The notes below the pieces were generated by a model that was not told where the DNA came from, ran no database searches, and saw only the letters and a program-made list of their open reading frames with translations. A DNA stretch of 64,000 bases from Brevundimonas sp. UBA6550 (lineage in GTDB: Bacteria; Pseudomonadota; Alphaproteobacteria; Caulobacterales; Caulobacteraceae), in the NCBI RefSeq assembly GCF_002434505.1, contig NZ_DJKE01000003.1, positions 69,776 to 133,775 of the forward strand, in the 5' to 3' direction. Below are positions 1 to 64,000 of this stretch, one piece after another. Both the position numbers and the translations under genes were made by a program. The first letter of the stretch is position 1, and the number at the start of each line of letters is the position of its first letter.

Positions 1-1
1 C

Positions 2-721
2 CTGACGCCCGAGGGGACCAATCTGCTGGAGCAGCGGCGTGACCGCCGCGACGCCGCCATAGCCGACGAGGATCAGGATGTAGCGGTTCTGGGCCTGCGT
101 CGTCTGGCGGCGGAACTGGGCGTCTGGCTGCTGATCGGATCGGCCATCGTGCGATCCGGCCATGCCGGGGACGCGCGAGCGGCCAATCGCTCCCTGCTGG
201 TCGATCCCTCGGGCGCGATCACGGCGCGCTATGACAAGCTGCACGTCTTCGACGTCGATCTGCCGAACGGCGAACGGTATCGCGAAAGCGCGGCGGTGCG
301 GCCGGGCGATGCGGCGGCGGTCGCGGATACGCCGTGGGGTCGGCTGGGGCTGACCATCTGCTACGACATCCGCTTTCCCCACCTGCATCGCCATCTGGCC
401 AGGGCAGGCGCGTCGATGATCGCGGTCCCGGCCGCCTTCACCGCCCCGACCGGCGAGGCGCATTGGGAGACGCTGCTGCGCGCCCGCGCCATCGAGACCG
501 GCGCCTTCGTGCTGGCCCCCGCGCAGGGCGGGCTGCACGAGGACGGCCGGCGCACCTGGGGCCGTTCCACCGTCGTTGGGCCGTGGGGCGAGGTGATGGC
601 CAGGGCCGATCACGACGACCCTTGCATCGTGCGGGCGAAACTGGACATGGAGGCCGTGGCGCGCGCCCGTCGCGCCATACCCGCCCTGACCCACGACCGC
701 GAATTCCTGCCGCCCGCCTGA
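2..721 (+). CDS. carbon-nitrogen hydrolase (nitrilase superfamily), 5' end outside window
   Basis: The reading frame is open from the first bases of the window, so the start codon and the glutamate of the catalytic triad lie upstream. Visible parts are the catalytic lysine in YDKLHVFDVD and the nucleophilic cysteine in ICYDIRFP, both classic for the nitrilase/omega-amidase superfamily. The C-terminal LLRARAIETGAFVLAPAQGG segment is also typical. Nit2-like members of this group hydrolyse alpha-ketoglutaramate or deaminated glutathione in the cytosol; which substrate is used here cannot be read from the sequence. The DUF1178 gene follows after 7 bases, so the two are probably cotranscribed. An internal ATG at 149 is not the true start because similarity continues upstream of it. 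Confidence 0.9.
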   Translation: MTPEGTNLLEQRRDRRDAAIADEDQDVAVLGLRRLAAELGVWLLIGSAIVRSGHAGDARAANRSLLVDPSGAITARYDKLHVFDVDLPNGERYRESAAVRPGDAAAVADTPWGRLGLTICYDIRFPHLHRHLARAGASMIAVPAAFTAPTGEAHWETLLRARAIETGAFVLAPAQGGLHEDGRRTWGRSTVVGPWGEVMARADHDDPCIVRAKLDMEAVARARRAIPALTHDREFLPPA

Positions 722-728
722 TCCGTCC

Positions 729-1178
729 ATGATCCGATACGCCCTGAAATGCGACCACGACCACGGGTTCGAGGCCTGGTTCGGCTCGTCGTCCGACTAT
801 GACGACCAGGCGGCGCGCGGCCTGGTCGAATGCCCGTTCTGCGGCTCGCGCGGGGTCGAGAAGGCCGTCATGGCGCCGTCGGTCAGCGGGACGAGGCGCG
901 CCGACGCCGCGCCGGACCCGGCCGCGCCCGAGGCCATGCGCAAGATGCAGACCATGATGATGGAGGCGGCGCGCGAGGTTCGGGCCCATGTCGAGGCCAA
1001 CTTCGACTATGTCGGCGACGCCTTCGCCCGCGAGGCGCGCGACATCCACGAAGGCCGTTCCGAAAAGCGGGAAATCTACGGCGAGGCCACGCCCGCCGAC
1101 GTCAGGAAGCTGAAGGACGACGGCGTCCCCGTCTCGGCCCTGCCCGACGCCCCGCCCGATCCCTCGAAGGTGAACTGA
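729..1178 (+). CDS. DUF1178 family protein
   Basis: A 149-residue cytosolic protein of unknown function, recognised by its N-terminal MIRYALKCDHDHGFEAWFGS block and the zinc-ribbon-like cysteines C8, C35 and C38 (CPFCGS). The middle is low-complexity Ala/Met-rich helix, and the C-terminal segment RDIHEGRSEKREIYGEA is characteristic of the family. DUF1178 genes are commonly found beside nitrilase-family and glutaredoxin genes in alphaproteobacteria, as here. Its TGA overlaps the ATG of the next gene by one base, which suggests translational coupling. No function has been established that I can name. Confidence 0.9.
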   Translation: MIRYALKCDHDHGFEAWFGSSSDYDDQAARGLVECPFCGSRGVEKAVMAPSVSGTRRADAAPDPAAPEAMRKMQTMMMEAAREVRAHVEANFDYVGDAFAREARDIHEGRSEKREIYGEATPADVRKLKDDGVPVSALPDAPPDPSKVN

Positions 1179-1675
1179 TGACTTTGCAATGGCGGCCCAT
1201 GCGGCCCGACGACATCCCGGCGGTGGTCGATGTGGCGCGCCTGTCGTTTCCCGATCATTTCGAGGACCGGGCCTGTTTCGAGAACCGTCTGGCGCTTTAT
1301 CCGCGCGGGTGTTTCGTGCTGGCGGACGCAGACGGGCCGGCGCGCGGCTATCTGATCGCCTATCCGTGGAAGGCCGAGAGCGCGCCGCCGCTGAATACGG
1401 TGATCGAGGGCCTGCCGACCGACCCGACCCTGATCTATCTGCATGATCTGGCCCTGCACCCCGAAGCGCGGGGCGGGGGCGTCACCGGCGCCATCGTCGA
1501 ACGGCTGGCCGACCAGGCGAAAGAGGACGGCTGGCCCATGATCGCCCTGGTGGCGGTCAACGACGCCGTGGGCTTCTGGTCCCGGCGCGGGTTCGTCGAA
1601 CAGCCCGCCGACGCCATGGCGGCCAAGCTGGCCAGCTATGGTTCGGACGCCCGCTATATGCTGAGGCCGCTTTAG
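1178..1675 (+). CDS. GNAT family N-acetyltransferase
   Basis: A 165-residue acetyltransferase. The ATG at 1178 overlaps the upstream stop (ATGA) and places the N-terminal WRPMRPDDIPAVVDVARLSF at the usual distance for a GNAT fold; a longer frame reaching back to 830 is a shadow of the DUF1178 gene. Acetyl-CoA-binding motif A is seen as IYLHDLALHPEARGGGV near residues 87-103, with motif B around GFWSRRGF. The acceptor substrate is unknown. The gene ends in a tail-to-tail overlap with the opposite gene: its TAG at 1673-1675 is interleaved with the TAA of that gene at 1672-1674. Confidence 0.88.
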   Translation: MTLQWRPMRPDDIPAVVDVARLSFPDHFEDRACFENRLALYPRGCFVLADADGPARGYLIAYPWKAESAPPLNTVIEGLPTDPTLIYLHDLALHPEARGGGVTGAIVERLADQAKEDGWPMIALVAVNDAVGFWSRRGFVEQPADAMAAKLASYGSDARYMLRPL

Positions 1676-1977
1676 GGCCGGTTCAGCGCCGTCTGTCCCC
1701 CGGCGCGCACGAAGTCCAGACGCTGAGGTCGGGGTATGGCGTTGGAGGCCCGGCGGCGCATTTCCCGTTCGCAGACGCGCGGGTCGCCCACGGAATCCGG
1801 GGTCAGGAAGGCGCGGTGCGCGGCGCACCAGTCGCGACTGGCGGCCCGGATGCGGCCCGCCAGGATCATCGGATCGCCCGCCCGAGCCATGTTCAGCCCC
1901 TGCGCCTCGACCCGCATGTCCGGCGCGGGTCCGCCCAGCAAGGCGCCGGCCAGCATCAGTCCCAGCATCGCGGTCAT
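1672..1977 (-). CDS. small secreted protein, UrcA-like
   Basis: A 101-residue protein with an N-terminal hydrophobic signal segment (MTAMLGLMLAGALLGG) followed by a short mature domain with two cysteines (DWCAAHRAF and PRVCERE). The pattern GRIRAASRDWC resembles the UrcA family of small periplasmic proteins, in which an arginine-rich helix leads into a cysteine. The ATG at 1977 is preceded by an AGGAG ribosome site. Function is unknown even for the family. Alternatively it could be an unrelated exported protein, since similarity is judged only by eye. Long antisense frames across typA run into this gene but have no coding character of their own. Confidence 0.6.
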   Translation of the reverse strand: MTAMLGLMLAGALLGGPAPDMRVEAQGLNMARAGDPMILAGRIRAASRDWCAAHRAFLTPDSVGDPRVCEREMRRRASNAIPRPQRLDFVRAGGQTALNRP

Positions 1978-2226
1978 CTCGTCATCTCCTGCATCAGCAC
2001 GACCCGGCTTCAGGTCCGTTGCTGTTAGGAGGCGGCGTTCGAGCGCGTCGGATGCGGCCAAGCGGATGAAATATCGGTAAGCTTGGAATCGACGCCGCGA
2101 ACGCCCGCTCTGGCGTTTCGCCGCTCTTGCCTGTAAGAGGCGCGCGAAACTTTCTCCCCCCAATGCCTGCATCCCTTGCAGCGGCGCGGATCCTCCGCGA
2201 CCGAACACAGTCCGGCCGAGCCCTTC

Positions 2227-4059
2227 ATGAACCTGCGCAACGTCGCTATCATCGCCCACGTCGACCACGGCAAGACGACCCTGGTGGACCAACTTCTGGC
2301 CCAGTCCGGCGTGTTCCGAGCCAATGAGGCGACGACCGAGCGCGCCATGGACTCCAACGACCAGGAGAAGGAACGCGGCATCACCATCCTGGCCAAATGC
2401 ACCTCGGTGCTCTGGAACGGCAAGGCCGGCGAAACCCGCATCAACATCATCGACACCCCCGGCCACGCCGACTTCGGCGGCGAGGTCGAGCGCATCCTGG
2501 GCATGGTGGACGGCTGCGTCATCCTGGTCGACGCCGAAGAGGGCGTCATGCCCCAGACCAAGTTCGTGCTGACCAAGGCGCTGAAGATGGGCCTGCGCCC
2601 GATCCTGTGCATCAACAAGGTCGACCGCGCCCACGCCGACCCGGACCGGGTCCACAACGAGACCTTCGACCTGTTCGCCGCCATCGGCGCGACGGACGAG
2701 CAGCTGGACTTCCCGCACATCTACGCCTCGGGCCGCAACGGCTGGGCGACGCTGGACCTGAACCAGCCCAACGACAACCTGGCCCCGCTGTTCGACCTGA
2801 TCGTCGACCACGTGCCGCCGCCCGCCGTCCAGGCCAACAAGGACAAGCCGTTCCGCATGCTGGACGTGCTGATCGAAAGCGATCCGTTCCTGGGCCGTCT
2901 GCTGACCGGCCGCATCGAGAGCGGCAAGGCCGTTCCCGGCATGGCGATCCACGCCCTGGACCGCGAAGGCAAGGAGATCGAGCGCGGCCGCATCACCAAG
3001 GTCCTGGCCTTCCGCGGCCTGAAGCGTCAGGCCCTGGACGAGGGTTCGGAAGCGGGCGACATCGTCGCCATCGCCGGCATGTCCAAGGCGACCGTGGCCG
3101 ACACCCTGTGCGCCATGGAGGTGACCGAGCCGCTGGACGCCCAGCCGATCGACCCGCCGACCATCTCCATGACCGTCTCGGTCAACGACAGCCCCCTGGC
3201 CGGTCGCGAAGGCGACAAGGTCCAGTCGCGCGTCATCCGCGACCGCCTGCTGAAGGAGGCCGAGGCCAACGTCGCCATCCGCGTCACCACGACCGAAGGC
3301 GGCGACGCCTATGAGGTCGCCGGTCGTGGCGAACTGCAGCTGGGCGTGCTGATCGAAAACATGCGCCGCGAAGGCTTCGAGGTCTCGATCTCGCGTCCGC
3401 GCGTGGTGTTCCAGACCGGCGAGAACGGCGAGAAGCTGGAGCCGATCGAAGACGTCATGATCGACGTGGACGACGAGTTCTCGGGCATCGTCATCGAGAA
3501 GCTGTCGGCGCGTAAGGCCGAAATGACCGACATGGGTCCGTCGGGCGCCGGCAAGACCCGCATCAGCCTGAAGGCGCCCTCGCGTTCGCTGATCGGCTAT
3601 CAGGGCGAGTTCCTGACCGACACGCGCGGTTCGGGCGTGCTGAACCGCGTGTTCAGCCACTATGAGCCGCACAAGGGCGCGATCGCCGGTCGTCTGAAGG
3701 GCGTTCTGATCTCGAACTCGGACGGCGACACCGCCGCCTTCGCCCTGTGGAACCTGGAAGATCGCGGCGTCATGTTCGTCGGCGCCGGCGAAAAGACCTA
3801 TCAGGGCATGATCATCGGCGAAAACGCGCGCTGGGACGACCTGGACGTCAACCCGATCAAGGGCAAGCAACTGACCAACGTCCGCGCCGCCGGCAAGGAC
3901 GAGGCCGTTCGCCTGACCCCGCCGCGCCAGATGTCGCTGGAACAGGCCATCGCCTATATCGACGACGACGAACTGGTCGAGGTGACGCCGAAGTCGATCC
4001 GCCTGCGCAAGCAGGTCCTGAACCCCTCGTTCCGCAAGAAGCGCGTTCGCCCGGAATAA
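2227..4059 (+). CDS. typA: translational GTPase TypA/BipA
   Basis: A 610-residue ribosome-associated GTPase of the EF-G class that assists 50S assembly and stress adaptation. The start MNLRNVAIIAHVDHGKTTL is the family's canonical N terminus, so the upstream in-frame codon at 2176 is rejected. G1 (HVDHGKTT), the ERGITI switch region, G3 (DTPGHADFGG) and G4 (NKVDR) are all intact. The EF-G domain III/V-like parts and the BipA-specific C-terminal domain (KTYQGMIIGENAR, RLTPPRQMSLEQAI) follow in order. Length equals the family norm. It stands alone with its own upstream gap of about 250 bases. Confidence 0.97.
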   Translation: MNLRNVAIIAHVDHGKTTLVDQLLAQSGVFRANEATTERAMDSNDQEKERGITILAKCTSVLWNGKAGETRINIIDTPGHADFGGEVERILGMVDGCVILVDAEEGVMPQTKFVLTKALKMGLRPILCINKVDRAHADPDRVHNETFDLFAAIGATDEQLDFPHIYASGRNGWATLDLNQPNDNLAPLFDLIVDHVPPPAVQANKDKPFRMLDVLIESDPFLGRLLTGRIESGKAVPGMAIHALDREGKEIERGRITKVLAFRGLKRQALDEGSEAGDIVAIAGMSKATVADTLCAMEVTEPLDAQPIDPPTISMTVSVNDSPLAGREGDKVQSRVIRDRLLKEAEANVAIRVTTTEGGDAYEVAGRGELQLGVLIENMRREGFEVSISRPRVVFQTGENGEKLEPIEDVMIDVDDEFSGIVIEKLSARKAEMTDMGPSGAGKTRISLKAPSRSLIGYQGEFLTDTRGSGVLNRVFSHYEPHKGAIAGRLKGVLISNSDGDTAAFALWNLEDRGVMFVGAGEKTYQGMIIGENARWDDLDVNPIKGKQLTNVRAAGKDEAVRLTPPRQMSLEQAIAYIDDDELVEVTPKSIRLRKQVLNPSFRKKRVRPE

Positions 4060-4102
4060 TCGCCGACTGACGCGGCGGGGGTTTGAGGCCTATATCGGCG
4101 AC

Positions 4103-6802
4103 ATGACCCCCGTTTCGCCCAACCTGGACGACCGACTAGACGAGGCCGCCGCCGCGCAGGATCCGCGCGCGGCGGTCTCTTTCGTTCTGCGCGAGGCCTA
4201 TGACGCCGCCCGCACCCGCGTCGAACGCAAGCTGGACGCCGGACTGAAGGGACGCGAAGTCGCCCGCCTGTACGCCTCGGCCGCCGACGAGATGCTGACG
4301 GCCCTGTGGCGGGTGGCGACCGAGGTGCTGTTTCCGGTTTCGGCCGTCGAGAGCGAACGGCTGTCGCTGGTGGCGGTGGGGGGTTACGGCCGGGGCGTGC
4401 TGGCGCCCTTTTCGGACCTGGACCTGCTGTTCCTGCGCCCGGCCAAGGCCACGCCGCGCGGCGAGAGCGTGGTCGAATTCGTCCTCTACGTCCTGTGGGA
4501 CCTGGGAGTGAAGGTCGGGCCGTCCGTGCGCTCGGTCGAGGAGTGTCTGTCGCTGTCGCGCACCGACATGATAGTGCGGACCACCCTACTGGAGGCGCGA
4601 CCGTTGGCCGGCGATCAGCGTCTGGCCGAGCTGATGATCGGTCGGTTTCGCGACATGGTGTCCAAGTCCGACCCGCGCCCCTTCATCGCCGCCAAGCTGG
4701 AAGAACGGGCCGTGCGCCACGAGAAGGTTGGCTCCACCCGCTACAAGGTCGAACCCAACGTCAAGGACGGCAAGGGGGGCTTACGCGACCTGAACACCCT
4801 GTACTGGATCGCCCGGTCGCTGGCGCCCGAAAGCCGGTTGGGCGCGACGGTGATGGACGAGCTGTTCACCCCGCGCGAACGCCGGACCTCGGACGAGGCC
4901 TTCGACTTCCTGTGGCGGGTGCGAATTCACCTGCACCTGATCGCGGGGCGGGCCGAGGAGAAGCTGACGTTCGACATGCAGCCCGAGGTCGCGCGACGCA
5001 TGGGCTGGCGCGGACGCGGCGACGAGCCGGCGGTGGAGCGGTTCATGCGCCGCTATTTCCTGGTCGCCCGCGACGTCGGCGCCCTGACCCGCGCCATGTC
5101 GGCCAAGCTGGAGGCGCGGCACCAGAAGACGGCGCAAGGGCTGTCCCGCCTGATGACCCCATTCCGTCCGGCGCGCCGCAAGCTGGAGATCGACGGCTTC
5201 TGGATCGACCAGGGGCGACTGTCGGTCGAGGGGCCGGAGGTGTTCGCCGCCGATCCGGTCAAGCTGCTGACCCTGTTCACAGCCGCCGACAAGCAGGACC
5301 TGGATCTGCACCCGGACGCCTTTTCGGCGGTCACACGGTCGCTGTCGCTGGTGACGCCCCGGCTGCGGCGCGATCCGGCGGCGTCGCGCGCCTTCCTGGA
5401 CGTGCTGGCGCACGGGCAGCGGCCCTATCGCGTGCTGACCATCATGAACGAGACGGGACTGCTGGGCCGGTTCCTGCCCGAATGGGGTCGGATCGTCGGC
5501 CAGACCCAGTTCAACATGTACCACGCCTATACGGTGGACGAGCACACGCTGCAGGCCATCGGCGTCATCAACGACATCGCGCGCGGCAAGCTGACGACCG
5601 ACCATCCGATGGCCAGCGAGATCGTGCATCTGATCTCGGACATGGAAGCCCTGATGCTGGGGATGCTGCTGCACGATGTGGGCAAGGGCGGCGAGCGCGG
5701 GCAGCTGGAGGACGGCGCCATCGCCGCCCGCCGGGCCTGCGAGCGGCTAGGCGTCGATCCCCGCCGGATCGAACTGGTCGTCTGGCTGGTGCGCAGCCAT
5801 CTGGCGCTCAGCGACTACGCCCAGAAGCGCGACCTCAGCGACCCCGCCACCATCCGCGCCTTCGCCGAACTGGTCGGCGACCCCGAGCGGCTGCGGATGC
5901 TGCTGGTCCTGACCGTCGCCGACATCCGGGCGGTGGGGCCGGGGGTGTGGAACGGCTGGAAGGGTCAGCTGATGCGCACCCTCTACAATCGGGTCGCCGC
6001 CCTGTTCCGGGGCGAGGACGTGGCGCGCGAGGATCCGCTGTCGGTCCATCCGGCCCTGGTCGAACGCGCCCGCCGAACCGGGGCGGCGGCCGAGGCGGCG
6101 CCGGTCTCTCCGGTCGAGGGGCTGCCCGTCCAGGCCACCGAAATCTCCATCGCCGCCGCCGATCGGCCCGGCCTGTTCGCCGACCTGGCCCAGACCATGG
6201 CCGCCCTGGGCGCCGACGTCACCGACGCGCGCGTGGCGACCGAGGACGGGGTGGTGCTGGACGTCTTCCGCGTTCAGGACGGGGCGGGCCTGCCCTATGG
6301 CCAGGCCGAGCCGCGCCGGCTGAAAACCCTGGTCGAGGCGCTGGAGAAGGCCGCGCGCGGGGAGGGCCGCATCGGCCAGGCGCCCCAGCCGGCCGGCAAC
6401 GCCCGAAAGGCCGCCTTCGAGGTTCGTCCCGTGGTCATGGTGGATCACCACGCCAGCGAACTCGCCACCGTGGTCGAGGTGTCGTGCGCTGACCGGCCGG
6501 GCCTCCTGGCCGACCTGTCGCGCGTCTTCAACGACGAGGGTCTCAGCATCCGCTCGGCCCACGTCGCCAGCTATGGCGAGCGGGCGGTGGACAGCTTCTA
6601 TGTGGTGGATCGCAAGGGACGCAAACTGACGTCCGAGCAGCGGATCGCCGAACTGCGCACGGCGCTGGAAGTGGTTCTGGACAGCCGCGCGCCGGCGCCC
6701 GCCGGCCGCAAGGTGCGCTCGGCCCGGGCCAGCGCCCGCGACGTCTCCGAACTGGGCCGGCGGGCGCGCAAGCCCGTATCGCCGGGCGAACAAGCGCGCT
6801 AA
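4103..6802 (+). CDS. glnD: bifunctional uridylyltransferase/uridylyl-removing enzyme GlnD
   Basis: An 899-residue nitrogen sensor that uridylylates PII proteins when glutamine is low and removes UMP when it is high. The nucleotidyltransferase motif is present as GGYGRG (93-98) with SDLD (104-107). The HD hydrolase site is visible as LLHDVGKGG near residue 525. Two C-terminal ACT domains begin near residues 677 (DRPGLFADLAQTMAALGA) and 796 (DRPGLLADLSRVFNDEG). All four modules are intact and the length is normal for alphaproteobacterial GlnD. The gene lies between typA and murJ with short gaps, the order also known around the Caulobacter origin. Confidence 0.97.
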   Translation: MTPVSPNLDDRLDEAAAAQDPRAAVSFVLREAYDAARTRVERKLDAGLKGREVARLYASAADEMLTALWRVATEVLFPVSAVESERLSLVAVGGYGRGVLAPFSDLDLLFLRPAKATPRGESVVEFVLYVLWDLGVKVGPSVRSVEECLSLSRTDMIVRTTLLEARPLAGDQRLAELMIGRFRDMVSKSDPRPFIAAKLEERAVRHEKVGSTRYKVEPNVKDGKGGLRDLNTLYWIARSLAPESRLGATVMDELFTPRERRTSDEAFDFLWRVRIHLHLIAGRAEEKLTFDMQPEVARRMGWRGRGDEPAVERFMRRYFLVARDVGALTRAMSAKLEARHQKTAQGLSRLMTPFRPARRKLEIDGFWIDQGRLSVEGPEVFAADPVKLLTLFTAADKQDLDLHPDAFSAVTRSLSLVTPRLRRDPAASRAFLDVLAHGQRPYRVLTIMNETGLLGRFLPEWGRIVGQTQFNMYHAYTVDEHTLQAIGVINDIARGKLTTDHPMASEIVHLISDMEALMLGMLLHDVGKGGERGQLEDGAIAARRACERLGVDPRRIELVVWLVRSHLALSDYAQKRDLSDPATIRAFAELVGDPERLRMLLVLTVADIRAVGPGVWNGWKGQLMRTLYNRVAALFRGEDVAREDPLSVHPALVERARRTGAAAEAAPVSPVEGLPVQATEISIAAADRPGLFADLAQTMAALGADVTDARVATEDGVVLDVFRVQDGAGLPYGQAEPRRLKTLVEALEKAARGEGRIGQAPQPAGNARKAAFEVRPVVMVDHHASELATVVEVSCADRPGLLADLSRVFNDEGLSIRSAHVASYGERAVDSFYVVDRKGRKLTSEQRIAELRTALEVVLDSRAPAPAGRKVRSARASARDVSELGRRARKPVSPGEQAR

Positions 6803-6838
6803 GCGACATTTGTCTTCCGCGCCCTGTCGAATGTCCGC

Positions 6839-8434
6839 ATGAGCCTCGCCCGCAACACCCTGGTCCAGTCCAGCCTGACGCTGGGCAGCCGAATTCTCGG
6901 ATTCGTGCGCGACATGACGCTGGCGGCGCGGTTCGGTCAGGGGCCGATGATGGACGCCTTCACCACGGCGTTGATGCTGCCCAACATGTTCCGGCGCCTG
7001 TTCGCCGAAGGCGCCTTCGCCCAAGCCTTCGTGCCCGTTTATGGCGGCGTGCGGGCGCGTGAGGGCGAGGAGGCGGCGGCCGTCACCGCGTCCGAGGCGC
7101 TCAGCTTCATGCTGGCGGTGGTCGCGGGTTTCTGCATCCTGCTGCAGGTGATCATGCCGTGGATCATGCCGTGGCTGCTGTCGGCCTATCAGGGCCAGCC
7201 CGAGGTTTTGCGCGCGGCGGTGATCGCGACCCAGCTGGCCATGCCCTATCTGGCCTGTATGACGGTGGCGTCGCTGCTGTCGGGCGTGCTGAACACCGGC
7301 GGCCGGTTCGCCCTGTCGGCGGCCGTTCCGGTCTTTCTGAACCTCTGCACCCTGGCCGCCCTGTTGCCGCCGATGATCCTGCCGATCCCGCAGGAGAGGG
7401 TGCTGCTGGTGGTGACGGCGGCGGTGACGGTGTCGGGCCTGATCCAGGCCGGCCTCTTGTGGTGGGGCGTGCGGCGTCTGGGGGTGAGGCTGAAGATCGG
7501 CCTGCCCCGGATCACGCCCAATGTCCGCCATACCCTGGCCCTGGCGGTGCCCGGCGCGCTGGCCGGCGGCGCGCTGCAGATCAACTCCCTAGTGTCGCAG
7601 TTCCTGACCGGGTCGGACGAGGGGGCGCGGTCGGTGCTGTATAACGCCGACCGCCTGTATCAGCTGCCGCTGGGGCTGGTGGGCGTCGCCATCGGTCTGG
7701 CCCTTGTGCCGCGCCTGACCAAGGCCTTCGTTTCCGGCGATCACGAGGGCGGCCAGCGGACCCTAGACGATGGCGTCAACCTGGCCATGGCCTTCACCCT
7801 GCCGGCGGCCGTCGCCCTGTTCGTCATTCCCTTCTTCATCATCGACGCCACGGTGACGCGCGGGGCCTTCACCTCGGCCGACGCCGCCCGCACCGCCGAC
7901 GTGCTGCGCCAGTTCGCCTGGGGCGTGCCCGCCTTCGTTCTGGCCAAGGTGCTGACCCCGCCCTTCTTCGCGCGCCAGGACACGCGCCGGCCGATGATCT
8001 TCGCCGTGGCCAGCGTGATCGTGACCGTCATCCTGGGGTCGGGCCTGTTCTTCTGGTTCCGCGCCCAGGGCTGGGACGGGGTGCTGGGCCTGGCCATCGC
8101 CACCAGCACCTCCGCCTGGATCAACGTCGGCCTGCTGGGCGGGGTGCTGATCCGCGAGAACAGCTGGCGGCCGTCGCCCGCCTTCCTGTCGCGCTTCGCC
8201 CGCGTGGTCGCCGCCAGCGCCATGATGGCCGCCCTGCTGTTCGCCGCCGACGTCTTCTATCCGCAGCTGAGCCGCATCTTCCTGGCCAAGGAGATCGCGG
8301 TTCTGGTGGTGTGCGGCGCGGGCGCGGGGCTGTACGGCGTCTGCCTGATGGCCTTTCGCGCCGTCACCCTGTCGGAACTGAAGGCCACCCTGCGGCGCGA
8401 GCCGGGCGGCGGCGCGGTCTCCGGTCTGGACTGA
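6839..8434 (+). CDS. murJ: lipid II flippase MurJ
   Basis: A 531-residue polytopic inner-membrane protein with about 14 hydrophobic segments. The N-terminal signature NTLVQSSLTLGSRILGFVRD is diagnostic of MurJ/MviN, the flippase that moves lipid-linked peptidoglycan precursor to the periplasm. The conserved GAFAQAFVPVYG region near residue 57 and the arginine-rich loop NADRLYQLPLGLVGVAIG near residue 270 are present. Start ATG 6839 is the only plausible one before the first signature. It probably shares transcription with glnD (36-base gap). Confidence 0.96.
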   Translation: MSLARNTLVQSSLTLGSRILGFVRDMTLAARFGQGPMMDAFTTALMLPNMFRRLFAEGAFAQAFVPVYGGVRAREGEEAAAVTASEALSFMLAVVAGFCILLQVIMPWIMPWLLSAYQGQPEVLRAAVIATQLAMPYLACMTVASLLSGVLNTGGRFALSAAVPVFLNLCTLAALLPPMILPIPQERVLLVVTAAVTVSGLIQAGLLWWGVRRLGVRLKIGLPRITPNVRHTLALAVPGALAGGALQINSLVSQFLTGSDEGARSVLYNADRLYQLPLGLVGVAIGLALVPRLTKAFVSGDHEGGQRTLDDGVNLAMAFTLPAAVALFVIPFFIIDATVTRGAFTSADAARTADVLRQFAWGVPAFVLAKVLTPPFFARQDTRRPMIFAVASVIVTVILGSGLFFWFRAQGWDGVLGLAIATSTSAWINVGLLGGVLIRENSWRPSPAFLSRFARVVAASAMMAALLFAADVFYPQLSRIFLAKEIAVLVVCGAGAGLYGVCLMAFRAVTLSELKATLRREPGGGAVSGLD

Positions 8435-8465
8435 CCGGCGGCGAACCGATAAGCGCGAGGCCATG

Positions 8466-8507
8466 ATGAACTCGGGCTTCATTTTCGACCTGCGATGGCG
8501 CGGCTGA
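8466..8507 (+). CDS. possible 13-residue leader peptide upstream of trpS
   Basis: Within the 124-base gap before trpS there is a very short frame starting at tandem ATG codons (8463 and 8466). It encodes MNSGFIFDLRWRG and stops at TGA 8505-8507. A GAGG sequence at 8456-8459 stands at ribosome-site distance from the second ATG. The frame carries a single Trp codon two codons before its end, directly followed by a short inverted repeat (GCGG/CCGC) over the stop codon. Its position in front of a tryptophanyl-tRNA synthetase gene makes a regulatory leader conceivable. This is inference only; there is no classic run of Trp codons and no convincing terminator. Confidence 0.3.
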   Translation: MNSGFIFDLRWRG

Positions 8508-8558
8508 ACCGCCGTTCCCCCTCGCCACGCCTGACGTTGTTTTTCCGAGATTCGATCC

Positions 8559-9607
<1,049 letters not shown>

Positions 9608-9608
<1 letters not shown>

Positions 9609-10072
9609 TGGCGGTCTATGAGGCCAGGATCGTCTGGGAACGCGGCGACCAGCCCTTCCTGGATAAACGTTACAGCCGCGCCCACACCTGGAGCTTCGAC
9701 GGCGGGGCGGTCGTGCCCGGATCGTCCGCGCCGTCCAGCGTGCCCCTGCCGATGTCGGACGCTTCGGCCGTCGACCCGGAAGAGGCGATGATCGCCTCTC
9801 TGTCCAGCTGTCACATGCTGTGGTTTCTGGCCTTCGCCGCCAACGCCGGCCTTGTCGTCGACACCTATGCCGACGAGGCGTCGGGGGCTATGGGCAAGGA
9901 CGACAACGGCAAACGTTACCTCGCCGAGGTGACGCTGCGCCCCTTCACCAGTTTCACCGGCCGCGAGCCTGACCAGGCCGAGATCGACGCCCTGCACCAT
10001 CAGGCCCATGACCATTGCGAAATGGCCCATTCGGTGCGGGCGACGATTACAGTCGAGGCGACGATCGGCTAG
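9608..10072 (+). CDS. OsmC family protein
   Basis: A 154-residue protein of the OsmC/Ohr fold, usually cytosolic thiol peroxidases acting on organic hydroperoxides. The two redox cysteines expected for an active enzyme are visible at C68 (LSSCHMLWF) and C137 (DHCEMAHSV). The motif around DPEEAMIASLSSCHM is characteristic of the YhfA/OsmC-like branch. Start ATG overlaps the trpS stop by one base. The 3' end overlaps tail to tail with the flavoprotein gene on the other strand through a shared CTAG, so both use TAG stops there. Confidence 0.88.
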
Positions 10073-11010
10073 ACGGCGCCCGTCGTCTCCTCCTCGACCA
10101 GGGACCGGAACAGGGCGTGGGCGGCGGTCATGCCGTCCGCCGTCGCCAGGGTGATGTTGGAGGCGGCGCGGGCCAGGTCGCCGGCGGCGAAGACGCCGGG
10201 CTGGGTCGTCTGCTGCATTCCGTCCACCTTGATCACCCGCCCCATGGGGGTGTCGGTCATCTCGCACCCCAGATGTTCGGCGAAGGGACTGGCGACACGG
10301 ACGTTGGCGCCGACGAAGATGGCCTTCAGGGCGACGAACCGGCTGTCGGTCAGACGCACGCCCGTCAGGGTCGGGGCCTCGCCCTCCAGCCGGGCGATGA
10401 GCGTGGGCTCGATGGTCACGCCGCGCCGATAGAGCAGGCGCGCGTCTTCGGGCGACAGGCCCGTCTCCATCCCCATGAACAGCGTCACCTGGCCCCATTC
10501 GGCGACGGTCGCGGCATAGGCCGCCGCGTGATCGCCGCGCCCCAGGACGCCGATGGGGCCGCCGCCGATCTCATAGCCGTGGCACCAGGGACAGTGCAGG
10601 GCCGTGCGGCCCCATCGCTCCCTGACTCCCGGAATGTCGGCCAGCACGTCCTCGACTCCGTGCGACAGCAACAGCCGCCGGCCGGTGGTCCTGGTCCCAT
10701 CGGCGAAGACGACCTGGAAGCCGCCGTCGATCCGCTCGACCGCCACGGCCTCGGCCATGCGGAAGGCGGCGGTGGGATAGGCGGCGACCTGGGCGCGGGC
10801 GGCGGCTGCGATCTCGGCGCCGGGCTTGCCGTCGTTGGTCAGCACGCCATGGGCGCGGGCGGCGAAGCGGTTGCGCGGCCGGCCGTCGTCGATGACGAGC
10901 ACCCTGCGGCGCGCGCGGACCAGCTGCATGGCGGCGGACAGGCCGGCGTAGGAGCCGCCGATGATCAGGGCGTCGTGAGGCATGGGTTCAGGACGTGTGA
11001 CCGTGGGCAT
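10069..11010 (-). CDS. thioredoxin-reductase-like NAD(P)/FAD oxidoreductase
   Basis: A 313-residue flavoprotein. The FAD-binding dinucleotide motif is IIGGSYAGLSAA at 16-27, and the redox-active disulfide is CPWC at 140-143 followed by HGYE, as in thioredoxin-reductase-like enzymes. A C-terminal FAD motif (GVFAAGDLARA) is also present. The physiological partner is unknown; genome-wide such proteins often act alone rather than with thioredoxin. ATG 11010 has an AGGGA site and overlaps the upstream rrf2 gene by 23 bases; ATG 10983 is an alternative with no overlap. Cotranscription with the Rrf2 regulator suggests redox or metal-responsive control. Confidence 0.88.
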   Translation of the reverse strand: MPTVTRPEPMPHDALIIGGSYAGLSAAMQLVRARRRVLVIDDGRPRNRFAARAHGVLTNDGKPGAEIAAAARAQVAAYPTAAFRMAEAVAVERIDGGFQVVFADGTRTTGRRLLLSHGVEDVLADIPGVRERWGRTALHCPWCHGYEIGGGPIGVLGRGDHAAAYAATVAEWGQVTLFMGMETGLSPEDARLLYRRGVTIEPTLIARLEGEAPTLTGVRLTDSRFVALKAIFVGANVRVASPFAEHLGCEMTDTPMGRVIKVDGMQQTTQPGVFAAGDLARAASNITLATADGMTAAHALFRSLVEEETTGAV

Positions 11011-11467
11011 TGAGCAAATCCCTTTTTGGATGTTCGGCCATCCGGCGCGAGAAGTCCGCCGCCAGATCGGCCAAGGTGATTTCGTTCAGTCGGGCGATCA
11101 GCAGGGCGCGGGCGGCGGCGTAGGTTTCGCCCAAGGCGTCATTGACCGCCGCCTCGACCAGACAGCCCTCGGCCTCGACCGGCGGGGCGTCGGGGATCAG
11201 GCCGGGCTCGCCCAGCGCCGCATGAACCTGGCCCAGGCTGACCTGATCCAGCGGACGCGCCAGCCGCCAGCCGCCGCCGTGGCCCTTCTCGGACGCCACC
11301 AGCCCCTGTTCGCGCAGGCCCGCCATGGTCCGGCGCACCACGACCGGATTGGTCGACAGGCAGACGGCCAACTGGTCCGAGGTCATCGGCGCGCCCGTCC
11401 GCGCCTGATGATCGGCCATGTGCAGCAGGGCGTGGAGAATGTTGGAGAGGCGGCTGTCTCTTTTCAT
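10988..11467 (-). CDS. Rrf2 family transcriptional regulator
   Basis: A 159-residue winged-helix repressor of the Rrf2 family. The N-terminal DNA-binding part reads SRLSNILHALLHMADHQ, with recognition region TNPVVVRRTMAGLREQGLV and the family GGW motif (HGGGWRLARP). It lacks the three-cysteine cluster of IscR; only isolated cysteines (in LAVCLS and EGCLVE) are seen, so it probably does not bind an IscR-type Fe-S cluster and may be a thiol sensor. It overlaps the flavoprotein gene downstream and most likely controls that operon. A promoter for the pair must lie in 11468-11524. Confidence 0.9.
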   Translation of the reverse strand: MKRDSRLSNILHALLHMADHQARTGAPMTSDQLAVCLSTNPVVVRRTMAGLREQGLVASEKGHGGGWRLARPLDQVSLGQVHAALGEPGLIPDAPPVEAEGCLVEAAVNDALGETYAAARALLIARLNEITLADLAADFSRRMAEHPKRDLLNAHGHTS

Positions 11468-11524
11468 GCAACCTCAATTGTTACGTGATGGACGAGCCGT
11501 CAAGTCAGACGCTTGAGATTCTTT

Positions 11525-11635
11525 TCAGGCCTGCAGGCTCATCCAGATCGCCAAAGCGGCCAGCAAGCCGCCCGAGAGCACGCCGCCCGCGAAGACCAGC
11601 GCCACGCATTCCTGTTTCGAAAGGATGAACCTCAT
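11525..11635 (-). CDS. 36-residue single-span membrane protein (candidate)
   Basis: A short frame with ATG at 11635 and TGA at 11525-11527. It encodes a charged N terminus (MRFILSKQEC) followed by a hydrophobic stretch of about 22 residues (VALVFAGGVLSGGLLAALAI) and a short tail. A GGAG-like ribosome site sits about 8 bases upstream. It starts 28 bases after the stop of the hydrolase gene on the same strand, so it would be the second gene of that operon. Codon use is GC-rich in the third position as in neighbouring genes. Function is unknown. It may be a toxin-like or regulatory microprotein, or simply an uncharacterised membrane peptide. Confidence 0.5.
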   Translation of the reverse strand: MRFILSKQECVALVFAGGVLSGGLLAALAIWMSLQA

Positions 11636-11662
11636 GGGCTTGCTCCGCTTCAACGTCCGACT

Positions 11663-12412
11663 TCAGTTATGCGGCGCGACGTCCGTCAGGAAGGCGCGGA
11701 AACGGCGCAGGGCCTCTTCGGTCAGTTCCGGGTCATGGCGCATCGGGCCGTTGTTGGTCGGCTCGTCAAAGGCGTGGGTGCCGGCGGCGATCCAGCTTTC
11801 GACCTGGGCGCCACAGTCGCGGATCATGGCGTTGACCCGGTCTGCGTTGCGCTCTGTCGTCAGGTGATCGCTCTTGCAGGTGACGGCCAGCACCTTGGGG
11901 CAATGCCGCCACGGCTTCATCCGGTTGAAGGCGAAGGGGCCGATGTAGGGATACATCAGCCACACGGCGCGGACGCCTGACAGGTCGGCGTCGCCGGGGT
12001 TCGACACGCCCATCGTGTTGGGCGTCGGCTTGGCGCTCATCGTCTCCATGATGGCCCAGCCGCCGTGGCTCCAGCCGCCCAGGCTCAGGCGGGTCGCATC
12101 GACGTCGGGTCGGGCGGACACGCCCTGGATGGCGGCCAGCACATCGCCCGCCCGTTCGTAACCCCGGAACGACAGGCCGGTGCAGACGGCCGTCAGGGTG
12201 AAGGCCCGTCCCCAGCCGCGCGGACCGTAGGAATCGATGACGAAGGCGCGCCAGCCCGCCGCCTTGGCGACCTCGGCATAGCGCGGCAGGTGATCGCGCA
12301 GGCCGCCGCAGCCGTGAAAAAGCAGGACCGCTGGCCGCGGCGCGGCGTCGTCCGGCCCCACGACGGTCATGTGCGGTTCGAGGCGGGCCCAGCGGCGCTT
12401 CAGGTCGTCCAT
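11663..12412 (-). CDS. dienelactone-hydrolase-like alpha/beta hydrolase
   Basis: A 249-residue serine hydrolase. The oxyanion/HGG region is LLFHGCGGLRDH (31-41) and the nucleophile elbow is GWSHGG with Ser115. The C-terminal His candidate is in GTHAFDEP. No signal peptide is evident, so it should be cytosolic. Proteins of this type include dienelactone hydrolases and prolyl-oligopeptidase-like esterases; substrate is not predictable. It is divergent from the PadR-type gene, with 107 bases between start codons holding the PadR-like operator, so both could respond to that regulator. Confidence 0.85.
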   Translation of the reverse strand: MDDLKRRWARLEPHMTVVGPDDAAPRPAVLLFHGCGGLRDHLPRYAEVAKAAGWRAFVIDSYGPRGWGRAFTLTAVCTGLSFRGYERAGDVLAAIQGVSARPDVDATRLSLGGWSHGGWAIMETMSAKPTPNTMGVSNPGDADLSGVRAVWLMYPYIGPFAFNRMKPWRHCPKVLAVTCKSDHLTTERNADRVNAMIRDCGAQVESWIAAGTHAFDEPTNNGPMRHDPELTEEALRRFRAFLTDVAPHN

Positions 12413-12470
12413 TCCCGCTTTACGCCGCAGCTTGAAGGCGAAAACCAGCCCTCTTGCGCATTTCGATATT

Positions 12471-12505
12471 CAGATATATCTAAATCGTCGTGAACAGATA
12501 TATCG
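12471..12505. promoter_or_regulatory. putative PadR operator: two CAGATATATC copies
   Basis: The 10-base sequence CAGATATATC occurs at 12471-12480 and again at 12495-12504, in direct orientation and 24 bases apart. The core GATATATC is a perfect palindrome and the first copy extends to AGATATATCT. PadR-family repressors, including the YqjI type, commonly bind AT-rich ATAT-containing palindromes near their own start. The sites lie 16 to 49 bases before the regulator's ATG at 12520, so autoregulation is the natural reading. The function is inferred from position and symmetry. Confidence 0.6.
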
Positions 12506-12519
12506 AAAAGGAATCGATC

Positions 12520-13149
12520 ATGAGATCCATGGGGATCTTTCAAGGCCGTCGCGACGACTGCGGCGGACACCACGACCGCCACGGCGGGTTCGGCCACGGC
12601 TTCGGTCGGGGAATGCGCGGCCCGCGCCGCGCCGACTTCGGACCGGGCTGGGAGGGGCGCGAGGCGCGCGGTCACGGCCATGGCCGGCGCGGCGGCGGTC
12701 GTCTGTTCGACCACGGCACGCTGCGCTGGGTGCTGTTGTCGCTGATCGCCGAAAAGCCCAGCCACGGCTATGAGCTGATCAAGGCGGTCGAGACGAAACT
12801 GGGCGGCGCCTATTCACCCAGCCCCGGCGTCATCTATCCCAGCCTGACGCTGCTGGAGGAGATGGGCGCGCTGGAGTCCGAGGCCCAAGGCGGCAAGAAG
12901 CTGTACGCCATCACCGGCGCCGGCCGCGCCATGCTGGCGGAAAACGAAGAGGTGCTGAAGGCCGCCGAGGCGACCATGGACAAGTTCGCCGCCCGCGCCA
13001 TGCGGCCAGCCGCCATCCACGACGCCATCGGCCGCCTGCGCCACACCATCCATGCGCGGCTGACCGGCGAAACCGCCCTGACCGAGGGCCAGGTCCAGGC
13101 CATCGCCGCCATCCTGGCCGAGGCCGCCGATAAGGTGGAAAAGGCATGA
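12520..13149 (+). CDS. PadR family regulator with His-rich N terminus (YqjI-like)
   Basis: A 209-residue regulator. Residues 1-68 are rich in His and Gly (GGHHDRHGGFGHGFGRG, GHGHGRRGGG) with one Cys, which looks like a metal-binding extension. Residues 69 onward carry the PadR winged helix (LLSLIAEKPSHGYELIKAVE, SPGVIYPSLTLLEEMG), then a helical dimerisation tail. E. coli YqjI has the same build and uses nickel/iron binding to control the ferric-siderophore reductase gene yqjH. Here the next gene is exactly such a reductase and overlaps this one by 4 bases. ATG 12520 is preferred over 12490 because AAGGA precedes it at a good distance. Confidence 0.88.
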   Translation: MRSMGIFQGRRDDCGGHHDRHGGFGHGFGRGMRGPRRADFGPGWEGREARGHGHGRRGGGRLFDHGTLRWVLLSLIAEKPSHGYELIKAVETKLGGAYSPSPGVIYPSLTLLEEMGALESEAQGGKKLYAITGAGRAMLAENEEVLKAAEATMDKFAARAMRPAAIHDAIGRLRHTIHARLTGETALTEGQVQAIAAILAEAADKVEKA

Positions 13150-13955
13150 GCGACGCCCTTCGCATCACCCGTCGGGTGCGCCACGACCTGAAGTTCCGCA
13201 CCCTGAGCGTGGCCTCGGTCCAGGACCTGACGCCCGACCTGCGCCGCATCGTGCTGGAGGGGCCGGAACTGGCGGGCTTCAACTCGCCGGGGTTCGACGA
13301 TCACGTGAAGATCTTTCCTGCGGCCGAGGGCCAGGCCCCGATCCTGCCCACCGTGGGGCCGGACGGGCCGATCTTTCCCGAACCGCGCCCGGTCGCCCGC
13401 GACTATACGCCCCGCGCCTACGATGCGGCGACGAACCGGCTGACGCTGGACTTCGCGACCGGGCACGGCGGGCCGGCGACCGAATGGGCGATGAGGGCCA
13501 AGATCGGCTCGGTCCTGGCGATCGGCGGGCCGCGCGGCTCCTTCATCGTGCCGACCGTCTTCGCCGACCATGTGCTGATCGGCGACGAGACGGCGCTGCC
13601 GGCCATCGCTCGCCGGCTGGAGGAGTTGCCCGCCGAGGTTCGCGCCCATGCGGTGATCGAGGTCGCGGATGCGGCGTCGCGCCTTGACCTGCACAGCCAG
13701 GCCGAAGTCGCCCTGACCTGGGCGACGCGCGACGGCGAACCGCGCGGCCGGGCCGAAACCTTGCTTGCGGCGGTCGAAACGGCTCTGGCCGGGGTCGATC
13801 CATCCGACGCCTATGTCTGGATCGCCGCCGAGGCCGCTGTGGCCAAGGCCCTGCGCGCAAAGGTGCTGGGGATGGGCTTCTCGCCCAAGGCGATGAAGGC
13901 CGCCGGCTATTGGCGACAGGGCGGCGCCGGCGGGGAAAAGATCAGCCTGGACTGA
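13146..13955 (+). CDS. siderophore-interacting protein, ferric-siderophore reductase (YqjH/ViuB-like)
   Basis: A 269-residue flavoprotein of the SIP family, which reduces ferric siderophores in the cytosol to release iron. The FAD-binding motif RDYTPRAYD near residue 80 and the GHGGPATEWAM segment near 105 are diagnostic. The NAD(P)H part includes IGGPRGSFIVP and GDETALPAI. The C-terminal FSPKAMKAAGYWRQGG is also typical. Its ATG overlaps the PadR gene's stop, giving a regulator-reductase operon, and it ends 14 bases inside the 3' end of alkB on the other strand. Confidence 0.92.
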   Translation: MSDALRITRRVRHDLKFRTLSVASVQDLTPDLRRIVLEGPELAGFNSPGFDDHVKIFPAAEGQAPILPTVGPDGPIFPEPRPVARDYTPRAYDAATNRLTLDFATGHGGPATEWAMRAKIGSVLAIGGPRGSFIVPTVFADHVLIGDETALPAIARRLEELPAEVRAHAVIEVADAASRLDLHSQAEVALTWATRDGEPRGRAETLLAAVETALAGVDPSDAYVWIAAEAAVAKALRAKVLGMGFSPKAMKAAGYWRQGGAGGEKISLD

Positions 13956-14592
13956 CGCCGGCCCGTCGCAGCGTCAGGTTCAGCCGCCCGCCACCGGGGA
14001 TCAGTCGCGACGACCCCGCCAGCACGCGGTCGATCCCGTGCCTGGCCAGGCGGGCCGGCCCCGTCAGGGCGCAGACGTCGCCGCTGTTCAGCCGGAGGCT
14101 GGTGGTTCGGCCGCCCTCGGCCGGGCCTATGCGGAACAGGGCGGCGTCCCCCAGCGACACCGACAGGACCGGCGCGCCGAGATCGGCCTCGTCGCGATCC
14201 TGATGCAGGCCCATCCTGGCCCCGTCGCGATAGAGGTTGACCAGACAGGCGTCGGGTGGTTCGGGCCAGTTCACCGTGTCGCGCCACAGGTTCAGCAACA
14301 CGGGCGGGATCGCGGGCCAGGGACGCCCCGTCATCGGATGCGTCGCCTGATAGCGATAGCCGGCCCGATCCGAGACCCAGCCCAGCGGACCGAAGTTGCT
14401 CATCTCGACGGAGAAGGGCCGTCCGCCCGGCGTGATCGGCCGATAGAGCGGCGCCTGCTCAAGCCGTTCAAAGACAGCCGCGACCAGCGCCGCCTGGCCC
14501 GCCGCATCGAAGGCGTCCGTCCACAGCCGAAAGCCCTCGACGGCGGTTTCGACCTCAACCGGTGCAGATGTAGTCGCTGATCTGACGGACAT
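13942..14592 (-). CDS. alkB: AlkB-type alpha-ketoglutarate-dependent DNA repair dioxygenase
   Basis: A 216-residue Fe(II)/2-oxoglutarate dioxygenase that removes alkyl groups from DNA or RNA bases. Iron ligands H130 and D132 (HQDRDEADL) and H185 (ARHGIDRV) are present, together with the 2-oxoglutarate-binding arginines in RLNLTLRR. The substrate region NLYRDGARMGLHQD is typical of the bacterial AlkB group. The frame stays open to 14718, but residues upstream of ATG 14592 look non-homologous and correspond to another gene in a different frame. A start near 14592 therefore overlaps that gene's stop by 38 bases. Confidence 0.88.
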   Translation of the reverse strand: MSVRSATTSAPVEVETAVEGFRLWTDAFDAAGQAALVAAVFERLEQAPLYRPITPGGRPFSVEMSNFGPLGWVSDRAGYRYQATHPMTGRPWPAIPPVLLNLWRDTVNWPEPPDACLVNLYRDGARMGLHQDRDEADLGAPVLSVSLGDAALFRIGPAEGGRTTSLRLNSGDVCALTGPARLARHGIDRVLAGSSRLIPGGGRLNLTLRRAGVSPG

Positions 14593-14718
14593 GGATGCGC
14601 GAGCGCGTCGGCGCCTGGCCATTGGTGAACGCTGATCCGAAATCATAGACCCAGGCGTCCGGGCCGTCACCGACCTTGATGCGTCGGTTTCGGCCATTAC
14701 CGGCGCCTCGACTTTCAT
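14555..14718 (-). pseudogene. small coding-like segment, probably frameshifted
   Basis: On the minus strand the segment ending at TGA 14555 encodes a strongly coding-like peptide, including [17 protein letters not shown] and RIHVRQISDYICTG, with codon usage like real genes here. No ATG, GTG or TTG exists in its frame between about 14690 and the coding stretch; the only in-frame ATG (14776) lies in a region without coding character. The plausible start codons (14718, 14697) are one frame off. A single-base change near 14680 would join MAETDA to KVGDGPDA and give a protein of about 50 residues. I do not recognise the family. It may be a broken gene, a sequencing error, or a gene with an unusual start. 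Confidence 0.4.
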
Positions 14719-14750
14719 CGTTCTTCGATCGGCCGGAATCGCAGATCGCC

Positions 14751-14778
14751 CTTGCGGGGCCGGGGGATTTTCCCATAT
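14751..14778 (+). promoter_or_regulatory. heat-shock (sigma-32) promoter of dnaK
   Basis: CTTGCG at 14751-14756 and TCCCATAT at 14771-14778 are separated by 14 bases. They match the RpoH consensus CTTGAA-N13/14-CCCCATNT apart from the CG of the -35 and one -10 base. The site lies about 140 bases before the dnaK ATG. The second promoter before dnaJ has the same CTTGC form and the same spacing, which strengthens both. Confidence 0.7.
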
Positions 14779-14918
14779 CGGGGCCAGCTTCGGAGAAACC
14801 CCGCGAAAACTGGGGCTATCCGGCCACTACAACGCCAACCCAACCGGGGGCGGTCACGCGCGGCGCTTCGTCGAAGGCCGCCGCATCGCCCGCTGAACGA
14901 GAGAGACAAAGAACGCCC

Positions 14919-16826
<1,908 letters not shown>

Positions 16827-16854
16827 TCCGCAACAGGTCGCTGAAATGATACGG

Positions 16855-16886
16855 CCCCGCTTGTCTTGCGATAGGCGGGGTCTTTT
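16855..16886 (+). terminator. intrinsic terminator after dnaK
   Basis: CCCCGC at 16855-16860 pairs with GCGGGG at 16875-16880 and is followed directly by TCTTTT. It lies 28 bases after the dnaK stop. It would reduce read-through into dnaJ, consistent with the separate promoter seen downstream. Confidence 0.75.
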
Positions 16887-16893
16887 CATGAAA

Positions 16894-16921
16894 CTTGCAT
16901 CATTCGTCCCGGCCCCCATGT
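16894..16921 (+). promoter_or_regulatory. heat-shock (sigma-32) promoter of dnaJ
   Basis: CTTGCA at 16894-16899 and CCCCATGT at 16914-16921 are 14 bases apart, an excellent match to the RpoH consensus (CTTGAA and CCCCATNT). The site stands about 80 bases before the dnaJ ATG and after the dnaK terminator. The -10 region lies within an 8-base inverted repeat (GTCCCGGC at 16906-16913, GCCGGGAC at 16924-16931), which may be coincidental or modulate the transcript's 5' end. Confidence 0.7.
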
Positions 16922-17000
16922 CAGCCGGGACACCGTAGCTCCGTCGTCGCCCGCAGAGGCGAAAGGGGCCCGGCAGGGGAAGTATGAGGACGAACGCCCG

Positions 17001-18203
17001 ATGGCGCGTGACTATTACGAGGTTCTGGGCGTCGAACGCACGATCGACGCGCCCGGTCTGAAGGCCGCCTACCGCAAGCTGGCCATGATCCATCACCCCG
17101 ACCGCAACGGCGGCTCGGAAGAATCCATGGCCCAGTTCAAGGAAGTGTCCGAGGCCTATACGGTGCTGTCGGACCCGAACAAGCGCGCGGCCTATGATCG
17201 GTTCGGCCATGCGGGCGTGAACGGCGGCGGGGGCGGCAATCCGTTCGGCCAGGGCCAGCAGGGCTTTTCCGACATCAACGACATCTTCTCCCAGGTCTTC
17301 GGCGATGCGTTCGGCGACGCCTTCGGCGGCCGCCAGGGCCGGGGTCAGCAGGGCGGGCCGCGTCGCGGATCGGACCTGCGTTATGATCTCGAGATCACCC
17401 TGGAGCAGGCCTACAAGGGCGAGGAGGTCGAACTGGACATCCCCGCCACCCTGACCTGCGACACCTGCGAGGGGTCGGGCGCCAAGCCGGGGACCAAGCC
17501 CGTCACCTGCACCACCTGCCAGGGCGCCGGCCGCGTGCGCCAGGCCAACGGCTTCTTCCAGGTCGAGCGCACCTGCCCCCGCTGCCACGGCCAGGGCCAG
17601 ATGATCGCCGACCCGTGCCCGACCTGCCACGGCCACGGCCAGGTGCGGAAGACCCGCACCCTGAACCTGAAGATCCCCGCCGGCGTGGACGACGGCTCGC
17701 GCATCCGCCTGTCGGGCGAGGGCGACGCCGGCCAGCGCGGCGGTCCGCGCGGCGACCTTTACGTCTTCATCTCGGTGACGCCGCACGATCTTTTCGAACG
17801 CGACAATCTGGACCTTCTGGTCACCGTGCCCGTGCCGATGACCGTGGCGGCTTTAGGCGGCGAGATCGACGCGCCCTGCCTGGTGTCCAGCGCCTGCGAC
17901 GGCAAGTGCAAGGCCTCGGTCGCCGTGCCCGCCGGCGCCCAGACCGGCAAGACCGTGCGTATCAAGGGCAAGGGGATGCCCCATCTGAACGGCCGCAATC
18001 GCGGCGATCTGGTGGTCGAGCTGTTCGTCGAGACGCCCACCGATCTGACCGCGCGCCAGCGTGAGTTGTTGGAAGAGCTTGCCCTGTCGTTCGGGGAAGG
18101 GCAGAACCCCCGCAATTCCAGCTTCGCCGGAAAGGCGAAGCGTTTCTGGGCCGACATCCTGGGCAACCAGGAGGCGGACGGGTCGAAAGAAAACGCGGCT
18201 TGA
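17001..18203 (+). CDS. dnaJ: molecular chaperone DnaJ (Hsp40)
   Basis: A 400-residue class A J-protein. The J domain starts MARDYYEVLGVERT and has the HPD motif in MIHHPDRNGG. A Gly/Phe-rich linker follows near 75-120, including GGGGNPFGQGQQGFSD. The zinc-binding region has four CxxCxGxG-type repeats: CDTCEGSG, CTTCQGAG, CPRCHGQG and CPTCHGHG. The C-terminal substrate domains follow. It stimulates DnaK ATPase and delivers substrates. Its TGA overlaps the TTG start of dapB, so dapB is translationally coupled to it. Confidence 0.98.
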   Translation: MARDYYEVLGVERTIDAPGLKAAYRKLAMIHHPDRNGGSEESMAQFKEVSEAYTVLSDPNKRAAYDRFGHAGVNGGGGGNPFGQGQQGFSDINDIFSQVFGDAFGDAFGGRQGRGQQGGPRRGSDLRYDLEITLEQAYKGEEVELDIPATLTCDTCEGSGAKPGTKPVTCTTCQGAGRVRQANGFFQVERTCPRCHGQGQMIADPCPTCHGHGQVRKTRTLNLKIPAGVDDGSRIRLSGEGDAGQRGGPRGDLYVFISVTPHDLFERDNLDLLVTVPVPMTVAALGGEIDAPCLVSSACDGKCKASVAVPAGAQTGKTVRIKGKGMPHLNGRNRGDLVVELFVETPTDLTARQRELLEELALSFGEGQNPRNSSFAGKAKRFWADILGNQEADGSKENAA

Positions 18204-18949
18204 GCGCAATCTTCCACGCCGGCATCTCCGGCTATCGCGGCCGGATGGGCCGCGCGGTGTCCCAGGTTCTGGACGCGCGCGAGGACGTGGTGGTCGCCGC
18301 CCGTTTCGACTGGGGCGAGACCGCGGACCTGTCGCTGTGCGACGTGATCATCGATTTCTCGACGCCGGACGCCTCGGTCGCCCTGGCTGAAAAGGCGGCC
18401 GAGAACGGCGGGCCGGCCTTGGTCATCGGCTCGACCGGCTTCACCCCCGAGCAGGAGGCCGCGCTGCTGAAGGCCGCCGAGAAGGTCGCCATCGTCAAGA
18501 GCGGCAACTTCTCTTTAGGCGTGAACATTTTGATCGGCCTGGTCCAGCACGCGGCGCAGCGTCTGGACGCCCGGGACTGGGACATCGAGATCACCGAGGC
18601 CCACCATCGCCGCAAGGTGGATTCCCCGTCCGGCACCGCTCTGATGCTGGGCGAGGCGGCGGCCGAGGGCCGGTTCGCCGATCTGGCCGAACTGCGCACC
18701 GCCCCCTACGACGGCGTGCAGGGCGAGCGGGAGACGGGCAAGATCGGATTTTCCTCGATCCGCGCAGGCGGGATCGTGGGCGAACACACCGTGCTGTTCG
18801 CCTCCGAGGACGAGGTTCTGACCCTCAGCCATTCGGCCATCGACCGGTCGCTGTTCGCCCGCGGCGCCGTCGCCGCCGCCGCTTGGGTCCGCACCCGCCA
18901 GCCCGGCCTCTACGACATGCAGGACGTGCTGGGCTTTCGCCAAGCCTGA
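18200..18949 (+). CDS. dapB: 4-hydroxy-tetrahydrodipicolinate reductase
   Basis: A 249-residue enzyme of the lysine/diaminopimelate pathway. The nucleotide-binding motif is GISGYRGRMGRAV near the N terminus. The catalytic signature is EITEAHHRRKVDSPSGTAL at about 131-149 with the conserved HH and K. The only start compatible with an intact Rossmann motif is TTG at 18200, overlapping the dnaJ stop as TTGA. The first domain is shorter than in E. coli DapB (about 20 residues missing between the Rossmann motif and DVIIDFSTP). The GNFSLGVN segment is intact. Confidence 0.94.
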   Translation: MSAIFHAGISGYRGRMGRAVSQVLDAREDVVVAARFDWGETADLSLCDVIIDFSTPDASVALAEKAAENGGPALVIGSTGFTPEQEAALLKAAEKVAIVKSGNFSLGVNILIGLVQHAAQRLDARDWDIEITEAHHRRKVDSPSGTALMLGEAAAEGRFADLAELRTAPYDGVQGERETGKIGFSSIRAGGIVGEHTVLFASEDEVLTLSHSAIDRSLFARGAVAAAAWVRTRQPGLYDMQDVLGFRQA

Positions 18950-19004
18950 CGTCTGAGGGCGATTACCGCCCTGCTATGTTTTCGATGCGGTCAATAATCA
19001 CCCG

Positions 19005-19123
19005 CGTCATTCCGGGGCCGAACCCGGAACCCAGGGCCACGTCCGGCTTGTGAAAGCGCGCCTGGCAGCCAGACTTCTCGCCTGGGTTCCGGGTTCCTCG
19101 CTCCGCTCAGCCCCGGAATGACG
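19005..19123. repeat. long intergenic inverted repeat (REP-like)
   Basis: The outer arms CGTCATTCCGGGG (19005-19017) and CCCCGGAATGACG (19111-19123) are perfect complements. Inner arms AACCCGGAACCCAGG and CCTGGGTTCCGGGTT add a second near-perfect stem, with about 40 unpaired bases at the tip. It fills most of the gap between the convergent dapB and dnaQ genes. Sequences of this CGTCATTCCGGGG type occur as dispersed intergenic repeats in many alphaproteobacterial genomes. It could also serve as a bidirectional terminator: a T-run (CGTTTTT) follows the right arm. Confidence 0.8.
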
Positions 19124-19147
19124 ACCGTTTTTCCAAGGTCGTCTTGG

Positions 19148-19870
19148 CTATGCCGCGTCTTCCTGAACCGGCAGGCCGTAGGCGTCCCACAGCGAGCGAT
19201 CCTTCAGCATCTTGGCCAGGAAGGCGACGTGGGCGGCCTGTTCCTCTGGCGTGGAGCGAGGGGCCAGGGGCCGGGGGCGAGGCCCATAGGCGGCGACCTG
19301 AACCACCCCGCCCTGACCGCGTCCGACCGGCCCCGACGACAGGTCCAGCACCCGCTCCTTGCCGCCGCGCAGCTCCAGATAGACTTCCGCCAGCAGCCGG
19401 GCGTCGATCAGGGCGCCGTGAAGGGTGCGCTCGACCAGCGACACCTTGTAGCGTTTGCACAGGGCGTCCAGCGAGTTGGGCATGCCCGGAAACCGGCTCT
19501 GGGCCAGTTTCAGCGTGTCGATCCAGCGCGCCTCCCCGGTGATGGGCCGGCCGCAGCGATTGTATTCGAAGTCGATGAAGTTCCGGTCGAAGGCTGCGTT
19601 GTGGGCGATCATCTGCGCGTCGCCGATGAATTCGATCAGATCGTCGGCGATCTCGGCGAACTTGGGCGCATCCTTGACCTTGTCGTCGGTGATGCCGTGA
19701 ACCCGGATCGCATCGGGCGGGATCAGCCGCTCGGGATTGACGAAGCGGTGGAAGGTGCGGCCGGTCGGCAGCAGGTCCTGCAACTCGATACAGCCCACCT
19801 CGATCAGCCGGTCGCCCGTCTTGGGGTCGAAGCCGGTGGTTTCGGTGTCCAGAACGATCTCGCGCGCCAT
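19148..19870 (-). CDS. dnaQ: DNA polymerase III epsilon subunit (proofreading exonuclease)
   Basis: A 240-residue 3'-5' exonuclease of the replicative polymerase core. The ExoI motif is VLDTETTGFDP (D7, E9), ExoII is IAHNAAFDRNFIDFE, and the ExoIIIe motif HGALIDARLLAEVY carries the catalytic H and D. Length is normal. It is followed by coaE and aroE on the same strand, the order known near the Caulobacter origin. In Caulobacter dnaA lies a short distance further on; here the neighbouring genes are dapB and dnaJ instead. Confidence 0.96.
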   Translation of the reverse strand: MAREIVLDTETTGFDPKTGDRLIEVGCIELQDLLPTGRTFHRFVNPERLIPPDAIRVHGITDDKVKDAPKFAEIADDLIEFIGDAQMIAHNAAFDRNFIDFEYNRCGRPITGEARWIDTLKLAQSRFPGMPNSLDALCKRYKVSLVERTLHGALIDARLLAEVYLELRGGKERVLDLSSGPVGRGQGGVVQVAAYGPRPRPLAPRSTPEEQAAHVAFLAKMLKDRSLWDAYGLPVQEDAA

Positions 19871-19876
19871 GGGCCC

Positions 19877-20527
19877 TTAATGGGGGCGTTCGGCGTCCGG
19901 CGAAAGGGCGGCACGCCCGCGACGCGGAGATATCCACGCCGGATCCAGCACCGCATCCACCACGGCCCCGACCTGGGCGCGGGCGGCGTCCAGGCCCTGG
20001 CCGGTGTCGATGACGAAATCGGCGCGCGCGCGCTTTTCCGCATCGGGCAGCTGGCGGGCCAGAATGGCCTCGAACCGTTCGCGCGTCATGCCGGGGCGAG
20101 CCAGCACCCGCTCCGCCTGGATGGCGGGATCGGCCGAGACCACCACCACCGCATCCACCCCGGCGTCGCCGCCGGTTTCGAACAACAGGGGGATGTCCAG
20201 CACGGCCAGGCGGACGCCCGCCGCCCGCGCCGCCTCCAGATCGTCGGCGCGACCCGCCGCCACCAGCGGATGGACGATGGCCTCCAACCGTCTGAAGGCG
20301 GTCTCGTCTCGCCCCAGGGCCTCGGCCAGGCGCGTGCGGTCCACCGCGCCGTCCACCACCACGCCGGGGAAGGCCGCGCCCACAGCCGCCACGGCCGCGC
20401 CGCCAGGGGCGTAAAGCCGGTGAACCGCATGGTCGGCGTTCCAGACCACGGCGCCCTGGTCGGCAAACATGGCCGTGGTCGTCGACTTGCCCATGCCGAT
20501 GGAGCCCGTCAGGCCGATCAGGATCAC
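19877..20527 (-). CDS. coaE: dephospho-CoA kinase
   Basis: A 216-residue P-loop kinase that performs the last step of coenzyme A synthesis. The Walker A motif is GSIGMGKST at 8-16, and the CoaE-typical [11 protein letters not shown] and DIPLLFETG segments are intact. The arginine of the lid region ([18 protein letters not shown]) is present. The C-terminal tail after about residue 195 is Arg/Pro-rich and probably disordered. Its start overlaps the aroE stop by 4 bases (ATGA), so the genes are coupled. Confidence 0.95.
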
Positions 20528-21330
20528 CGCGCCTCTCCCAGATGGTTCAGCACGCGCGCGCGCACGTCGGTTTCGGGAACCGGGCGGCCGAAGATCGCCT
20601 CATACGAGGGCCGCGCCTGGCCGATCAGCATGGCCAGGCCATCGACCCCGACCATACCGCGCGCCCGGGCGGCGGCCAGCAGCGGCGTCTCCAGCGGGCG
20701 ATAGGTCATGTCCATGACCACCGTATCCGCCTCCAGCCGCGCCACATCGAGATCGGGCCGGACGCTCAACGCATTGACCACCAGGACGGCGTCGGCGAAG
20801 GCGTCCGCCTCCTCGACCACCGTCACGCCCGCGCCGAGATCGTCGGCCAGGCGTTCGGCCCGGTCGCGCGAACGATTGAGGATGCGGACCTCGGCCCCGG
20901 CCGCCGCCAGGGCGCCCGCCGCCGCGCGGGCCGCCCCGCCGGCGCCCAGAATCACCACCGCCCGCCCGGCGACTTGCAGAGCGGGCGCCTGTTCCGCCAG
21001 GGCGTTCATCAGCCCATGGCCGTCGGTGCTGTCGGCGACGATGCGCCCGTCCTCGAACACCAGCAGATTGGCCGACCCGACCAGGCGGGCGGCGTCGGAC
21101 AGATGATCCGCGGCGGCGAAGGCCTGTTCCTTGTAGGGGGCGGTGACGTTCAGTCCGCGCAGCCGGCCCGCACGCCCCTGGTCCAGCAGGGCCGCGAACT
21201 GATCCGGCGTCTCCGGTCCATGGGCGACATAGGCGGCGTCGAGCCCCGCCGCCGCGATCCAGGTCGTGTGGATCAGGGGGCTGAGCGAATGGGCGATGGG
21301 CCAGCCGACGACCCCGGCCTGGACGGTCAT
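20524..21330 (-). CDS. aroE: shikimate dehydrogenase (NADP+)
   Basis: A 268-residue enzyme of aromatic amino acid synthesis that reduces 3-dehydroshikimate. The substrate-binding N terminus [14 protein letters not shown] (Ser-Leu-Ser) and the catalytic lysine in [11 protein letters not shown] are intact. The NADP motif is [14 protein letters not shown] with [10 protein letters not shown]. The start [11 protein letters not shown] (21330) is chosen because it places SLSP at the usual distance and overlaps the maf stop by 4 bases. A longer frame to 21375 has no support. Confidence 0.95.
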
Positions 21331-21929
21331 CGGATCAGAACCCCGGCGCGGCGCAGTTCCGCCAAAACGGGCCACAGCGGCAGGCCCAGGACGGTGAAAT
21401 AGTCGCCGTCCACCGACTCGAACAACTGCGCACCCAGCCCCTCCAGCCGATAGGATCCCACGCAGGACAGCAGGGCCTCGCCCTCGGCCGCAAGATAGGC
21501 GTCCAGAAAGGCGTCGGAAAAATCGCGCATCCGCATCTGCACCGTATCGACGCCCGACCAGACGATCTGGCCCTTGGTCGCCAGGGCGGCGCCCGAGTGC
21601 AGCTGGTGCGACCGGCCGCGCATAGACTTCAGGCGACCGCGCGCCTCGTCCAGCGACCGGGCCTTGGACACCAAGCCGCCGTCGAAGGCCAGGGTCTGAT
21701 CCGACCCCAGGACCCAGGCGTCCTCATCGTCGCGCGACACGGCCAGGGCCTTGGCCTCGGCCAGGCGGACGGCCAGGGCGGCGGGGTCTAGGTCGCCGGA
21801 TGCGGCCTTGATCGCATCCTCGTCCACGTCGGCGACGCGCACGGCGAACGACACGCCGGCGTTTTCCAGCATGGCCCGCCGGGCCGCGCTCTTGGAGGCC
21901 AGGATCAGAGGCTGTGTCGTCTCGCTCAC
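21327..21929 (-). CDS. maf: Maf family nucleotide pyrophosphatase
   Basis: A 200-residue nucleoside triphosphate pyrophosphatase, thought to cleanse non-canonical or excess nucleotides and historically linked to septum formation. The signature ILASKSAARRAMLENAG is at the N terminus, and the conserved VLGSDQTLAFDG and FSDAFLDAYL parts follow. The start is GTG at 21929, overlapping the ppsR stop (GTGA); the longer frame to 22316 is a shadow. The paralogue type (Maf versus YceF) cannot be decided by eye. Confidence 0.92.
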   Translation of the reverse strand: MSETTQPLILASKSAARRAMLENAGVSFAVRVADVDEDAIKAASGDLDPAALAVRLAEAKALAVSRDDEDAWVLGSDQTLAFDGGLVSKARSLDEARGRLKSMRGRSHQLHSGAALATKGQIVWSGVDTVQMRMRDFSDAFLDAYLAAEGEALLSCVGSYRLEGLGAQLFESVDGDYFTVLGLPLWPVLAELRRAGVLIR

Positions 21930-22810
21930 CAGGTGGTTCCGATCTTCTGGTTGCGATGCTCGCTGAGCAGGTTGGTGATGGCCGCCGCCGTCTCCTCGAC
22001 CGACCGCCGGCTGACGTCGATGGTGGGCCAGCCCCGCCGTTCGAAGGCCCGGCGCGCCTTGATCGTCTCGTCGCGCACGGCTTCCTGGTCGGTATAGGCG
22101 GAGGAGGGGTTGGCGTTCAGATTGTCGATCCGGTTGCGCCGGATCTGGACCAGCCGATCCGGCGAGACGGTCAGGCCGATGACCAGGGGATTCTTCAGCT
22201 TCGTCAGCCGCTCGCCGTCCTCCTGGCCCGGCACCAGGGGCACATTGGCCGCGCGGATGCCCCGGTGGGCCAGATAGATGCAGGTCGGGGTCTTGGACGT
22301 CCGGCTGACGCCGCACAGCACCACGTCGGCCCCCTCCAGCTGCTCCAGCGAGCCCTGGCCGTCGTCATAGGCCATGGCGAAATCGAGCGCCGCGATGCGG
22401 TTGAAATAGTCGTGGTCCAGGGCGTGCTGGGCGCCGACGCGGGTCGACAGGGCCGCGCCGAGATAGCGCGACATGGCCCCCACCAGGGGATCGAGCGCGC
22501 CGATCTGGGGCATGTCCAGGCGACGGCACCCCTCTTCCAGCTGTTCGCGCAGACCGCGATCGACCAGGGTGTGGAGAACCACGCCGGGGGCCGAGGCCAC
22601 CTCCTGCAGCACCCGCTCCATCTGCTTGTCGGAGCGGACCAGGGCGTAGATGTGCTCGATCGGGATGACGCCGTCGAAGCGGGCGGTGACCGCCTTGGCC
22701 ATGGCGTTCAGCGTCTCGCCGGTGGAATCCGACACCAGATGGACGTGGAAATAGGTGGCCAGACGGCCGGGATTGGACGGCCGGGCGCCGGACGGTCGGG
22801 CAGGGCTCAT
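21926..22810 (-). CDS. pyruvate, water dikinase regulatory protein (PpsR/PDRP type, DUF299)
   Basis: A 294-residue bifunctional serine/threonine kinase and phosphorylase family that switches PEP synthase or pyruvate phosphate dikinase. Family marks are HLVSDSTGETLNAMAKAV at the N terminus and the P-loop-like GVSRTSKTPTCIYLA near residue 155. The C-terminal RGWPTIDVSRRSVEETAAA is also typical. It is the first gene of a leftward run (ppsR, maf, aroE, coaE, dnaQ) that starts at the edge of the origin region, co-oriented with leftward replication. Confidence 0.94.
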   Translation of the reverse strand: MSPARPSGARPSNPGRLATYFHVHLVSDSTGETLNAMAKAVTARFDGVIPIEHIYALVRSDKQMERVLQEVASAPGVVLHTLVDRGLREQLEEGCRRLDMPQIGALDPLVGAMSRYLGAALSTRVGAQHALDHDYFNRIAALDFAMAYDDGQGSLEQLEGADVVLCGVSRTSKTPTCIYLAHRGIRAANVPLVPGQEDGERLTKLKNPLVIGLTVSPDRLVQIRRNRIDNLNANPSSAYTDQEAVRDETIKARRAFERRGWPTIDVSRRSVEETAAAITNLLSEHRNQKIGTTW

Positions 22811-22972
22811 ACGGTCGGTCTCCCTGTTGAAACTTCGGGGACGGCGGGGGATCGCCGGGGCGCCGTTTGTCTTAGCCGCTCAAGGTTCACGCCGCGAGCG
22901 GGGATGAGGGTGGATCGCATCGTCCGCAAGCGCCCGGTTCATCCCAAGGCGGAAAACCCGTTTTGCCCTCGC

Positions 22973-22981
22973 TGTGGAAAA
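22973..22981 (-). promoter_or_regulatory. DnaA-box-like sequence
   Basis: The plus strand reads TGTGGAAAA, so the minus strand is TTTTCCACA, one base from the strong consensus TTATCCACA. It lies inside the proposed origin. A second, weaker candidate (TTGTCCACC) is at 23066-23074. Confidence 0.6.
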
Positions 22982-23047
22982 TCCTAATGGAAGGTTAACG
23001 CCGCTTAACCGCGTTCACAGGCGCAAAGCCCCGCAAAGCCTTTGTCG

Positions 23048-23062
23048 TTAAGGTTTCGTTAG
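23048..23062 (+). promoter_or_regulatory. CtrA-type binding site
   Basis: TTAA at 23048-23051, seven bases, then TTAG at 23059-23062: one base from the CtrA consensus TTAA-N7-TTAA. In Caulobacter several such sites in Cori let CtrA block initiation in swarmer cells. A nearby pair GGTTAA/TTAACC has a six-base gap and is inverted, so it is only a weaker candidate. Confidence 0.55.
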
Positions 23063-23258
23063 GGATTGTCCACCGGCGGAAAACCCCCCGACGACCATCC
23101 CCGTTAACGATAGTCGGGCCGGGGATATCCGCTTTTGTTCCGCCGCGAAGGCCGAAGTCATCCCCGTCATTCCACCGCCCTACCTGCCACTTCGAATCTT
23201 TTAATTCTTATTTTGATTAGGGATTGAGAGCGGGGGGCTGTGACCTTAATCGTCCGGC

Positions 23259-24317
23259 ATGACCGATCCGACCCAGAACGCCGATCAGACGCCCTTGATG
23301 ATACGGGCTCTCCGAGGAGAGACGCTGGATCGTCCGCCCGTCTGGTTCATGCGCCAGGCCGGGCGGTATTTGCCGGAGTATCGTCGGCTGAGAGCCGAGG
23401 CGCCGGACTTCATCGCCTTCTGTCTGAACCCGGAGATGGCGGCCGAGGCGACGTTGCAGCCTATGCGGCGTTTCGGCTTCGATGCGGCCATCGTCTTCGC
23501 CGACATTCTGTTGATCCCGCGCGCCTTGGGTCAGGACGTCTGGTTCGAGACGGGCGAGGGGCCCCGGCTTGGCGAAATGCCGATCCCCGGTCGGATGGCC
23601 GAGCTGGCGCCGTCGGCGGGCGAGCATCTGTCGGCGGTGGGGGAAACTCTGTCGATCGTGCGCGCGGCGCTGGAGCCCGAGCGCGCCCTGATCGGGTTCG
23701 CCGGCGCGCCCTGGACGGTGGCCACCTATATGCTGGACGGCGAACACCGGACCATCGGCAAGGGCGAACGCGCCCAGGCCCGCACCTACGCCTACGCCGA
23801 TCCCAAGCGCGTGGACGAGACGCTGGAGGTTCTGGTCGAGGCCACGGCCCGGTATCTGAAGATGCAGGCCGACGCCGGCGCCCAGGTGCTGAAGATCTTC
23901 GAGAGCTGGGCCGAGGGCCTGCCCGACGATCTGTTCGAACGCCTGGTCCTGAAGCCCCACCAGGCGCTTGTCCGGCGCACGCGGGAGCTGGGGGTCACCG
24001 TGCCGCTGATCGGCTTCCCACGGGGCTCTGCGGCGCTTGCAGAGCGGTATGCCGAACAGGTCGAGGTCGACGCCGTCGCGCTCGACACCGCCTGTCCTAT
24101 GGAGGTCGGCAAACGGGTGCAGCGGATCAAGCCGATCCAGGGCGCCCTGGACCCGCTTCTGCTCCGTGCGGGCGGCGACATGCTGGACCGCCGCGTCGAT
24201 CAGCTGATGGAGGCCTGGGGTCAGGGGCCGTGGATCTTCAACCTGGGCCACGGCATCCTGCCGGACGTGCCCATCGACCATGTCGAACAGGTGTTGAAAC
24301 GGATCGGCGCCCAATGA
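23259..24317 (+). CDS. hemE: uroporphyrinogen decarboxylase
   Basis: A 352-residue haem-pathway enzyme that converts uroporphyrinogen III to coproporphyrinogen III in the cytosol. The signatures PPVWFMRQAGRYLPEYRRLR near residue 26 and GFAGAPWTVATYM near 148 are intact. The conserved catalytic aspartate lies in FADILLIPRALG. The C-terminal GHGILPDVPIDHV is typical. The ATG at 23259 lies at the right edge of the origin region, as in Caulobacter, where hemE promoters overlap Cori. Its stop overlaps the hemH start (ATGA). Confidence 0.97.
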   Translation: MTDPTQNADQTPLMIRALRGETLDRPPVWFMRQAGRYLPEYRRLRAEAPDFIAFCLNPEMAAEATLQPMRRFGFDAAIVFADILLIPRALGQDVWFETGEGPRLGEMPIPGRMAELAPSAGEHLSAVGETLSIVRAALEPERALIGFAGAPWTVATYMLDGEHRTIGKGERAQARTYAYADPKRVDETLEVLVEATARYLKMQADAGAQVLKIFESWAEGLPDDLFERLVLKPHQALVRRTRELGVTVPLIGFPRGSAALAERYAEQVEVDAVALDTACPMEVGKRVQRIKPIQGALDPLLLRAGGDMLDRRVDQLMEAWGQGPWIFNLGHGILPDVPIDHVEQVLKRIGAQ

Positions 24318-25390
24318 CCGATGCGCGGGATGGGGCGGGGTTGAAGGGGCGGCGGATCGCCGTGGTCCTGTTCAATCTGGGCGGGCCGGACGATCAGGCC
24401 TCGGTCAAACCCTTCCTGTTCAACCTGTTCAACGACCCGGCCATCATCGGCCTGCCCGGCCTGTTGAGGACGCCGCTGGCGCGGATGATCTCCAGCCGGC
24501 GCGAGGCCGCCGCCCAGGCCAACTATCGCCTCATGGGCGGGGGCTCGCCGCTGCTGGCCGAGACGACAGCCCAGGCCGAGGCGCTGCAGACCGCGCTGGC
24601 CGAACGGCTGAAGGGTGACGAGGTCAGGGTCTTCATCGCCATGCGCTACTGGAATCCGCTGACCGAGGAGACGGCCGCCGACGTGGCCGTGTTCGGCCCC
24701 GACGAAGTGGTGCTGCTGCCGCTCTATCCGCAGTATTCGACGACCACGACCCAATCCTCGCTGCAACTGTGGACCGCGACCTATGCCGGATCGGGCGTCA
24801 GCCGGGCGGTCTGCTGCTATCCCCAGGCCGCCGGCTGGATCGCCGCCCAGGCCCAGGCGATCGGTCAGAAGCTGGACGAGGCGGGCGACGCCCCGGTGCG
24901 GGTGCTGTTCTCCGCCCACGGCATTCCCGAAAAATTGGTCAGCGGCAAGGGCGATCCCTATCAGGAGCAGGTCGAGACGACCGTCGCCGCCGTGGTCGCA
25001 GAGATCGAGGCCCGGCGCGGCCCCATCGACCACGCCCTCTGCTATCAGAGCCGGGTCGGACCGATGAAATGGCTGGGGCCGTCCACGCCCGAGGCGATCC
25101 AGACGGCGGCCGACGACGGGGTCGGGGTGGTCGTCACCCCCATCGCCTTCGTCTCCGAACATATCGAGACCCTGGTCGAACTGGACATCGAATACGCCGA
25201 ACTGGCCCACGACAAAGGCGTCCAGCCCTATCTGCGCGCGCCCGCCGTCGGGATCGAGCCGCTGTTCATCGACGCCCTGGCCGAGGCGGCCGTGGGGGCC
25301 TTGGGCCGAACCGGCGTCGCGCCGCACGGCCACGGGTGCAAGGCGGACTGGAAGGCCTGTCCGCATCGTAACGGGAGATACGCGGCATGA
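24314..25390 (+). CDS. hemH: ferrochelatase
   Basis: A 358-residue enzyme that inserts Fe2+ into protoporphyrin IX, the last step of haem synthesis. Family marks are VVLFNLGGPDDQASVKPFL at the N terminus, YRLMGGGSPL, and the active-site histidine segment VLFSAHGIPEKLV near residue 204. The second metal-site block is FVSEHIETLVELDIEY. The start is taken at ATG 24314, coupled to hemE; the longer frame from 23240 is a shadow. A C-terminal HGHGCKADWKACPH segment carries two cysteines. No 2Fe-2S-type cysteine set can be confirmed by eye. Confidence 0.96.
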   Translation: MTDARDGAGLKGRRIAVVLFNLGGPDDQASVKPFLFNLFNDPAIIGLPGLLRTPLARMISSRREAAAQANYRLMGGGSPLLAETTAQAEALQTALAERLKGDEVRVFIAMRYWNPLTEETAADVAVFGPDEVVLLPLYPQYSTTTTQSSLQLWTATYAGSGVSRAVCCYPQAAGWIAAQAQAIGQKLDEAGDAPVRVLFSAHGIPEKLVSGKGDPYQEQVETTVAAVVAEIEARRGPIDHALCYQSRVGPMKWLGPSTPEAIQTAADDGVGVVVTPIAFVSEHIETLVELDIEYAELAHDKGVQPYLRAPAVGIEPLFIDALAEAAVGALGRTGVAPHGHGCKADWKACPHRNGRYAA

Positions 25391-25854
25391 ACCTGTATGA
25401 TCTGGCGCGCGGCCTGCACATTCTGGCGGTGATCGCCTGGATGGCCGGGATGCTGTTCCTGCCCCGCCTCTACGCCTACGACGTCGAGCAGAACGCCAAG
25501 CCCGAACCGTTGCGCAGCGAGATGCAGGGCCTGCTCCGCCTGTGGCAGACGCGGCTGCTGCGCATCATCGTCAATCCGGCGATGATCCTGGCTTGGGGGT
25601 TCGGCCTGTGGCTGATCCACATCGACGTCTCTGCGCGGGGCGCGGCGTTTCTGGCCGAACCCTGGATGGTGACCAAGCTGGTCGGCGTCTTTCTGCTCAG
25701 CGGTTGGCACGGCTTCCTGGCGGCGCAGCGAAAGAAGATCGCGGCCGGCACGTCGAAATATTCCGGCAAGTTCTGGCGTATGACCAACGAGATCCCATTC
25801 GTGCTGGCCATCATCATGGTGCTGTCGGTGACGACGGAATGGCGGTTCGGCTAG
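25387..25854 (+). CDS. hemJ: protoporphyrinogen oxidase HemJ
   Basis: A 155-residue membrane protein with four to five hydrophobic segments. The N-terminal block ARGLHILAVIAWMAGMLFLPRLY carries the conserved histidine, and the central AWGFGLWLIH, KLVGVFLLSGWHG and C-terminal NEIPFVLAIIMVLSV blocks match HemJ. HemJ oxidises protoporphyrinogen IX where HemG and HemY are absent, and it forms with hemE and hemH a compact haem operon here. The ATG overlaps the hemH stop by 4 bases. A GGCGGC/GCCGCC hairpin without a U-tract follows. Confidence 0.93.
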   Translation: MNLYDLARGLHILAVIAWMAGMLFLPRLYAYDVEQNAKPEPLRSEMQGLLRLWQTRLLRIIVNPAMILAWGFGLWLIHIDVSARGAAFLAEPWMVTKLVGVFLLSGWHGFLAAQRKKIAAGTSKYSGKFWRMTNEIPFVLAIIMVLSVTTEWRFG

Positions 25855-26060
25855 GCGGCTCCGCTTGACCTGGGCCGCCGGCTGTGGTTCCGCTGGCGGC
25901 GAACCGTTCGACCCTGGCGTCGGCGGTCCCTCTCTTCTTCGCGACGCCTGCCGGTTCGACCAGCGGGACGCCGTTGCGCCCTCCTCCGGCCGAAAGGCCA
26001 GACATTCCTTAGAGACCCGACGCCGCAGCGATCGTCTGCGTGCGCCCGCGAGCCTGCATC

Positions 26061-27494
26061 ATGACCGACGTCCGCGACACCAATCCCGACACACCCGAAA
26101 ACGAAGGCGTGGAGGCCGAAGCCCCCACCCATCACGGCGCCCAGCATGAAGCCGGCGAGGCGGCGGGCGCCGATTCCGGCGTGGACACCACGGCCGACGA
26201 GGACGACGACGGCGAACCTGTCGTCGCCAACGGCCGCATCACCCTGGCGGAACTGAACGAAAAGACGCCGGCCGACCTGGTCGCCTTCGCCGAACAGCTG
26301 GAAGTCGAGAACGCCTCCAACCTGCGCAAACAGGACCTGCTGTTCGCCATTCTGAAGGCCCTGGCCGACGAAGAAGTCGAGATCATCGCAGACGGCGTGC
26401 TGGAAATCCTGCCGGACGGTTTCGGCTTCCTGCGCAGCCCCGACGCCAACTATCTTCCGGGTCCGGACGATATCTATGTGTCGCCCTCGCAGATCCGCCG
26501 TTTCGGTCTGCGCTCGGGCGATACGGTCCACGGCGCCGTGCGCGGCCCGCGCGAGGGCGAGCGTTACTTCGCCCTGCTGAAGGTCGACACGATCAATCTG
26601 GAAGACCCGGAGCTGGTCAAGACCAAGGTCCTGTTCGACAATCTGACGCCCCTCTATCCCGAGGAGCGGCTGCATATGGAAATCCAGGACCCGACCCTGA
26701 AGGACCGTTCGGGCCGCGTCATCGACATCGTCGCCCCTCTGGGCAAGGGCCAGCGTTGCCTGATCGTTGCGCCGCCGCGCGTCGGCAAGACGGTGATGTT
26801 GCAGAACATCGCCAAGTCGATCGAACGCAATCACCCGGAAGTCTTCCTGATCGTCCTGCTGATCGACGAACGCCCGGAAGAAGTCACCGACATGCAGCGC
26901 ACCGTGAAGGGGGAGGTCGTGGCCTCCACCTTCGACGAGCCCGCCACCCGCCACGTCGCCGTCGCCGAAATGGTGATCGAAAAGGCCAAACGTCTGGTCG
27001 AGCACAAGAAGGACGTGGTGATCCTGCTGGACTCCATCACCCGTCTGGGCCGCGCCTACAACGCCACCGTCCCGTCGTCTGGCAAGGTGCTGACCGGCGG
27101 CGTCGACGCCAACGCCCTGCAGCGTCCCAAGCGCTTCTTCGGCGCCGCGCGTAATGTGGAGCAGGGCGGTTCGCTGACAATCATCGCCACGGCTCTGATC
27201 GACACCGGCAGCCGCATGGACGAGGTGATCTTCGAAGAGTTCAAGGGCACCGGCAACTCCGAAATCGTGCTGGACCGCAAGGTCGCCGACAAGCGCATCT
27301 TCCCCGCCATTGATGTGCTGAAGTCCGGCACCCGCAAGGAAGACCTGATCACGCCGAAGGATCAGCTGGCCAAGACCTATGTCCTGCGCCGCATCCTGAA
27401 CCCGATGGGGCCGCAAGACGCCATCGAGTTCCTGCTCGACAAACTGCGTCAGTCGAAGAACAACTCCGACTTCTTCCAGTCGATGAACACCTGA
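26061..27494 (+). CDS. rho: transcription termination factor Rho
   Basis: A 477-residue hexameric RNA-dependent ATPase. An acidic, low-complexity N-terminal extension of about 65 residues (for example [19 protein letters not shown]) precedes the Rho N domain. The cold-shock-like RNA-binding domain includes [13 protein letters not shown]. Walker A is APPRVGKTV near residue 238, Walker B is [14 protein letters not shown], and the Q/R loops follow. ATG 26061 is chosen over an in-frame GTG at 26040. The 206-base leader upstream has no obvious gene and may carry rho autoregulatory sequences. Confidence 0.97.
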
Positions 27495-27510
27495 GACGGC
27501 GTGCGCCGTC
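27495..27510 (+). terminator. hairpin directly after rho
   Basis: GACGGC and GCCGTC flank a four-base GTGC loop, starting immediately after the rho TGA. The U-tract is weak (TTCTGTTTC), so termination is uncertain. The parS-1 site follows within nine bases. Confidence 0.4.
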
Positions 27511-27518
27511 GGGCGTTC

Positions 27519-27534
27519 TGTTTCACGTGAAACG
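27519..27534. other. parS: parS site 1 (ParB-binding)
   Basis: TGTTTCACGTGAAACG differs only in the last base from the 16-base parS palindrome TGTTTCACGTGAAACA. The changed last base is the first G of the GGAG ribosome site of the next gene (start 27547), so ParB binding would cover that translation signal. Confidence 0.88.
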
Positions 27535-27546
27535 GAGCTGAGGCCG

Positions 27547-27771
27547 ATGAAGATCAATGTCGAAGTCGATTGCACCCCGGCCGAGGCGCGGGCCTTCCTC
27601 GGCCTGCCCGACGTCACCCCGCTGAACGACGCCATGGTCGCCGAGATGCAGAAGCGGATGCAGGACAATGTCGCCGCCATGCAGCCCGAGGAGTTGATGA
27701 AGACCTGGACCAGCTTCGGCCTTCAGGCCCAGGACCAGTTCCGGCGCTTGATGGAAGCGGCGGTTAAGTGA
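27547..27771 (+). CDS. small conserved alphaproteobacterial protein (probably DUF6489)
   Basis: A 74-residue protein with no signal peptide. The N terminus MKINVEVDCTPAEARAFLGL is a beta strand followed by a helix, then LPDVTPLNDAMVAEMQKRMQ and a C-terminal helix ending in FRRLMEAAVK. I recall this pattern as an uncharacterised alphaproteobacterial family, probably DUF6489, but that label is from memory. It lies between rho and mnmE, with a parS site just before its ribosome site (GGAG). No function is known. Confidence 0.75.
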   Translation: MKINVEVDCTPAEARAFLGLPDVTPLNDAMVAEMQKRMQDNVAAMQPEELMKTWTSFGLQAQDQFRRLMEAAVK

Positions 27772-27844
27772 TCGGTGACCTCCGCCCGTAGAACGGGGAG
27801 GACGCGCCGCGCCAACGTCCGCAGGGGTATGGCGAGGAGACCTG

Positions 27845-29146
27845 ATGACCGACACCATCTTCGCCCTCGCCACCCCGCCCGGTCGCGGAGCCATAGCCGT
27901 AATTCGGTTGTCGGGGCCGGCCGTCGAGGCGACGCTTGCCTCGCTGGGGGGGCATCGGCTCAAGCCGCGCATGGCTTCGGTCCGCAACCTGACCCACCAG
28001 GGCGCCACAATCGACCAGGCGCTGGTGTTGCGGTTCGTGGCCCCGCATTCCTATACCGGCGAAGACTCGGCCGAGCTTCATCTACATGGCGGTCGGGCGG
28101 TGGTGGAGGCCGCCAGCCGCGCCCTGATCGCGCTGGGCGTCCGGCCGGCTGAACCGGGCGAGTTCACGCGCCGGGCCTTCCAGAACGGACGAATGGATCT
28201 GGCCCAGGCCGAGGCGGTCGCCGACCTGATCGACGCCGAGACGACCGCCCAGGCGAAACAGGCGCTGGGCCAGCTCGACGGGCGGTTGAGCGAAACCTAC
28301 GCCGGCTTCCGCCGCGATCTCCTCCACGCCCTGGCCCTCGTCGAGGCCGAGATCGACTTCCCGGACGAAGAGGTGCCGGACAATCTGGCGCGCACCGCCG
28401 GCCCGGTGCTGGACCGTCTGATCGAAGATCTGCGTCGCGCCATCGACACCGGCCGGCGCGGTGAGCGGGTGCGGGACGGATATCGCATCGTCCTGATCGG
28501 CGAAACGAACGCGGGCAAGTCATCGTTGTTCAACGCGCTGATCGCGCGCGAAGCCGCCATCGTCACCCCGATCGCGGGAACGACGCGCGACGTGCTGGAC
28601 GCCGAACTGGTGATCGGCGGCTATGCTGTCACCCTGTCCGATACGGCGGGTCTGCGCGAGAGCGACGATCCCGTCGAGGCCGAAGGTGTCCGTCGCGCCC
28701 GCGCGCGGGCGGAACAGGCGGATCTTCGTCTCTGGGTGCGCGCGCCGGGCGACCCAGCGGGGACCGCCGCCGATTACGTCCGCCCCGGCGATCTAATCGT
28801 CGCGACCAAAAGCGATCTCGGCGACCACGATTTCGGCGATGACGGGTTGAGTGTCAGCACGACGACCGGACAGGGGCTTGCCGCTCTGCATGACTGGATC
28901 GCCAGCAGGCTGGCGCGTGACCTTGCCGGTTCCGACTTCCCTGCCGTCACCCGTGAACGGCACCGCCTTCGTCTCAGTGAGGCGCTCGCCGCCGTCGAGA
29001 CGGGTCGCGTCGCGCTGGATATTGCCCCTGAAATGGCGGGGGACGATTTGCGGCGCGCAGCCGAGGCCCTGGCGCGGGTGACAGGCGCTATTGGTGTGGA
29101 AGACATACTGGGTCAGGTCTTCTCCACCTTCTGCATCGGCAAATGA
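27845..29146 (+). CDS. mnmE: tRNA modification GTPase MnmE
   Basis: A 433-residue GTPase (TrmE/ThdF) that works with MnmG to install the cmnm5 modification on wobble uridine of certain tRNAs. The N-terminal folate-binding domain starts DTIFALATPPGRGAIAVIRL and contains HLHGGRAVVEA. The inserted G domain has G1 GETNAGKSS near residue 219, G2 in GTTRD, and G3 DTAGLRES. The protein ends with the catalytic C(I/L)GK motif (FCIGK). All parts are intact. MnmG follows with parS-2 in the gap between. Confidence 0.97.
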   Translation: MTDTIFALATPPGRGAIAVIRLSGPAVEATLASLGGHRLKPRMASVRNLTHQGATIDQALVLRFVAPHSYTGEDSAELHLHGGRAVVEAASRALIALGVRPAEPGEFTRRAFQNGRMDLAQAEAVADLIDAETTAQAKQALGQLDGRLSETYAGFRRDLLHALALVEAEIDFPDEEVPDNLARTAGPVLDRLIEDLRRAIDTGRRGERVRDGYRIVLIGETNAGKSSLFNALIAREAAIVTPIAGTTRDVLDAELVIGGYAVTLSDTAGLRESDDPVEAEGVRRARARAEQADLRLWVRAPGDPAGTAADYVRPGDLIVATKSDLGDHDFGDDGLSVSTTTGQGLAALHDWIASRLARDLAGSDFPAVTRERHRLRLSEALAAVETGRVALDIAPEMAGDDLRRAAEALARVTGAIGVEDILGQVFSTFCIGK

Positions 29147-29163
29147 CGCCTTAGCCATACCGC

Positions 29164-29179
29164 TGTTTCACGTGAAACA
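29164..29179. other. parS: parS site 2 (ParB-binding)
   Basis: TGTTTCACGTGAAACA, a perfect 16-base parS palindrome, in the 92-base gap between mnmE and mnmG. It lies about 6.1 kb right of the proposed origin. Confidence 0.93.
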
Positions 29180-29238
29180 GCATCCGCTGTGCCCGCCTGT
29201 CACTGGCGAAATGCGCTGACTTGGCCTATGTGGCGCGG

Positions 29239-31119
29239 ATGAGCGATCCTACTGAAATCGTCTTCGACGTCGTCGTCATCGGCGGCGGTCACGCCGGCTG
29301 TGAAGCGGCTGCGGCATCCGCGCGGGCGGGCGCGCGCACGGTCCTGCTAACGCAGAAGCTGGAGACCATCGGCGAGATGTCCTGCAACCCGGCCATCGGC
29401 GGCCTGGGCAAGGGGCATCTGGTGCGAGAGATCGACGCCCTTGATGGGGTCATGGGGCGTCTGGCCGACGTCTCGGGCATCCAGTTCCGTCTGCTGAACC
29501 GTTCCAAGGGCGCCGCCGTTCGTGGGCCTCGCAGCCAGATCGACCGTCGCCTTTATCGCGAGGCCATGCAGGCCGAAATGGCCGCGACGCCGAATCTGAC
29601 GCTGATGGCTGGAACGGCTGAGCGGTTGCTTCTGGAGGGCGACCGGGTGGTCGGCGTCATGACGGGTGCGGGGGAAACGATCCGCGCCGGCGCCGTAGTC
29701 CTGACCACGGGCACCTTCCTCAATGGCGTCATCCACCGCGGCGACGCGCGTATTCCAGCCGGGCGGCACGGCGAAGATCCGTCGACGGGATTGGCGGCCG
29801 ACCTCCACGTCGCCGACCTGACCATGGGACGATTGAAGACGGGCACGCCGGCGCGGCTGGACGGCCGCACCATCGCCTGGGACCGTCTGGAAATGCAGCA
29901 GGCGGACGAGACCCCCTCCGCCTTCTCCTTCATGACCGACGCCATCGCCGTGCCGCAGATCGCCTGCGGCGTGACGCATACGACGGAAGAGACGCACCGC
30001 ATCATCGCCGAGAACCTGGGCGAGAGCGCCGTCTATGGCGGTCGGTTGTCGGGGAGGGGACCTCGCTACTGCCCCTCTATCGAGGACAAGGTGGTGCGCT
30101 TCGCCGACAAGACCAGCCACCAGATATTCCTGGAGCCGGAGGGCCTGGACGACCCGACCGTCTATCCGAACGGCATCTCGACCTCCGTTTCGGAGACGAC
30201 GCAACTCGCCTTCTTGCGGACCATTCCCGGCCTGGAGGCGGTCGAGGTGTTTCGCTACGGCTACGCCATCGAATACGACTATGTCGATCCGCGTGAGTTG
30301 ACGCCCTCTCTCGAGGTGAAGAAGCGGCCCGGCCTTTATCTGGCCGGTCAGATCAATGGCACGACCGGCTACGAGGAGGCGGCGGCCCAGGGTCTGATGG
30401 CGGGGGTGAATGCGGCGCGGGCTTCGGGCGGGCAGTCGCCTGTCATCCTGGGACGAGACCAGGCCTATATCGGCGTCATGATCGACGACTTGGTCACGCG
30501 CGGCGTGACGGAGCCGTATCGGATGTTCACCAGTCGCGCTGAGTATCGTCTGACCCTCAGAGCGGACAACGCCGATCAGCGGCTGACGCCCTTAGGTATC
30601 GACCTGGGCATTGTCGGCGAGGCGCGCCGCCAGCGGTTCGAAGCCAAGGCGCTCGCACTTTTGGAAGCGGGCGCTGTTTCACGTGAAACACTGTTTACGC
30701 CGAACGAGGCGGGCGGGCTGGGGATCACAGTGAATGCCGACGGCCGGCGCAGGTCCATGCGCGAGCTGCTGGCCTTCCCGGATGTGACGTTGGACCAGTT
30801 TCTGCCCGCCGTGCCGCAGATCGCGTCCTGGGCCGACGAGGTCCGCGAACAGGTCGTCATCGACGCCGGCTACGCCAACTATCTGGACCGTCAATCGCTC
30901 GACGCCGAAGCTCTGAGAACAGAGGAGGCGCTGACCCTGCCGCTCGATCTCGACTATGGAGCGATCGGTGGGCTTTCCAACGAAGTGCGGGAGAAGCTGA
31001 CGCGGGTGCAACCGATGACCTTGGGCCAGGCCGGACGGATCGAGGGTATGACGCCCGGCGCGCTGACGGCGCTGCTCGCCCATGTGAAGCGCGGACACCG
31101 CACGACGGTCGCCGCCTGA
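29239..31119 (+). CDS. mnmG: tRNA uridine-5-carboxymethylaminomethyl modification enzyme MnmG
   Basis: A 626-residue FAD enzyme (GidA), partner of MnmE in wobble-uridine modification. The dinucleotide fold is [15 protein letters not shown] at the N terminus. GidA signatures include [35 protein letters not shown] and [16 protein letters not shown]; the C-terminal domain has [21 protein letters not shown] 29239 is chosen; an in-frame TTG at 29221 is unlikely. A perfect parS site lies inside the gene and encodes part of AVSRET. The stop overlaps the rsmG start by one base. Confidence 0.97.
30675..30690. other. parS: parS site 3 (ParB-binding), inside mnmG
   Basis: TGTTTCACGTGAAACA, a perfect parS palindrome, within the mnmG reading frame near codon 480 where it spells V-S-R-E-T. 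ParB sites inside gidA are known in other bacteria, so a dual coding and partition role is reasonable. Confidence 0.93.
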
Positions 31120-31751
31120 TGCTGGACGACGAAAGAGCCGCGTTTCAGACCCGCGCTCAAGCCACCCCAGCGCAGCTTTCGGATCTGGAGGCTTTTCGCA
31201 TTCGGCTTGAAGACGCCAATGCGGTGATGAATCTCGTCGGGCCGGACAGCCTGCCGGACTTCTGGAACCGTCATGCCTGGGACAGCGCCCAACTGATGCA
31301 GATGGCGCCCGAGGCGTTGACGTGGGCGGACATTGGGGCGGGGGCGGGGTTCCCGGGCGTCGTCCTGGCGATCCTGGCCAAGGGCCGCGCCGACGCTCAC
31401 GTCTGGCTGGTCGATTCGTTGGGCAAGCGATGCCGCTTCCTTCAGGAGGTGGTCGATGCGCTGAACCTGCCGGCCACGGTAATCAATGGCCGGGCCGAGG
31501 AGCAGCGGATCAGATGCGATATCGTGACCGCGCGGGCGGTGGCGCCGATGGACAAGTTGCTGGGTTATGCACAGCCCTACTTTGAAAGGGGTGCACAAGG
31601 TCTGTTCCTGAAGGGGGAGAAGGCCGAATCCGAGTTGATCGAAGCACGGAAATCCTGGCATTTCGAAGCGGAACTGGCCCCGTCGCAGAGCGACCCACGC
31701 GGCCGCATCGTGACAATTCGGAGTGTTCGACGTGCCCGCAGTCGGTCGTAA
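31119..31751 (+). CDS. rsmG: 16S rRNA (guanine-527-N7) methyltransferase RsmG
   Basis: A 210-residue SAM-dependent methyltransferase (GidB) acting on 16S rRNA G527; loss gives low-level streptomycin resistance in many bacteria. The N-terminal segment includes RLEDANAVMNLVGPDSLPDFWNRH. The SAM-binding motif is WADIGAGAGFPGVVLAI near residue 68, followed by the conserved VDSLGKRCRFLQEV. The ATG is coupled to the mnmG stop, and the 3' end runs 20 bases into parA. Confidence 0.95.
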   Translation: MLDDERAAFQTRAQATPAQLSDLEAFRIRLEDANAVMNLVGPDSLPDFWNRHAWDSAQLMQMAPEALTWADIGAGAGFPGVVLAILAKGRADAHVWLVDSLGKRCRFLQEVVDALNLPATVINGRAEEQRIRCDIVTARAVAPMDKLLGYAQPYFERGAQGLFLKGEKAESELIEARKSWHFEAELAPSQSDPRGRIVTIRSVRRARSRS

Positions 31752-32553
31752 GAAACAGCCCGCACGGGTTCTTGCCGTGTCCAATCAGAAGGGCGGTGTG
31801 GGCAAGACCACGACCGCGATCAATCTCGGCACAGCCCTGGCGGCCATCGGCGAGCGTGTGCTGATCGTGGACATGGACCCGCAGGGCAATGCTTCGACAG
31901 GACTGGGTGTTCCACGTGAAACACGGCGCGTCACCATTTACGACGTGGTCGTGGACCAACGTTCCATCGATGATGCCGCGGTTCAAACCACGGTGCCTGG
32001 CCTCTGGATCGTGCCGGCGGACGCCGATATGTCGGGGGTCGAAATCGAGTTGAGCCAGGCGGATCGTCGGTCCTATCGCTTGCGCGACGCCCTAAGGGCG
32101 CACGACGACGGCCCTACCGCGTATGACTATGTGCTGATCGACTGCCCCCCGTCGCTGAACCTTCTGACGTTGAACGCCATGGCGGCGGCGGACGCGGTTC
32201 TGGTGCCGTTGCAGTGCGAATTCTTCGCGTTGGAAGGGTTGAGCCAACTGATGCGGACCATCGACATGGTCAAGCACAGCCTGAACCCGTCGCTAGAAAT
32301 CCAGGGCCTTGTCCTGACGATGTTCGACCGCCGCAGCGCCTTGTCGGGGCAGGTGGCGAACGATGTCCGCGCCCATTTCGGCGACAAGGTCTATGAGAGC
32401 GTCATACCGCGCAATGTTCGCGTGGCCGAGGCGCCGTCCTTCGGTAAGCCGGCCCTGATCTACGATCTGAAATGCGCCGGCAGCCAGGCCTATCTGCGTC
32501 TGGCGCGCGAGGTCGTGAAGCGCGAGCGGCAACGGCTGAAGCTGGCCGCCTGA
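31732..32553 (+). CDS. parA: chromosome partitioning ATPase ParA
   Basis: A 273-residue deviant Walker ATPase that, with ParB-parS, segregates the origin region; in Caulobacter it pulls ParB towards the pole-bound PopZ/TipN. The Walker A motif is KGGVGKT at 20-26, A' is IVDMDPQGNAST, and Walker B is YVLIDCPPSLNLL. GTG 31732 is preferred because a GGAG site at 31720-31723 stands 8 bases before it; GTG 31723 overlaps that site. parS-4 lies inside the gene. The gene overlaps rsmG and is followed by parB after 26 bases. Confidence 0.95.
   Translation: MPAVGRKKQPARVLAVSNQKGGVGKTTTAINLGTALAAIGERVLIVDMDPQGNASTGLGVPRETRRVTIYDVVVDQRSIDDAAVQTTVPGLWIVPADADMSGVEIELSQADRRSYRLRDALRAHDDGPTAYDYVLIDCPPSLNLLTLNAMAAADAVLVPLQCEFFALEGLSQLMRTIDMVKHSLNPSLEIQGLVLTMFDRRSALSGQVANDVRAHFGDKVYESVIPRNVRVAEAPSFGKPALIYDLKCAGSQAYLRLAREVVKRERQRLKLAA
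31908..31923. other. parS: parS site 4 (ParB-binding), inside parA
   Basis: TGTTCCACGTGAAACA fits the broader parS consensus TGTTNCACGTGAAACA and differs from sites 2 and 3 by one base. It lies in the parA frame where it encodes V-P-R-E-T, about 8.9 kb from the proposed origin. Confidence 0.82.
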
Positions 32554-32579
32554 ACCCTGGAAGAAACGGAACAAGTATC

Positions 32580-33473
32580 TTGGCTGAACGACAAAGAGGT
32601 CTGGGCCGCGGCCTGTCGGCGTTGATGGGCGAGAATGCGGAGGCGCCGGTGGCTGCCGATGCGCCGACGCCCGCCGGAGTGCGACGCGCACCTATCGAAA
32701 GCCTGAAACCAAACCCAGATCAGCCGCGCAAGGTCTTCCGTCAGGAGGACCTGGAGGAGCTGACGGCCTCGATCCGTGACAAGGGCGTGCTTCAGCCGAT
32801 CCTGGTGCGCACCCAACCGGGCGAGGAGGGCGTCTGGCAGATCATCGCCGGCGAGCGTCGCTGGCGCGCCTCGCAGGCCGCGCGTCTGACCGAGGTGCCG
32901 ATCGTGGTCCATGAGATGGACGACGTGGAGGTGTTCGAGGTCGCCATCGTCGAGAACGTGCAGCGCGCCGATCTGAATCCGCTGGAAGAGGCCGAAGCCT
33001 ACCGGGTGCTGATGGAGCGGTTCGGTCGCACCCAGGACGCGGTGGCGGGCGTTGTCGGCAAGAGCCGCAGCCATGTGGCCAACACCATGCGCCTGCTCCA
33101 GCTGCCGGAGCGGGTGCTGTTCTATGTGCGCGAAGGCAAGCTTTCGGCGGGCCACGCGCGGGCGCTGATCAATACGCCCGACCCCGGGCAGCTGGCCGAT
33201 ATAGCCTTCGTCGACGGCCTCAGCGTGCGTGAGACCGAGGCGCTGGCGCGACGGGCGGTCGAGGGGCCGAAGCCGCCCAAGGCCCGGTCCGGGGGCGCCA
33301 AGGCGGGCGGCGGCGGCGGATCGGCCGATGTGGTCGCCCTGCAGCAGGATCTGGCCGACGCCCTGGGGCTGAACGTCCAGCTGACCGACCGCGACGGCAA
33401 GGGCGAACTGACCATCCGCTACGGCACGCTGGAACAGCTGGACGATCTGTGTCGTCGCCTGATGCGGGGTTGA
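32580..33473 (+). CDS. parB: chromosome partitioning protein ParB
   Basis: A 297-residue CTP-dependent DNA clamp that binds parS and spreads. The N-terminal ParA-interacting tail is RGLGRGLSALMGE, the CTP-binding motif is GERRWR at 91-96, and IVENVQRADLNPLEEA follows. The helix-turn-helix is VAGVVGKSRSHVANTMRLLQLP. The C-terminal dimerisation part ends LEQLDDLCRRLMRG. The start must be TTG at 32580, since no ATG or GTG is placed to give the conserved N terminus. A Gly-rich linker (AKAGGGGGS) precedes the C-terminal domain. Confidence 0.96.
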   Translation: MAERQRGLGRGLSALMGENAEAPVAADAPTPAGVRRAPIESLKPNPDQPRKVFRQEDLEELTASIRDKGVLQPILVRTQPGEEGVWQIIAGERRWRASQAARLTEVPIVVHEMDDVEVFEVAIVENVQRADLNPLEEAEAYRVLMERFGRTQDAVAGVVGKSRSHVANTMRLLQLPERVLFYVREGKLSAGHARALINTPDPGQLADIAFVDGLSVRETEALARRAVEGPKPPKARSGGAKAGGGGGSADVVALQQDLADALGLNVQLTDRDGKGELTIRYGTLEQLDDLCRRLMRG

Positions 33474-33498
33474 GGCTGGGATGTGATAGGGTGGGCGG

Positions 33499-33681
33499 AT
33501 GACCGATCAGAACACGCCCACCGCCGCCGAAAAGCTGAAACAGGCGCTCGCCGCCAAGAAGGCCAAGGCGGGCCATGGCTTCAACGCCCAAGTCGGCGCC
33601 AAGGCCGAGGAGAAAACCGTCGCCGCGCGCAATGTCGCCATGGCTCAGCCGGCGTTCCGAAAGGCCTCGAAGCGGGGCTAG
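33499..33681 (+). CDS. 60-residue basic protein of unknown function
   Basis: An ATG at 33499 opens a 60-residue frame 25 bases after parB. The protein is Ala/Lys-rich (KLKQALAAKKAKAGHGFNAQ), probably mostly helical, with a basic C terminus (PAFRKASKRG) and no membrane segment. I do not recognise the family. Its position directly after parB suggests cotranscription. The stop TAG is interleaved with the holA stop on the opposite strand through a shared CTAG, so the two genes end exactly against each other. Confidence 0.65.
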   Translation: MTDQNTPTAAEKLKQALAAKKAKAGHGFNAQVGAKAEEKTVAARNVAMAQPAFRKASKRG

Positions 33682-34730
33682 AGCCCCAGCCGCCTGGCCC
33701 GACTGGCGATCTCCAGCAGCAGACGCTCTGCGATCAGTTGGTCGGGCATGCCGGTCGTTTTGGTGGCGACGTCGGCGGTGTTGATGCTGTCCATCACCTC
33801 GTCCAGCGCTTCCAGACGCCAGGACCGGGCCTGACGCAGCATTTCCGCCTCCTGTTTCCAGAAAACGCCGGCGGCCTTGGCGGCCTCCTTGGCGTTCGCG
33901 CCATTGGCCTGCAAGATGTTGATACGGCGTAGCTTTCCCAGATGCATGGCCGCGAACCGCACGGCCATGACCGAGGATTCCCCCTCGGCGAAGGCGCGTC
34001 TCAGGCCAGACTGGGCGGGGGCGGGGCGGGCGCCGAAGGCCTGGAGGGCGGCGTCGGACAGCGAGGCGTCGGGTTCGACGCCCAGGTGCTGCTCCAAGGC
34101 GTCCATGTCCAGTGTCCGGCCGGAGCCGGGGCCGATGAACAGGGCCAGACGCTCGATCTCCTGCCGCATCAGGCCGCGTTCGCGGGGCAGGCGGGCGACG
34201 AACCGATCCAGGGCGTCGGAGGTCAGGCCGACCTTGTCGCTGCCCAGGGCCTCGCGCACCATTCGGGCCACGTCGCCGGTCTCGTCCTCGTAACAGACGA
34301 TGCCGACCGCGCCGTCTTCCTTTTCCGCCGCCTTCCGCAGGGCCGATTCGCGACCCAGCTGGTCGGCCTCGACCACCAGCATGGCGTCGGGATTATAGCC
34401 GCCCTGGGCATGGATCTTCAGCGCGGCGGCGACCGCCTTGTCCACGCCGGGCTTCAGCGCCGACAGCCGGATGCGAACCAACCGGCGCCCGCCCATCAGG
34501 GACATGGCCGTCAGGGCCTCTTCCAGCCGGGTCTCGTCGCTGTCGATGTCGCTGTCGGTCAGCACGGTGACGTTGAAGGGGTCGTTCAGGTCGGGCGTGA
34601 CCGTTCGACACAGCGTCTCCGCTCGCTCCGCGACGCCCGATCGGTCCTTGCCGTGGATGACCGCCGCGCGGATCGCCGGATCGGGCGCCTTCAGGAAGTG
34701 TTCGATCTCAGGGCGTTTGGCCAGGATCAC
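33678..34730 (-). CDS. holA: DNA polymerase III delta subunit
   Basis: A 350-residue clamp-loader subunit that opens the beta sliding clamp. Recognisable segments are AVIHGKDRSGVAERAETL near the N terminus, then RLVRIRLSAL and DAMLVVEADQLGRESALRKAAE in the AAA-like fold. RLPRERGLMRQEIERLALF and the C-terminal collar helices follow. The start is GTG at 34730, which overlaps the lptE stop (GTGA); the longer frame to 35174 is a shadow. It is the last gene of the leuS-lptE-holA unit. Confidence 0.92.
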   Translation of the reverse strand: MILAKRPEIEHFLKAPDPAIRAAVIHGKDRSGVAERAETLCRTVTPDLNDPFNVTVLTDSDIDSDETRLEEALTAMSLMGGRRLVRIRLSALKPGVDKAVAAALKIHAQGGYNPDAMLVVEADQLGRESALRKAAEKEDGAVGIVCYEDETGDVARMVREALGSDKVGLTSDALDRFVARLPRERGLMRQEIERLALFIGPGSGRTLDMDALEQHLGVEPDASLSDAALQAFGARPAPAQSGLRRAFAEGESSVMAVRFAAMHLGKLRRINILQANGANAKEAAKAAGVFWKQEAEMLRQARSWRLEALDEVMDSINTADVATKTTGMPDQLIAERLLLEIASRARRLGL

Positions 34731-35218
34731 GGGTTGGACAGGGCCTGCATGAGGTCCAGCCGGATCAGGCGAGCCAGTTCCGACGCCGCACGCTCCTCGC
34801 CGTCCTGCTGAGCGGCGATGGCGGCATAGGGCTGGTCGGCGGCGGCGTAGGTGGTCGTGACCGTCTCCGTTCCGGTGATCGGCGCGCCGCCCGAGGCGGG
34901 GGTCAGAGTCCAGGTCGCCTTGACCGTCAGTTCGTAACGGGTCGCGGTGTCGTCGATGCGTCGGCCCAGCGAGCGGCGGTTCTGCTCGACCTGGGTGGTC
35001 AGGCGATAAAGCGGCGTGGCCGCCCGATCCCAGGCCAGGGCGTCCTCCAACTGCTCGCGCAGGCGATAGCCCAGCCGATCGTCCTGGGTGGTCACGACGA
35101 TGCGGCGCAGCGACGACCCCACGGCCGGCTCGGCGTACAGGGGCGTGAACCCGCAGGCCGACAGGGCCAGCCACCCCGCGACCGAGGCCAGAACGGCCAG
35201 ACCCGCCGCGCCCCGCAT
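34727..35218 (-). CDS. lptE: LPS-assembly lipoprotein LptE
   Basis: A 163-residue outer-membrane lipoprotein that plugs LptD in lipopolysaccharide export. The N terminus is a lipoprotein signal with a hydrophobic core and lipobox LSAC (cysteine at about residue 24), followed by GFTPLY, the LptE hallmark. The central LREQLEDAL and VEQNRRSLGRRIDD segments fit the family. The ATG overlaps the leuS stop (TGATG) and the stop overlaps the holA GTG, so all three genes are coupled, an arrangement common in alphaproteobacteria. Confidence 0.92.
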   Translation of the reverse strand: MRGAAGLAVLASVAGWLALSACGFTPLYAEPAVGSSLRRIVVTTQDDRLGYRLREQLEDALAWDRAATPLYRLTTQVEQNRRSLGRRIDDTATRYELTVKATWTLTPASGGAPITGTETVTTTYAAADQPYAAIAAQQDGEERAASELARLIRLDLMQALSNP

Positions 35219-37797
35219 CAGCCGGCCACCAGATTGACGATGCGGTCCTTGACCACCACGATCTTCTTCACGCTCAGACCCTCCAGCCGCGCCTGCACCG
35301 TCTCGTCGGCCAGGACCAGCGCTTCGACCTCGACCGGCTCCATGCCGCGCGGCACGCGGATTTCCGCGCGACGCTTGCCGTTGATCTGGATGGGCAGGAC
35401 CACCTCGTCGTCGGCCGCCAGCGCAGCGTCCCACACGGGCCACGGCGCGTCCAGAACCATCCCGTCCTCGCCCAGGCGCGTCCAGCACTCTTCGGCCAGG
35501 TGTGGGGTGAAGGGGGCGATCAGGCGGGCCAGCGCCGACAGGGCCTGACGCCTGGCGTCGCCGCCGGCCTGGGCGCCGTCGCGAATGGTGGCGACGAAGG
35601 CGTAGAGTTTGGCGATGGCCGAGTTGAAGCGGAAGCCTTCCACCCCTTCGGACACGGCCTTGATGGCCTTGTGCGTCTCGCGCAGCAGTTCGGCGTTGGC
35701 CTTGTCCTCGCCGGCGAAGGCGGGATCATAGGCGTCGAACAGCGACCAGGCGCGCTGGACGAAGCGGCTGGCGCCCTCGACGCCGCCGGGGGTCCATTGC
35801 ACGTCGCGCTCGGGCGGACTGTCGGACAGGACGAACAGACGACCGGCGTCCACGCCGTGGCTTTCCAGGATTTCGGCCGGGGCGACGACGTTCTTCTTGG
35901 ACTTGGACATCTTCTCGATGTCGCCGATGACCAGGGTCTCGCCGGTCGACAACTGCCGCGCCGAGCGCACGCCGTTGTCGTTGCTCAGTTCCACGTCGGT
36001 CGGCTCGACCCAGGCGCCGTCGGGCCGGCGATAGGTCTCGTGGACCACCATGCCTTGGGTGAACAGGCCGGCGAAGGGTTCCTTGACCGACAACATGCCG
36101 GCGTCCGACAGGGCGCGGGTCACGAAGCGGGCGTAGAGCAGGTGCAGAACCGCGTGCTCGACCCCGCCGATATACTGATCCACCGCCAGCCAGCGGTCGG
36201 CGGCGGCCTTGTCGATCGGCGCGTCGGCGGTCGGGTCGGTGAAGCGGGCGAAATACCAGCTGGAATCGACGAAGGTGTCGAGCGTATCGGTCTCGCGCGT
36301 CGCATCCTCGCCGCACGACGGGCATTTGACGTGTTTCCAGGTCGGGTGCCGATCCAGCGGATTGCCCGGCACGTCGAAGGTCACGTCGTCGGGCAGGACG
36401 ACCGGCAGCTGATCGGCCGGAACCTCCACAGGGCCGCACGACGGGCAGTGGATGATCGGGATCGGGCAGCCCCAGTAGCGCTGACGCGACACGCCCCAGT
36501 CGCGCAGCCGATAGATGGTCTCGGCGCGGCCCTGACCGGCGGCCTCCACCCTGGCGATGGCGGCGGCCTTGGCGGCCTCCACGTCCATTCCATCCAGGAA
36601 GTCGGAGTTGAAGATCCGGCCCGGCCCGACATAGGCCTCGGTTCCGATCTCGATGGTGTCCACATCGTCGGGCTTGACCACCGGCGTCACCGGCAGATCG
36701 TATTTGCGGGCGAAGTCCAGGTCGCGTTGGTCGTGGGCGGGGCAGCCGAAGATGGCGCCCGAGCCATAGGTGGACAGGACGAAGTTGGCCGCCCAGACGG
36801 GCAGGGTCTTCTCCGGATCGAAGGGGTGGCGGACGCGAACGCCCAGATCGACGCCCAGCTTTTCGGCCTTCTCGATCTCCGCCTCGCTGGTGCCGGTCTG
36901 GGCGCAGGCCTTGATGAAGTCCGCCACGTCCGGCCGATGTTCGGCGATGGCCTTGGTCAGCGGGTGGTCGGGCGCCAGGGCCAGGAAGCTGGCCCCGAAC
37001 AGGGTGTCGGGGCGGGTGGTATAGACCTCGATGGGATCGCGGGCGTGGTTCGGCTCACCCTCGGGCGAGGCGGGCAGGAAATCGGGCGCCTCGGCGATGG
37101 GCCACCACAGGGTCGCGCCCTTGAACTTGCCGATCCAGTTCTCCTGCATCAGCCGGACCTTCTCGGGCCAGCGGTCCAGGGTCTTCAAGCCCTCGATCAG
37201 GTCGTCGGCATAGTCGGTGATGCGCAGGAACCACTGGTTCAGCTTGCGCTTCTCGACCACGGCGCCCGAGCGCCAGCCGCGGCCGTCGATCACCTGTTCA
37301 TTGGCCAGGACGGTGTTGTCGACCGGGTCCCAGTTGACGACGCCGTCCTTGCGATAGACCAGGCCGCGTCGATACAGCTCCAGGAACCAGGCCTGCTGCT
37401 TGCCGTAATATTCCGGGTCGCAGGTGGCGAACTCGCGCGACCAGTCCAGCGACAGGCCCAGCAGTTTCAGCTGCTCGCGCATCGTGGCGATGTTGGAGTA
37501 GGTCCAGCCCTTGGGATGGATGCCGCGCTCCATCGCCGCATTCTCGGCCGGCATGCCGAAGGCGTCCCAGCCCATCGGGTGCAGCACGTCGAACCCTTGC
37601 GCGCGCTTGGACCGCGCCACGACGTCGCCCATCACATAGTTGCGGGCATGGCCCATGTGGATGTTGCCCGACGGATAGGGGAACATCTCCAGCACATAGT
37701 ATTTCGGACGGCCGGCATCCTTCGTGACGAAGGCGGACGCCTCGGCCCAACGGGCCTGCTGGCGGGGTTCGGCGGTCTTGGGTTCGTAACGGGCCAC
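35218..37797 (-). CDS. leuS: leucine--tRNA ligase
   Basis: An 859-residue class I synthetase. The HIGH-type motif is [15 protein letters not shown] near residue 43 and KMSKS appears as [11 protein letters not shown]. The editing domain includes the conserved [10 protein letters not shown] segment, and the zinc-type cysteines are seen in IHCPSCGPV and VKCPSCGED. The start is GTG at 37797 ([10 protein letters not shown]), supported by CAGGA at ribosome-site distance; the frame to 37869 lacks support. A structured 177-base leader lies upstream. Confidence 0.97.
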
Positions 37798-37810
37798 GGT
37801 CGTCCTGAAA

Positions 37811-37867
37811 GTCGAAAAGGGCGCTGACGCCCTCCCGACTGAACTAGCCCGAAGGACGACAGCGCCC
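37811..37867 (-). promoter_or_regulatory. hairpin with U-run directly upstream of leuS (terminator/attenuator candidate)
   Basis: On the minus strand GGGCGCTG (37867-37860) pairs perfectly with CAGCGCCC (37826-37819) and is followed by TTTTCGAC, just 14 bases before the leuS GTG. The 33-base loop is long. A related shorter hairpin (GGCGCT/AGCGCC) lies upstream at 37920-37951. It may terminate the DUF3576 transcript or attenuate leuS; no leader peptide rich in Leu codons was found. Confidence 0.5.
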
Positions 37868-37969
37868 AAGAAGTAATGCGTTTCGGCGTTCCAGCAGATC
37901 CGACGAAACTAGACCAGTCGGCGCTCAAGCAGCCCGAAGGGCGATAGCGCCTACGAAGACACTAATGCT
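37846..37969. repeat. two imperfect direct repeats in the leuS leader
   Basis: AGCCCGAAGG occurs at 37846-37855 and 37931-37940. Similarity continues for about 35 bases in each copy (GACAGCGCCCAAGAAG versus GATAGCGCCTACGAAG, then TAATGC in both). The copies are offset by 85 bases and each contributes one arm of a hairpin. Origin by local duplication is likely. Confidence 0.7.
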
Positions 37970-37974
37970 GGCGA

Positions 37975-38439
37975 TCAGCCGGCGTTGGACAGGTTCAACT
38001 GGCGCGCCTTGGTCAGGATGGCGTTTTCCAGATCGGCCTCGGTCTGGGCGGCGACCGGGGCGGCGGTCCATTGGCCGTCGGCGCCCTTCACTTCCTTGGT
38101 CACCGTGACGTTCAGCGCGTCGGCGCGCAGACGGGTGTCCAGGATGAAGACGGTCGCCTTGAAGCGCTCGTTCGGCGTCTGGGGGTTGATATACCAGTCG
38201 TAGTTGATGACGCCGCCCCACGGATCGGCGGTCAGCAGCGGCATGAAGCTGAGGGTGTCGAGCGAGGCGCGCCACAGATAGGCGTTCACCCCGATGCCCT
38301 GCTGGGCGTTCGTCTTGGGCGCGGACTTCTTGCCCCCGACGAAAGGCACGCTCGAGCAGGCCGAAAGCGACGCGCCCAGGGCCACGCCAGACACCAGCAC
38401 GACCGCGACGTTGCGAACCAGGGCCTTGTTGAGGCTCAT
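37975..38439 (-). CDS. DUF3576 family lipoprotein
   Basis: A 154-residue envelope protein. The signal peptide ends in lipobox LSAC (MSLNKALVRN... SLSACSSVP), so it should be lipid-anchored. The DUF3576 hallmark GIGVNAYLWRASLDTLSFMP is followed by ADPWGGVINYDWYINP and TVFILDTRLRADALNVTV. The family is conserved in alphaproteobacteria without a known role; proximity to leuS and lptE is common. The ATG at 38439 is chosen because it begins the signal peptide; an upstream in-frame start at 38487 would place charged residues before it. Confidence 0.9.
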   Translation of the reverse strand: MSLNKALVRNVAVVLVSGVALGASLSACSSVPFVGGKKSAPKTNAQQGIGVNAYLWRASLDTLSFMPLLTADPWGGVINYDWYINPQTPNERFKATVFILDTRLRADALNVTVTKEVKGADGQWTAAPVAAQTEADLENAILTKARQLNLSNAG

Positions 38440-38805
38440 CAAGAGAAGTCTCCGTAAACTCAGGGACGTGGGAGCCCTCGCTCGCACGCGCGCACGACGC
38501 GATGAAACGCCGACTGCACGGCTCTATAACACGGTGAAAAGGGGCGATGACAAGGCGAAGTCGCAGCGGACGATCACCGGCGCCCCGCCCCTTTGCGACA
38601 AAGCCGCGTCATTCGACCCGAACCGGCCCAAATCCCGTGACGCTTGAGCCACATGCGCCGACAACAATGACGGGGAACCTTGTTATCGAGCGGTCATTCC
38701 GTTGACCGGGCCGGCGCCCGGTGTCTAATCGCCGCGCTCACGACCATATAAGGTCGGTCCGGGGGTTGAAACGTCGCCATTCGGCGGGGTTCGAAGGGTT
38801 TGGTT
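38440..38805. other. 366-base gene-free region between DUF3576 and NtrZ-like genes
   Basis: No credible gene is seen. It must hold divergent promoters for the flanking genes. The stretch at 38574-38620 is rich in GCCCC blocks, including GGCGCCCCGCCCC. A GGAAC at 38674-38678 and a CGTT at 38700-38703 resemble EcfG promoter boxes, but they are 21 bases apart, too far for confidence. Confidence 0.5.
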
Positions 38806-39189
38806 ATGCGGTTCGGTGGTTTCCTGGCTGTGATGATGGCGACGACGGCGTTTGCCGCGTCGACGTCGGCGCTCGCCCAGAGCGCGTCCAGCACGGTCTC
38901 GCTGTCGGAAGCCCAGGCCGCCCAGCGCAATACGCCCGCGCCGCAGCGTCGCGGCCTTCGTCTGAACGACCGTGGCCGCTGGGGTCTGGACTTCAACCTG
39001 AACCAGCCCGTCGGCCGCGAGACCGACTGGGGCGATGTCGAGGCGGGCGCCTACTATCGTCTGAACGACCGTCTGCGCGTCGGCGCCGCCGCCGCCGTGG
39101 CCACGCCCGAGGCCGATCCGGCCCGCGCGCCGGAAACCAACGGCCGCGCCCAGCCGCGCGTGCGTCTGGAAACCATCTTCAAGTTCTGA
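38806..39189 (+). CDS. NtrZ-like periplasmic regulatory protein
   Basis: A 127-residue exported protein with a signal peptide (FGGFLAVMMATTAFAASTSALAQ). The mature part, RGLRLNDRGRWGLDFNLNQP and DWGDVEAGAYYRLNDRLRVG, recalls the Caulobacterales NtrZ family. NtrZ is a periplasmic inhibitor of the histidine kinase NtrY. The beta-rich pattern ending in ETIFKF also resembles a porin fragment. ATG 38806 is preferred because GAAGGG precedes it. The assignment is from memory of the family pattern; the ntrYX genes are not in this window. Confidence 0.65.
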   Translation: MRFGGFLAVMMATTAFAASTSALAQSASSTVSLSEAQAAQRNTPAPQRRGLRLNDRGRWGLDFNLNQPVGRETDWGDVEAGAYYRLNDRLRVGAAAAVATPEADPARAPETNGRAQPRVRLETIFKF

Positions 39190-39838
39190 GCTTCGGCGGC
39201 TCGCCGAAGGCCGCCTGAATCGCATCGACGCCCGCCAGGCCGCAGGCGCCGATGATCCGGCTGGCGTTGACCGCGTCGATTCCCCCCAGCGCATAGACCG
39301 GCAGGGCGGCCCGCGCCGCTCGCACGTTGAAATCCTCTGTGCCCAGAGGCGGTTTCGTCGCCGATGCTCCGCCGGCGGCAAAGAGCGGCGACAGGATCAG
39401 GGCGTCCAACCCCTCCGTCGTCGTCGCCCCGCCATGCCAGGCGGCGGTCAGCAGCCAGTCGGGCCGGGCCGCGCGCATCGCCGGCGCGCGGCTCGTCGCT
39501 CGTTCAGGCAGATGTAGACCGTCCGCCGACACGGTGTGGGCCAGATCGGCATCCAGCCCGATCAGAAGCCGGACCCCGACCTTGGCCGTCGCCTCGCGAA
39601 GCTTCCGTCCGGTCTCGACCGCATCCGGCGCCCCGAAGGCGCGATAGATTACGGCCGAACCGGCGGGCAGCCGGGCCGCCGTCTCCCACGGCCGGGGCGT
39701 GCGGTCGGGATCGGTGAAGAACAGCAGGGGCGGCAGGGCGGCGGCGTGTGGGCTGACAGCGACGGCGGCGCGGTTTAGAGCGGTCGCGACATCCCAGAGC
39801 GTTCGCGCATCGTCGCTGTAACCGGCCGGCAGGATCAT
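39179..39838 (-). CDS. thiamine-phosphate-synthase-like (ThiE/TenI fold) protein
   Basis: A 219-residue TIM-barrel protein. The segments LPPLLFFTDPDRT, GSAVIYRAFG, DGLHLPE, LILSPLFAAGG and VYALGGIDAVNA match the ThiE/TenI superfamily, in which ThiE joins the thiazole and pyrimidine parts of thiamine and TenI isomerises thiazole. No other thiamine genes are nearby, so which activity applies is open. Its ATG at 39838 overlaps head to head with the yggS ATG at 39837. Its stop runs 11 bases into the 3' end of the NtrZ-like gene. Confidence 0.82.
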   Translation of the reverse strand: MILPAGYSDDARTLWDVATALNRAAVAVSPHAAALPPLLFFTDPDRTPRPWETAARLPAGSAVIYRAFGAPDAVETGRKLREATAKVGVRLLIGLDADLAHTVSADGLHLPERATSRAPAMRAARPDWLLTAAWHGGATTTEGLDALILSPLFAAGGASATKPPLGTEDFNVRAARAALPVYALGGIDAVNASRIIGACGLAGVDAIQAAFGEPPKLRT

Positions 39839-40535
39839 GACCCCTTCTTCCCCCGCTTCCGCCCCGCCGTCCATCGCCGAACGGGTCGCCGAGGTCCGCG
39901 CGCGGATCGACGCCGCCTGCCGGACGGCCGGGCGCGATCCCGCCGGCGTCGTCCTGACCGCCGTATCCAAGACGCAGGCGCCCGAGGCCATCGACGCCAT
40001 ATTGGCGACCGGCCAGCGCGTATTCGGCGAGAACCGCGTTCAGGAGGCGCAAGGCCGCTGGACCGAGCGGATCGCCGATCTGCCGGGCCTGGAGCTGCGG
40101 CTGATCGGGCCGCTGCAGACCAACAAGGCCGAGGACGCGGTCGCCCTGTTCGACGTCATCGAAACCCTGGACCGCGAGAAACTGGCCCGCGCCCTGGCCG
40201 AGGCGGCGCACAAACGCGGCCGATCGCCGCGCATACTGGTCCAGGTCAACACCGGCGCCGAGCCCCAGAAGGCGGGCGTTCCGCCCCAGGCGGCTGACGC
40301 CCTGATCGCCTCGGCGCGGGATGTCTATGGGCTGACGGTCGAGGGCCTGATGTGCATTCCTCCGGCGGATCAGGACCCGCAGCCGCATTTCGCGATGCTG
40401 CGCGCCCTGGCCGAACGCAACGATCTGTCGGTTCTGTCGATGGGGATGAGCGGCGATTACGAGGCCGCCATTCGCTGCGGCGCAACCCATGTGCGGGTGG
40501 GCACGGCGCTGTTCGGGGAACGAAATCGGCCCTAA
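39837..40535 (+). CDS. YggS family PLP homeostasis protein
   Basis: A 232-residue PLP-binding protein (PLPBP/YggS) of the alanine-racemase-like barrel fold, involved in vitamin B6 homeostasis. The PLP lysine is in TAVSKTQAPE (K45). GENRVQEAQGRW, the HLIGPLQTNKAE-equivalent LIGPLQTNKAEDAV, VNTGAEPQKAG and SMGMSGDYEAAIRCGATHVRVG are intact. The start overlaps the divergent ThiE-like gene, so its control sequences lie inside that gene. Confidence 0.93.
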   Translation: MTPSSPASAPPSIAERVAEVRARIDAACRTAGRDPAGVVLTAVSKTQAPEAIDAILATGQRVFGENRVQEAQGRWTERIADLPGLELRLIGPLQTNKAEDAVALFDVIETLDREKLARALAEAAHKRGRSPRILVQVNTGAEPQKAGVPPQAADALIASARDVYGLTVEGLMCIPPADQDPQPHFAMLRALAERNDLSVLSMGMSGDYEAAIRCGATHVRVGTALFGERNRP

Positions 40536-40617
40536 AGGGCCTCTAGCCCGTAACCCGATGTGAATATTCGCACCCCAAGCCTTGGCGCGGGGGCCAAGCC
40601 TCGCCATTGTCACTCCT

Positions 40618-41304
40618 ATGCCTACGCCCAAGACCATCCTGATCATCGACGACGACGACGACCTGCGCGAGGCCTTGGCCGAGCAGTTGAATCTGCACGA
40701 GGAGTTTCGCACCCAGCAGGCCGCGACCGCCACGGACGGGGTGCGGATGGGACGCGAGATCCGCGCCGACCTTATCCTTCTGGACGTCGACCTGCCCGAC
40801 ATGGACGGGCGCGAGGCCTGCCGCCTGCTGCGCAAGGACGGGGTGTCCACGCCCGTCATTATGCTGACGGCCCAATCGGCGGACGCGGACGCCATCCTGG
40901 GGCTGGACGCGGGGGCCAACGACTATGTGACCAAGCCCTTCCGGTTCGCGGTGCTGCTGGCGCGCATCCGCGCCCATCTGCGCAGCCATGAACAGTCCGA
41001 GGACGCGGTCTTCACCATCGGCCCCTACGAGTTCCGGCCCGCCGCCAAGGTTCTGATGGACGCCAAGGGCAAGAAGGTGCGGTTGACCGAGAAGGAAACC
41101 AACATCCTGAAATACCTCTATCGCGCCGGGGCCAAGCCGGTGTCGCGCGAGGAGTTGCTGACCGAGGTCTGGGGCTATAACGCCGGGGTCACGACCCACA
41201 CGCTGGAAACCCACATCTATCGCCTGCGCCAGAAGATCGAGCCGGAGCCGGGCCACGCCCGCCTGCTGCTGACCGATGCGGGCGGATACCGGCTGCAGCC
41301 CTGA
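40618..41304 (+). CDS. cenR: OmpR-type response regulator, CenR-like
   Basis: A 228-residue regulator. The receiver domain has the acidic pocket DDDDD (11-15), phosphoacceptor D56 (LLDVDLPDMDG) and K106 (YVTKPF). The C-terminal winged helix has LTEKETNILKYLYRAG and THTLETHIYRLRQKIEPEP. In Caulobacter the essential cell-envelope regulator CenR is encoded close to the origin-proximal leuS/parAB region, and the neighbourhood and domain type agree. The partner kinase CenK is not in the window. ATG 40618 is preferred over an in-frame TTG at 40582. Confidence 0.78.
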   Translation: MPTPKTILIIDDDDDLREALAEQLNLHEEFRTQQAATATDGVRMGREIRADLILLDVDLPDMDGREACRLLRKDGVSTPVIMLTAQSADADAILGLDAGANDYVTKPFRFAVLLARIRAHLRSHEQSEDAVFTIGPYEFRPAAKVLMDAKGKKVRLTEKETNILKYLYRAGAKPVSREELLTEVWGYNAGVTTHTLETHIYRLRQKIEPEPGHARLLLTDAGGYRLQP

Positions 41305-41307
41305 AGC

Positions 41308-41906
41308 TCAGTCGGTCGCCTTCGGGCGGAGGGTGAACAGCGGCAGGAAGACGTGGACCAGCGGGCCGATGGTCACGGCGTAGAGCACTGTGCCCAGGCC
41401 GACCGAGCCGCCCAGCAGCCAGCCGACCGCGATGACGCTCAGTTCGATGGCGGTCCGCACCCATTTCACCGGCCAGCCGGTGCGGGCCACGATGCCGGTC
41501 ATCAGGCCGTCGCGGGGGCCGGGACCTAGGCCAGCGCCGATATAGGCTCCGCTCGCCACCCCGTTCAGCACGATGCCGGCGATCAACAGGCCGGCGCGCA
41601 GCGACAGATCCAGGTCGGTCGGAATCCAGTCCAGTCCGACATTGGCGACGGTTCCGATGACCAGCACATTGGCGAGCGTGCCGACGCCGGGTTTCTGGCG
41701 CAGCGGAATCCACAGCAGCAAAACGGCCAGACCGATCAGATTGACCACCAGGCCGAAGCTGATCCCGCCGGCTGCGCGAACCGCTCGAACACGCCCTGGT
41801 TCAACACGTCCCAGGGGTCCAGCCCCAGGTCGGCGCGCACGATCAGGGCGATGGACAGCCCGTAGAGAACGAGGCCGGAAAAGAGTTGGATAAGGCGGCG
41901 TGTCAT
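41308..41906 (-). pseudogene. YczE/YitT-type membrane protein, frameshifted
   Basis: The first part, from ATG 41906, encodes MTRRLIQLFSGLVLYGLSIA and RADLGLDPWDVLNQGVFERFAQ. The rest is in another frame: AGGISFGLVVNLIGLAVLLL onward to the end at 41308, with several further membrane segments. The two halves join only if one base is missing near 41775-41785, where the sequence GCGCAGCCGGCGGG would need an extra G. Together they make a normal protein of about 200 residues of the YczE family (COG2364). It is divergent from a MocR regulator, as in known yczR-yczE pairs. The break may be a real mutation or an assembly error. Confidence 0.8.
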
Positions 41907-41923
41907 GACCAGATCCATGTCCT

Positions 41924-41952
41924 AAACTGGCTTTTGAAAAAAGGTCCAGTTG
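41924..41952. promoter_or_regulatory. putative MocR (YczR) operator
   Basis: AACTGG at 41925-41930 and CCAGTT at 41946-41951 form an inverted pair 15 bases apart, in the 61-base gap between divergent yczE and the MocR gene. MocR-type regulators usually bind such paired sites next to their target. The role is inferred from position and symmetry. Confidence 0.55.
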
Positions 41953-41967
41953 TGGCATTCTGGCGTG

Positions 41968-43422
41968 ATGTTCCCTCGCGCCATCGGCACCGTCTCTCTG
42001 ACCCGCCACCTCGGCGAATGGCGTATGCCGGGCGGCGGCGCAGCCTATCGTCAGCTGGCCGGCGCGGTTCGTCTGCTGATTCTGGACGGTCGATTGCCGC
42101 TGGCGGCGCGTTTGCCGGGGGAACGCGAACTGGCCCAGGCGCTGGGGCTGAGCCGGACCACCGTTTCGGCCGCCTATGGCCGGTTGAGAGATGACGGCCT
42201 TCTGACGGGCGGCCAGGGCGAGGCGGCGCGCACCAGCCTGCCCAGCGGAGCGAGGCCGGGCCGAGCGCCGATTGAGCAGAGCGGCGCCGAGGCGGGCCTG
42301 ATCGACCTGACCTCGGCGGTGCTGCCGGCCGACCCCAATGTCCATGCCGCCTATGTGCGCGCGCTGGAGCGATTGCCGGCGAACCTGCCCGGCCACGGCT
42401 ATGAGACCACGGGGTTGGAGGTCTTGCGCGAGGCGGTGGCGGCCGGCTATCGGCGGCGCGGCCTTGCGACCTCGCCGGGCCAGATTCTGATCACCCACGG
42501 CGCCCACAACGGCCTGGTGCATATGCTTCGGCTGACGACGAGGCCAGGTGCGTCGGTGGTGTTCGATCATCCCACCTATCCGCAGGCCATCGACGCCATC
42601 CTGGCGGCCGGGGCGCGGCCCGTTCCGGTGGCGCTGCCGGATGGGGAAGGGGAGACGGGCTGGGACGTGGAGGGCCTGGTCGAGGCCTGTCGCGGCAGCC
42701 AGGCGGCGATGGCCTATCTGGTGCTGGACCACAATAATCCCACCGGGCGGATGATGCGGGCGGCGGATCGCGCGCGTCTGTTGGCGGGACTGAGGGGGAC
42801 GGAGACCCTTCTGGTGCTGGACGAAACCCTGGTCGAGCTGACGCTGAGCGGCCCGCCCGCACTCACCGCCTCCGCCGTCGATGCGCCCCGGGTGGTGCGG
42901 CTGGGCTCCCTGTCCAAGAGCGTGTGGGGCGGCCTGCGCATCGGCTGGATCCGGGCCGATCGCGCCGTGATCCAGCGCCTCGCCCAAAGCCGCGCGAGCA
43001 TAGACCTGGGAACGCCGATCCTGGAACAGCTGGCGGCGGTGGAGCTGTTGAACGACGCGGGGGCGGCCCTGGCGGTGCGCCGGCCGCTGTTGCGCGCGCG
43101 ACGGGATCACCTGCACGCACGGCTGGCGGAACATCTGCCGGAATGGGTCTGTCCGACGCCCGCCGGGGGATTGTCGTTCTGGGCGCGTTTGCCCGCGCCG
43201 ATCAGTTCCGCCGTCACGATCCAGGCCGAGGCGGAGGGTCTGCGTCTCGCCGCCGGGCCGCGTTTCGGCGTCGACGGGGCTTTCGAACGCCGCCTGCGCC
43301 TGCCCTACACCCTGCCCGAGGCTGAACTGGACGAGGCGGTGGCCCGCCTGGCGCGGGCGGCGAGGGCGGTGGACAGGGGCGGCGGCTTCGCGAGGCGGAC
43401 CAGGCCGGTCGCCGTCTTCTAA
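41968..43422 (+). CDS. MocR-type PLP-dependent regulator (YczR-like)
   Basis: A 484-residue fusion of a GntR-type winged helix with an aminotransferase-like domain. The N-terminal HTH includes YRQLAGAVRLLILDGRLP and PGERELAQALGLSRTTVSAAY. A linker of about 35 residues follows, then the fold-type I domain with the PLP lysine in SLSKSVWGGLRIGW (K317). The DHNNPTGRMM and VLDETLVELTL motifs are intact. YczR members of this family control a divergent yczE gene, and the same pairing is seen here. The in-frame TTG at 41950 is less likely as a start than ATG 41968. Confidence 0.88.
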   Translation: MFPRAIGTVSLTRHLGEWRMPGGGAAYRQLAGAVRLLILDGRLPLAARLPGERELAQALGLSRTTVSAAYGRLRDDGLLTGGQGEAARTSLPSGARPGRAPIEQSGAEAGLIDLTSAVLPADPNVHAAYVRALERLPANLPGHGYETTGLEVLREAVAAGYRRRGLATSPGQILITHGAHNGLVHMLRLTTRPGASVVFDHPTYPQAIDAILAAGARPVPVALPDGEGETGWDVEGLVEACRGSQAAMAYLVLDHNNPTGRMMRAADRARLLAGLRGTETLLVLDETLVELTLSGPPALTASAVDAPRVVRLGSLSKSVWGGLRIGWIRADRAVIQRLAQSRASIDLGTPILEQLAAVELLNDAGAALAVRRPLLRARRDHLHARLAEHLPEWVCPTPAGGLSFWARLPAPISSAVTIQAEAEGLRLAAGPRFGVDGAFERRLRLPYTLPEAELDEAVARLARAARAVDRGGGFARRTRPVAVF

Positions 43423-43425
43423 GGA

Positions 43426-44223
43426 TCAGATGTCCAGATCGACGGTCACGGGGGCGTGGTCGCTGGGGCGTTCCCATTCGCGCACGTCGTCGTGGATGCG
43501 GGCGGTGTCCTTGACCACCGCCGGCGTCAGGCCGGGCGAGGTCCAGATGTGGTCCAGACGCAGGCCCCGGTTGGACTTGCGGAAGTCGGCGGCGCGGTAG
43601 CTCCACCAACTGGCCAGCTTCTGCGGCTCGGGGAATCGGTCGCGCAGCACGTCGGCGAATCCGCCCGTGGCCTGAAGCCGGTTCAGCGTCTCGACCTCGA
43701 TGGGGGTGTGGCTGACGATCTTGGACATGTAGCGGTGGTTCCACACGTCGCCTTCGCCCGGCGCGATGTTGAAGTCGCCGGCCATGACCAGAGGGCGGGC
43801 CTTGTCCTGGCGCGCCACGATCTCGGTCAGCTGTTCGTAGAAGTCCATCTTGTGATCGAACTTGGGATTCAGCGCCCGGTCGGGAACGTCGCCGCCCGCC
43901 GGGATATAGAAGTTCTGCACGTCGATCCCGACGACGCTGGCAGAGACGCAGCGCGCGTGGCCCAGCTTGCAGACCTGGAAGGTGTCGCTGTCCTCAAGCG
44001 GCAGGCGGCTGGCGATGGCCACGCCGTGCCAGCCCTTCTGGCCCGCCACGCGCAGGTGGGGCAGGCCCATCTCCTCGAAGGCGGCGCGGGGAAACTGGTC
44101 CGTGGTGCATTTGATCTCCTGCAGCATCAGGACATCGGGCGCGCGTTCGGCGACGAACCGGGCGACCTGGTCGATGCGCAGGCGGACGGAGTTGATGTTC
44201 CAGGTGGCGAGGCGAAGGGTCAT
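43426..44223 (-). CDS. xthA: exodeoxyribonuclease III
   Basis: A 265-residue AP endonuclease/3'-5' exonuclease for base-excision repair. The N terminus LRLATWNINSVRLR and the metal-binding E36 in LMLQEIKCT are intact. VIAGDFN appears as VMAGDFNIAPGEGDVWN, and the C-terminal SDHAPVTVDLDI carries the catalytic Asp-His. The bacterial XthA block SWWSYRAADFRKSNRGLRLDH is complete. It stands alone, tail to tail with the MocR gene (3 bases between stops). Confidence 0.95.
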   Translation of the reverse strand: MTLRLATWNINSVRLRIDQVARFVAERAPDVLMLQEIKCTTDQFPRAAFEEMGLPHLRVAGQKGWHGVAIASRLPLEDSDTFQVCKLGHARCVSASVVGIDVQNFYIPAGGDVPDRALNPKFDHKMDFYEQLTEIVARQDKARPLVMAGDFNIAPGEGDVWNHRYMSKIVSHTPIEVETLNRLQATGGFADVLRDRFPEPQKLASWWSYRAADFRKSNRGLRLDHIWTSPGLTPAVVKDTARIHDDVREWERPSDHAPVTVDLDI

Positions 44224-44249
44224 GCCCTCGTCTAGCAGGCGCGGAGCGT

Positions 44250-44279
44250 AAAAAAAGCCCGGCCGCGACGGGCCGGGCT
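44250..44279 (-). terminator. intrinsic terminator
   Basis: Perfect 9-base arms AGCCCGGCC (44256-44264) and GGCCGGGCT (44271-44279) with a 6-base loop. On the minus strand the stem is followed by a run of seven T, so it terminates leftward transcripts coming from the gene at 44442-44957 before xthA. Confidence 0.88.
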
Positions 44280-44441
44280 ATGGGAGGTTCGTCTCTCTCG
44301 CCGCCGGGGAGGGGGATATCTTCCGTGGCGGTAGAACGGCCGCCGCCGTTCATGTGCTCAAAGTGTCACTGTCGAATATAAAAGTCAAACTGTCATAATG
44401 TCCGCTTGCGCGTGTTCATTATGAAACAGTCCGGCGGCGGA

Positions 44442-44957
44442 TCAGTTTGGGAGCGCAGACGCCGTGGGCGCCGTGGCCCATTCGCCGCGCCATTCGTAAC
44501 TCAGGGTGACGCAGTGGCGATAGGCGCCGTCCGACCAGCGGCCGACCGCCTGCATCGTCAGGGGGCGGGGCGCGCGAACCCGGCTCATGATCAGCCAGAC
44601 CTCCTCGGCGCCGGGGCACAGGGCGCGCGACAGGCCGCGACCGTCGCCGTCCTGATCCACGGCGTAGATGTCGTTCTCCGACGCGCCCTGGGGCAGGGCG
44701 CGCCGCGCCGCGTCGGGGCCGCCCCGCGAGAAACCGGCCGTGCCGCGCGCGGTGGTGGAGAACAGACGCTCCACCTGAACTGCCCCGAACAGACCGCGCC
44801 GCACCTCAAGCGTGACGCCCTTGGTCAGGGCCTGGGTGATGCGATCCGAGGCGTTGTAGGACAGAAAGCGGGTGTCCGCCTGGGCCGGCGACGTCGCCAG
44901 CGCGAGGGCGGCGAGACCGACCGGAAGGCCGAGCAATCGGGGGTTCAGGCGACGCAT
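44442..44957 (-). CDS. exported protein of unknown function
   Basis: A 171-residue protein with a clear signal peptide (LLGLPVGLAALALATSPAQA, cleavage near residue 27). The mature part has two cysteines (RALCPGAEE and YRHCVTLSYEW) that could form a disulfide, and the sequence DQDGDGRGL resembles a calcium-binding loop only superficially. I do not recognise a family. It lies alone between xthA and the oxidoreductase gene and has its own terminator. Confidence 0.72.
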   Translation of the reverse strand: MRRLNPRLLGLPVGLAALALATSPAQADTRFLSYNASDRITQALTKGVTLEVRRGLFGAVQVERLFSTTARGTAGFSRGGPDAARRALPQGASENDIYAVDQDGDGRGLSRALCPGAEEVWLIMSRVRAPRPLTMQAVGRWSDGAYRHCVTLSYEWRGEWATAPTASALPN

Positions 44958-44994
44958 GTTCCCTCTTCCTCAGATTTTGCGGCGATAAAGGGGC

Positions 44995-45930
44995 TCAGGC
45001 TTCGCCCAGGCAGCGCAGGGCGACCTCCAGGTTTCTCAGGCCGTCCTCGCCGGTCACCGCCGCCGTCTCGCCGGTTGTGATGGCGCGGGCGAAGGCTTCC
45101 AGCTCTTTCTTCAGAGGTTCGGCGGGCCAGGAGTTCAGCATCCGCGTGGAATAGGAGCCGTCGGGCTGCTGGCCGAAATATTCCGTGACCTGACGGGTGA
45201 TCAGGTCGGCGACGATGAACTTGGTCTTGGTGGCGACCTGAAGCGTACGGGTCTTGTAAGGCGTGACCCAGTTGGTGGTGATGTGGGCGATAACCCCGTT
45301 GTCCAGGCGGAACTGCAGCAGGGCCGTGTCCTCGCGGTCGGCGCGGGTGCGGGCCAGTTGCGGCTGGACCTCGGTGATCTCGGCGCCCGTCAGGTGGCGA
45401 ATGATGTCGATGTCGTGGACCGCCAGGTCGATCACCACCCCGACCTCGCCCATGCGCGGCGGGAAGGGGCCGACGCGGGTGATCTGGATGGAGATGATCT
45501 CGTCGTCGGCAAGGGCGCGTTTGACCGCCTCCACCGCCGGATTGAACCGCTCGACCTGACCGACCATCAGGACGCGGTCGTTGGCCTTGGCCGCGTCGAT
45601 CATGCGCTGGGCGTCCGCGACGGTGGCGGCGATCGGCTTTTCCACCAGGACGTGGACGCCTTTTTCCAGCAGGGCCACCCCGACCTCGGCATGGAAACGG
45701 TTGGGCGTGGCGACGACGGCGGCGTCCAGACCGGCCTCGACAAAGGCCTGGGCCGTCGTGACCGGCGATGCGCCATAGGCGGCCGCGACGCCTTCCGCCG
45801 TCACGGCGTCCGGGTCGAAGATGGTCGTCAGCTCGAACTCGCGCATTTCTGCGGCGACGCGCGCATGGTTGCGGCCCATGACGCCGGCGCCGGCGACGCC
45901 GATCTTGAGGGGGGCGGTGGAGGTGTTCAT
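44995..45930 (-). CDS. Gfo/Idh/MocA family sugar dehydrogenase (WbpB/WlbA-like)
   Basis: A 311-residue NAD-dependent oxidoreductase. The Rossmann motif is GVAGAGVMGRNHA (11-23) and the family EKP motif is at 97-99 (VEKPIA). The conserved GVVIDLAVHDIDIIRHL segment supplies the catalytic His/Asp region. With the WbpE-like aminotransferase next to it, the likely substrate is a UDP-N-acetylhexosaminuronate oxidised at C3 before amination. That assignment is inferred from the pairing. ATG 45930 is chosen over 45963, since MNTSTAPLKIGVAG gives a normal N terminus. Confidence 0.88.
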   Translation of the reverse strand: MNTSTAPLKIGVAGAGVMGRNHARVAAEMREFELTTIFDPDAVTAEGVAAAYGASPVTTAQAFVEAGLDAAVVATPNRFHAEVGVALLEKGVHVLVEKPIAATVADAQRMIDAAKANDRVLMVGQVERFNPAVEAVKRALADDEIISIQITRVGPFPPRMGEVGVVIDLAVHDIDIIRHLTGAEITEVQPQLARTRADREDTALLQFRLDNGVIAHITTNWVTPYKTRTLQVATKTKFIVADLITRQVTEYFGQQPDGSYSTRMLNSWPAEPLKKELEAFARAITTGETAAVTGEDGLRNLEVALRCLGEA

Positions 45931-45944
45931 GGAGGCGACCCTTG

Positions 45945-46069
45945 TTTTCCCTCGGTCCGTCATCCTCGCCTAGTGGCCAGGATCCATACGCTCGGCGTGT
46001 GCGGTGCGACGGGTCGAAGGTCTGAGTTTATGAATCCTAGGCACAAGACCTAGGATGACGAAGGGAAAA
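45945..46069. repeat. intergenic inverted repeat with GTCATCCT/AGGATGAC ends
   Basis: Outer arms TTTTCCCT...CGTCATCCT (45945-45966) and AGGATGACG...AGGGAAAA (46052-46069) are complementary with a few extra bases on the left. Inside the right part a perfect hairpin ATCCTAGG-N7-CCTAGGAT occupies 46034-46056. It fills the gap between the dehydrogenase and aminotransferase genes. It resembles the dispersed GTCATCCT-type palindromes of alphaproteobacterial intergenic regions and is a different family from the element at 19005. Confidence 0.75.
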
Positions 46070-46083
46070 GAAGCGGCGAGCCG

Positions 46084-47241
46084 TCAGCTTTTGAAGCTGG
46101 CGACGGCGGCGATGATCTTGTCCTGCGTCGCGGCGTCCAGGTCCGAATGCATCGGCAGGCTGACGACCACGTCCTTCAAACGTTCGGTGACCGGCAGGCC
46201 GCCCGCGCCGCGCGGGTAATGTTCATAGGCCGGCTGAAGGTGCAGCGGGATCGGATAATAGACCGCCGTCGGCACGCCCTGTTCCTTAAGGTGCGCGGCC
46301 AGGGCGTCGCGGTTCGGATGCTCGATCGTATATTGCGCCCAGTTGGAGATGTTGCCGGCCGGCACGTCCGGGACCTTGGCGACGTGCGGGCGCAGGCCGT
46401 CGTTGTAGCGGGCGGCGGCGGCGTTTCGCCATTCGATCTCCTGACCGAAGACCTTCAGCTTTTCGATCAGGACGGCGGCCTGGATGGTGTCCAGACGGCT
46501 GTTCAGGCCGATCCGCATGTTCAGATATTTAGGGTCGTGGTCGAAGGTGCGGTCCTTCAGGTCCACCGCGACGGCCTTGCCGTGCACGCGGATGGAATCC
46601 ATCAGCTGGGCCAGTTCGTCGTCATTGGTCAGCACGGCCCCGCCGTCGCCGTAGCAGCCCAGCGGCTTGGCCGGAAAGAAGCTGGTGGTGGTGACATCAG
46701 CCCATTTCAGGGGGTGGGCGCCGTCGATGGTGCAGCCGAAGCCCTGCGCCGAATCCGAGATCAGCTTCAGACCGTGCCTGTCGCAGACGGCCTTGATCGC
46801 CGGATAGTCGGCCGGCTGGCCGAACAGATCGACGGCGATGACCACGCGAGGCTTCAGTCGACCCTCTGCCTTGATCCCCTCGATGGCGCGCTCCAGCGCG
46901 GTCGGGTCGATATTGTAGGTGTCGGCGTCCACATCGACGAATACCGGTTCGGCGTCGAACCAGGGCACGACCTCGGCGGTGGCGGCGAAGGTGAAGCTGG
47001 GCACGAAGACCGCATCGCCGCGCCCGACGCCCCAGGCCATCAGCGGCAGGGCCAGGGCGTCGGTGCCGTTGGCGCAGCCCAGGGCGTGTTTGGCCTGACC
47101 GAAGGCGGCCAGATCGGCCTCGAACTGACGGACCTGCGGACCCATGACCCAGGCGCCGCCGACGACGGCCTCCTGAACGGCGGCCTCGATCTTGCCGGCG
47201 AGACGCAGGCGTTGGGCCTGAAGGTCGATGAAGGGGATCAT
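46084..47241 (-). CDS. DegT/DnrJ/EryC1 sugar aminotransferase (WbpE-like)
   Basis: A 385-residue PLP enzyme. The N terminus MIPFIDLQAQ is typical, PLP lysine is K192 in SFFPAKPLGCYGDGGA, and D163 in SDSAQGFG contacts the cofactor. Extended similarity to WbpE, which aminates a 3-keto-UDP sugar in the 2,3-diamino-uronic acid route, is seen in VGGAWVMGPQVRQFE and YYPIPLHLQPAY. It is upstream of the WbpB-like dehydrogenase on the same strand, with a repeat element between. The product would feed lipid A or O-antigen synthesis, but no other genes of that pathway are here. Confidence 0.9.
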   Translation of the reverse strand: MIPFIDLQAQRLRLAGKIEAAVQEAVVGGAWVMGPQVRQFEADLAAFGQAKHALGCANGTDALALPLMAWGVGRGDAVFVPSFTFAATAEVVPWFDAEPVFVDVDADTYNIDPTALERAIEGIKAEGRLKPRVVIAVDLFGQPADYPAIKAVCDRHGLKLISDSAQGFGCTIDGAHPLKWADVTTTSFFPAKPLGCYGDGGAVLTNDDELAQLMDSIRVHGKAVAVDLKDRTFDHDPKYLNMRIGLNSRLDTIQAAVLIEKLKVFGQEIEWRNAAAARYNDGLRPHVAKVPDVPAGNISNWAQYTIEHPNRDALAAHLKEQGVPTAVYYPIPLHLQPAYEHYPRGAGGLPVTERLKDVVVSLPMHSDLDAATQDKIIAAVASFKS

Positions 47242-47425
47242 GGGGTCGCTCTCTCAATAACAGGATCGGGGCAGCGTGGGCGTGCGCCCTCGACCGGGCC
47301 GCCAGTGTCGCGCGTCCTAGCAAGATCGGGCGCGAGGGCCAAATCGCGGCGCGTCACATCGCGTTGCCCTTTGCTACCGTCGCTTTCGCTTGGCGGCGGC
47401 CGGGCTCATGCTCTAAGCCAGCGCC

Positions 47426-48514
47426 ATGACCGCCCTCGCCGCCGCACAGACCAGGGTCTCGAACTGGCTGTTCGACCACGCCCTGCCATTGTGGGCCGAA
47501 TGTGGCGTGGACGCCGGAGGGCGGTTTTTCGAACAGCTGGATTTCGACGGGCGCCCCGTCCTTGGCCAGCGTCGGCGCACCCGCGTCCAGGCGCGCCAAG
47601 TCTATGTGTTTTGCGAAGCCGCCGCCCTGGGCTGGGAGGCGGGGCGCGGCATGGCCCAGGCAGGGCTGGACTGCCTGATCGCCACGGGGCGACGCGACGA
47701 CGGCCTGTGGGTCGGGGCTACGGACGACGACGGCGCGGTGACGGATGCGGCGCCTGATCTCTATGATCTGGCCTTTGTGATCTTCGCGCTGGCCGCCGCC
47801 CATCGCGTGTTGGGCGACGCCCGTGCGCGGCCCCTGGCGTTTCAGACGTTGGCGGCGATCGATGCCCAGATGGCCGCCCCGCATGGCGGATGGCGCGAGG
47901 CCCTGCCCCCGCGGCTGCCGCGCCGCCAGAACCCGCACATGCATATGCTGGAGGCCATGCTGGCCTGGCAGGCGACGGCGCCCGATCCGGCGTTCGCGAC
48001 GGCGGCGCGTGTTTCGCTGGATCTGTGTCGGCGTCATTTCACCGTCGATGGCGCGATCCGGGAATATTTCGGCGCCGACTGGCGGCTTGATCCGCAGAAA
48101 GGCCGGGTCATCGAGCCGGGCCATCTGGAGGAGTGGGCCTGGCTGCTGCGTCAGGCCGGGCCGCTGGCGACCGAAGCCGAAGCGACCGCCGAGGCGCTTC
48201 ATCGCCGCGCCGTGACGCAAGGCCGTCGTGACGGCTTCCTGATCCGAGAGATCGACCCGTCTGGCGCGACCCTGGACGGCGGGCGGCGGCTGTGGGCGCA
48301 GACCGAGGCGGTGCGGACGGGGCTTAGCTTCAACGACGATGGCGTGGCGGACCTGATCCACCGCATTCTGGACACCCATCTGGCGACCGATGTCCCCGGA
48401 CTGTGGATCGACAGCTACGAGGCGGACGGCCGGTCCAACGACCGCGCGGCGCCGGCCTCCAGCCTCTATCACCTGATGACCGCCTTCTCCGAACTTCTGA
48501 GACTGAACGCATGA
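47426..48514 (+). CDS. AGE family epimerase/isomerase
   Basis: A 362-residue (alpha/alpha)6-barrel enzyme of the N-acylglucosamine 2-epimerase / mannose-6-phosphate isomerase group. Segments LWAECGVDAGGRFFEQLDFD, RTRVQARQVYVFCEAAALGW, QNPHMHMLEAMLAWQ and LEEWAWLLRQAG carry the conserved His/Arg/Glu residues of the barrel. Whether it acts on mannose, glucosamine or a phosphate cannot be told. It overlaps the next gene (a HAD phosphatase) by 4 bases, which suggests both handle the same sugar intermediate. Confidence 0.88.
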   Translation: MTALAAAQTRVSNWLFDHALPLWAECGVDAGGRFFEQLDFDGRPVLGQRRRTRVQARQVYVFCEAAALGWEAGRGMAQAGLDCLIATGRRDDGLWVGATDDDGAVTDAAPDLYDLAFVIFALAAAHRVLGDARARPLAFQTLAAIDAQMAAPHGGWREALPPRLPRRQNPHMHMLEAMLAWQATAPDPAFATAARVSLDLCRRHFTVDGAIREYFGADWRLDPQKGRVIEPGHLEEWAWLLRQAGPLATEAEATAEALHRRAVTQGRRDGFLIREIDPSGATLDGGRRLWAQTEAVRTGLSFNDDGVADLIHRILDTHLATDVPGLWIDSYEADGRSNDRAAPASSLYHLMTAFSELLRLNA

Positions 48515-49020
48515 CCGGAACCCCCGCCGCCTTTCTGGATCGCGACGGCGTCCTGATCGAGGATTGTGGCTATCCCCACCGCCCCGAGGACCTGAAGCTG
48601 ACCCCCGGCGTGGCGGACGCCGTGCGTCGGATGAACCAGGCGGGTTATCGCACCGTCATCGTCACCAACCAGTCGGGCGTGGCGCGGGGCCTGTTCGACG
48701 AAGACCGGATGCACGCCTTCAACGCCCTGCTGGTGCAGGCTCTGGCCGATCAGGGCGCCGTCATCGACGCCGTCTATGCCTGCCCCTTCCATGCCGACGC
48801 GGTCGAGGCGCGCTATCGCCATGCCGATCACCCGGACCGCAAGCCCAATCCCGGAATGCTGACGCGCGCCATAGCCGAGCATGGCCTGGACCCCGCCCGC
48901 AGCTTCATCATCGGCGACCAGCCGACCGACATCGAGGCGGGACGCCGGGCGGGGGTGAAGGGTTTCCTGTTCGAGGGCGGCGATCTGGACGCCTTCGTGC
49001 GCGAGACGGTCGGCCTGTAA
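48511..49020 (+). CDS. HAD-IIIA family sugar-phosphate phosphatase (GmhB-like)
   Basis: A 169-residue HAD phosphatase. The nucleophile and acid/base are D10 and D12 (LDRDGVLIEDCGY), then TNQSGVARGLF, the lysine motif RKPNPGML, and GDQPTDIEAGRRAGV. This is the heptose-1,7-bisphosphate/histidinol-phosphatase group. The zinc-loop cysteine set usual in GmhB is incomplete: ACPFHADAVEARYRHADH shows one Cys and several His. Substrate is therefore uncertain. The ATG overlaps the epimerase stop (ATGA). Confidence 0.88.
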   Translation: MTGTPAAFLDRDGVLIEDCGYPHRPEDLKLTPGVADAVRRMNQAGYRTVIVTNQSGVARGLFDEDRMHAFNALLVQALADQGAVIDAVYACPFHADAVEARYRHADHPDRKPNPGMLTRAIAEHGLDPARSFIIGDQPTDIEAGRRAGVKGFLFEGGDLDAFVRETVGL

Positions 49021-49079
49021 GGCGTCGCATTTCCTCGGCCGGTGAATTACTGTGGCGAAAACGTCCGAGGAGATCGCCA

Positions 49080-49976
49080 ATGCCCGGTTCGCAGTCGCCT
49101 GATTCCAAGCCGTTCGTAGAGCGGCGCTGGACCTCGCCGGACGGGCTTCATCTGTTCGCCCGCGACTATGCGGCCGGTCCCGGCGTGGCGCGAACGCCCA
49201 TCATCGCCATCCATGGCCTGACGCGAAACAGCGCGGACTTCGAGGCCATCGCGCCGCTGATGGCGCAAAGCGGCCGGCGGGTGCTGGCCGTGGACGTGCG
49301 GGGGCGCGGCCTGTCGGATCGGGCGCCCGATCCGATGACCTATACGCCCGACGTCTATGCGCGCGACGTCCTGGCCCTGATGGATCAGGCGGGCGTTGCG
49401 CGGACGGTGTTCGTCGGAACCTCCATGGGCGGGTTGATCACCATGGCGCTGACGGCGATGCGGCCCAAGGCGGTGGTCGGGGCGGTCCTGAACGACATCG
49501 GGCCGGAGGTGGCGCCGGAGGGCCTGGCGCGCATCGCCGCCTACAGCGGCCAGTCCGTTCAGATCGACACCTGGGCCGACGCTGCGGACTACGCCCGGCG
49601 GATCAATGGCGTGGCGTTTCCCCATTATGGCGAGGCGGACTGGGCCGCGTTCGCGCGGCGCGTCTTCCGTCAGGGGCCTGACGGTCGGATCGGGCTGGAC
49701 TACGACCCCGACATCGCCGTGCCGATCCGTGCGGCGGGGGCCAAGGCCCTGGTTCCCGATCTGTGGCCGATGTTCCGGCGTCTGGCGCGCAAACGCCCGA
49801 CCCTGCTGGTGCGCGGCGCGACCTCCGACTTGCTCAGCGCCGACATCGCCGCGCGGATGAGAAAGGCGGCGCCCGCCATGGCCTATGTCGAGGCGCCGGG
49901 CGTCGGCCACGCCCCCATGCTGGACGAGCCGGAGGCGCGGGCCGCGATCTTCGCTTTCCTGGCCGAGGTCGATTAG
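49080..49976 (+). CDS. alpha/beta hydrolase
   Basis: A 298-residue serine hydrolase. HG motif IAIHGLTRNSADF near 43-55, VDVRGRGLSDRAP, nucleophile elbow GTSMGG with S115, and the C-terminal His in GVGHAPML are all present. The ATG at 49080 has a GAGGAG ribosome site eight bases upstream; longer in-frame extensions to 48564 are shadows of the HAD gene. Substrate is unknown. It ends in an interleaved stop with the ABC ATPase gene on the other strand (TAG at 49974-49976 against TAA at 49973-49975). Confidence 0.9.
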   Translation: MPGSQSPDSKPFVERRWTSPDGLHLFARDYAAGPGVARTPIIAIHGLTRNSADFEAIAPLMAQSGRRVLAVDVRGRGLSDRAPDPMTYTPDVYARDVLALMDQAGVARTVFVGTSMGGLITMALTAMRPKAVVGAVLNDIGPEVAPEGLARIAAYSGQSVQIDTWADAADYARRINGVAFPHYGEADWAAFARRVFRQGPDGRIGLDYDPDIAVPIRAAGAKALVPDLWPMFRRLARKRPTLLVRGATSDLLSADIAARMRKAAPAMAYVEAPGVGHAPMLDEPEARAAIFAFLAEVD

Positions 49977-50947
49977 TCCTTGGTCGGATCGACCCGCGAC
50001 GCATCCCCATAGGTCAGGGCCAGGAAGACGTCTTCGAGATCAGGATCTTCGGTCGTGATGTCGGCGATGGTGACGCCGGCGGCGCGGACGGCGTTGATGA
50101 CCTGCTCCACCGACGACTGACCCTTCTTGTAGGCGACGGCGAAGGCGCCGCCCGGTCGGGGCGTGACCTCGAAGCCCGCCAGCACCGGCGGCGTCGCCTG
50201 GGGCGTCTCGGGCGTCACCACGACATTGCGGCTGTCCAGGCGGCGCAGCAGTTGCGGCGTGGGCTCGCAGGCCACCACCTCGCCCCGGTTGACGATGGCG
50301 ATGGTGTCGCAAAGCTCCTGCGCCTCTTCGAGGTAGTGGGTGGTCAGGACGATGGTGACCCCTTCCTCGTTGATCCGCCGCACATAGGCCCACAGCTGGC
50401 GACGCAGTTCGACGTCCACGCCCGCCGTCGGCTCGTCCAAGATCAGGATGGGCGGATTATGCACCAGCGCCTTGGCCACCATCAGCCGCCGCTTCATGCC
50501 GCCGGACAGGGCGCGGACATAGGCGTTGGCCTTGTCCGACAGGCCCAGCGCCGCCAGAAGTTCGTCGGAGCGGCGCTCGTTTTTCGGCACGCCGTAGAAG
50601 CCGGCCTGCACCTCCAGCGATTCGCGGGGCGTGAAGAAGACGTCGGCGACGATCTCCTGCGGTACGACGCCCAGGGCCGCTGCGGCGTCGCGCGGCTCCT
50701 TGTCGATGTCGCGGCCCCAGATCTTCACCGCGCCTTCGGACTTCTTCACCACCCCGGCCAGGATGTTGATCAGGGTCGATTTGCCCGCGCCGTTGGGTCC
50801 CAGCAGGCCGAAGACCGATCCGCGCGGAATGATCAGATCGACGCCGCGCAGGGCCGTCTTGGGCGGCGCCTTCTTGGACCCGGCATAGGTCTTCTTCAGC
50901 CCGCGCACCTCGATGGCGTTGTCGGGCAGGGCATAGGTCTCGGGCAT
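49973..50947 (-). CDS. ABC transporter ATP-binding protein (orphan)
   Basis: A 324-residue ATPase subunit. Walker A is GPNGAGKST near residue 56, the signature is LSGGMKRR, Walker B ILILDEP and the H-loop THYLEEA. The C-terminal extension of about 80 residues (VVVTPETPQATPPVLAGFEV onward) is like exporter ATPases of the ABC-2/multidrug type. No permease gene is adjacent on either side, so the partner must be encoded elsewhere. ATG 50947 is chosen because MPETYALPDNAIEVRGLKK gives the usual short N terminus. Confidence 0.92.
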   Translation of the reverse strand: MPETYALPDNAIEVRGLKKTYAGSKKAPPKTALRGVDLIIPRGSVFGLLGPNGAGKSTLINILAGVVKKSEGAVKIWGRDIDKEPRDAAAALGVVPQEIVADVFFTPRESLEVQAGFYGVPKNERRSDELLAALGLSDKANAYVRALSGGMKRRLMVAKALVHNPPILILDEPTAGVDVELRRQLWAYVRRINEEGVTIVLTTHYLEEAQELCDTIAIVNRGEVVACEPTPQLLRRLDSRNVVVTPETPQATPPVLAGFEVTPRPGGAFAVAYKKGQSSVEQVINAVRAAGVTIADITTEDPDLEDVFLALTYGDASRVDPTKD

Positions 50948-51096
50948 GGTCGGCTGTTCACTCGGGCGGGACGGCGAGCGGCATAGGTAGGGGGCGCGGC
51001 CGCATTCGCCAACCTGTCTGTCGGAACTGGCGCGACAAGCGTGCATGACCTTGTGTCAATGATGCTTGACGTGTTCATCCTTTATGTCTAGTTTCC

Positions 51097-51111
51097 TTGT
51101 CACAAAGACAA
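51097..51111. promoter_or_regulatory. palindrome TTGTC-N5-GACAA before the 51133 gene
   Basis: TTGTCACAAAGACAA forms a symmetric 15-base element 22 bases before the start codon. A -35-like TTGACG lies at 51066-51071. It could be a repressor site; no adjacent regulator gene is known here. Confidence 0.35.
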
Positions 51112-51132
51112 TCGAGCTTGATGGAGATGACC

Positions 51133-51429
51133 ATGACTGTTCCCGCAATCCAGACCCCGCCCAAGTCGCCCCGCACGCGCCTGATCGGCTTTGTGGCCAT
51201 GGGCGTCTGCGCCGTCGGCTATGTCGGCGGCGGACTGGCGCTGTTGGCTGGCAAGATCGATCAGATCGACATGACCCATGCGGCCATCGCCGGCGCCGCC
51301 TTGCTGCTGATCGGCGAGATCGGTCTGTGGGTCGGCGCCGCCTGCCTGGGTCTGACGCTGTTCAAGAAGCGCAAGGCGATGCTGAACCGCCTTCTGGGCC
51401 GTCGCGCGGCGGCGGCGTCCGAGGTTTGA
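51133..51429 (+). CDS. small two-span membrane protein
   Basis: A 98-residue protein with a short polar N terminus (MTVPAIQTPPKSPRTRL) and two membrane segments: IGFVAMGVCAVGYVGGGLAL and IAGAALLLIGEIGLWVGAACLGLTLF. A basic tail follows (KKRKAMLNRLLGRRAAAA). It resembles the small transporter-suffix-domain proteins, but this is a weak judgement by eye. ATG 51133 is chosen because GGAG lies six bases upstream; ATGs at 51121 and 51127 are alternatives. Confidence 0.72.
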   Translation: MTVPAIQTPPKSPRTRLIGFVAMGVCAVGYVGGGLALLAGKIDQIDMTHAAIAGAALLLIGEIGLWVGAACLGLTLFKKRKAMLNRLLGRRAAAASEV

Positions 51430-51484
51430 CCTTGGAGGCAGGTCCGCCTAGGAAGCGCGCAAGCCTGCCACATCGGACCGCATC

Positions 51485-51724
51485 ATGCCCCCCCGCCATT
51501 CCGACGCCATCATCCCGCCGCCCGAAGAGATCGTCGTCTCCACCAAGCGCGTGGCCTGCGACGGCGGCGGCGGCGCCCTGGGCCACCCGCTGGTCTATAT
51601 GGACATGGGCGAGGACGACTTCATCGAATGCGGCTATTGCGACCGCCGCTTCGTCCTGTCTGCCCATCCGCATGACGAGAACGAGTATCTGAGCCCGGCG
51701 GCCCGCGCGGCCGAGGCGCACTAA
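51485..51724 (+). CDS. zinc-finger (CHCC) domain protein
   Basis: A 79-residue protein with the zf-CHCC pattern C25, H34, C49 and C52 (RVACDGGGGALGHPLVYMDM, then FIECGYCDRRF). This is the domain of mitochondrial complex I subunit NDUFS6 and its bacterial relatives, and in alphaproteobacteria such small proteins associate with complex I or are stand-alone. The zinc ligands are intact. ATG 51485 is the only start giving the full domain. Conserved and probably cytosolic. Confidence 0.85.
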   Translation: MPPRHSDAIIPPPEEIVVSTKRVACDGGGGALGHPLVYMDMGEDDFIECGYCDRRFVLSAHPHDENEYLSPAARAAEAH

Positions 51725-51810
51725 GAGGTCGTAACCTCAGTTCAGTCGGATGTCGGGCGGTCCGGGTCTATAGGACTGTGGGACAGCCCGTTCGGATGGA
51801 GAGCCGCCCC

Positions 51811-52251
51811 TTGCGTTATCTGCACACCATGGTCCGGGTGAAGGACGTCGACGCCTCGCTGCGTTTCTACTGCGACCTGTTGGGTCTGCAGGAGGTGCGC
51901 CGCACCGAGAATGAGGCGGGCCGGTTCACCCTGATCTTCCTCGCCGCGCCCAAGAACCTGGCGCAGTCGGCGGCGGAGCGCTGTCCCGAGGTCGAACTGA
52001 CCTTCAACTGGGACGCCGAAGACTATGAGGGCGGCCGCAACTTCGGTCATCTGGCCTACAAGGTCGATGACATCTACGCCGCCTGCCAGACGCTGATGGA
52101 CGGCGGGGTGACGATCAACCGGCCGCCACGCGACGGCAACATGGCCTTCGTCCGTTCGCCCGACGGCATCTCCATCGAACTGCTTCAGGAAGGCGAACCG
52201 CTGGCGCCGGCCGAGCCCTGGGCTTCGATGCCCAACACCGGGGTCTGGTGA
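51811..52251 (+). CDS. gloA: lactoylglutathione lyase (glyoxalase I)
   Basis: A 146-residue VOC-fold metalloenzyme that converts the methylglyoxal-glutathione hemithioacetal to S-lactoylglutathione. The metal ligands appear at H5 (MRYLHTM), E62 (VELTFNW), H80 (FGHLAY) and E123 (SIELLQ). A TTG start at 51811 is preferred: it yields the canonical N terminus MRYLHTMVRV and has GGAG nine bases upstream. ATG 51796 is an alternative with a five-residue extension. Its TGA overlaps the start of the next gene by one base. Confidence 0.9.
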   Translation: MRYLHTMVRVKDVDASLRFYCDLLGLQEVRRTENEAGRFTLIFLAAPKNLAQSAAERCPEVELTFNWDAEDYEGGRNFGHLAYKVDDIYAACQTLMDGGVTINRPPRDGNMAFVRSPDGISIELLQEGEPLAPAEPWASMPNTGVW

Positions 52252-52868
52252 TGCGGTTGCGGCCGGTCGCGGCCCTGTCGGCTGCGGCGCTGGCCCTATC
52301 GGCCTGCGCCTCGACCACCGAGAGCAACACGGGGCGCACCGCGACCGAGCAGCTGCTGCTGGCGCGAGCGTCCGACCGGGCCATCGAGGGGCTGGTGCTG
52401 CCGCTGCCGCTGGGGGCGTCGGTGTTCGTGGACGACGCCTATTTCCAGGGCGAGGGCACGCGATATGCGGTCAGCGCCATTCGCGGCGCCATCTCCGACG
52501 CCGGTTTCAGCCTGGCCCGCACCAAGGACGACGCCAACGCCGTGTTCGAAATCCGCGCCGGCACCCTGTCGCTGGAGCAGATGCGGCGCGTCTTCGGCAT
52601 TCCCGAAATGCGTATTCCGATCAACGAGACCTTCAACGTCGTCTCCCTGCCGGAGCTGTCGGTCTACAGCCATCGCGACCGGGTGGGCGTCGCCGAGTTT
52701 TCGGGCTTCCTCTACGAGGCCAAGACCGGCGCGCCGCTGGGCGCCGTGGTGCCGATGATCGGCACCTATCGCATCCGCAGCCACAAGGCCTTCATGGTCG
52801 TGTCCTGGGGCCAGCAGCAGGCCCAGCCCGGCCAGCGCGATCCGGGGTCGAGCTGGACCGAGTTCTGA
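52251..52868 (+). CDS. lipoprotein of unknown function (DUF6655-like)
   Basis: A 205-residue protein with a lipoprotein signal (LSAAALALSACAST, lipobox cysteine near residue 19). The mature part includes TATEQLLLARASDRAIEGL and a beta-rich domain with EIRAGTLSLEQMRRVFGIP. I recall similar proteins as DUF6655, but the label is from memory. It is coupled to gloA by a one-base stop/start overlap, and the next gene follows after 37 bases on the same strand. No function is known. Confidence 0.78.
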   Translation: MRLRPVAALSAAALALSACASTTESNTGRTATEQLLLARASDRAIEGLVLPLPLGASVFVDDAYFQGEGTRYAVSAIRGAISDAGFSLARTKDDANAVFEIRAGTLSLEQMRRVFGIPEMRIPINETFNVVSLPELSVYSHRDRVGVAEFSGFLYEAKTGAPLGAVVPMIGTYRIRSHKAFMVVSWGQQQAQPGQRDPGSSWTEF

Positions 52869-52905
52869 TCGTCCCTGACGTCCGCCCCCGCCGAGGAAGC
52901 CGCCC

Positions 52906-53652
52906 ATGACCGTCGAACCCACGATCGCGATCATCCTGGTGTCGGTGTTCGCGCCGATCGTCATCGTCGCGGGCGTCGGCCTTCTGATCTGGCGAAAGCT
53001 GGGGCCGGTGAAGCTGAACGATCCGGTGCGGGGCGAATTGCTGGTCGTCGCCGTCAGCCAGCCGCCGGAAGCCGGCGTGGCGTCTTCGAACTATGACCTG
53101 GACGGGGTGCTTTCGGGGGCGGGGGTCGACGCCATGGCGGTTCATGGAGTCGGTTTCGCCCGGGCGTCCAAATGGCCGTCGCCGGGCCAGACCCTGCCTG
53201 TCGTCTTCGAACGTGCAGACCCCGCCCGGTTCAACATCCTGTGGCGCGAGATCGAGACCGGCGCGACGGCGGGACGCAAGGCCGCGTCGATGATGGCGGA
53301 CCGCATGGCCGGCCGCAGTCGAAACACCATCGACGTGACCGGCGCGACCGATCGGGGCGCGGGCCGCGCCGAAGGTCTGCGGCGCGAGGGACGTCGGGGC
53401 CAGGCCACGGTGTCGGCGGTGGACGCCCGGTCGAACGCCGACGGCTCCAGCTTCGCCGCCCTGGGTCTGCGTGTCACGCCCGACGACGGCCAGCCGACCT
53501 ATGACGCCGGGCTGACCATCGAATTCCGACCCGAATCCTTCGCCCGCAGAGACTTCTTCTGCCGGATCGGCGCGACCTTTCCCGTGCTGATAGACCCGCA
53601 GGAGAAGCTGACAGTCATGCCCGATCTCGAGCATCTGCCCGAAGGTTTGTAG
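52906..53652 (+). CDS. membrane-anchored protein of unknown function
   Basis: A 248-residue protein with one N-terminal membrane segment (IAIILVSVFAPIVIVAGVGLLIW) and a large soluble domain, probably periplasmic. Within it a polar stretch (GATDRGAGRAEGLRREGRRG) separates two beta-rich parts (ELLVVAVSQPPEAGVASS and ALGLRVTPDDGQPTYD). I do not recognise the family. It is the last gene of the run that begins with gloA and is followed by polA. Confidence 0.75.
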   Translation: MTVEPTIAIILVSVFAPIVIVAGVGLLIWRKLGPVKLNDPVRGELLVVAVSQPPEAGVASSNYDLDGVLSGAGVDAMAVHGVGFARASKWPSPGQTLPVVFERADPARFNILWREIETGATAGRKAASMMADRMAGRSRNTIDVTGATDRGAGRAEGLRREGRRGQATVSAVDARSNADGSSFAALGLRVTPDDGQPTYDAGLTIEFRPESFARRDFFCRIGATFPVLIDPQEKLTVMPDLEHLPEGL

Positions 53653-53707
53653 CGGCCCGCTGCGATCCAGACATGACGGCGGCGAGGGCGCATCCTATGT
53701 TCGCCCC

Positions 53708-56632
53708 ATGTCCGACGCCTCCACCGACCTTCCCGCCGCCGACGCCGACCCCGCCGACCGCCCCCTGACGCAGGACGGCCCCGCGCTGCGGCTGTGGATG
53801 ATCGACGCCTCGGCCTACATCTTCCGCGCCTATCACGCCCTGCCGCCGTTGACGCGCAAGTCGGACGGCCTGCCGGTCGGCGCGGTCCAGGGCTACTGCA
53901 ACATGTTGTGGAAGCTGCTGAAGGACATGAAGGGTGCGGATGGCCCCACCCATCTGGTCGCCATCTTCGATCATTCGGAAAAGACGTTCCGCAACACCCT
54001 GTACGACCAGTACAAGGCCCACCGCCCGCCGCCGCCCGAGGATCTGGTGCCCCAGTTCCCGCTGGTGCGCGAGGCGACGGCGGCGTTCGGGGTGCATTGC
54101 GTCGAACTGCCCGGCTACGAGGCCGACGACCTGATCGCCACCTACGCCTGCAAGGCGCGCGATGCGGGCGGGGAGGCGGTGATCGTCTCGTCCGACAAGG
54201 ACCTGATGCAGCTGATCGGCGGCGGCGTGGTGATGTGGGACCCGATGAAGGACCGGCGTCTGGCCGAGCCGGAGGTGTTCGAAAAGTTCGGCGTCGGGCC
54301 CGAAAAGATGGTCGATCTTCAGGCCCTGATCGGCGACAGCGTCGACAATGTGCCGGGCGCGCCGGGCATCGGGCCGAAGACGGCGGCCCAGTTGCTGGAT
54401 GAATACGGCGACCTGGACACCCTGCTGGCTCGCGCGGGCGAGATCAAACAGCCCAAACGCCGCCAGACCCTGATCGATTTCGCCGATCAGATCCGCCTGT
54501 CGCGCGATCTGGTGCGGCTGACCTGCGACGCCCCGGCGCCGGAAGCCATCGACGATTTCGCCGTGCGCGATCCCGATCCCGCGATCCTGTCGGCCTTCCT
54601 GGAAGCGATGGAGTTCCGTTCGCTGCAACGCCGGGTCGGCGACGGCAAGGCGGGCCCCAGCGACGTTTCGGCCTTTGCGCCCAAACGCGCGCCCACCCTG
54701 TCGGCGCCGGTCGCCACGCCGCGCTACGGCCAGGTGGTGGAGGGCCCGGTGGAGGTCCAAAGCTTCGATCACGCCGCCTATGAATGCATCCAGACCGAGG
54801 AGGCGCTGGACCGCTGGATCGCGCGGGCGACCGAGGTCGGGGTGGTCGGTTTCGACACCGAGACCGACGCCCTGTCCGCGACCCACGCCGGCCTGTGCGG
54901 CGTGTCCCTGGCCATCGGGCCGAACGAAGCCTGCTACATTCCCCTGACGCACGAGCATGAGCCGCAGGCGGGCGAGGGCGGCCTGTTCGGCGACGCAGCC
55001 GAGCCGCGCGAGCCGATCCATCAGCTGGACAAGCCCACGACCCTGGCCAGGCTGAAGACCCTGCTGGAAGACCCGTCTGTCCTGAAGGTGTTGCAGAACG
55101 CCAAATACGACATCGCCGTCATGGCGCGCCGGGGCATCCGCGTCGCGCCCTATGACGACACCATGCTGATCTCCTATGTGCTGGAGGGCGGTCTGCACGG
55201 TCACGGCATGGACGAACTGGCGCGGCTGCATCTCGGCCACGATCCGATCCCGTTCAAGTCGGTGGCCGGGACGGGCAAGAGCCAGAAGTCGTTCAAGCAC
55301 GTCGCCCTGAGACCCGCCTCGGAATACGCCGCCGAGGACGCCGACGTGACGCTGCGGCTGTGGCGCATCCTGAAACCGCGCCTGGCGCGCGAGGGCCTGT
55401 CCACCGTCTATGAGACGCTGGAGCGGGGGATGCCGACCGTGCTGGCCGACATGGAGACGGCGGGCGTCCGCATCGATCCCGAGCGACTGAAACGTCTGTC
55501 CAGCGAGTTCGGCCTGCGCATGGCCGAGCTGGAAGCCGAGGCCGAACGGATCGCCGGCCGGCCCTTCAACATCGGCTCGCCGCGCCAGATCGGCGACATC
55601 CTGTTCGGCGAGTTGAACCTGCCGGGCGGCAAGAAGACCGCCAGCGGCCAGTGGGGCACCGACGCCAGCGTGCTGGAGGAGCTGGCCCTCAGCCACGAGC
55701 TGCCGCGCACCATTCTGGACTGGCGCCAACTGTCCAAGCTGAAGGGCACCTATACCGACGCCCTGATCGCCGCCGCCGATCCCAGGACTGATCGGGTCCA
55801 CACCTCCTATCAGCTGGCCGCCGCCTCGACCGGGCGTCTGGCGTCCAGCGACCCGAACCTGCAGAACATCCCGATCCGCACCGAGACGGGGCGCGAAATC
55901 CGCCAGGCCTTCATCGCCGCGCCCGGCCATGTGCTGATCAGCGCCGACTACAGCCAGATCGAGCTGCGCCTGCTGGCCCATATCGGCGACATCGCCGAGC
56001 TGAAACGCGCCTTCAAGGCCGGGCTGGACATCCACGCCGCGACCGCCAGCGAAATGTTCGGCGTGCCGGTCGAAGGGATGCCGTCCGAGACGCGCCGTCG
56101 CGCCAAGGCGATCAATTTCGGCATCGTCTATGGCATCTCGGCCTTCGGCCTGGCCAACCAGCTGGGCATCGATCAGGGCGAGGCCGGGGCCTATATCAAG
56201 ACCTATTTCGAACGCTTCCCCGGCATCCGCGACTATATGGACCGCACCAAGGCCGAGGTGCGCCAGACTGGCTTCGTCTCGACCGTCTTCGGGCGTCGCA
56301 TCCACATTCCCGCCATCCTGTCCAAGTCCGGGGCCGAGCGTCAGTTCGGCGAGCGCGCGGCCATCAACGCCCCGATCCAGGGCGCGGCCGCCGACATCAT
56401 CCGCCGCGCCATGATCCGCATGCCGGGCGCCTTGGTGGACGCCGGGCTGAAGACGCGGATGCTGTTGCAGGTCCACGACGAACTGGTGTTCGAGGCGCCG
56501 CAGGACGAGGCCGAGCGCGCCATCCCCGTGATCCGCCGCATCATGGAGAACGCCGCCGAACCCGCCGTCGCCCTGACCGTCCCCCTAGTCGTCGACGCCC
56601 GCGCCGCCCCCAACTGGGACGAGGCCCACTGA
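53708..56632 (+). CDS. polA: DNA polymerase I
   Basis: A 974-residue repair and lagging-strand polymerase. The 5' nuclease domain starts LWMIDASAYIFRAYHALPPL near residue 30 and keeps YEADDLIATYA. The 3'-5' exonuclease is intact, with FDTETDALS near 382, NAKYDIAVM and YAAEDADVTL. The polymerase domain has SADYSQIELRLLAHI (motif A), RRRAKAINFGIVYG (motif B) and LLQVHDELVFE (motif C). Length is slightly above the usual 930-950 residues because of the Ala/Asp-rich N-terminal tail. Confidence 0.98.
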   Translation: MSDASTDLPAADADPADRPLTQDGPALRLWMIDASAYIFRAYHALPPLTRKSDGLPVGAVQGYCNMLWKLLKDMKGADGPTHLVAIFDHSEKTFRNTLYDQYKAHRPPPPEDLVPQFPLVREATAAFGVHCVELPGYEADDLIATYACKARDAGGEAVIVSSDKDLMQLIGGGVVMWDPMKDRRLAEPEVFEKFGVGPEKMVDLQALIGDSVDNVPGAPGIGPKTAAQLLDEYGDLDTLLARAGEIKQPKRRQTLIDFADQIRLSRDLVRLTCDAPAPEAIDDFAVRDPDPAILSAFLEAMEFRSLQRRVGDGKAGPSDVSAFAPKRAPTLSAPVATPRYGQVVEGPVEVQSFDHAAYECIQTEEALDRWIARATEVGVVGFDTETDALSATHAGLCGVSLAIGPNEACYIPLTHEHEPQAGEGGLFGDAAEPREPIHQLDKPTTLARLKTLLEDPSVLKVLQNAKYDIAVMARRGIRVAPYDDTMLISYVLEGGLHGHGMDELARLHLGHDPIPFKSVAGTGKSQKSFKHVALRPASEYAAEDADVTLRLWRILKPRLAREGLSTVYETLERGMPTVLADMETAGVRIDPERLKRLSSEFGLRMAELEAEAERIAGRPFNIGSPRQIGDILFGELNLPGGKKTASGQWGTDASVLEELALSHELPRTILDWRQLSKLKGTYTDALIAAADPRTDRVHTSYQLAAASTGRLASSDPNLQNIPIRTETGREIRQAFIAAPGHVLISADYSQIELRLLAHIGDIAELKRAFKAGLDIHAATASEMFGVPVEGMPSETRRRAKAINFGIVYGISAFGLANQLGIDQGEAGAYIKTYFERFPGIRDYMDRTKAEVRQTGFVSTVFGRRIHIPAILSKSGAERQFGERAAINAPIQGAAADIIRRAMIRMPGALVDAGLKTRMLLQVHDELVFEAPQDEAERAIPVIRRIMENAAEPAVALTVPLVVDARAAPNWDEAH

Positions 56633-56639
56633 CCGGGCG

Positions 56640-57794
56640 TCAGGCGGCGACCATGCCGATGTCGTCGGGCAGTTCGCCGCGGCCCAGGAGGCCGGTTTCG
56701 AAGTCCATGAAGATGTCCATCAGCTCCTCGACATTGACCGGCGGGGCGCCGGGGCCGAAGCGGAAGCGCCAGTAGCTGACGATGTGCTGCACGGCGCCCA
56801 GCTGGTCGCCCAGCTTGGCGAACATGGAGGGCGCATCCAGAAGAAAGTCGCGGAAGGCGGTGGGTTGGCCTTCCTGGGTCAGCTTGGCGTAGGCGTCGTC
56901 ATAGATGCGAAGTGTCCGGCTGACCTCGTCGCAGGTCTTGATGATGCGGCCGCGCAGAACGTCGCGGCTGCGGGCCAGATACTCCTTGGCGGCGCGGTCG
57001 GTCTTGCCGATCGGGCGGATGGTGCGCACGGCCTCGGCGACATTGGCGACGTCGCCCAACAGGGCCGCCAGCGTCCACTTGTAATAGAGGAAGCCTTTCC
57101 AGCAGAAAACGCCTTCCTGATACTGCTCCGGCGCCAGGCGCAGCGTCAGTCGCAGGGCGTCCAGCTGATCGCCCGGGGTGTTGGACAGGATCTTGGCCGC
57201 CATCCGACCGGCCGAGTCCGCGTTCACCGCCACGGTGTCGGATCCCAGGCTGAGGGTGACCAGCGGTTCGATCTCGCTGCGCACGAAGGCCAGCATCCGC
57301 TGAAGATCGCTTTCGCTGATCGAAAAATAGCAGGGCGCGGGGTCCAGCCCGCCGCGTCGGAGCTGTTCGCGCAGCAGGAAGGGATCCAGCGACGGCAGTT
57401 TGTCGATCAGGCGCAGGGTCTCGATGTCGGGATGGTTCGCTGGAACCCCGAACGCCTCCATCATCATCCGCTCGAAGCCGATCTGGTTGACGAAGACGTA
57501 GCGGCCGCCGGTCTTCAGGTCGGTGTCGTCGATAGGGATGACCACCTTGGTCACGACCTGACGGCGGCCGTTGAACAGGTCGATCTCGTTGCGCCGCACA
57601 CGGTGTTTTATGATCAGGGCGCGGTTGAGCGCTGAGGTGCGGAAGATGGGGAAGCTGGCCCACTCGGGATTGCGCACGGCGCCGTCGGGGCCGCTGTCGC
57701 CGTTCTCCTCCCAAACGCGCAGCAGGTTCAGCACCCGCGCCGTGGAGGCCGAGCCCTTCAGATGTTCCAGACTGCGGACGGCGCGATCGGTCAT
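56640..57794 (-). CDS. conserved-looking protein of unknown function (384 residues)
   Basis: A 384-residue soluble protein with good coding character over its whole length. Distinct segments include VVTKVVIPIDDTDLKTGGRY, YYKWTLAALLGDVANVAEA and FLLDAPSMFAKLGDQLGAVQHIVSYWRF. No signal peptide, membrane segment or nucleotide-binding motif is visible, and I do not recognise the family. It is divergent from nothing nearby and stands alone between polA (tail to tail, 7 bases) and the TonB receptor, whose terminator lies just upstream of it. Confidence 0.78.
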   Translation of the reverse strand: MTDRAVRSLEHLKGSASTARVLNLLRVWEENGDSGPDGAVRNPEWASFPIFRTSALNRALIIKHRVRRNEIDLFNGRRQVVTKVVIPIDDTDLKTGGRYVFVNQIGFERMMMEAFGVPANHPDIETLRLIDKLPSLDPFLLREQLRRGGLDPAPCYFSISESDLQRMLAFVRSEIEPLVTLSLGSDTVAVNADSAGRMAAKILSNTPGDQLDALRLTLRLAPEQYQEGVFCWKGFLYYKWTLAALLGDVANVAEAVRTIRPIGKTDRAAKEYLARSRDVLRGRIIKTCDEVSRTLRIYDDAYAKLTQEGQPTAFRDFLLDAPSMFAKLGDQLGAVQHIVSYWRFRFGPGAPPVNVEELMDIFMDFETGLLGRGELPDDIGMVAA

Positions 57795-57842
57795 GCGATC
57801 ACCCTAGACGCGAAATCGTCACCAAATGGCTTAGGTTGTCCT

Positions 57843-57873
57843 GGAAAAGAACAGGGGTCGCCGAGACGACCCC
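57843..57873 (-). terminator. terminator after the TonB-dependent receptor gene
   Basis: Perfect 7-base arms GGGGTCG (57854-57860) and CGACCCC (57867-57873) with a 6-base loop. On the minus strand the stem leads into GTTCTTTTCC. It lies 22 bases after the receptor's stop and before the next gene on the same strand. Confidence 0.7.
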
Positions 57874-57894
57874 AAGCGGCCCGCGATTGCGCGA

Positions 57895-60054
57895 TCAGAA
57901 GGCGGCCGTGACGGAGACCCACAGGCGGCGCGGCTCCTGGTTGTTGGCGAACTCCGGCGCATAGGACACAGGCGTCCCATAGGGAAGCAGGCTGACGAAG
58001 TCCTTGTCGAAGACATTATAGACCACGGCGTTCACGGTCAGATTGTCGTCGATCCGATAGGCGCCGCCTAGGTGGAACAGGCTGTAGGCCTTGTAGTCGC
58101 CCAGCGCCGTCTGGGCGTCGCCGACGCCCCGATAACGCGACGACCGATATTCGCCGCGCAGCCACAGGTTCATGCGATCCGTGGCGTTCCAGCGCAGATT
58201 GGCGTTCAGCATATGCTCGGGCGTGTCGGTCAGAGGCTGGCCGGCCGCCGCGCCCGATTTCTGTTCGCTGTCGGTGAAGGTGTAGTTGCCCTGAAGCGTC
58301 CAGGCGTCGTCGAAGCGGAAGCGGGCCGTGGCCTCGACGCCCTTCGTCACCGCCTCGTCGACGTTGACGCTCTGGGCGAAGGTCGGAACCGTGGAGATGT
58401 AGGCGGTATAGAAACCCACGTCGTAGCAGCCCGACTTATTATACCCGCCGGCGTCGAACTGGGCCTGGGTCAGGCGGAACAGGCAGTTGGCGATCGGGAC
58501 GCCGGTGGCGATCTTGTCGTCGAACTGGTTGTGGAAGACGGTCACGCCGGCGCGCAGCCGCTGGTGATCGTCGTACAGGACCGCGAACTCGGTCGAGGTC
58601 GAGGTTTCCGGCATCAGGCCGGGGCTGCCCAGCAGCGGCAGGCGGCCCTGGGCGCCGAAGCCGTTGATGCCCGACGCCAGTTGCTCCAGCCGCGGGGTCT
58701 TGAAGCCCTGGCTGACGCCGCCCTTCACGGTCCAGACGGCGCTGGGGTTCCACACCAGATAGGCGCGCGGACTGAAGTGCGAGCCGAAGGTGGAATGGTC
58801 GTCGTGCCGCGCCCCCAGCGTCAGGGCCAGGTTGTCGGTGAAACGCCACTCGTCCTCGGCGAAGACGGCCCACTGGGTGTGGTTGAACGTGCCGGACACC
58901 ACGCCGTCCGTCATTTCGGCGTCCCAATGCTGGCCGCCCACAGTGAAGGTGTGGTTGCGCCATTGCGAGAACAGCTTGGTGTCGAAGATGCGATTTTCGC
59001 TCTCCAAGGTGCGGCCGCCGCCGGCGCCGGCGACGCCGTTTGGAATGATCCGGCCACGGGTTTCGGTCCTGGCGACCGAATAGTTGGATTCCAGCACCCC
59101 GAACGGCAGGCGCCAGTTGTGGGCCACGGCGATTTGATCGCGGTTGAACTCCAGGAACTTGTCATAGCCGCCGGCGGTGGTGGCGGTGCCCATCTGGCCC
59201 TTGGAGTTGTCATACCATTGGCGGCTCACGTCGCCGTCGATCCACAGGTCGTGGTCGGGATGCAGGTTGAAGGCCACGCGCCCGCCTGCAGACCAGATCT
59301 GGTTGGCCGTGGCGCTGCGGCCAAAGCCGGACACCGGGGTCTGGACGCCCGCGACGGTCTCATAGGTCAGTCTGGACTGCTCCCGCTCCGAGCGCGACGC
59401 CCGGATCGAGACGCCGACGCGATCCGCGACCAGCGGCCCGGCCAGATAGACGTCGCCGCCGCGAATATCGCCGAACTCCTCGTCGCCCTGCAGGGTGTAA
59501 TGGGCCGTCGCCGATCCGTGCCAGGCGTCGCCGATCTTGCGGGTGATGATGTTGACCACCCCGCCCATGGCGTCGGACCCGTACAGGGTGGAGACGGGGC
59601 CGCGCACCACCTCGACCCGCTCGATGGCCGAGACGGGCGGCAGGAAGCTGGTGGCGGTCTCGCCGAAGCCGTTGGGCGTGACGCTGCCGGCTGTGTTCTG
59701 GCGGCGGCCGTCGATCAGGATCAGGGTGTAGTCCGACCCCATGCCCCGGATATTGATGGTCTGGCCGCCCGACTTGCCGACGGCGGCGCCGGTGTCGACG
59801 CCTTCGACATTGTTCAGGATTTCGGCGATGGAGACGGCCCGCACCTCCTCGATCTCGGCGCGGGGAATGACGCTGATCGAGGCGGGGGCCTGATTGATCC
59901 GCTGCTCGAAGCCCGAGGCGGTGACGACGATCTCGCCCAGTTCAGAGGGCTGGGCGGTCGAGGGCTGGGCGGTCTGGGCCAGGGCGGCGTTCGCGGTCAG
60001 GCAGAAGGCCAGGGAGGCGCCGGCCAGCAGGCGTGCGCGGGTCGAAATCGTCAT
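57895..60054 (-). CDS. TonB-dependent outer-membrane receptor
   Basis: A 719-residue receptor with a signal peptide (cleavage after ANAALA) and a TonB-box-like EIVVTA at 41-46. The plug domain has ISVIPRAEIEEVRAVSIAEIL, LIDGRRQN, IERVEVVRGPVSTLYGSDAM and GGVVNIITRK. The beta-barrel ends in the usual aromatic residue (WVSVTAAF). The plug resembles IrgA/CirA-type catecholate siderophore receptors, so iron uptake is likely but not proven. Upstream lies a symmetric TTGCGA/TCGCAA element that could bind Fur. The receptor stands alone without a transporter operon. Confidence 0.92.
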   Translation of the reverse strand: MTISTRARLLAGASLAFCLTANAALAQTAQPSTAQPSELGEIVVTASGFEQRINQAPASISVIPRAEIEEVRAVSIAEILNNVEGVDTGAAVGKSGGQTINIRGMGSDYTLILIDGRRQNTAGSVTPNGFGETATSFLPPVSAIERVEVVRGPVSTLYGSDAMGGVVNIITRKIGDAWHGSATAHYTLQGDEEFGDIRGGDVYLAGPLVADRVGVSIRASRSEREQSRLTYETVAGVQTPVSGFGRSATANQIWSAGGRVAFNLHPDHDLWIDGDVSRQWYDNSKGQMGTATTAGGYDKFLEFNRDQIAVAHNWRLPFGVLESNYSVARTETRGRIIPNGVAGAGGGRTLESENRIFDTKLFSQWRNHTFTVGGQHWDAEMTDGVVSGTFNHTQWAVFAEDEWRFTDNLALTLGARHDDHSTFGSHFSPRAYLVWNPSAVWTVKGGVSQGFKTPRLEQLASGINGFGAQGRLPLLGSPGLMPETSTSTEFAVLYDDHQRLRAGVTVFHNQFDDKIATGVPIANCLFRLTQAQFDAGGYNKSGCYDVGFYTAYISTVPTFAQSVNVDEAVTKGVEATARFRFDDAWTLQGNYTFTDSEQKSGAAAGQPLTDTPEHMLNANLRWNATDRMNLWLRGEYRSSRYRGVGDAQTALGDYKAYSLFHLGGAYRIDDNLTVNAVVYNVFDKDFVSLLPYGTPVSYAPEFANNQEPRRLWVSVTAAF

Positions 60055-60074
60055 GATAGAACAGCCCCTAATAC

Positions 60075-60103
60075 TTGCGAGCGCCTCTCAACAGCATTCG
60101 CAA
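60075..60103. promoter_or_regulatory. possible Fur-type site before the TonB receptor
   Basis: TTGCGA (60075-60080) and TCGCAA (60098-60103) form an inverted pair 17 bases apart, 21 to 49 bases before the receptor ATG. On the receptor strand it reads TTGCGAATGCTGTTGAGAGG, reminiscent of GCGAATGA-type Fur boxes of related bacteria. It is a hypothesis only. Confidence 0.35.
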
Positions 60104-60211
60104 AGGTCGTCCAAGGGGGGTGCGCCCATCCGTCGCAAGCGGAGCCGTATCGGCGCGCGGTCCGACGCCGCGCGCTGGCGCCCGGTCGCAATCCGGGTCT
60201 AGAACGAGGCC

Positions 60212-60415
60212 ATGCAGATTTTCGACCTTCTGATCGTCGCCGCCATCGTCGCCGTGACGATCACCCTGGGCCTGGGTCTCTATTCGCTGTTTCGCGGCGG
60301 GGCCTATGCGCGGACCCATTCCAACCGGCTGATGCGGTTGCGCGTCGGGCTGCAGGCCGTGGCGGTGGTGCTGCTGGTGATCGGCATGATGTGGAAGGCG
60401 ACGCGGGGAGGCTGA
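60212..60415 (+). CDS. HIG1-domain (twin transmembrane) protein
   Basis: A 67-residue inner-membrane protein with two hydrophobic segments: DLLIVAAIVAVTITLGLGLYSLF and MRLRVGLQAVAVVLLVIGMMW. The polar loop HSNRLMRLRVGLQ is characteristic of the HIG1 domain, found in small proteins linked to respiratory complexes. It precedes the cob(I)alamin adenosyltransferase gene by two bases and is probably cotranscribed, a pairing often seen in alphaproteobacteria. Confidence 0.85.
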   Translation: MQIFDLLIVAAIVAVTITLGLGLYSLFRGGAYARTHSNRLMRLRVGLQAVAVVLLVIGMMWKATRGG

Positions 60416-60417
60416 CC

Positions 60418-60990
60418 ATGGTGACGCTGAACAAGATCTACACTCGCACCGGCGACGGCGGTCAGACGCGGCTGGCCTCAGGCGCGCCCGTCTCCAAGAC
60501 CGACGCCCGGGTCGAGGCCTATGGAGCGGTGGACGAGCTGAACGCCGTGATCGGCATCGCGCGTCTGAACAGTGGTCAGAACGACCGGATCGACGCCATG
60601 CTGGGCCGCATCCAGAACGAGCTGTTCGACCTGGGCGCCGACCTGGCCACGCCGCTCGATCCGCCTCCGGCGTGGGAGGCGCTGCGGATCATCGACAGCC
60701 AGGTCGAGCGGCTGGAGCAGGAAATCGACTGGATGAACGAGAGCCTCAAGGCCCTGGACAGCTTCATCCTGCCGGGCGGGGCGCCGCTGTCGGCGCATCT
60801 GCACGTGGCGCGCACCGTCTGTCGCCGGGCCGAGCGGGAGGCCGTGCGGCTGGTCGAGGCCGGGGAGGCGGTGAACGGCGCGGCCGTCCGCTATCTAAAC
60901 CGGCTGTCGGACCATCTGTTCGTGGCCGCCCGCCGCGCCAACGCCAATGGCGCCGGCGACATCAAGTGGAAGCCGGGCGCGACGCGCTGA
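60418..60990 (+). CDS. cob(I)yrinic acid a,c-diamide adenosyltransferase (PduO-type)
   Basis: A 190-residue ATP:corrinoid adenosyltransferase that makes adenosylcobalamin. The ATP-binding N terminus is KIYTRTGDGGQTRL, followed by AYGAVDELNAVIG and the conserved RTVCRRAERE with the catalytic arginine. The C-terminal LNRLSDHLFVAARRAN is intact. Start ATG 60418 follows the HIG1 gene. A B12-dependent enzyme such as methylmalonyl-CoA mutase must be encoded elsewhere. Confidence 0.95.
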   Translation: MVTLNKIYTRTGDGGQTRLASGAPVSKTDARVEAYGAVDELNAVIGIARLNSGQNDRIDAMLGRIQNELFDLGADLATPLDPPPAWEALRIIDSQVERLEQEIDWMNESLKALDSFILPGGAPLSAHLHVARTVCRRAEREAVRLVEAGEAVNGAAVRYLNRLSDHLFVAARRANANGAGDIKWKPGATR

Positions 60991-61002
60991 GGGCTTTTAC
61001 GA

Positions 61003-61347
61003 TCAGGCCGCCGGTCTTGCAGCGGCCAGGGCCGCCTTCTGCCGTTGGGCGTCGGCGGCGCGGGCGCGGCTTTCGGCGGCCAGCTCATGTTCGATGCGAA
61101 CCAGCTCGCGGTTCTTCTCGGCCGAGGCCTCCTCGCGCGACACGCCGTTCGGACGGCCGGTGATCTGGGCGATGGAGATGGGCTGGGCGCAGATGCGGCT
61201 TTCCATGTCATACCATTTTCCGGCCGCCTCGCACCGCTTGCCCGGCGCGACCCAATAGTCCTGCAGCACGAAAATCCCCACGATGGCGACGCCGAACAGG
61301 CCGAAGAAAATCATCGCCAGGCGGGGAAAGGTCAGGAAACGCTTCAT
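61003..61347 (-). CDS. single-span membrane protein of unknown function
   Basis: A 114-residue protein with a membrane segment (LAMIFFGLFGVAIVGIFVL), a short extracytoplasmic part with two cysteines (GKRCEAAGKWYDMESRICAQ) and a long charged helix at the end (RELVRIEHELAAESRARA). No family is recognised. It lies tail to tail with the adenosyltransferase gene (12 bases) and divergent from etfB. ATG 61347 is chosen because it begins the membrane anchor MKRFLTFPR. Confidence 0.72.
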   Translation of the reverse strand: MKRFLTFPRLAMIFFGLFGVAIVGIFVLQDYWVAPGKRCEAAGKWYDMESRICAQPISIAQITGRPNGVSREEASAEKNRELVRIEHELAAESRARAADAQRQKAALAAARPAA

Positions 61348-61464
61348 CTCGTGGTCCGTTAGGTGAGGATCGCAGCCGCAGCTTGACCCCGCGTTACGTT
61401 GACAGGCCTTCGCGACCGCTCCATGTCCTTGCCCCTGCATTCAGGCGATTTCACGGATAGACCC

Positions 61465-62229
61465 ATGAAGGTACTCGTCCCCGTCAAACGGGTGATCGAC
61501 TATAACGTCAAGGCCCGCGTCAAGGCGGATCAGTCGGGCGTCGATCTGGCCAACGTCAAAATGAGCATGAACCCGTTCGACGAGATCGCCGTCGAAGAGG
61601 CGGTTCGTCTGAAGGAAGGCAAGGAGCATCACGCGGCCGGAACGGCGGACGAGATCGTCGTCGTCTCCATCGGCGTGACCCAGGCCCAGGAGACGATCCG
61701 CACGGCCCTGGCCATGGGCGCGGACCGGGGCATCCTGGTTCAGTCGGACACGGACCTGGAGCCTCTGGCCGTCGCCAAACTGCTGAAGGCGGTGGTCGAC
61801 GAGGAGAAGCCGGACCTGGTCCTGATGGGCAAACAGTCGATCGACGGCGACAACAATGCGGTGGGTCAGATGCTGGCCGCCCTGCTGGACTGGCCCCAGG
61901 CCACCTTCGCCGGCAAGCTGGTCATCGACGGCGGCAAGGCCACGGTGACGCGCGAAGTCGACGGCGGCCTGCAGACGGTTGCGGCTGAACTGCCCGCCGT
62001 GGTGACGGTGGACCTGCGTCTGAACACGCCGCGCTATGCGTCGCTTCCCAACATCATGAAGGCCAAGAAGAAGGAGATCGCGGTCAAGGCGGTCGCCGAC
62101 TATGGCGTCGATGTCGCCGACCGTCTGAAGGTCGTGAAGGTCACCGAGCCGCCCAAGCGGTCGGCCGGGGTCAAGGTGGCCGACGCCGCCGAACTGGTTT
62201 CCAAGCTCAAGTCCGCGGGAGCGCTGTAA
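61465..62229 (+). CDS. etfB: electron transfer flavoprotein beta subunit
   Basis: A 254-residue subunit of the FAD/AMP-containing ETF that carries electrons from acyl-CoA dehydrogenases to ETF-ubiquinone oxidoreductase. The N terminus [14 protein letters not shown] and the [34 protein letters not shown] and [17 protein letters not shown] blocks are diagnostic. ATG 61465 is preferred over the in-frame 61399. The etfA gene starts one base after the stop, so the subunits are translated together. Confidence 0.96.
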
Positions 62230-62230
62230 T

Positions 62231-63160
62231 ATGGCTGTCCTCGTCATCGCCGATCACGACGGTTCGACCGTTCGCGACACCACCAACAAGACCGTGACCG
62301 CCGCTCTGGGCCTGTCGTCCGACGTGGACGTTCTGGTCCTGGGCCAGGGCGCGCAGGCCGCCGCCGACAGCGCGGCCAAGATCGCCGGCGTGCGCAAGGT
62401 GCTGCTGGCCGAGAGCGCGGGTCTGGGCAAGATGCTGGCCGAGGCGGTCGAAGCGACCGTCCTGCCGCTGGCGGACGGCTACGACGCCATCCTGACGCCT
62501 GCGACCACGGACGGAAAGAACTTCGCCCCGCGTCTGGCCGCCAAGCTGGATGTCGCGCCGATCTCGGACATCGTCGAAGTCGTCTCGGCCGACACCTTCG
62601 TCCGGCCGATCTACGCCGGCAATGCGCTGGAGACGATCCAGTCGTCGGACGCCAGGAAGGTGATCACGGTGCGCCCGACCGCCTTCGCCGCCGCCGCCGA
62701 GGGCGGCTCGGCCCCTGTGGAGAGCGTCGCCGGCGCCGAGGCGTCCAAGACCGCCTTCGTCTCCGAGGAGATGGTCAAGTCGGATCGGCCCGAACTGGGC
62801 GCCGCCAAGATCATCGTCTCCGGCGGCCGCGCCCTGGGCTCGGCGGATGAATTCCACGCCGTGATGGAGCCTCTGGCTGACAAGCTGGGAGCCGCCATCG
62901 GCGCCTCGCGCGCCGCCGTCGACGCCGGCTATGCGCCCAACGACTATCAGGTCGGCCAGACCGGCAAGGTGGTCGCGCCCCAGCTCTATATCGCCGTGGG
63001 CATCTCTGGCGCGATCCAGCACCTGGCGGGGATGAAGGACTCCAAGACCATCGTCGCCATCAACAAGGACCCCGACGCGCCGATCTTCCAGGTCGCCGAC
63101 TACGGTCTGGTCGCGGACTACAAGACCGCCGTGCCTGAACTGATGGCCGCCCTGGGCTGA
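62231..63160 (+). CDS. etfA: electron transfer flavoprotein alpha subunit
   Basis: A 309-residue FAD-binding subunit. Recognisable parts are [37 protein letters not shown], and the FAD site [12 protein letters not shown], then [15 protein letters not shown] and [21 protein letters not shown]. The C terminus ends with [20 protein letters not shown]. All marks of the functional alpha subunit are intact. A strong terminator follows 25 bases after the stop, ending the etfBA operon. Confidence 0.97.
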
Positions 63161-63185
63161 CGCCTGGACGATAGACTCTGCGAGG

Positions 63186-63217
63186 GGCGCGATGTCGGAG
63201 ACGATGTCGCGCCTTTT
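63186..63217 (+). terminator. terminator after etfBA
   Basis: GGCGCGA (63186-63192) pairs perfectly with TCGCGCC (63207-63213), followed by TTTT (63214-63217). It sits just after the etfA stop. Confidence 0.82.
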
Positions 63218-63237
63218 GCATATCTGGGAGCGATGGA

Positions 63238-63528
63238 ATGGCGACCCTGGCCGTGAAGCTGCAGCCCGGCGCCGCCATGGACCGAATCGACGGCTGGGAC
63301 GTGGATGCGTCGGGTCGACGGATTCTCAAGGTCCGCGTCCGTGCGCGACCCGTCGATGGCGAGGCCAACGAGGCCCTGATCCGATTCCTGGCCAGAGGCC
63401 TGGATCTGCCGAAGTCAGCCGTCGCCCTGACGCGGGGCGGCCAGTCGCGGCTCAAGATGATCGCCCTGGAAGGGCTGGATGACGCCGCGCTCCTCGCTCG
63501 AATCGAAGAGCGGCTCTCCAGCGTCTGA
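63238..63528 (+). CDS. DUF167 family protein (YggU-like)
   Basis: A 96-residue cytosolic protein. The motif VRVRARPVDGEANEALIRFL with the following LTRGGQSRLKMI is the DUF167/YggU signature; the family has a small alpha/beta fold and no established role. The start ATG at 63238 follows the etf terminator by 20 bases, so a promoter must overlap that hairpin or transcription reads through. The length is normal for the family. Confidence 0.9.
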   Translation: MATLAVKLQPGAAMDRIDGWDVDASGRRILKVRVRARPVDGEANEALIRFLARGLDLPKSAVALTRGGQSRLKMIALEGLDDAALLARIEERLSSV

Positions 63529-63585
63529 CAGAGGCGACGATTCCGGACCCACGCGCGTTGTCTCAGAAACGCGGAGACACGACCG

Positions 63586-63792
63586 ATGACCGACCTCACG
63601 CAAACACGAGTCCTTCACGCCCGCAGCGGCGTGACCCTGGCACAGCGCGAAGACGGATTCGCCGTCGTCAGTCTGAGGACCGACGCGCCGACCCTGTTCG
63701 ACAAAGAAGGGGAGGCGCAGCAGGCGTTCGAAGCCGAAGTCGCGCTGGTCGAAAAAGACCCCGAACTGATGTCCAGGCTCGGCGGGGCCTGA
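63586..63792 (+). CDS. small protein of unknown function (68 residues)
   Basis: A 68-residue frame with ATG at 63586 and a normal codon usage pattern (TRVLHARSGVTLAQRED, then FDKEGEAQQAFEAEVALVEK). It has no membrane segment or signal peptide and I do not recognise the family. It follows the DUF167 gene by 57 bases on the same strand. The predicted structure is a short beta hairpin and a helix. Confidence 0.6.
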   Translation: MTDLTQTRVLHARSGVTLAQREDGFAVVSLRTDAPTLFDKEGEAQQAFEAEVALVEKDPELMSRLGGA

Positions 63793-64000
63793 TCCCAAAG
63801 GGCGTCATGCGGTCTAGGGCGACGTTCGCCGATTCCGAATCCGTGAGAATCTTCGTCGCTTCTCCAGATTCTTCTTGCTGCGAAAAAGGGCTGCCCGTAT
63901 AGGGCTGCCTCGCTCGGAAACGGGCCGGCCTGCGGGGCCTTGGGGACTGGTTTTCCGGGGTTTTCGAGGGGAAGAAAGGGTTGAAAAACTTCTTGCTTTC
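63793..64000. other. gene-free right edge, promoter-like end
   Basis: No coding frame of interest is visible in these last 208 bases. The final 60 bases become GA- and T-rich, ending in GGGTTGAAAAACTTCTTGC at about 63979. In alphaproteobacteria such aaacttcttg sequences often precede rRNA operons, so a stable-RNA operon may lie just beyond the edge. This cannot be decided from the window. Confidence 0.35.

Follow-up and report, generated by a model that had tools for sequence, protein, structure and literature searches.

The window, by which we mean the whole 64,000-nucleotide stretch analysed here, contains a gap of 448 bases between two divergent genes, a kinase/pyrophosphorylase (PPPase) gene and hemE. 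The genes, the sites that we detected within the gap, and the parS-like sites to its right are as follows.

21926–22810, minus strand: kinase/pyrophosphorylase gene, PF03618, COG1806 family, left flank (Pfam match, 284 bits)
22811–23258, no strand: predicted chromosome origin, the 448-base gap (synteny, motifs, conservation)
22858–22867, plus strand: GGGCGCCGTT, the window's single copy of a motif multiplied in the diminuta clade (motif scan)
22899–22905, minus strand: ATCCCCG motif, putatively a weak DnaA-box-like site (motif scan)
22973–22981, minus strand: DnaA-like nonamer TTTTCCACA, 8/9 to TTATCCACA, 2 bp from CtrA-type site 1
22984–22998, plus strand: CtrA-type site 1, CTAATGGAAGGTTAA, 7/8 consensus match
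23048–23062, plus strand: CtrA-type site 2, TTAAGGTTTCGTTAG (TTAA-N7-TTAG), 7/8 consensus match
23066–23074, plus strand: DnaA-like nonamer TTGTCCACC, 7/9, 3 bp from CtrA-type site 2
23097–23103, plus strand: ATCCCCG motif (motif scan)
23120–23126, minus strand: ATCCCCG motif (motif scan)
23160–23166, plus strand: ATCCCCG motif (motif scan)
23191–23230, no strand: AT-rich stretch, predicted unwinding element, the best 40-bp AT window of the gap and unequalled in the 64-kb window
23259–24317, plus strand: hemE, uroporphyrinogen decarboxylase, PF01208, right flank (Pfam match, 336 bits)
27519–27534, no strand: parS-like site, 0 mismatches on one strand and 1 on the other
29164–29179, no strand: parS-like site, 0 mismatches
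30675–30690, no strand: parS-like site, 0 mismatches
31908–31923, no strand: parS-like site, 1 mismatch

The earlier note on this DNA had likened the gap, directly upstream of hemE, to the Caulobacter origin (Cori), and the likeness holds: PF03618 and hemE are the flanking pair of the mapped Caulobacter origin, which is reported to lie between hemE and COG1806 with DnaA, CtrA, and IHF sites (PMC1914354). The change of gene orientation that it pointed to was also found well beyond this genome, as 96 of the 97 loci examined show hemE and the PPPase gene pointing away from each other; the 97th (L106) is without hemE and was excluded from the counts, and three more loci (L145, L146, and L148), in which the PPPase gene was not found upstream, were excluded before counting. 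The nearest named locus to the window's is that of Brevundimonas sp. EYE_349. Twelve plasmid records matched the query and none covered 80% of it. On a 425-kb record labelled as a Sphingomonas parapaucimobilis plasmid (NZ_CP155751.1, 139303–141393; H1), hemE adjoins a pyruvate, water dikinase regulatory protein gene, as it does on the flanks of hemE-type origins; the record is possibly a second chromosome, or else a fragment of a chromosome that was misfiled.

We detected two CtrA-type sites in the gap, defined as matches of at least 7/8 to TTAA-N7-TTAA, which is a consensus test only. The TTAA-N7-TTAG site had been reported earlier and site 1 overlooked; the two are the only matches at this level in the 64-kb window. 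The DnaA-box-like site TTTTCCACA was likewise present as described, and is weak evidence taken alone because five further matches of at least 8/9 to TTATCCACA occur elsewhere in the 64 kb. The window's gap held no perfect TTAA-N7-TTAA, no perfect DnaA box, and neither the Caulobacter G-box TGATCCACA nor the W-box TCCCCA (sequences as given in PMC4285127). The sites follow a compact order, with TTTTCCACA on the minus strand, 2 bp, and CtrA-type site 1, then site 2 starting 64 bp after the start of site 1, 3 bp, and the nonamer TTGTCCACC, which is replaced by TTATCCACC in three close relatives. All 16 gaps of the window's clade showed this nonamer–CtrA and CtrA–nonamer layout, its letters varying slightly. 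The two G-boxes of Cori are described as close to or overlapping CtrA sites, with DnaA exclusion as the simplest mode of CtrA action (reviewed in PMC4468827), and the spacing seen here fits that published model, in which bound CtrA would exclude DnaA.

We compared 81 gaps, the window's and those of 80 named loci, of which 14 fall in a clade comprising B. diminuta, naejangsanensis, guildfordensis, bullata, terrae, pishanensis, and unnamed kin (hereafter the diminuta clade) and 67 outside it. CtrA-type sites numbered 120 in the 81 gaps versus 2.75 in letter shuffles, with a first-order Markov expectation of 2.6 for the 67 gaps outside the diminuta clade. The spacer of 7 was the most frequent in the 81 gaps, both at 7/8 or better (120 versus 67 at the next, spacer 3) and among perfect matches (52 versus 16 at spacer 6). 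Such sites were present in 66 of the 67 gaps and in every gap that could be read in other genera (21, as three of the 24 loci had no PPPase gene upstream), and as far as motif matches indicate, origin CtrA-type sites are common across Brevundimonas; some origin CtrA sites have also been predicted in Wolbachia and its kin (PMC1914354). The sole miss was a MAG locus (L078, NZ_CALMZS010000161.1), whose gap is short, at 355 bp, and whose CtrA score peaks at 6/8; a separate loss or an assembly fault could account for it. Outside the diminuta clade, the core GTGGA lay within 25 bp upstream of a CtrA-type site 33 times versus about 13 expected, and TCCAC within 25 bp downstream 18 times versus about 5. 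The pairing is enriched and not general, since 51 of the 120 sites in these 67 gaps have the core that close in the orientation tested.

The AT-rich stretch beside hemE that the earlier note had described was borne out, as the gap's best 25-, 30-, and 40-bp windows (starting at 23191–23196) are unequalled in the 64-kb window. A GAATC (GANTC) lies inside it at 23194–23198, and the best 30-bp AT window starts at most 100 bp from hemE in 61 of the 67 gaps outside the diminuta clade and in all 14 inside. The motif ATCCCCG, seen four times in the gap versus 0.08 expected at the window's rate, recurs in 65 of the 67 gaps. A 12-base direct repeat, GGCGGAAAACCC, had been named as a further element, and that claim stood in part: its two copies, at 22948–22959 and 23075–23086, are the only ones in the window and are not a conserved pair. 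Its first 10 bases occur twice in one of the 16 window-clade gaps (the window's own), once in nine, and not at all in six, and we set the repeat aside as an origin element. Among 15 close relatives, nine retain one copy of these bases, and the second copy is peculiar to the window.

Four parS-like sites, overlooked in the earlier note, lie 4–9 kb from the gap. Genome-wide there are 10 parS-like matches with at most 2 mismatches, and eight of them belong to these four sites at 27519–31923. A parS cluster 4–9 kb from the gap was present in 10 of 10 further genomes. Five diminuta-clade genomes (G118–G120, G122, and G123) have some 1-mismatch parS-like sites outside the main cluster, the farthest of them about 85 kb from the gap.

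Strand asymmetry gave a mixed picture. The earlier note had proposed cumulative GC skew as a check, with a minimum elsewhere counting against an origin: within the window, in 2-kb steps, the minimum does fall at 20–22 kb, but over the whole 134-kb contig it falls about 65 kb left of the gap, which by the note's own criterion counts against the origin. The skew of this genome is weak, and with the contig minimum so placed we discarded GC skew as the deciding test here. In a closed relative (G009), 20 stretches of 20 kb were sampled, and on either side eight of ten had the expected skew sign; GGGNAGGG counts were 8/47 on one side and 34/13 on the other (Fisher p 2e-9). On the PPPase side near the gap the skew signs are mixed for 100–200 kb, and the turn is placed only to within roughly 200 kb. 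In B. diminuta ATCC 11568 (G118) all 13 stretches between −1726 and −11 kb have negative skew and all five to the right have positive skew, with the sign changing at the gap; two stretches beyond −2 Mb are positive, as expected past a terminus, and the point where GGGNAGGG polarity reverses lies about 330 kb to the left. Because the skew turn is off the gap on the window's own contig and coarse in G009, synteny, motifs, and parS carry the case for an origin, and skew helps at the scale of the chromosome or in a relative.

The failure of skew to pinpoint the gap in this genome leaves room for an alternative in which the gap is only a bidirectional promoter, its CtrA-type and GGCGCC sites regulating hemE and the kinase/pyrophosphorylase gene, with the origin elsewhere near parS. 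Divergent genes do require promoters in the gap, and outside the diminuta clade 56 of the 67 gaps have a GGCGCC no more than 150 bp from the start of the PPPase gene. In C. crescentus, too, hemE transcription and the noncoding RNA CcnA are reported to start inside the origin (PMC8959179). A search for a CcnA-type RNA returned no Rfam match at 22600–23500, and promoter and origin roles can coexist. We consider a promoter alone very unlikely, given the flanking genes shared with the mapped Cori, the AT-rich and nonamer content described above, and the reversal of GC skew at the gap in G118.

We therefore return to the reading of the earlier note, which is supported by the Cori synteny, by the CtrA-type, DnaA-like, and AT-rich content of the gap, by conservation in the genus, and by the parS cluster within 9 kb. 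The gene context, the motifs, their spacing, and their conservation are all plain in the sequence, and we put the probability at roughly 85% that the gap is the chromosome origin, a Cori-type variant with two CtrA-type sites each 2–3 bp from a DnaA-like nonamer. By analogy with C. crescentus, DnaA and CtrA would bind and compete at these sites, ATCCCCG would act as a DnaA site, and replication would start at the gap. CtrA bound at both sites would keep DnaA off in non-replicating cells; once CtrA was removed, DnaA would occupy the two outer nonamers, extend across the weaker ATCCCCG motifs and open the AT-rich stretch (23191–23230) beside hemE, and the parS sites at a distance of 4–9 kb would serve to segregate the duplicated origins.

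The window's gap shares with C. crescentus Cori the hemE/COG1806 flanks, CtrA-type sites beside DnaA-like sites, and an AT-rich stretch by hemE, and its parS sites lie at a similar distance (about 4–9 kb versus about 8 kb in Caulobacter; PMC4468827). It differs in having two CtrA-type sites where five are given for Cori (PMC4468827), TTTTCCACA and TT[AG]TCCACC where Cori has the G-box TGATCCACA, and four copies of ATCCCCG where Cori has the W-box TCCCCA. The G-box is a feature of Caulobacter Cori and not general to hemE-type origins, and on its motif content the window's gap is a predicted hemE-type origin with its own set of boxes.

CtrA-type sites were missing from all 14 diminuta-clade gaps at the 7/8 threshold (best score 5/8 in nine and 6/8 in five) and from all 14 loci at about 6 kb each. 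These loci form one clade (SH-aLRT 99) with the hemE/PPPase synteny kept, in a tree made by a quick method from HemE plus PPPase with 21 other-genus loci; because a clade without such sites is nested in the genus, the simplest reading is that they were lost. All six diminuta-clade genomes tested have kept parS sites and a ctrA gene. One MAG locus (L029, JAFKFS010000033.1), titled Bordetella sp., has an origin locus like that of Brevundimonas diminuta and is probably misnamed.

One way to explain the missing sites is that CtrA still gates the origin through relaxed half-sites missed by our motif test, which is a consensus test only, with nothing swapped. The preferred site of CtrA may indeed have drifted in this clade, since the genome-wide excess of perfect CtrA sites over a reversed-pattern control is weaker in six diminuta-clade genomes (5/5, 6/3, 4/5, 8/2, 9/8, and 8/4) than in nine others (3/0, 8/2, 3/1, 3/1, 4/1, 2/0, 6/1, 5/1, and 5/2). 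The low best scores in the 14 gaps and the lack of a 7/8 match in the ~6-kb loci speak against relaxed half-sites, as does CtrA itself, which is 88–89% identical to a Caulobacter query in 12 of 12 genomes, six of the clade and six others alike. Perfect CtrA-type sites also persist elsewhere in the genome, with TTAATACGACCTTAA found in G118–G121 and G123 as in other genomes, among the matches listed. We regard gating through relaxed sites as unlikely.

The diminuta-clade gaps have GGCGCC in abundance, 6–11 copies each and 117 in total versus 6.7 expected. Their density is 17.4/kb versus 2.4/kb in 400 kb of G118; no 256-bp window held more than five copies in sampled 400-kb stretches of G118 and G009, and none of the seven other GC palindromes tested was enriched in the diminuta-clade gaps. 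The positions are conserved between subclades: all seven GGCGCC sites of locus L039 are kept in L085, L044, and L037, whose gaps are 61–63% identical to that of L039, with 20, 26, and 43 of 150 control GC-rich 6-mers kept in the same three. Spacings of 21, 51, 18, 21, 50, and 24 bp recur in six of the seven diminuta-group gaps, and one gap with six and one with eight sites differ. Over six diminuta-clade genomes, the origin gap holds 11 of the 15 matches to a paired pattern, versus none of six over five other genomes. The one-sided extension GGGCGCCGWW reaches 8.9/kb in the clade (14/14 gaps), 2.1/kb in other Brevundimonas (47/67), 0.4/kb in other genera (3/21), and 0.09–0.10/kb in genome samples; it described the sites better than a longer palindrome around GGCGCC, the flanks of which are weak. 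Helical phasing of the array was also rejected, for 21-bp pairs are the commonest (25 in the clade), but 18, 24, 50, and 51 are out of shared phase. The CtrA gate looks replaceable, in that the one clade without CtrA-type sites in the gap has a position-conserved GGCGCC array there.

An orphan cytosine methyltransferase of Caulobacter is reported to target GGCGCC, and methylation of this sequence in B. subvibrioides is given as undetectable by the method used (both PMC7987155). We found PF00145 enzymes of two related subfamilies (about 45–50% mutual identity) in six of six diminuta-clade genomes and five of six others, and by analogy these may recognise GGCGCC. The genome holding the B. poindexterae locus L063 (G124) was the only one of the 12 tested in which no PF00145 cytosine methyltransferase was found. 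A RAMA domain over the cut-off, as in CcrM, was present in all 12, including six of six in the diminuta clade. The diminuta-clade gaps are also rich in GANTC, with 78 versus 33.7 expected (11.6/kb). Outside the clade this enrichment was not seen in a first-order Markov model (150 observed versus 162); a plain letter shuffle over all 81 gaps gave 228 versus 130. Conserved GANTC places were sought in the diminuta clade and dropped; only the density is notable there, because 0–1 places are shared between subclades.

These observations suggest, tentatively, that the diminuta-clade origin dropped the CtrA gate and is controlled through the fixed GGCGCC array, as an orphan-methyltransferase target, together with the extra GANTC, which would make it a methylation-keyed origin derived from a CtrA-gated one. 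The window's origin would then keep the older state, with its two CtrA-type sites and one GGGCGCCGTT. We hold this to be somewhat unlikely; CcrM is reported not to be needed for initiation control in C. crescentus (PMC3973325), which counts against a simple methylation gate. Dense methylation targets in an origin recall the GATC/SeqA control of E. coli oriC, and in the diminuta clade alone, but the motifs and the enzymes are others.

The array may instead bind a dimeric protein indifferent to methylation, a candidate reader that would account for the fixed GGCGCC positions and spacings and for the one-sided extension. Arrays of repeated sites can control initiation, as plasmid iterons do, and the diminuta-clade array resembles these in having short repeated sites at fixed places in an origin; it differs in its palindromes, its uneven spacing, and its place in a chromosomal DnaA-type origin. 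We know of no GGCGCC-binding protein, and enzymes of the clade with the specificity of the Caulobacter methyltransferase, if it is shared, would methylate the array. A dimeric protein of this kind is a real possibility, if somewhat short of even odds.

CtrA binding at Cori is the classic link of cell fate to replication. Weakening all five CtrA sites in C. crescentus is nonetheless reported to perturb the laboratory cell cycle only mildly (PMC4468827). If the loss is true, a clade without CtrA-type sites inside a genus that keeps them would serve as a natural experiment on the function of the CtrA gate, and the GGCGCC array makes a takeover, by cytosine methylation or by a GGCGCC-binding protein, testable. 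Full-text searches of an open-licence library turned up neither Brevundimonas origins described as free of CtrA nor an origin array of GGCGCC sites, and an earlier description of Brevundimonas origins may exist. A lineage sister to the diminuta clade (L035, support 83) has seven GGCGCC at gap positions −472 to −264 from hemE, one 7/8 CtrA-type site mid-gap (−314 from hemE), and one 7/8 match in the AT-rich stretch, and is possibly an intermediate between the CtrA-type and GGCGCC-array gaps.
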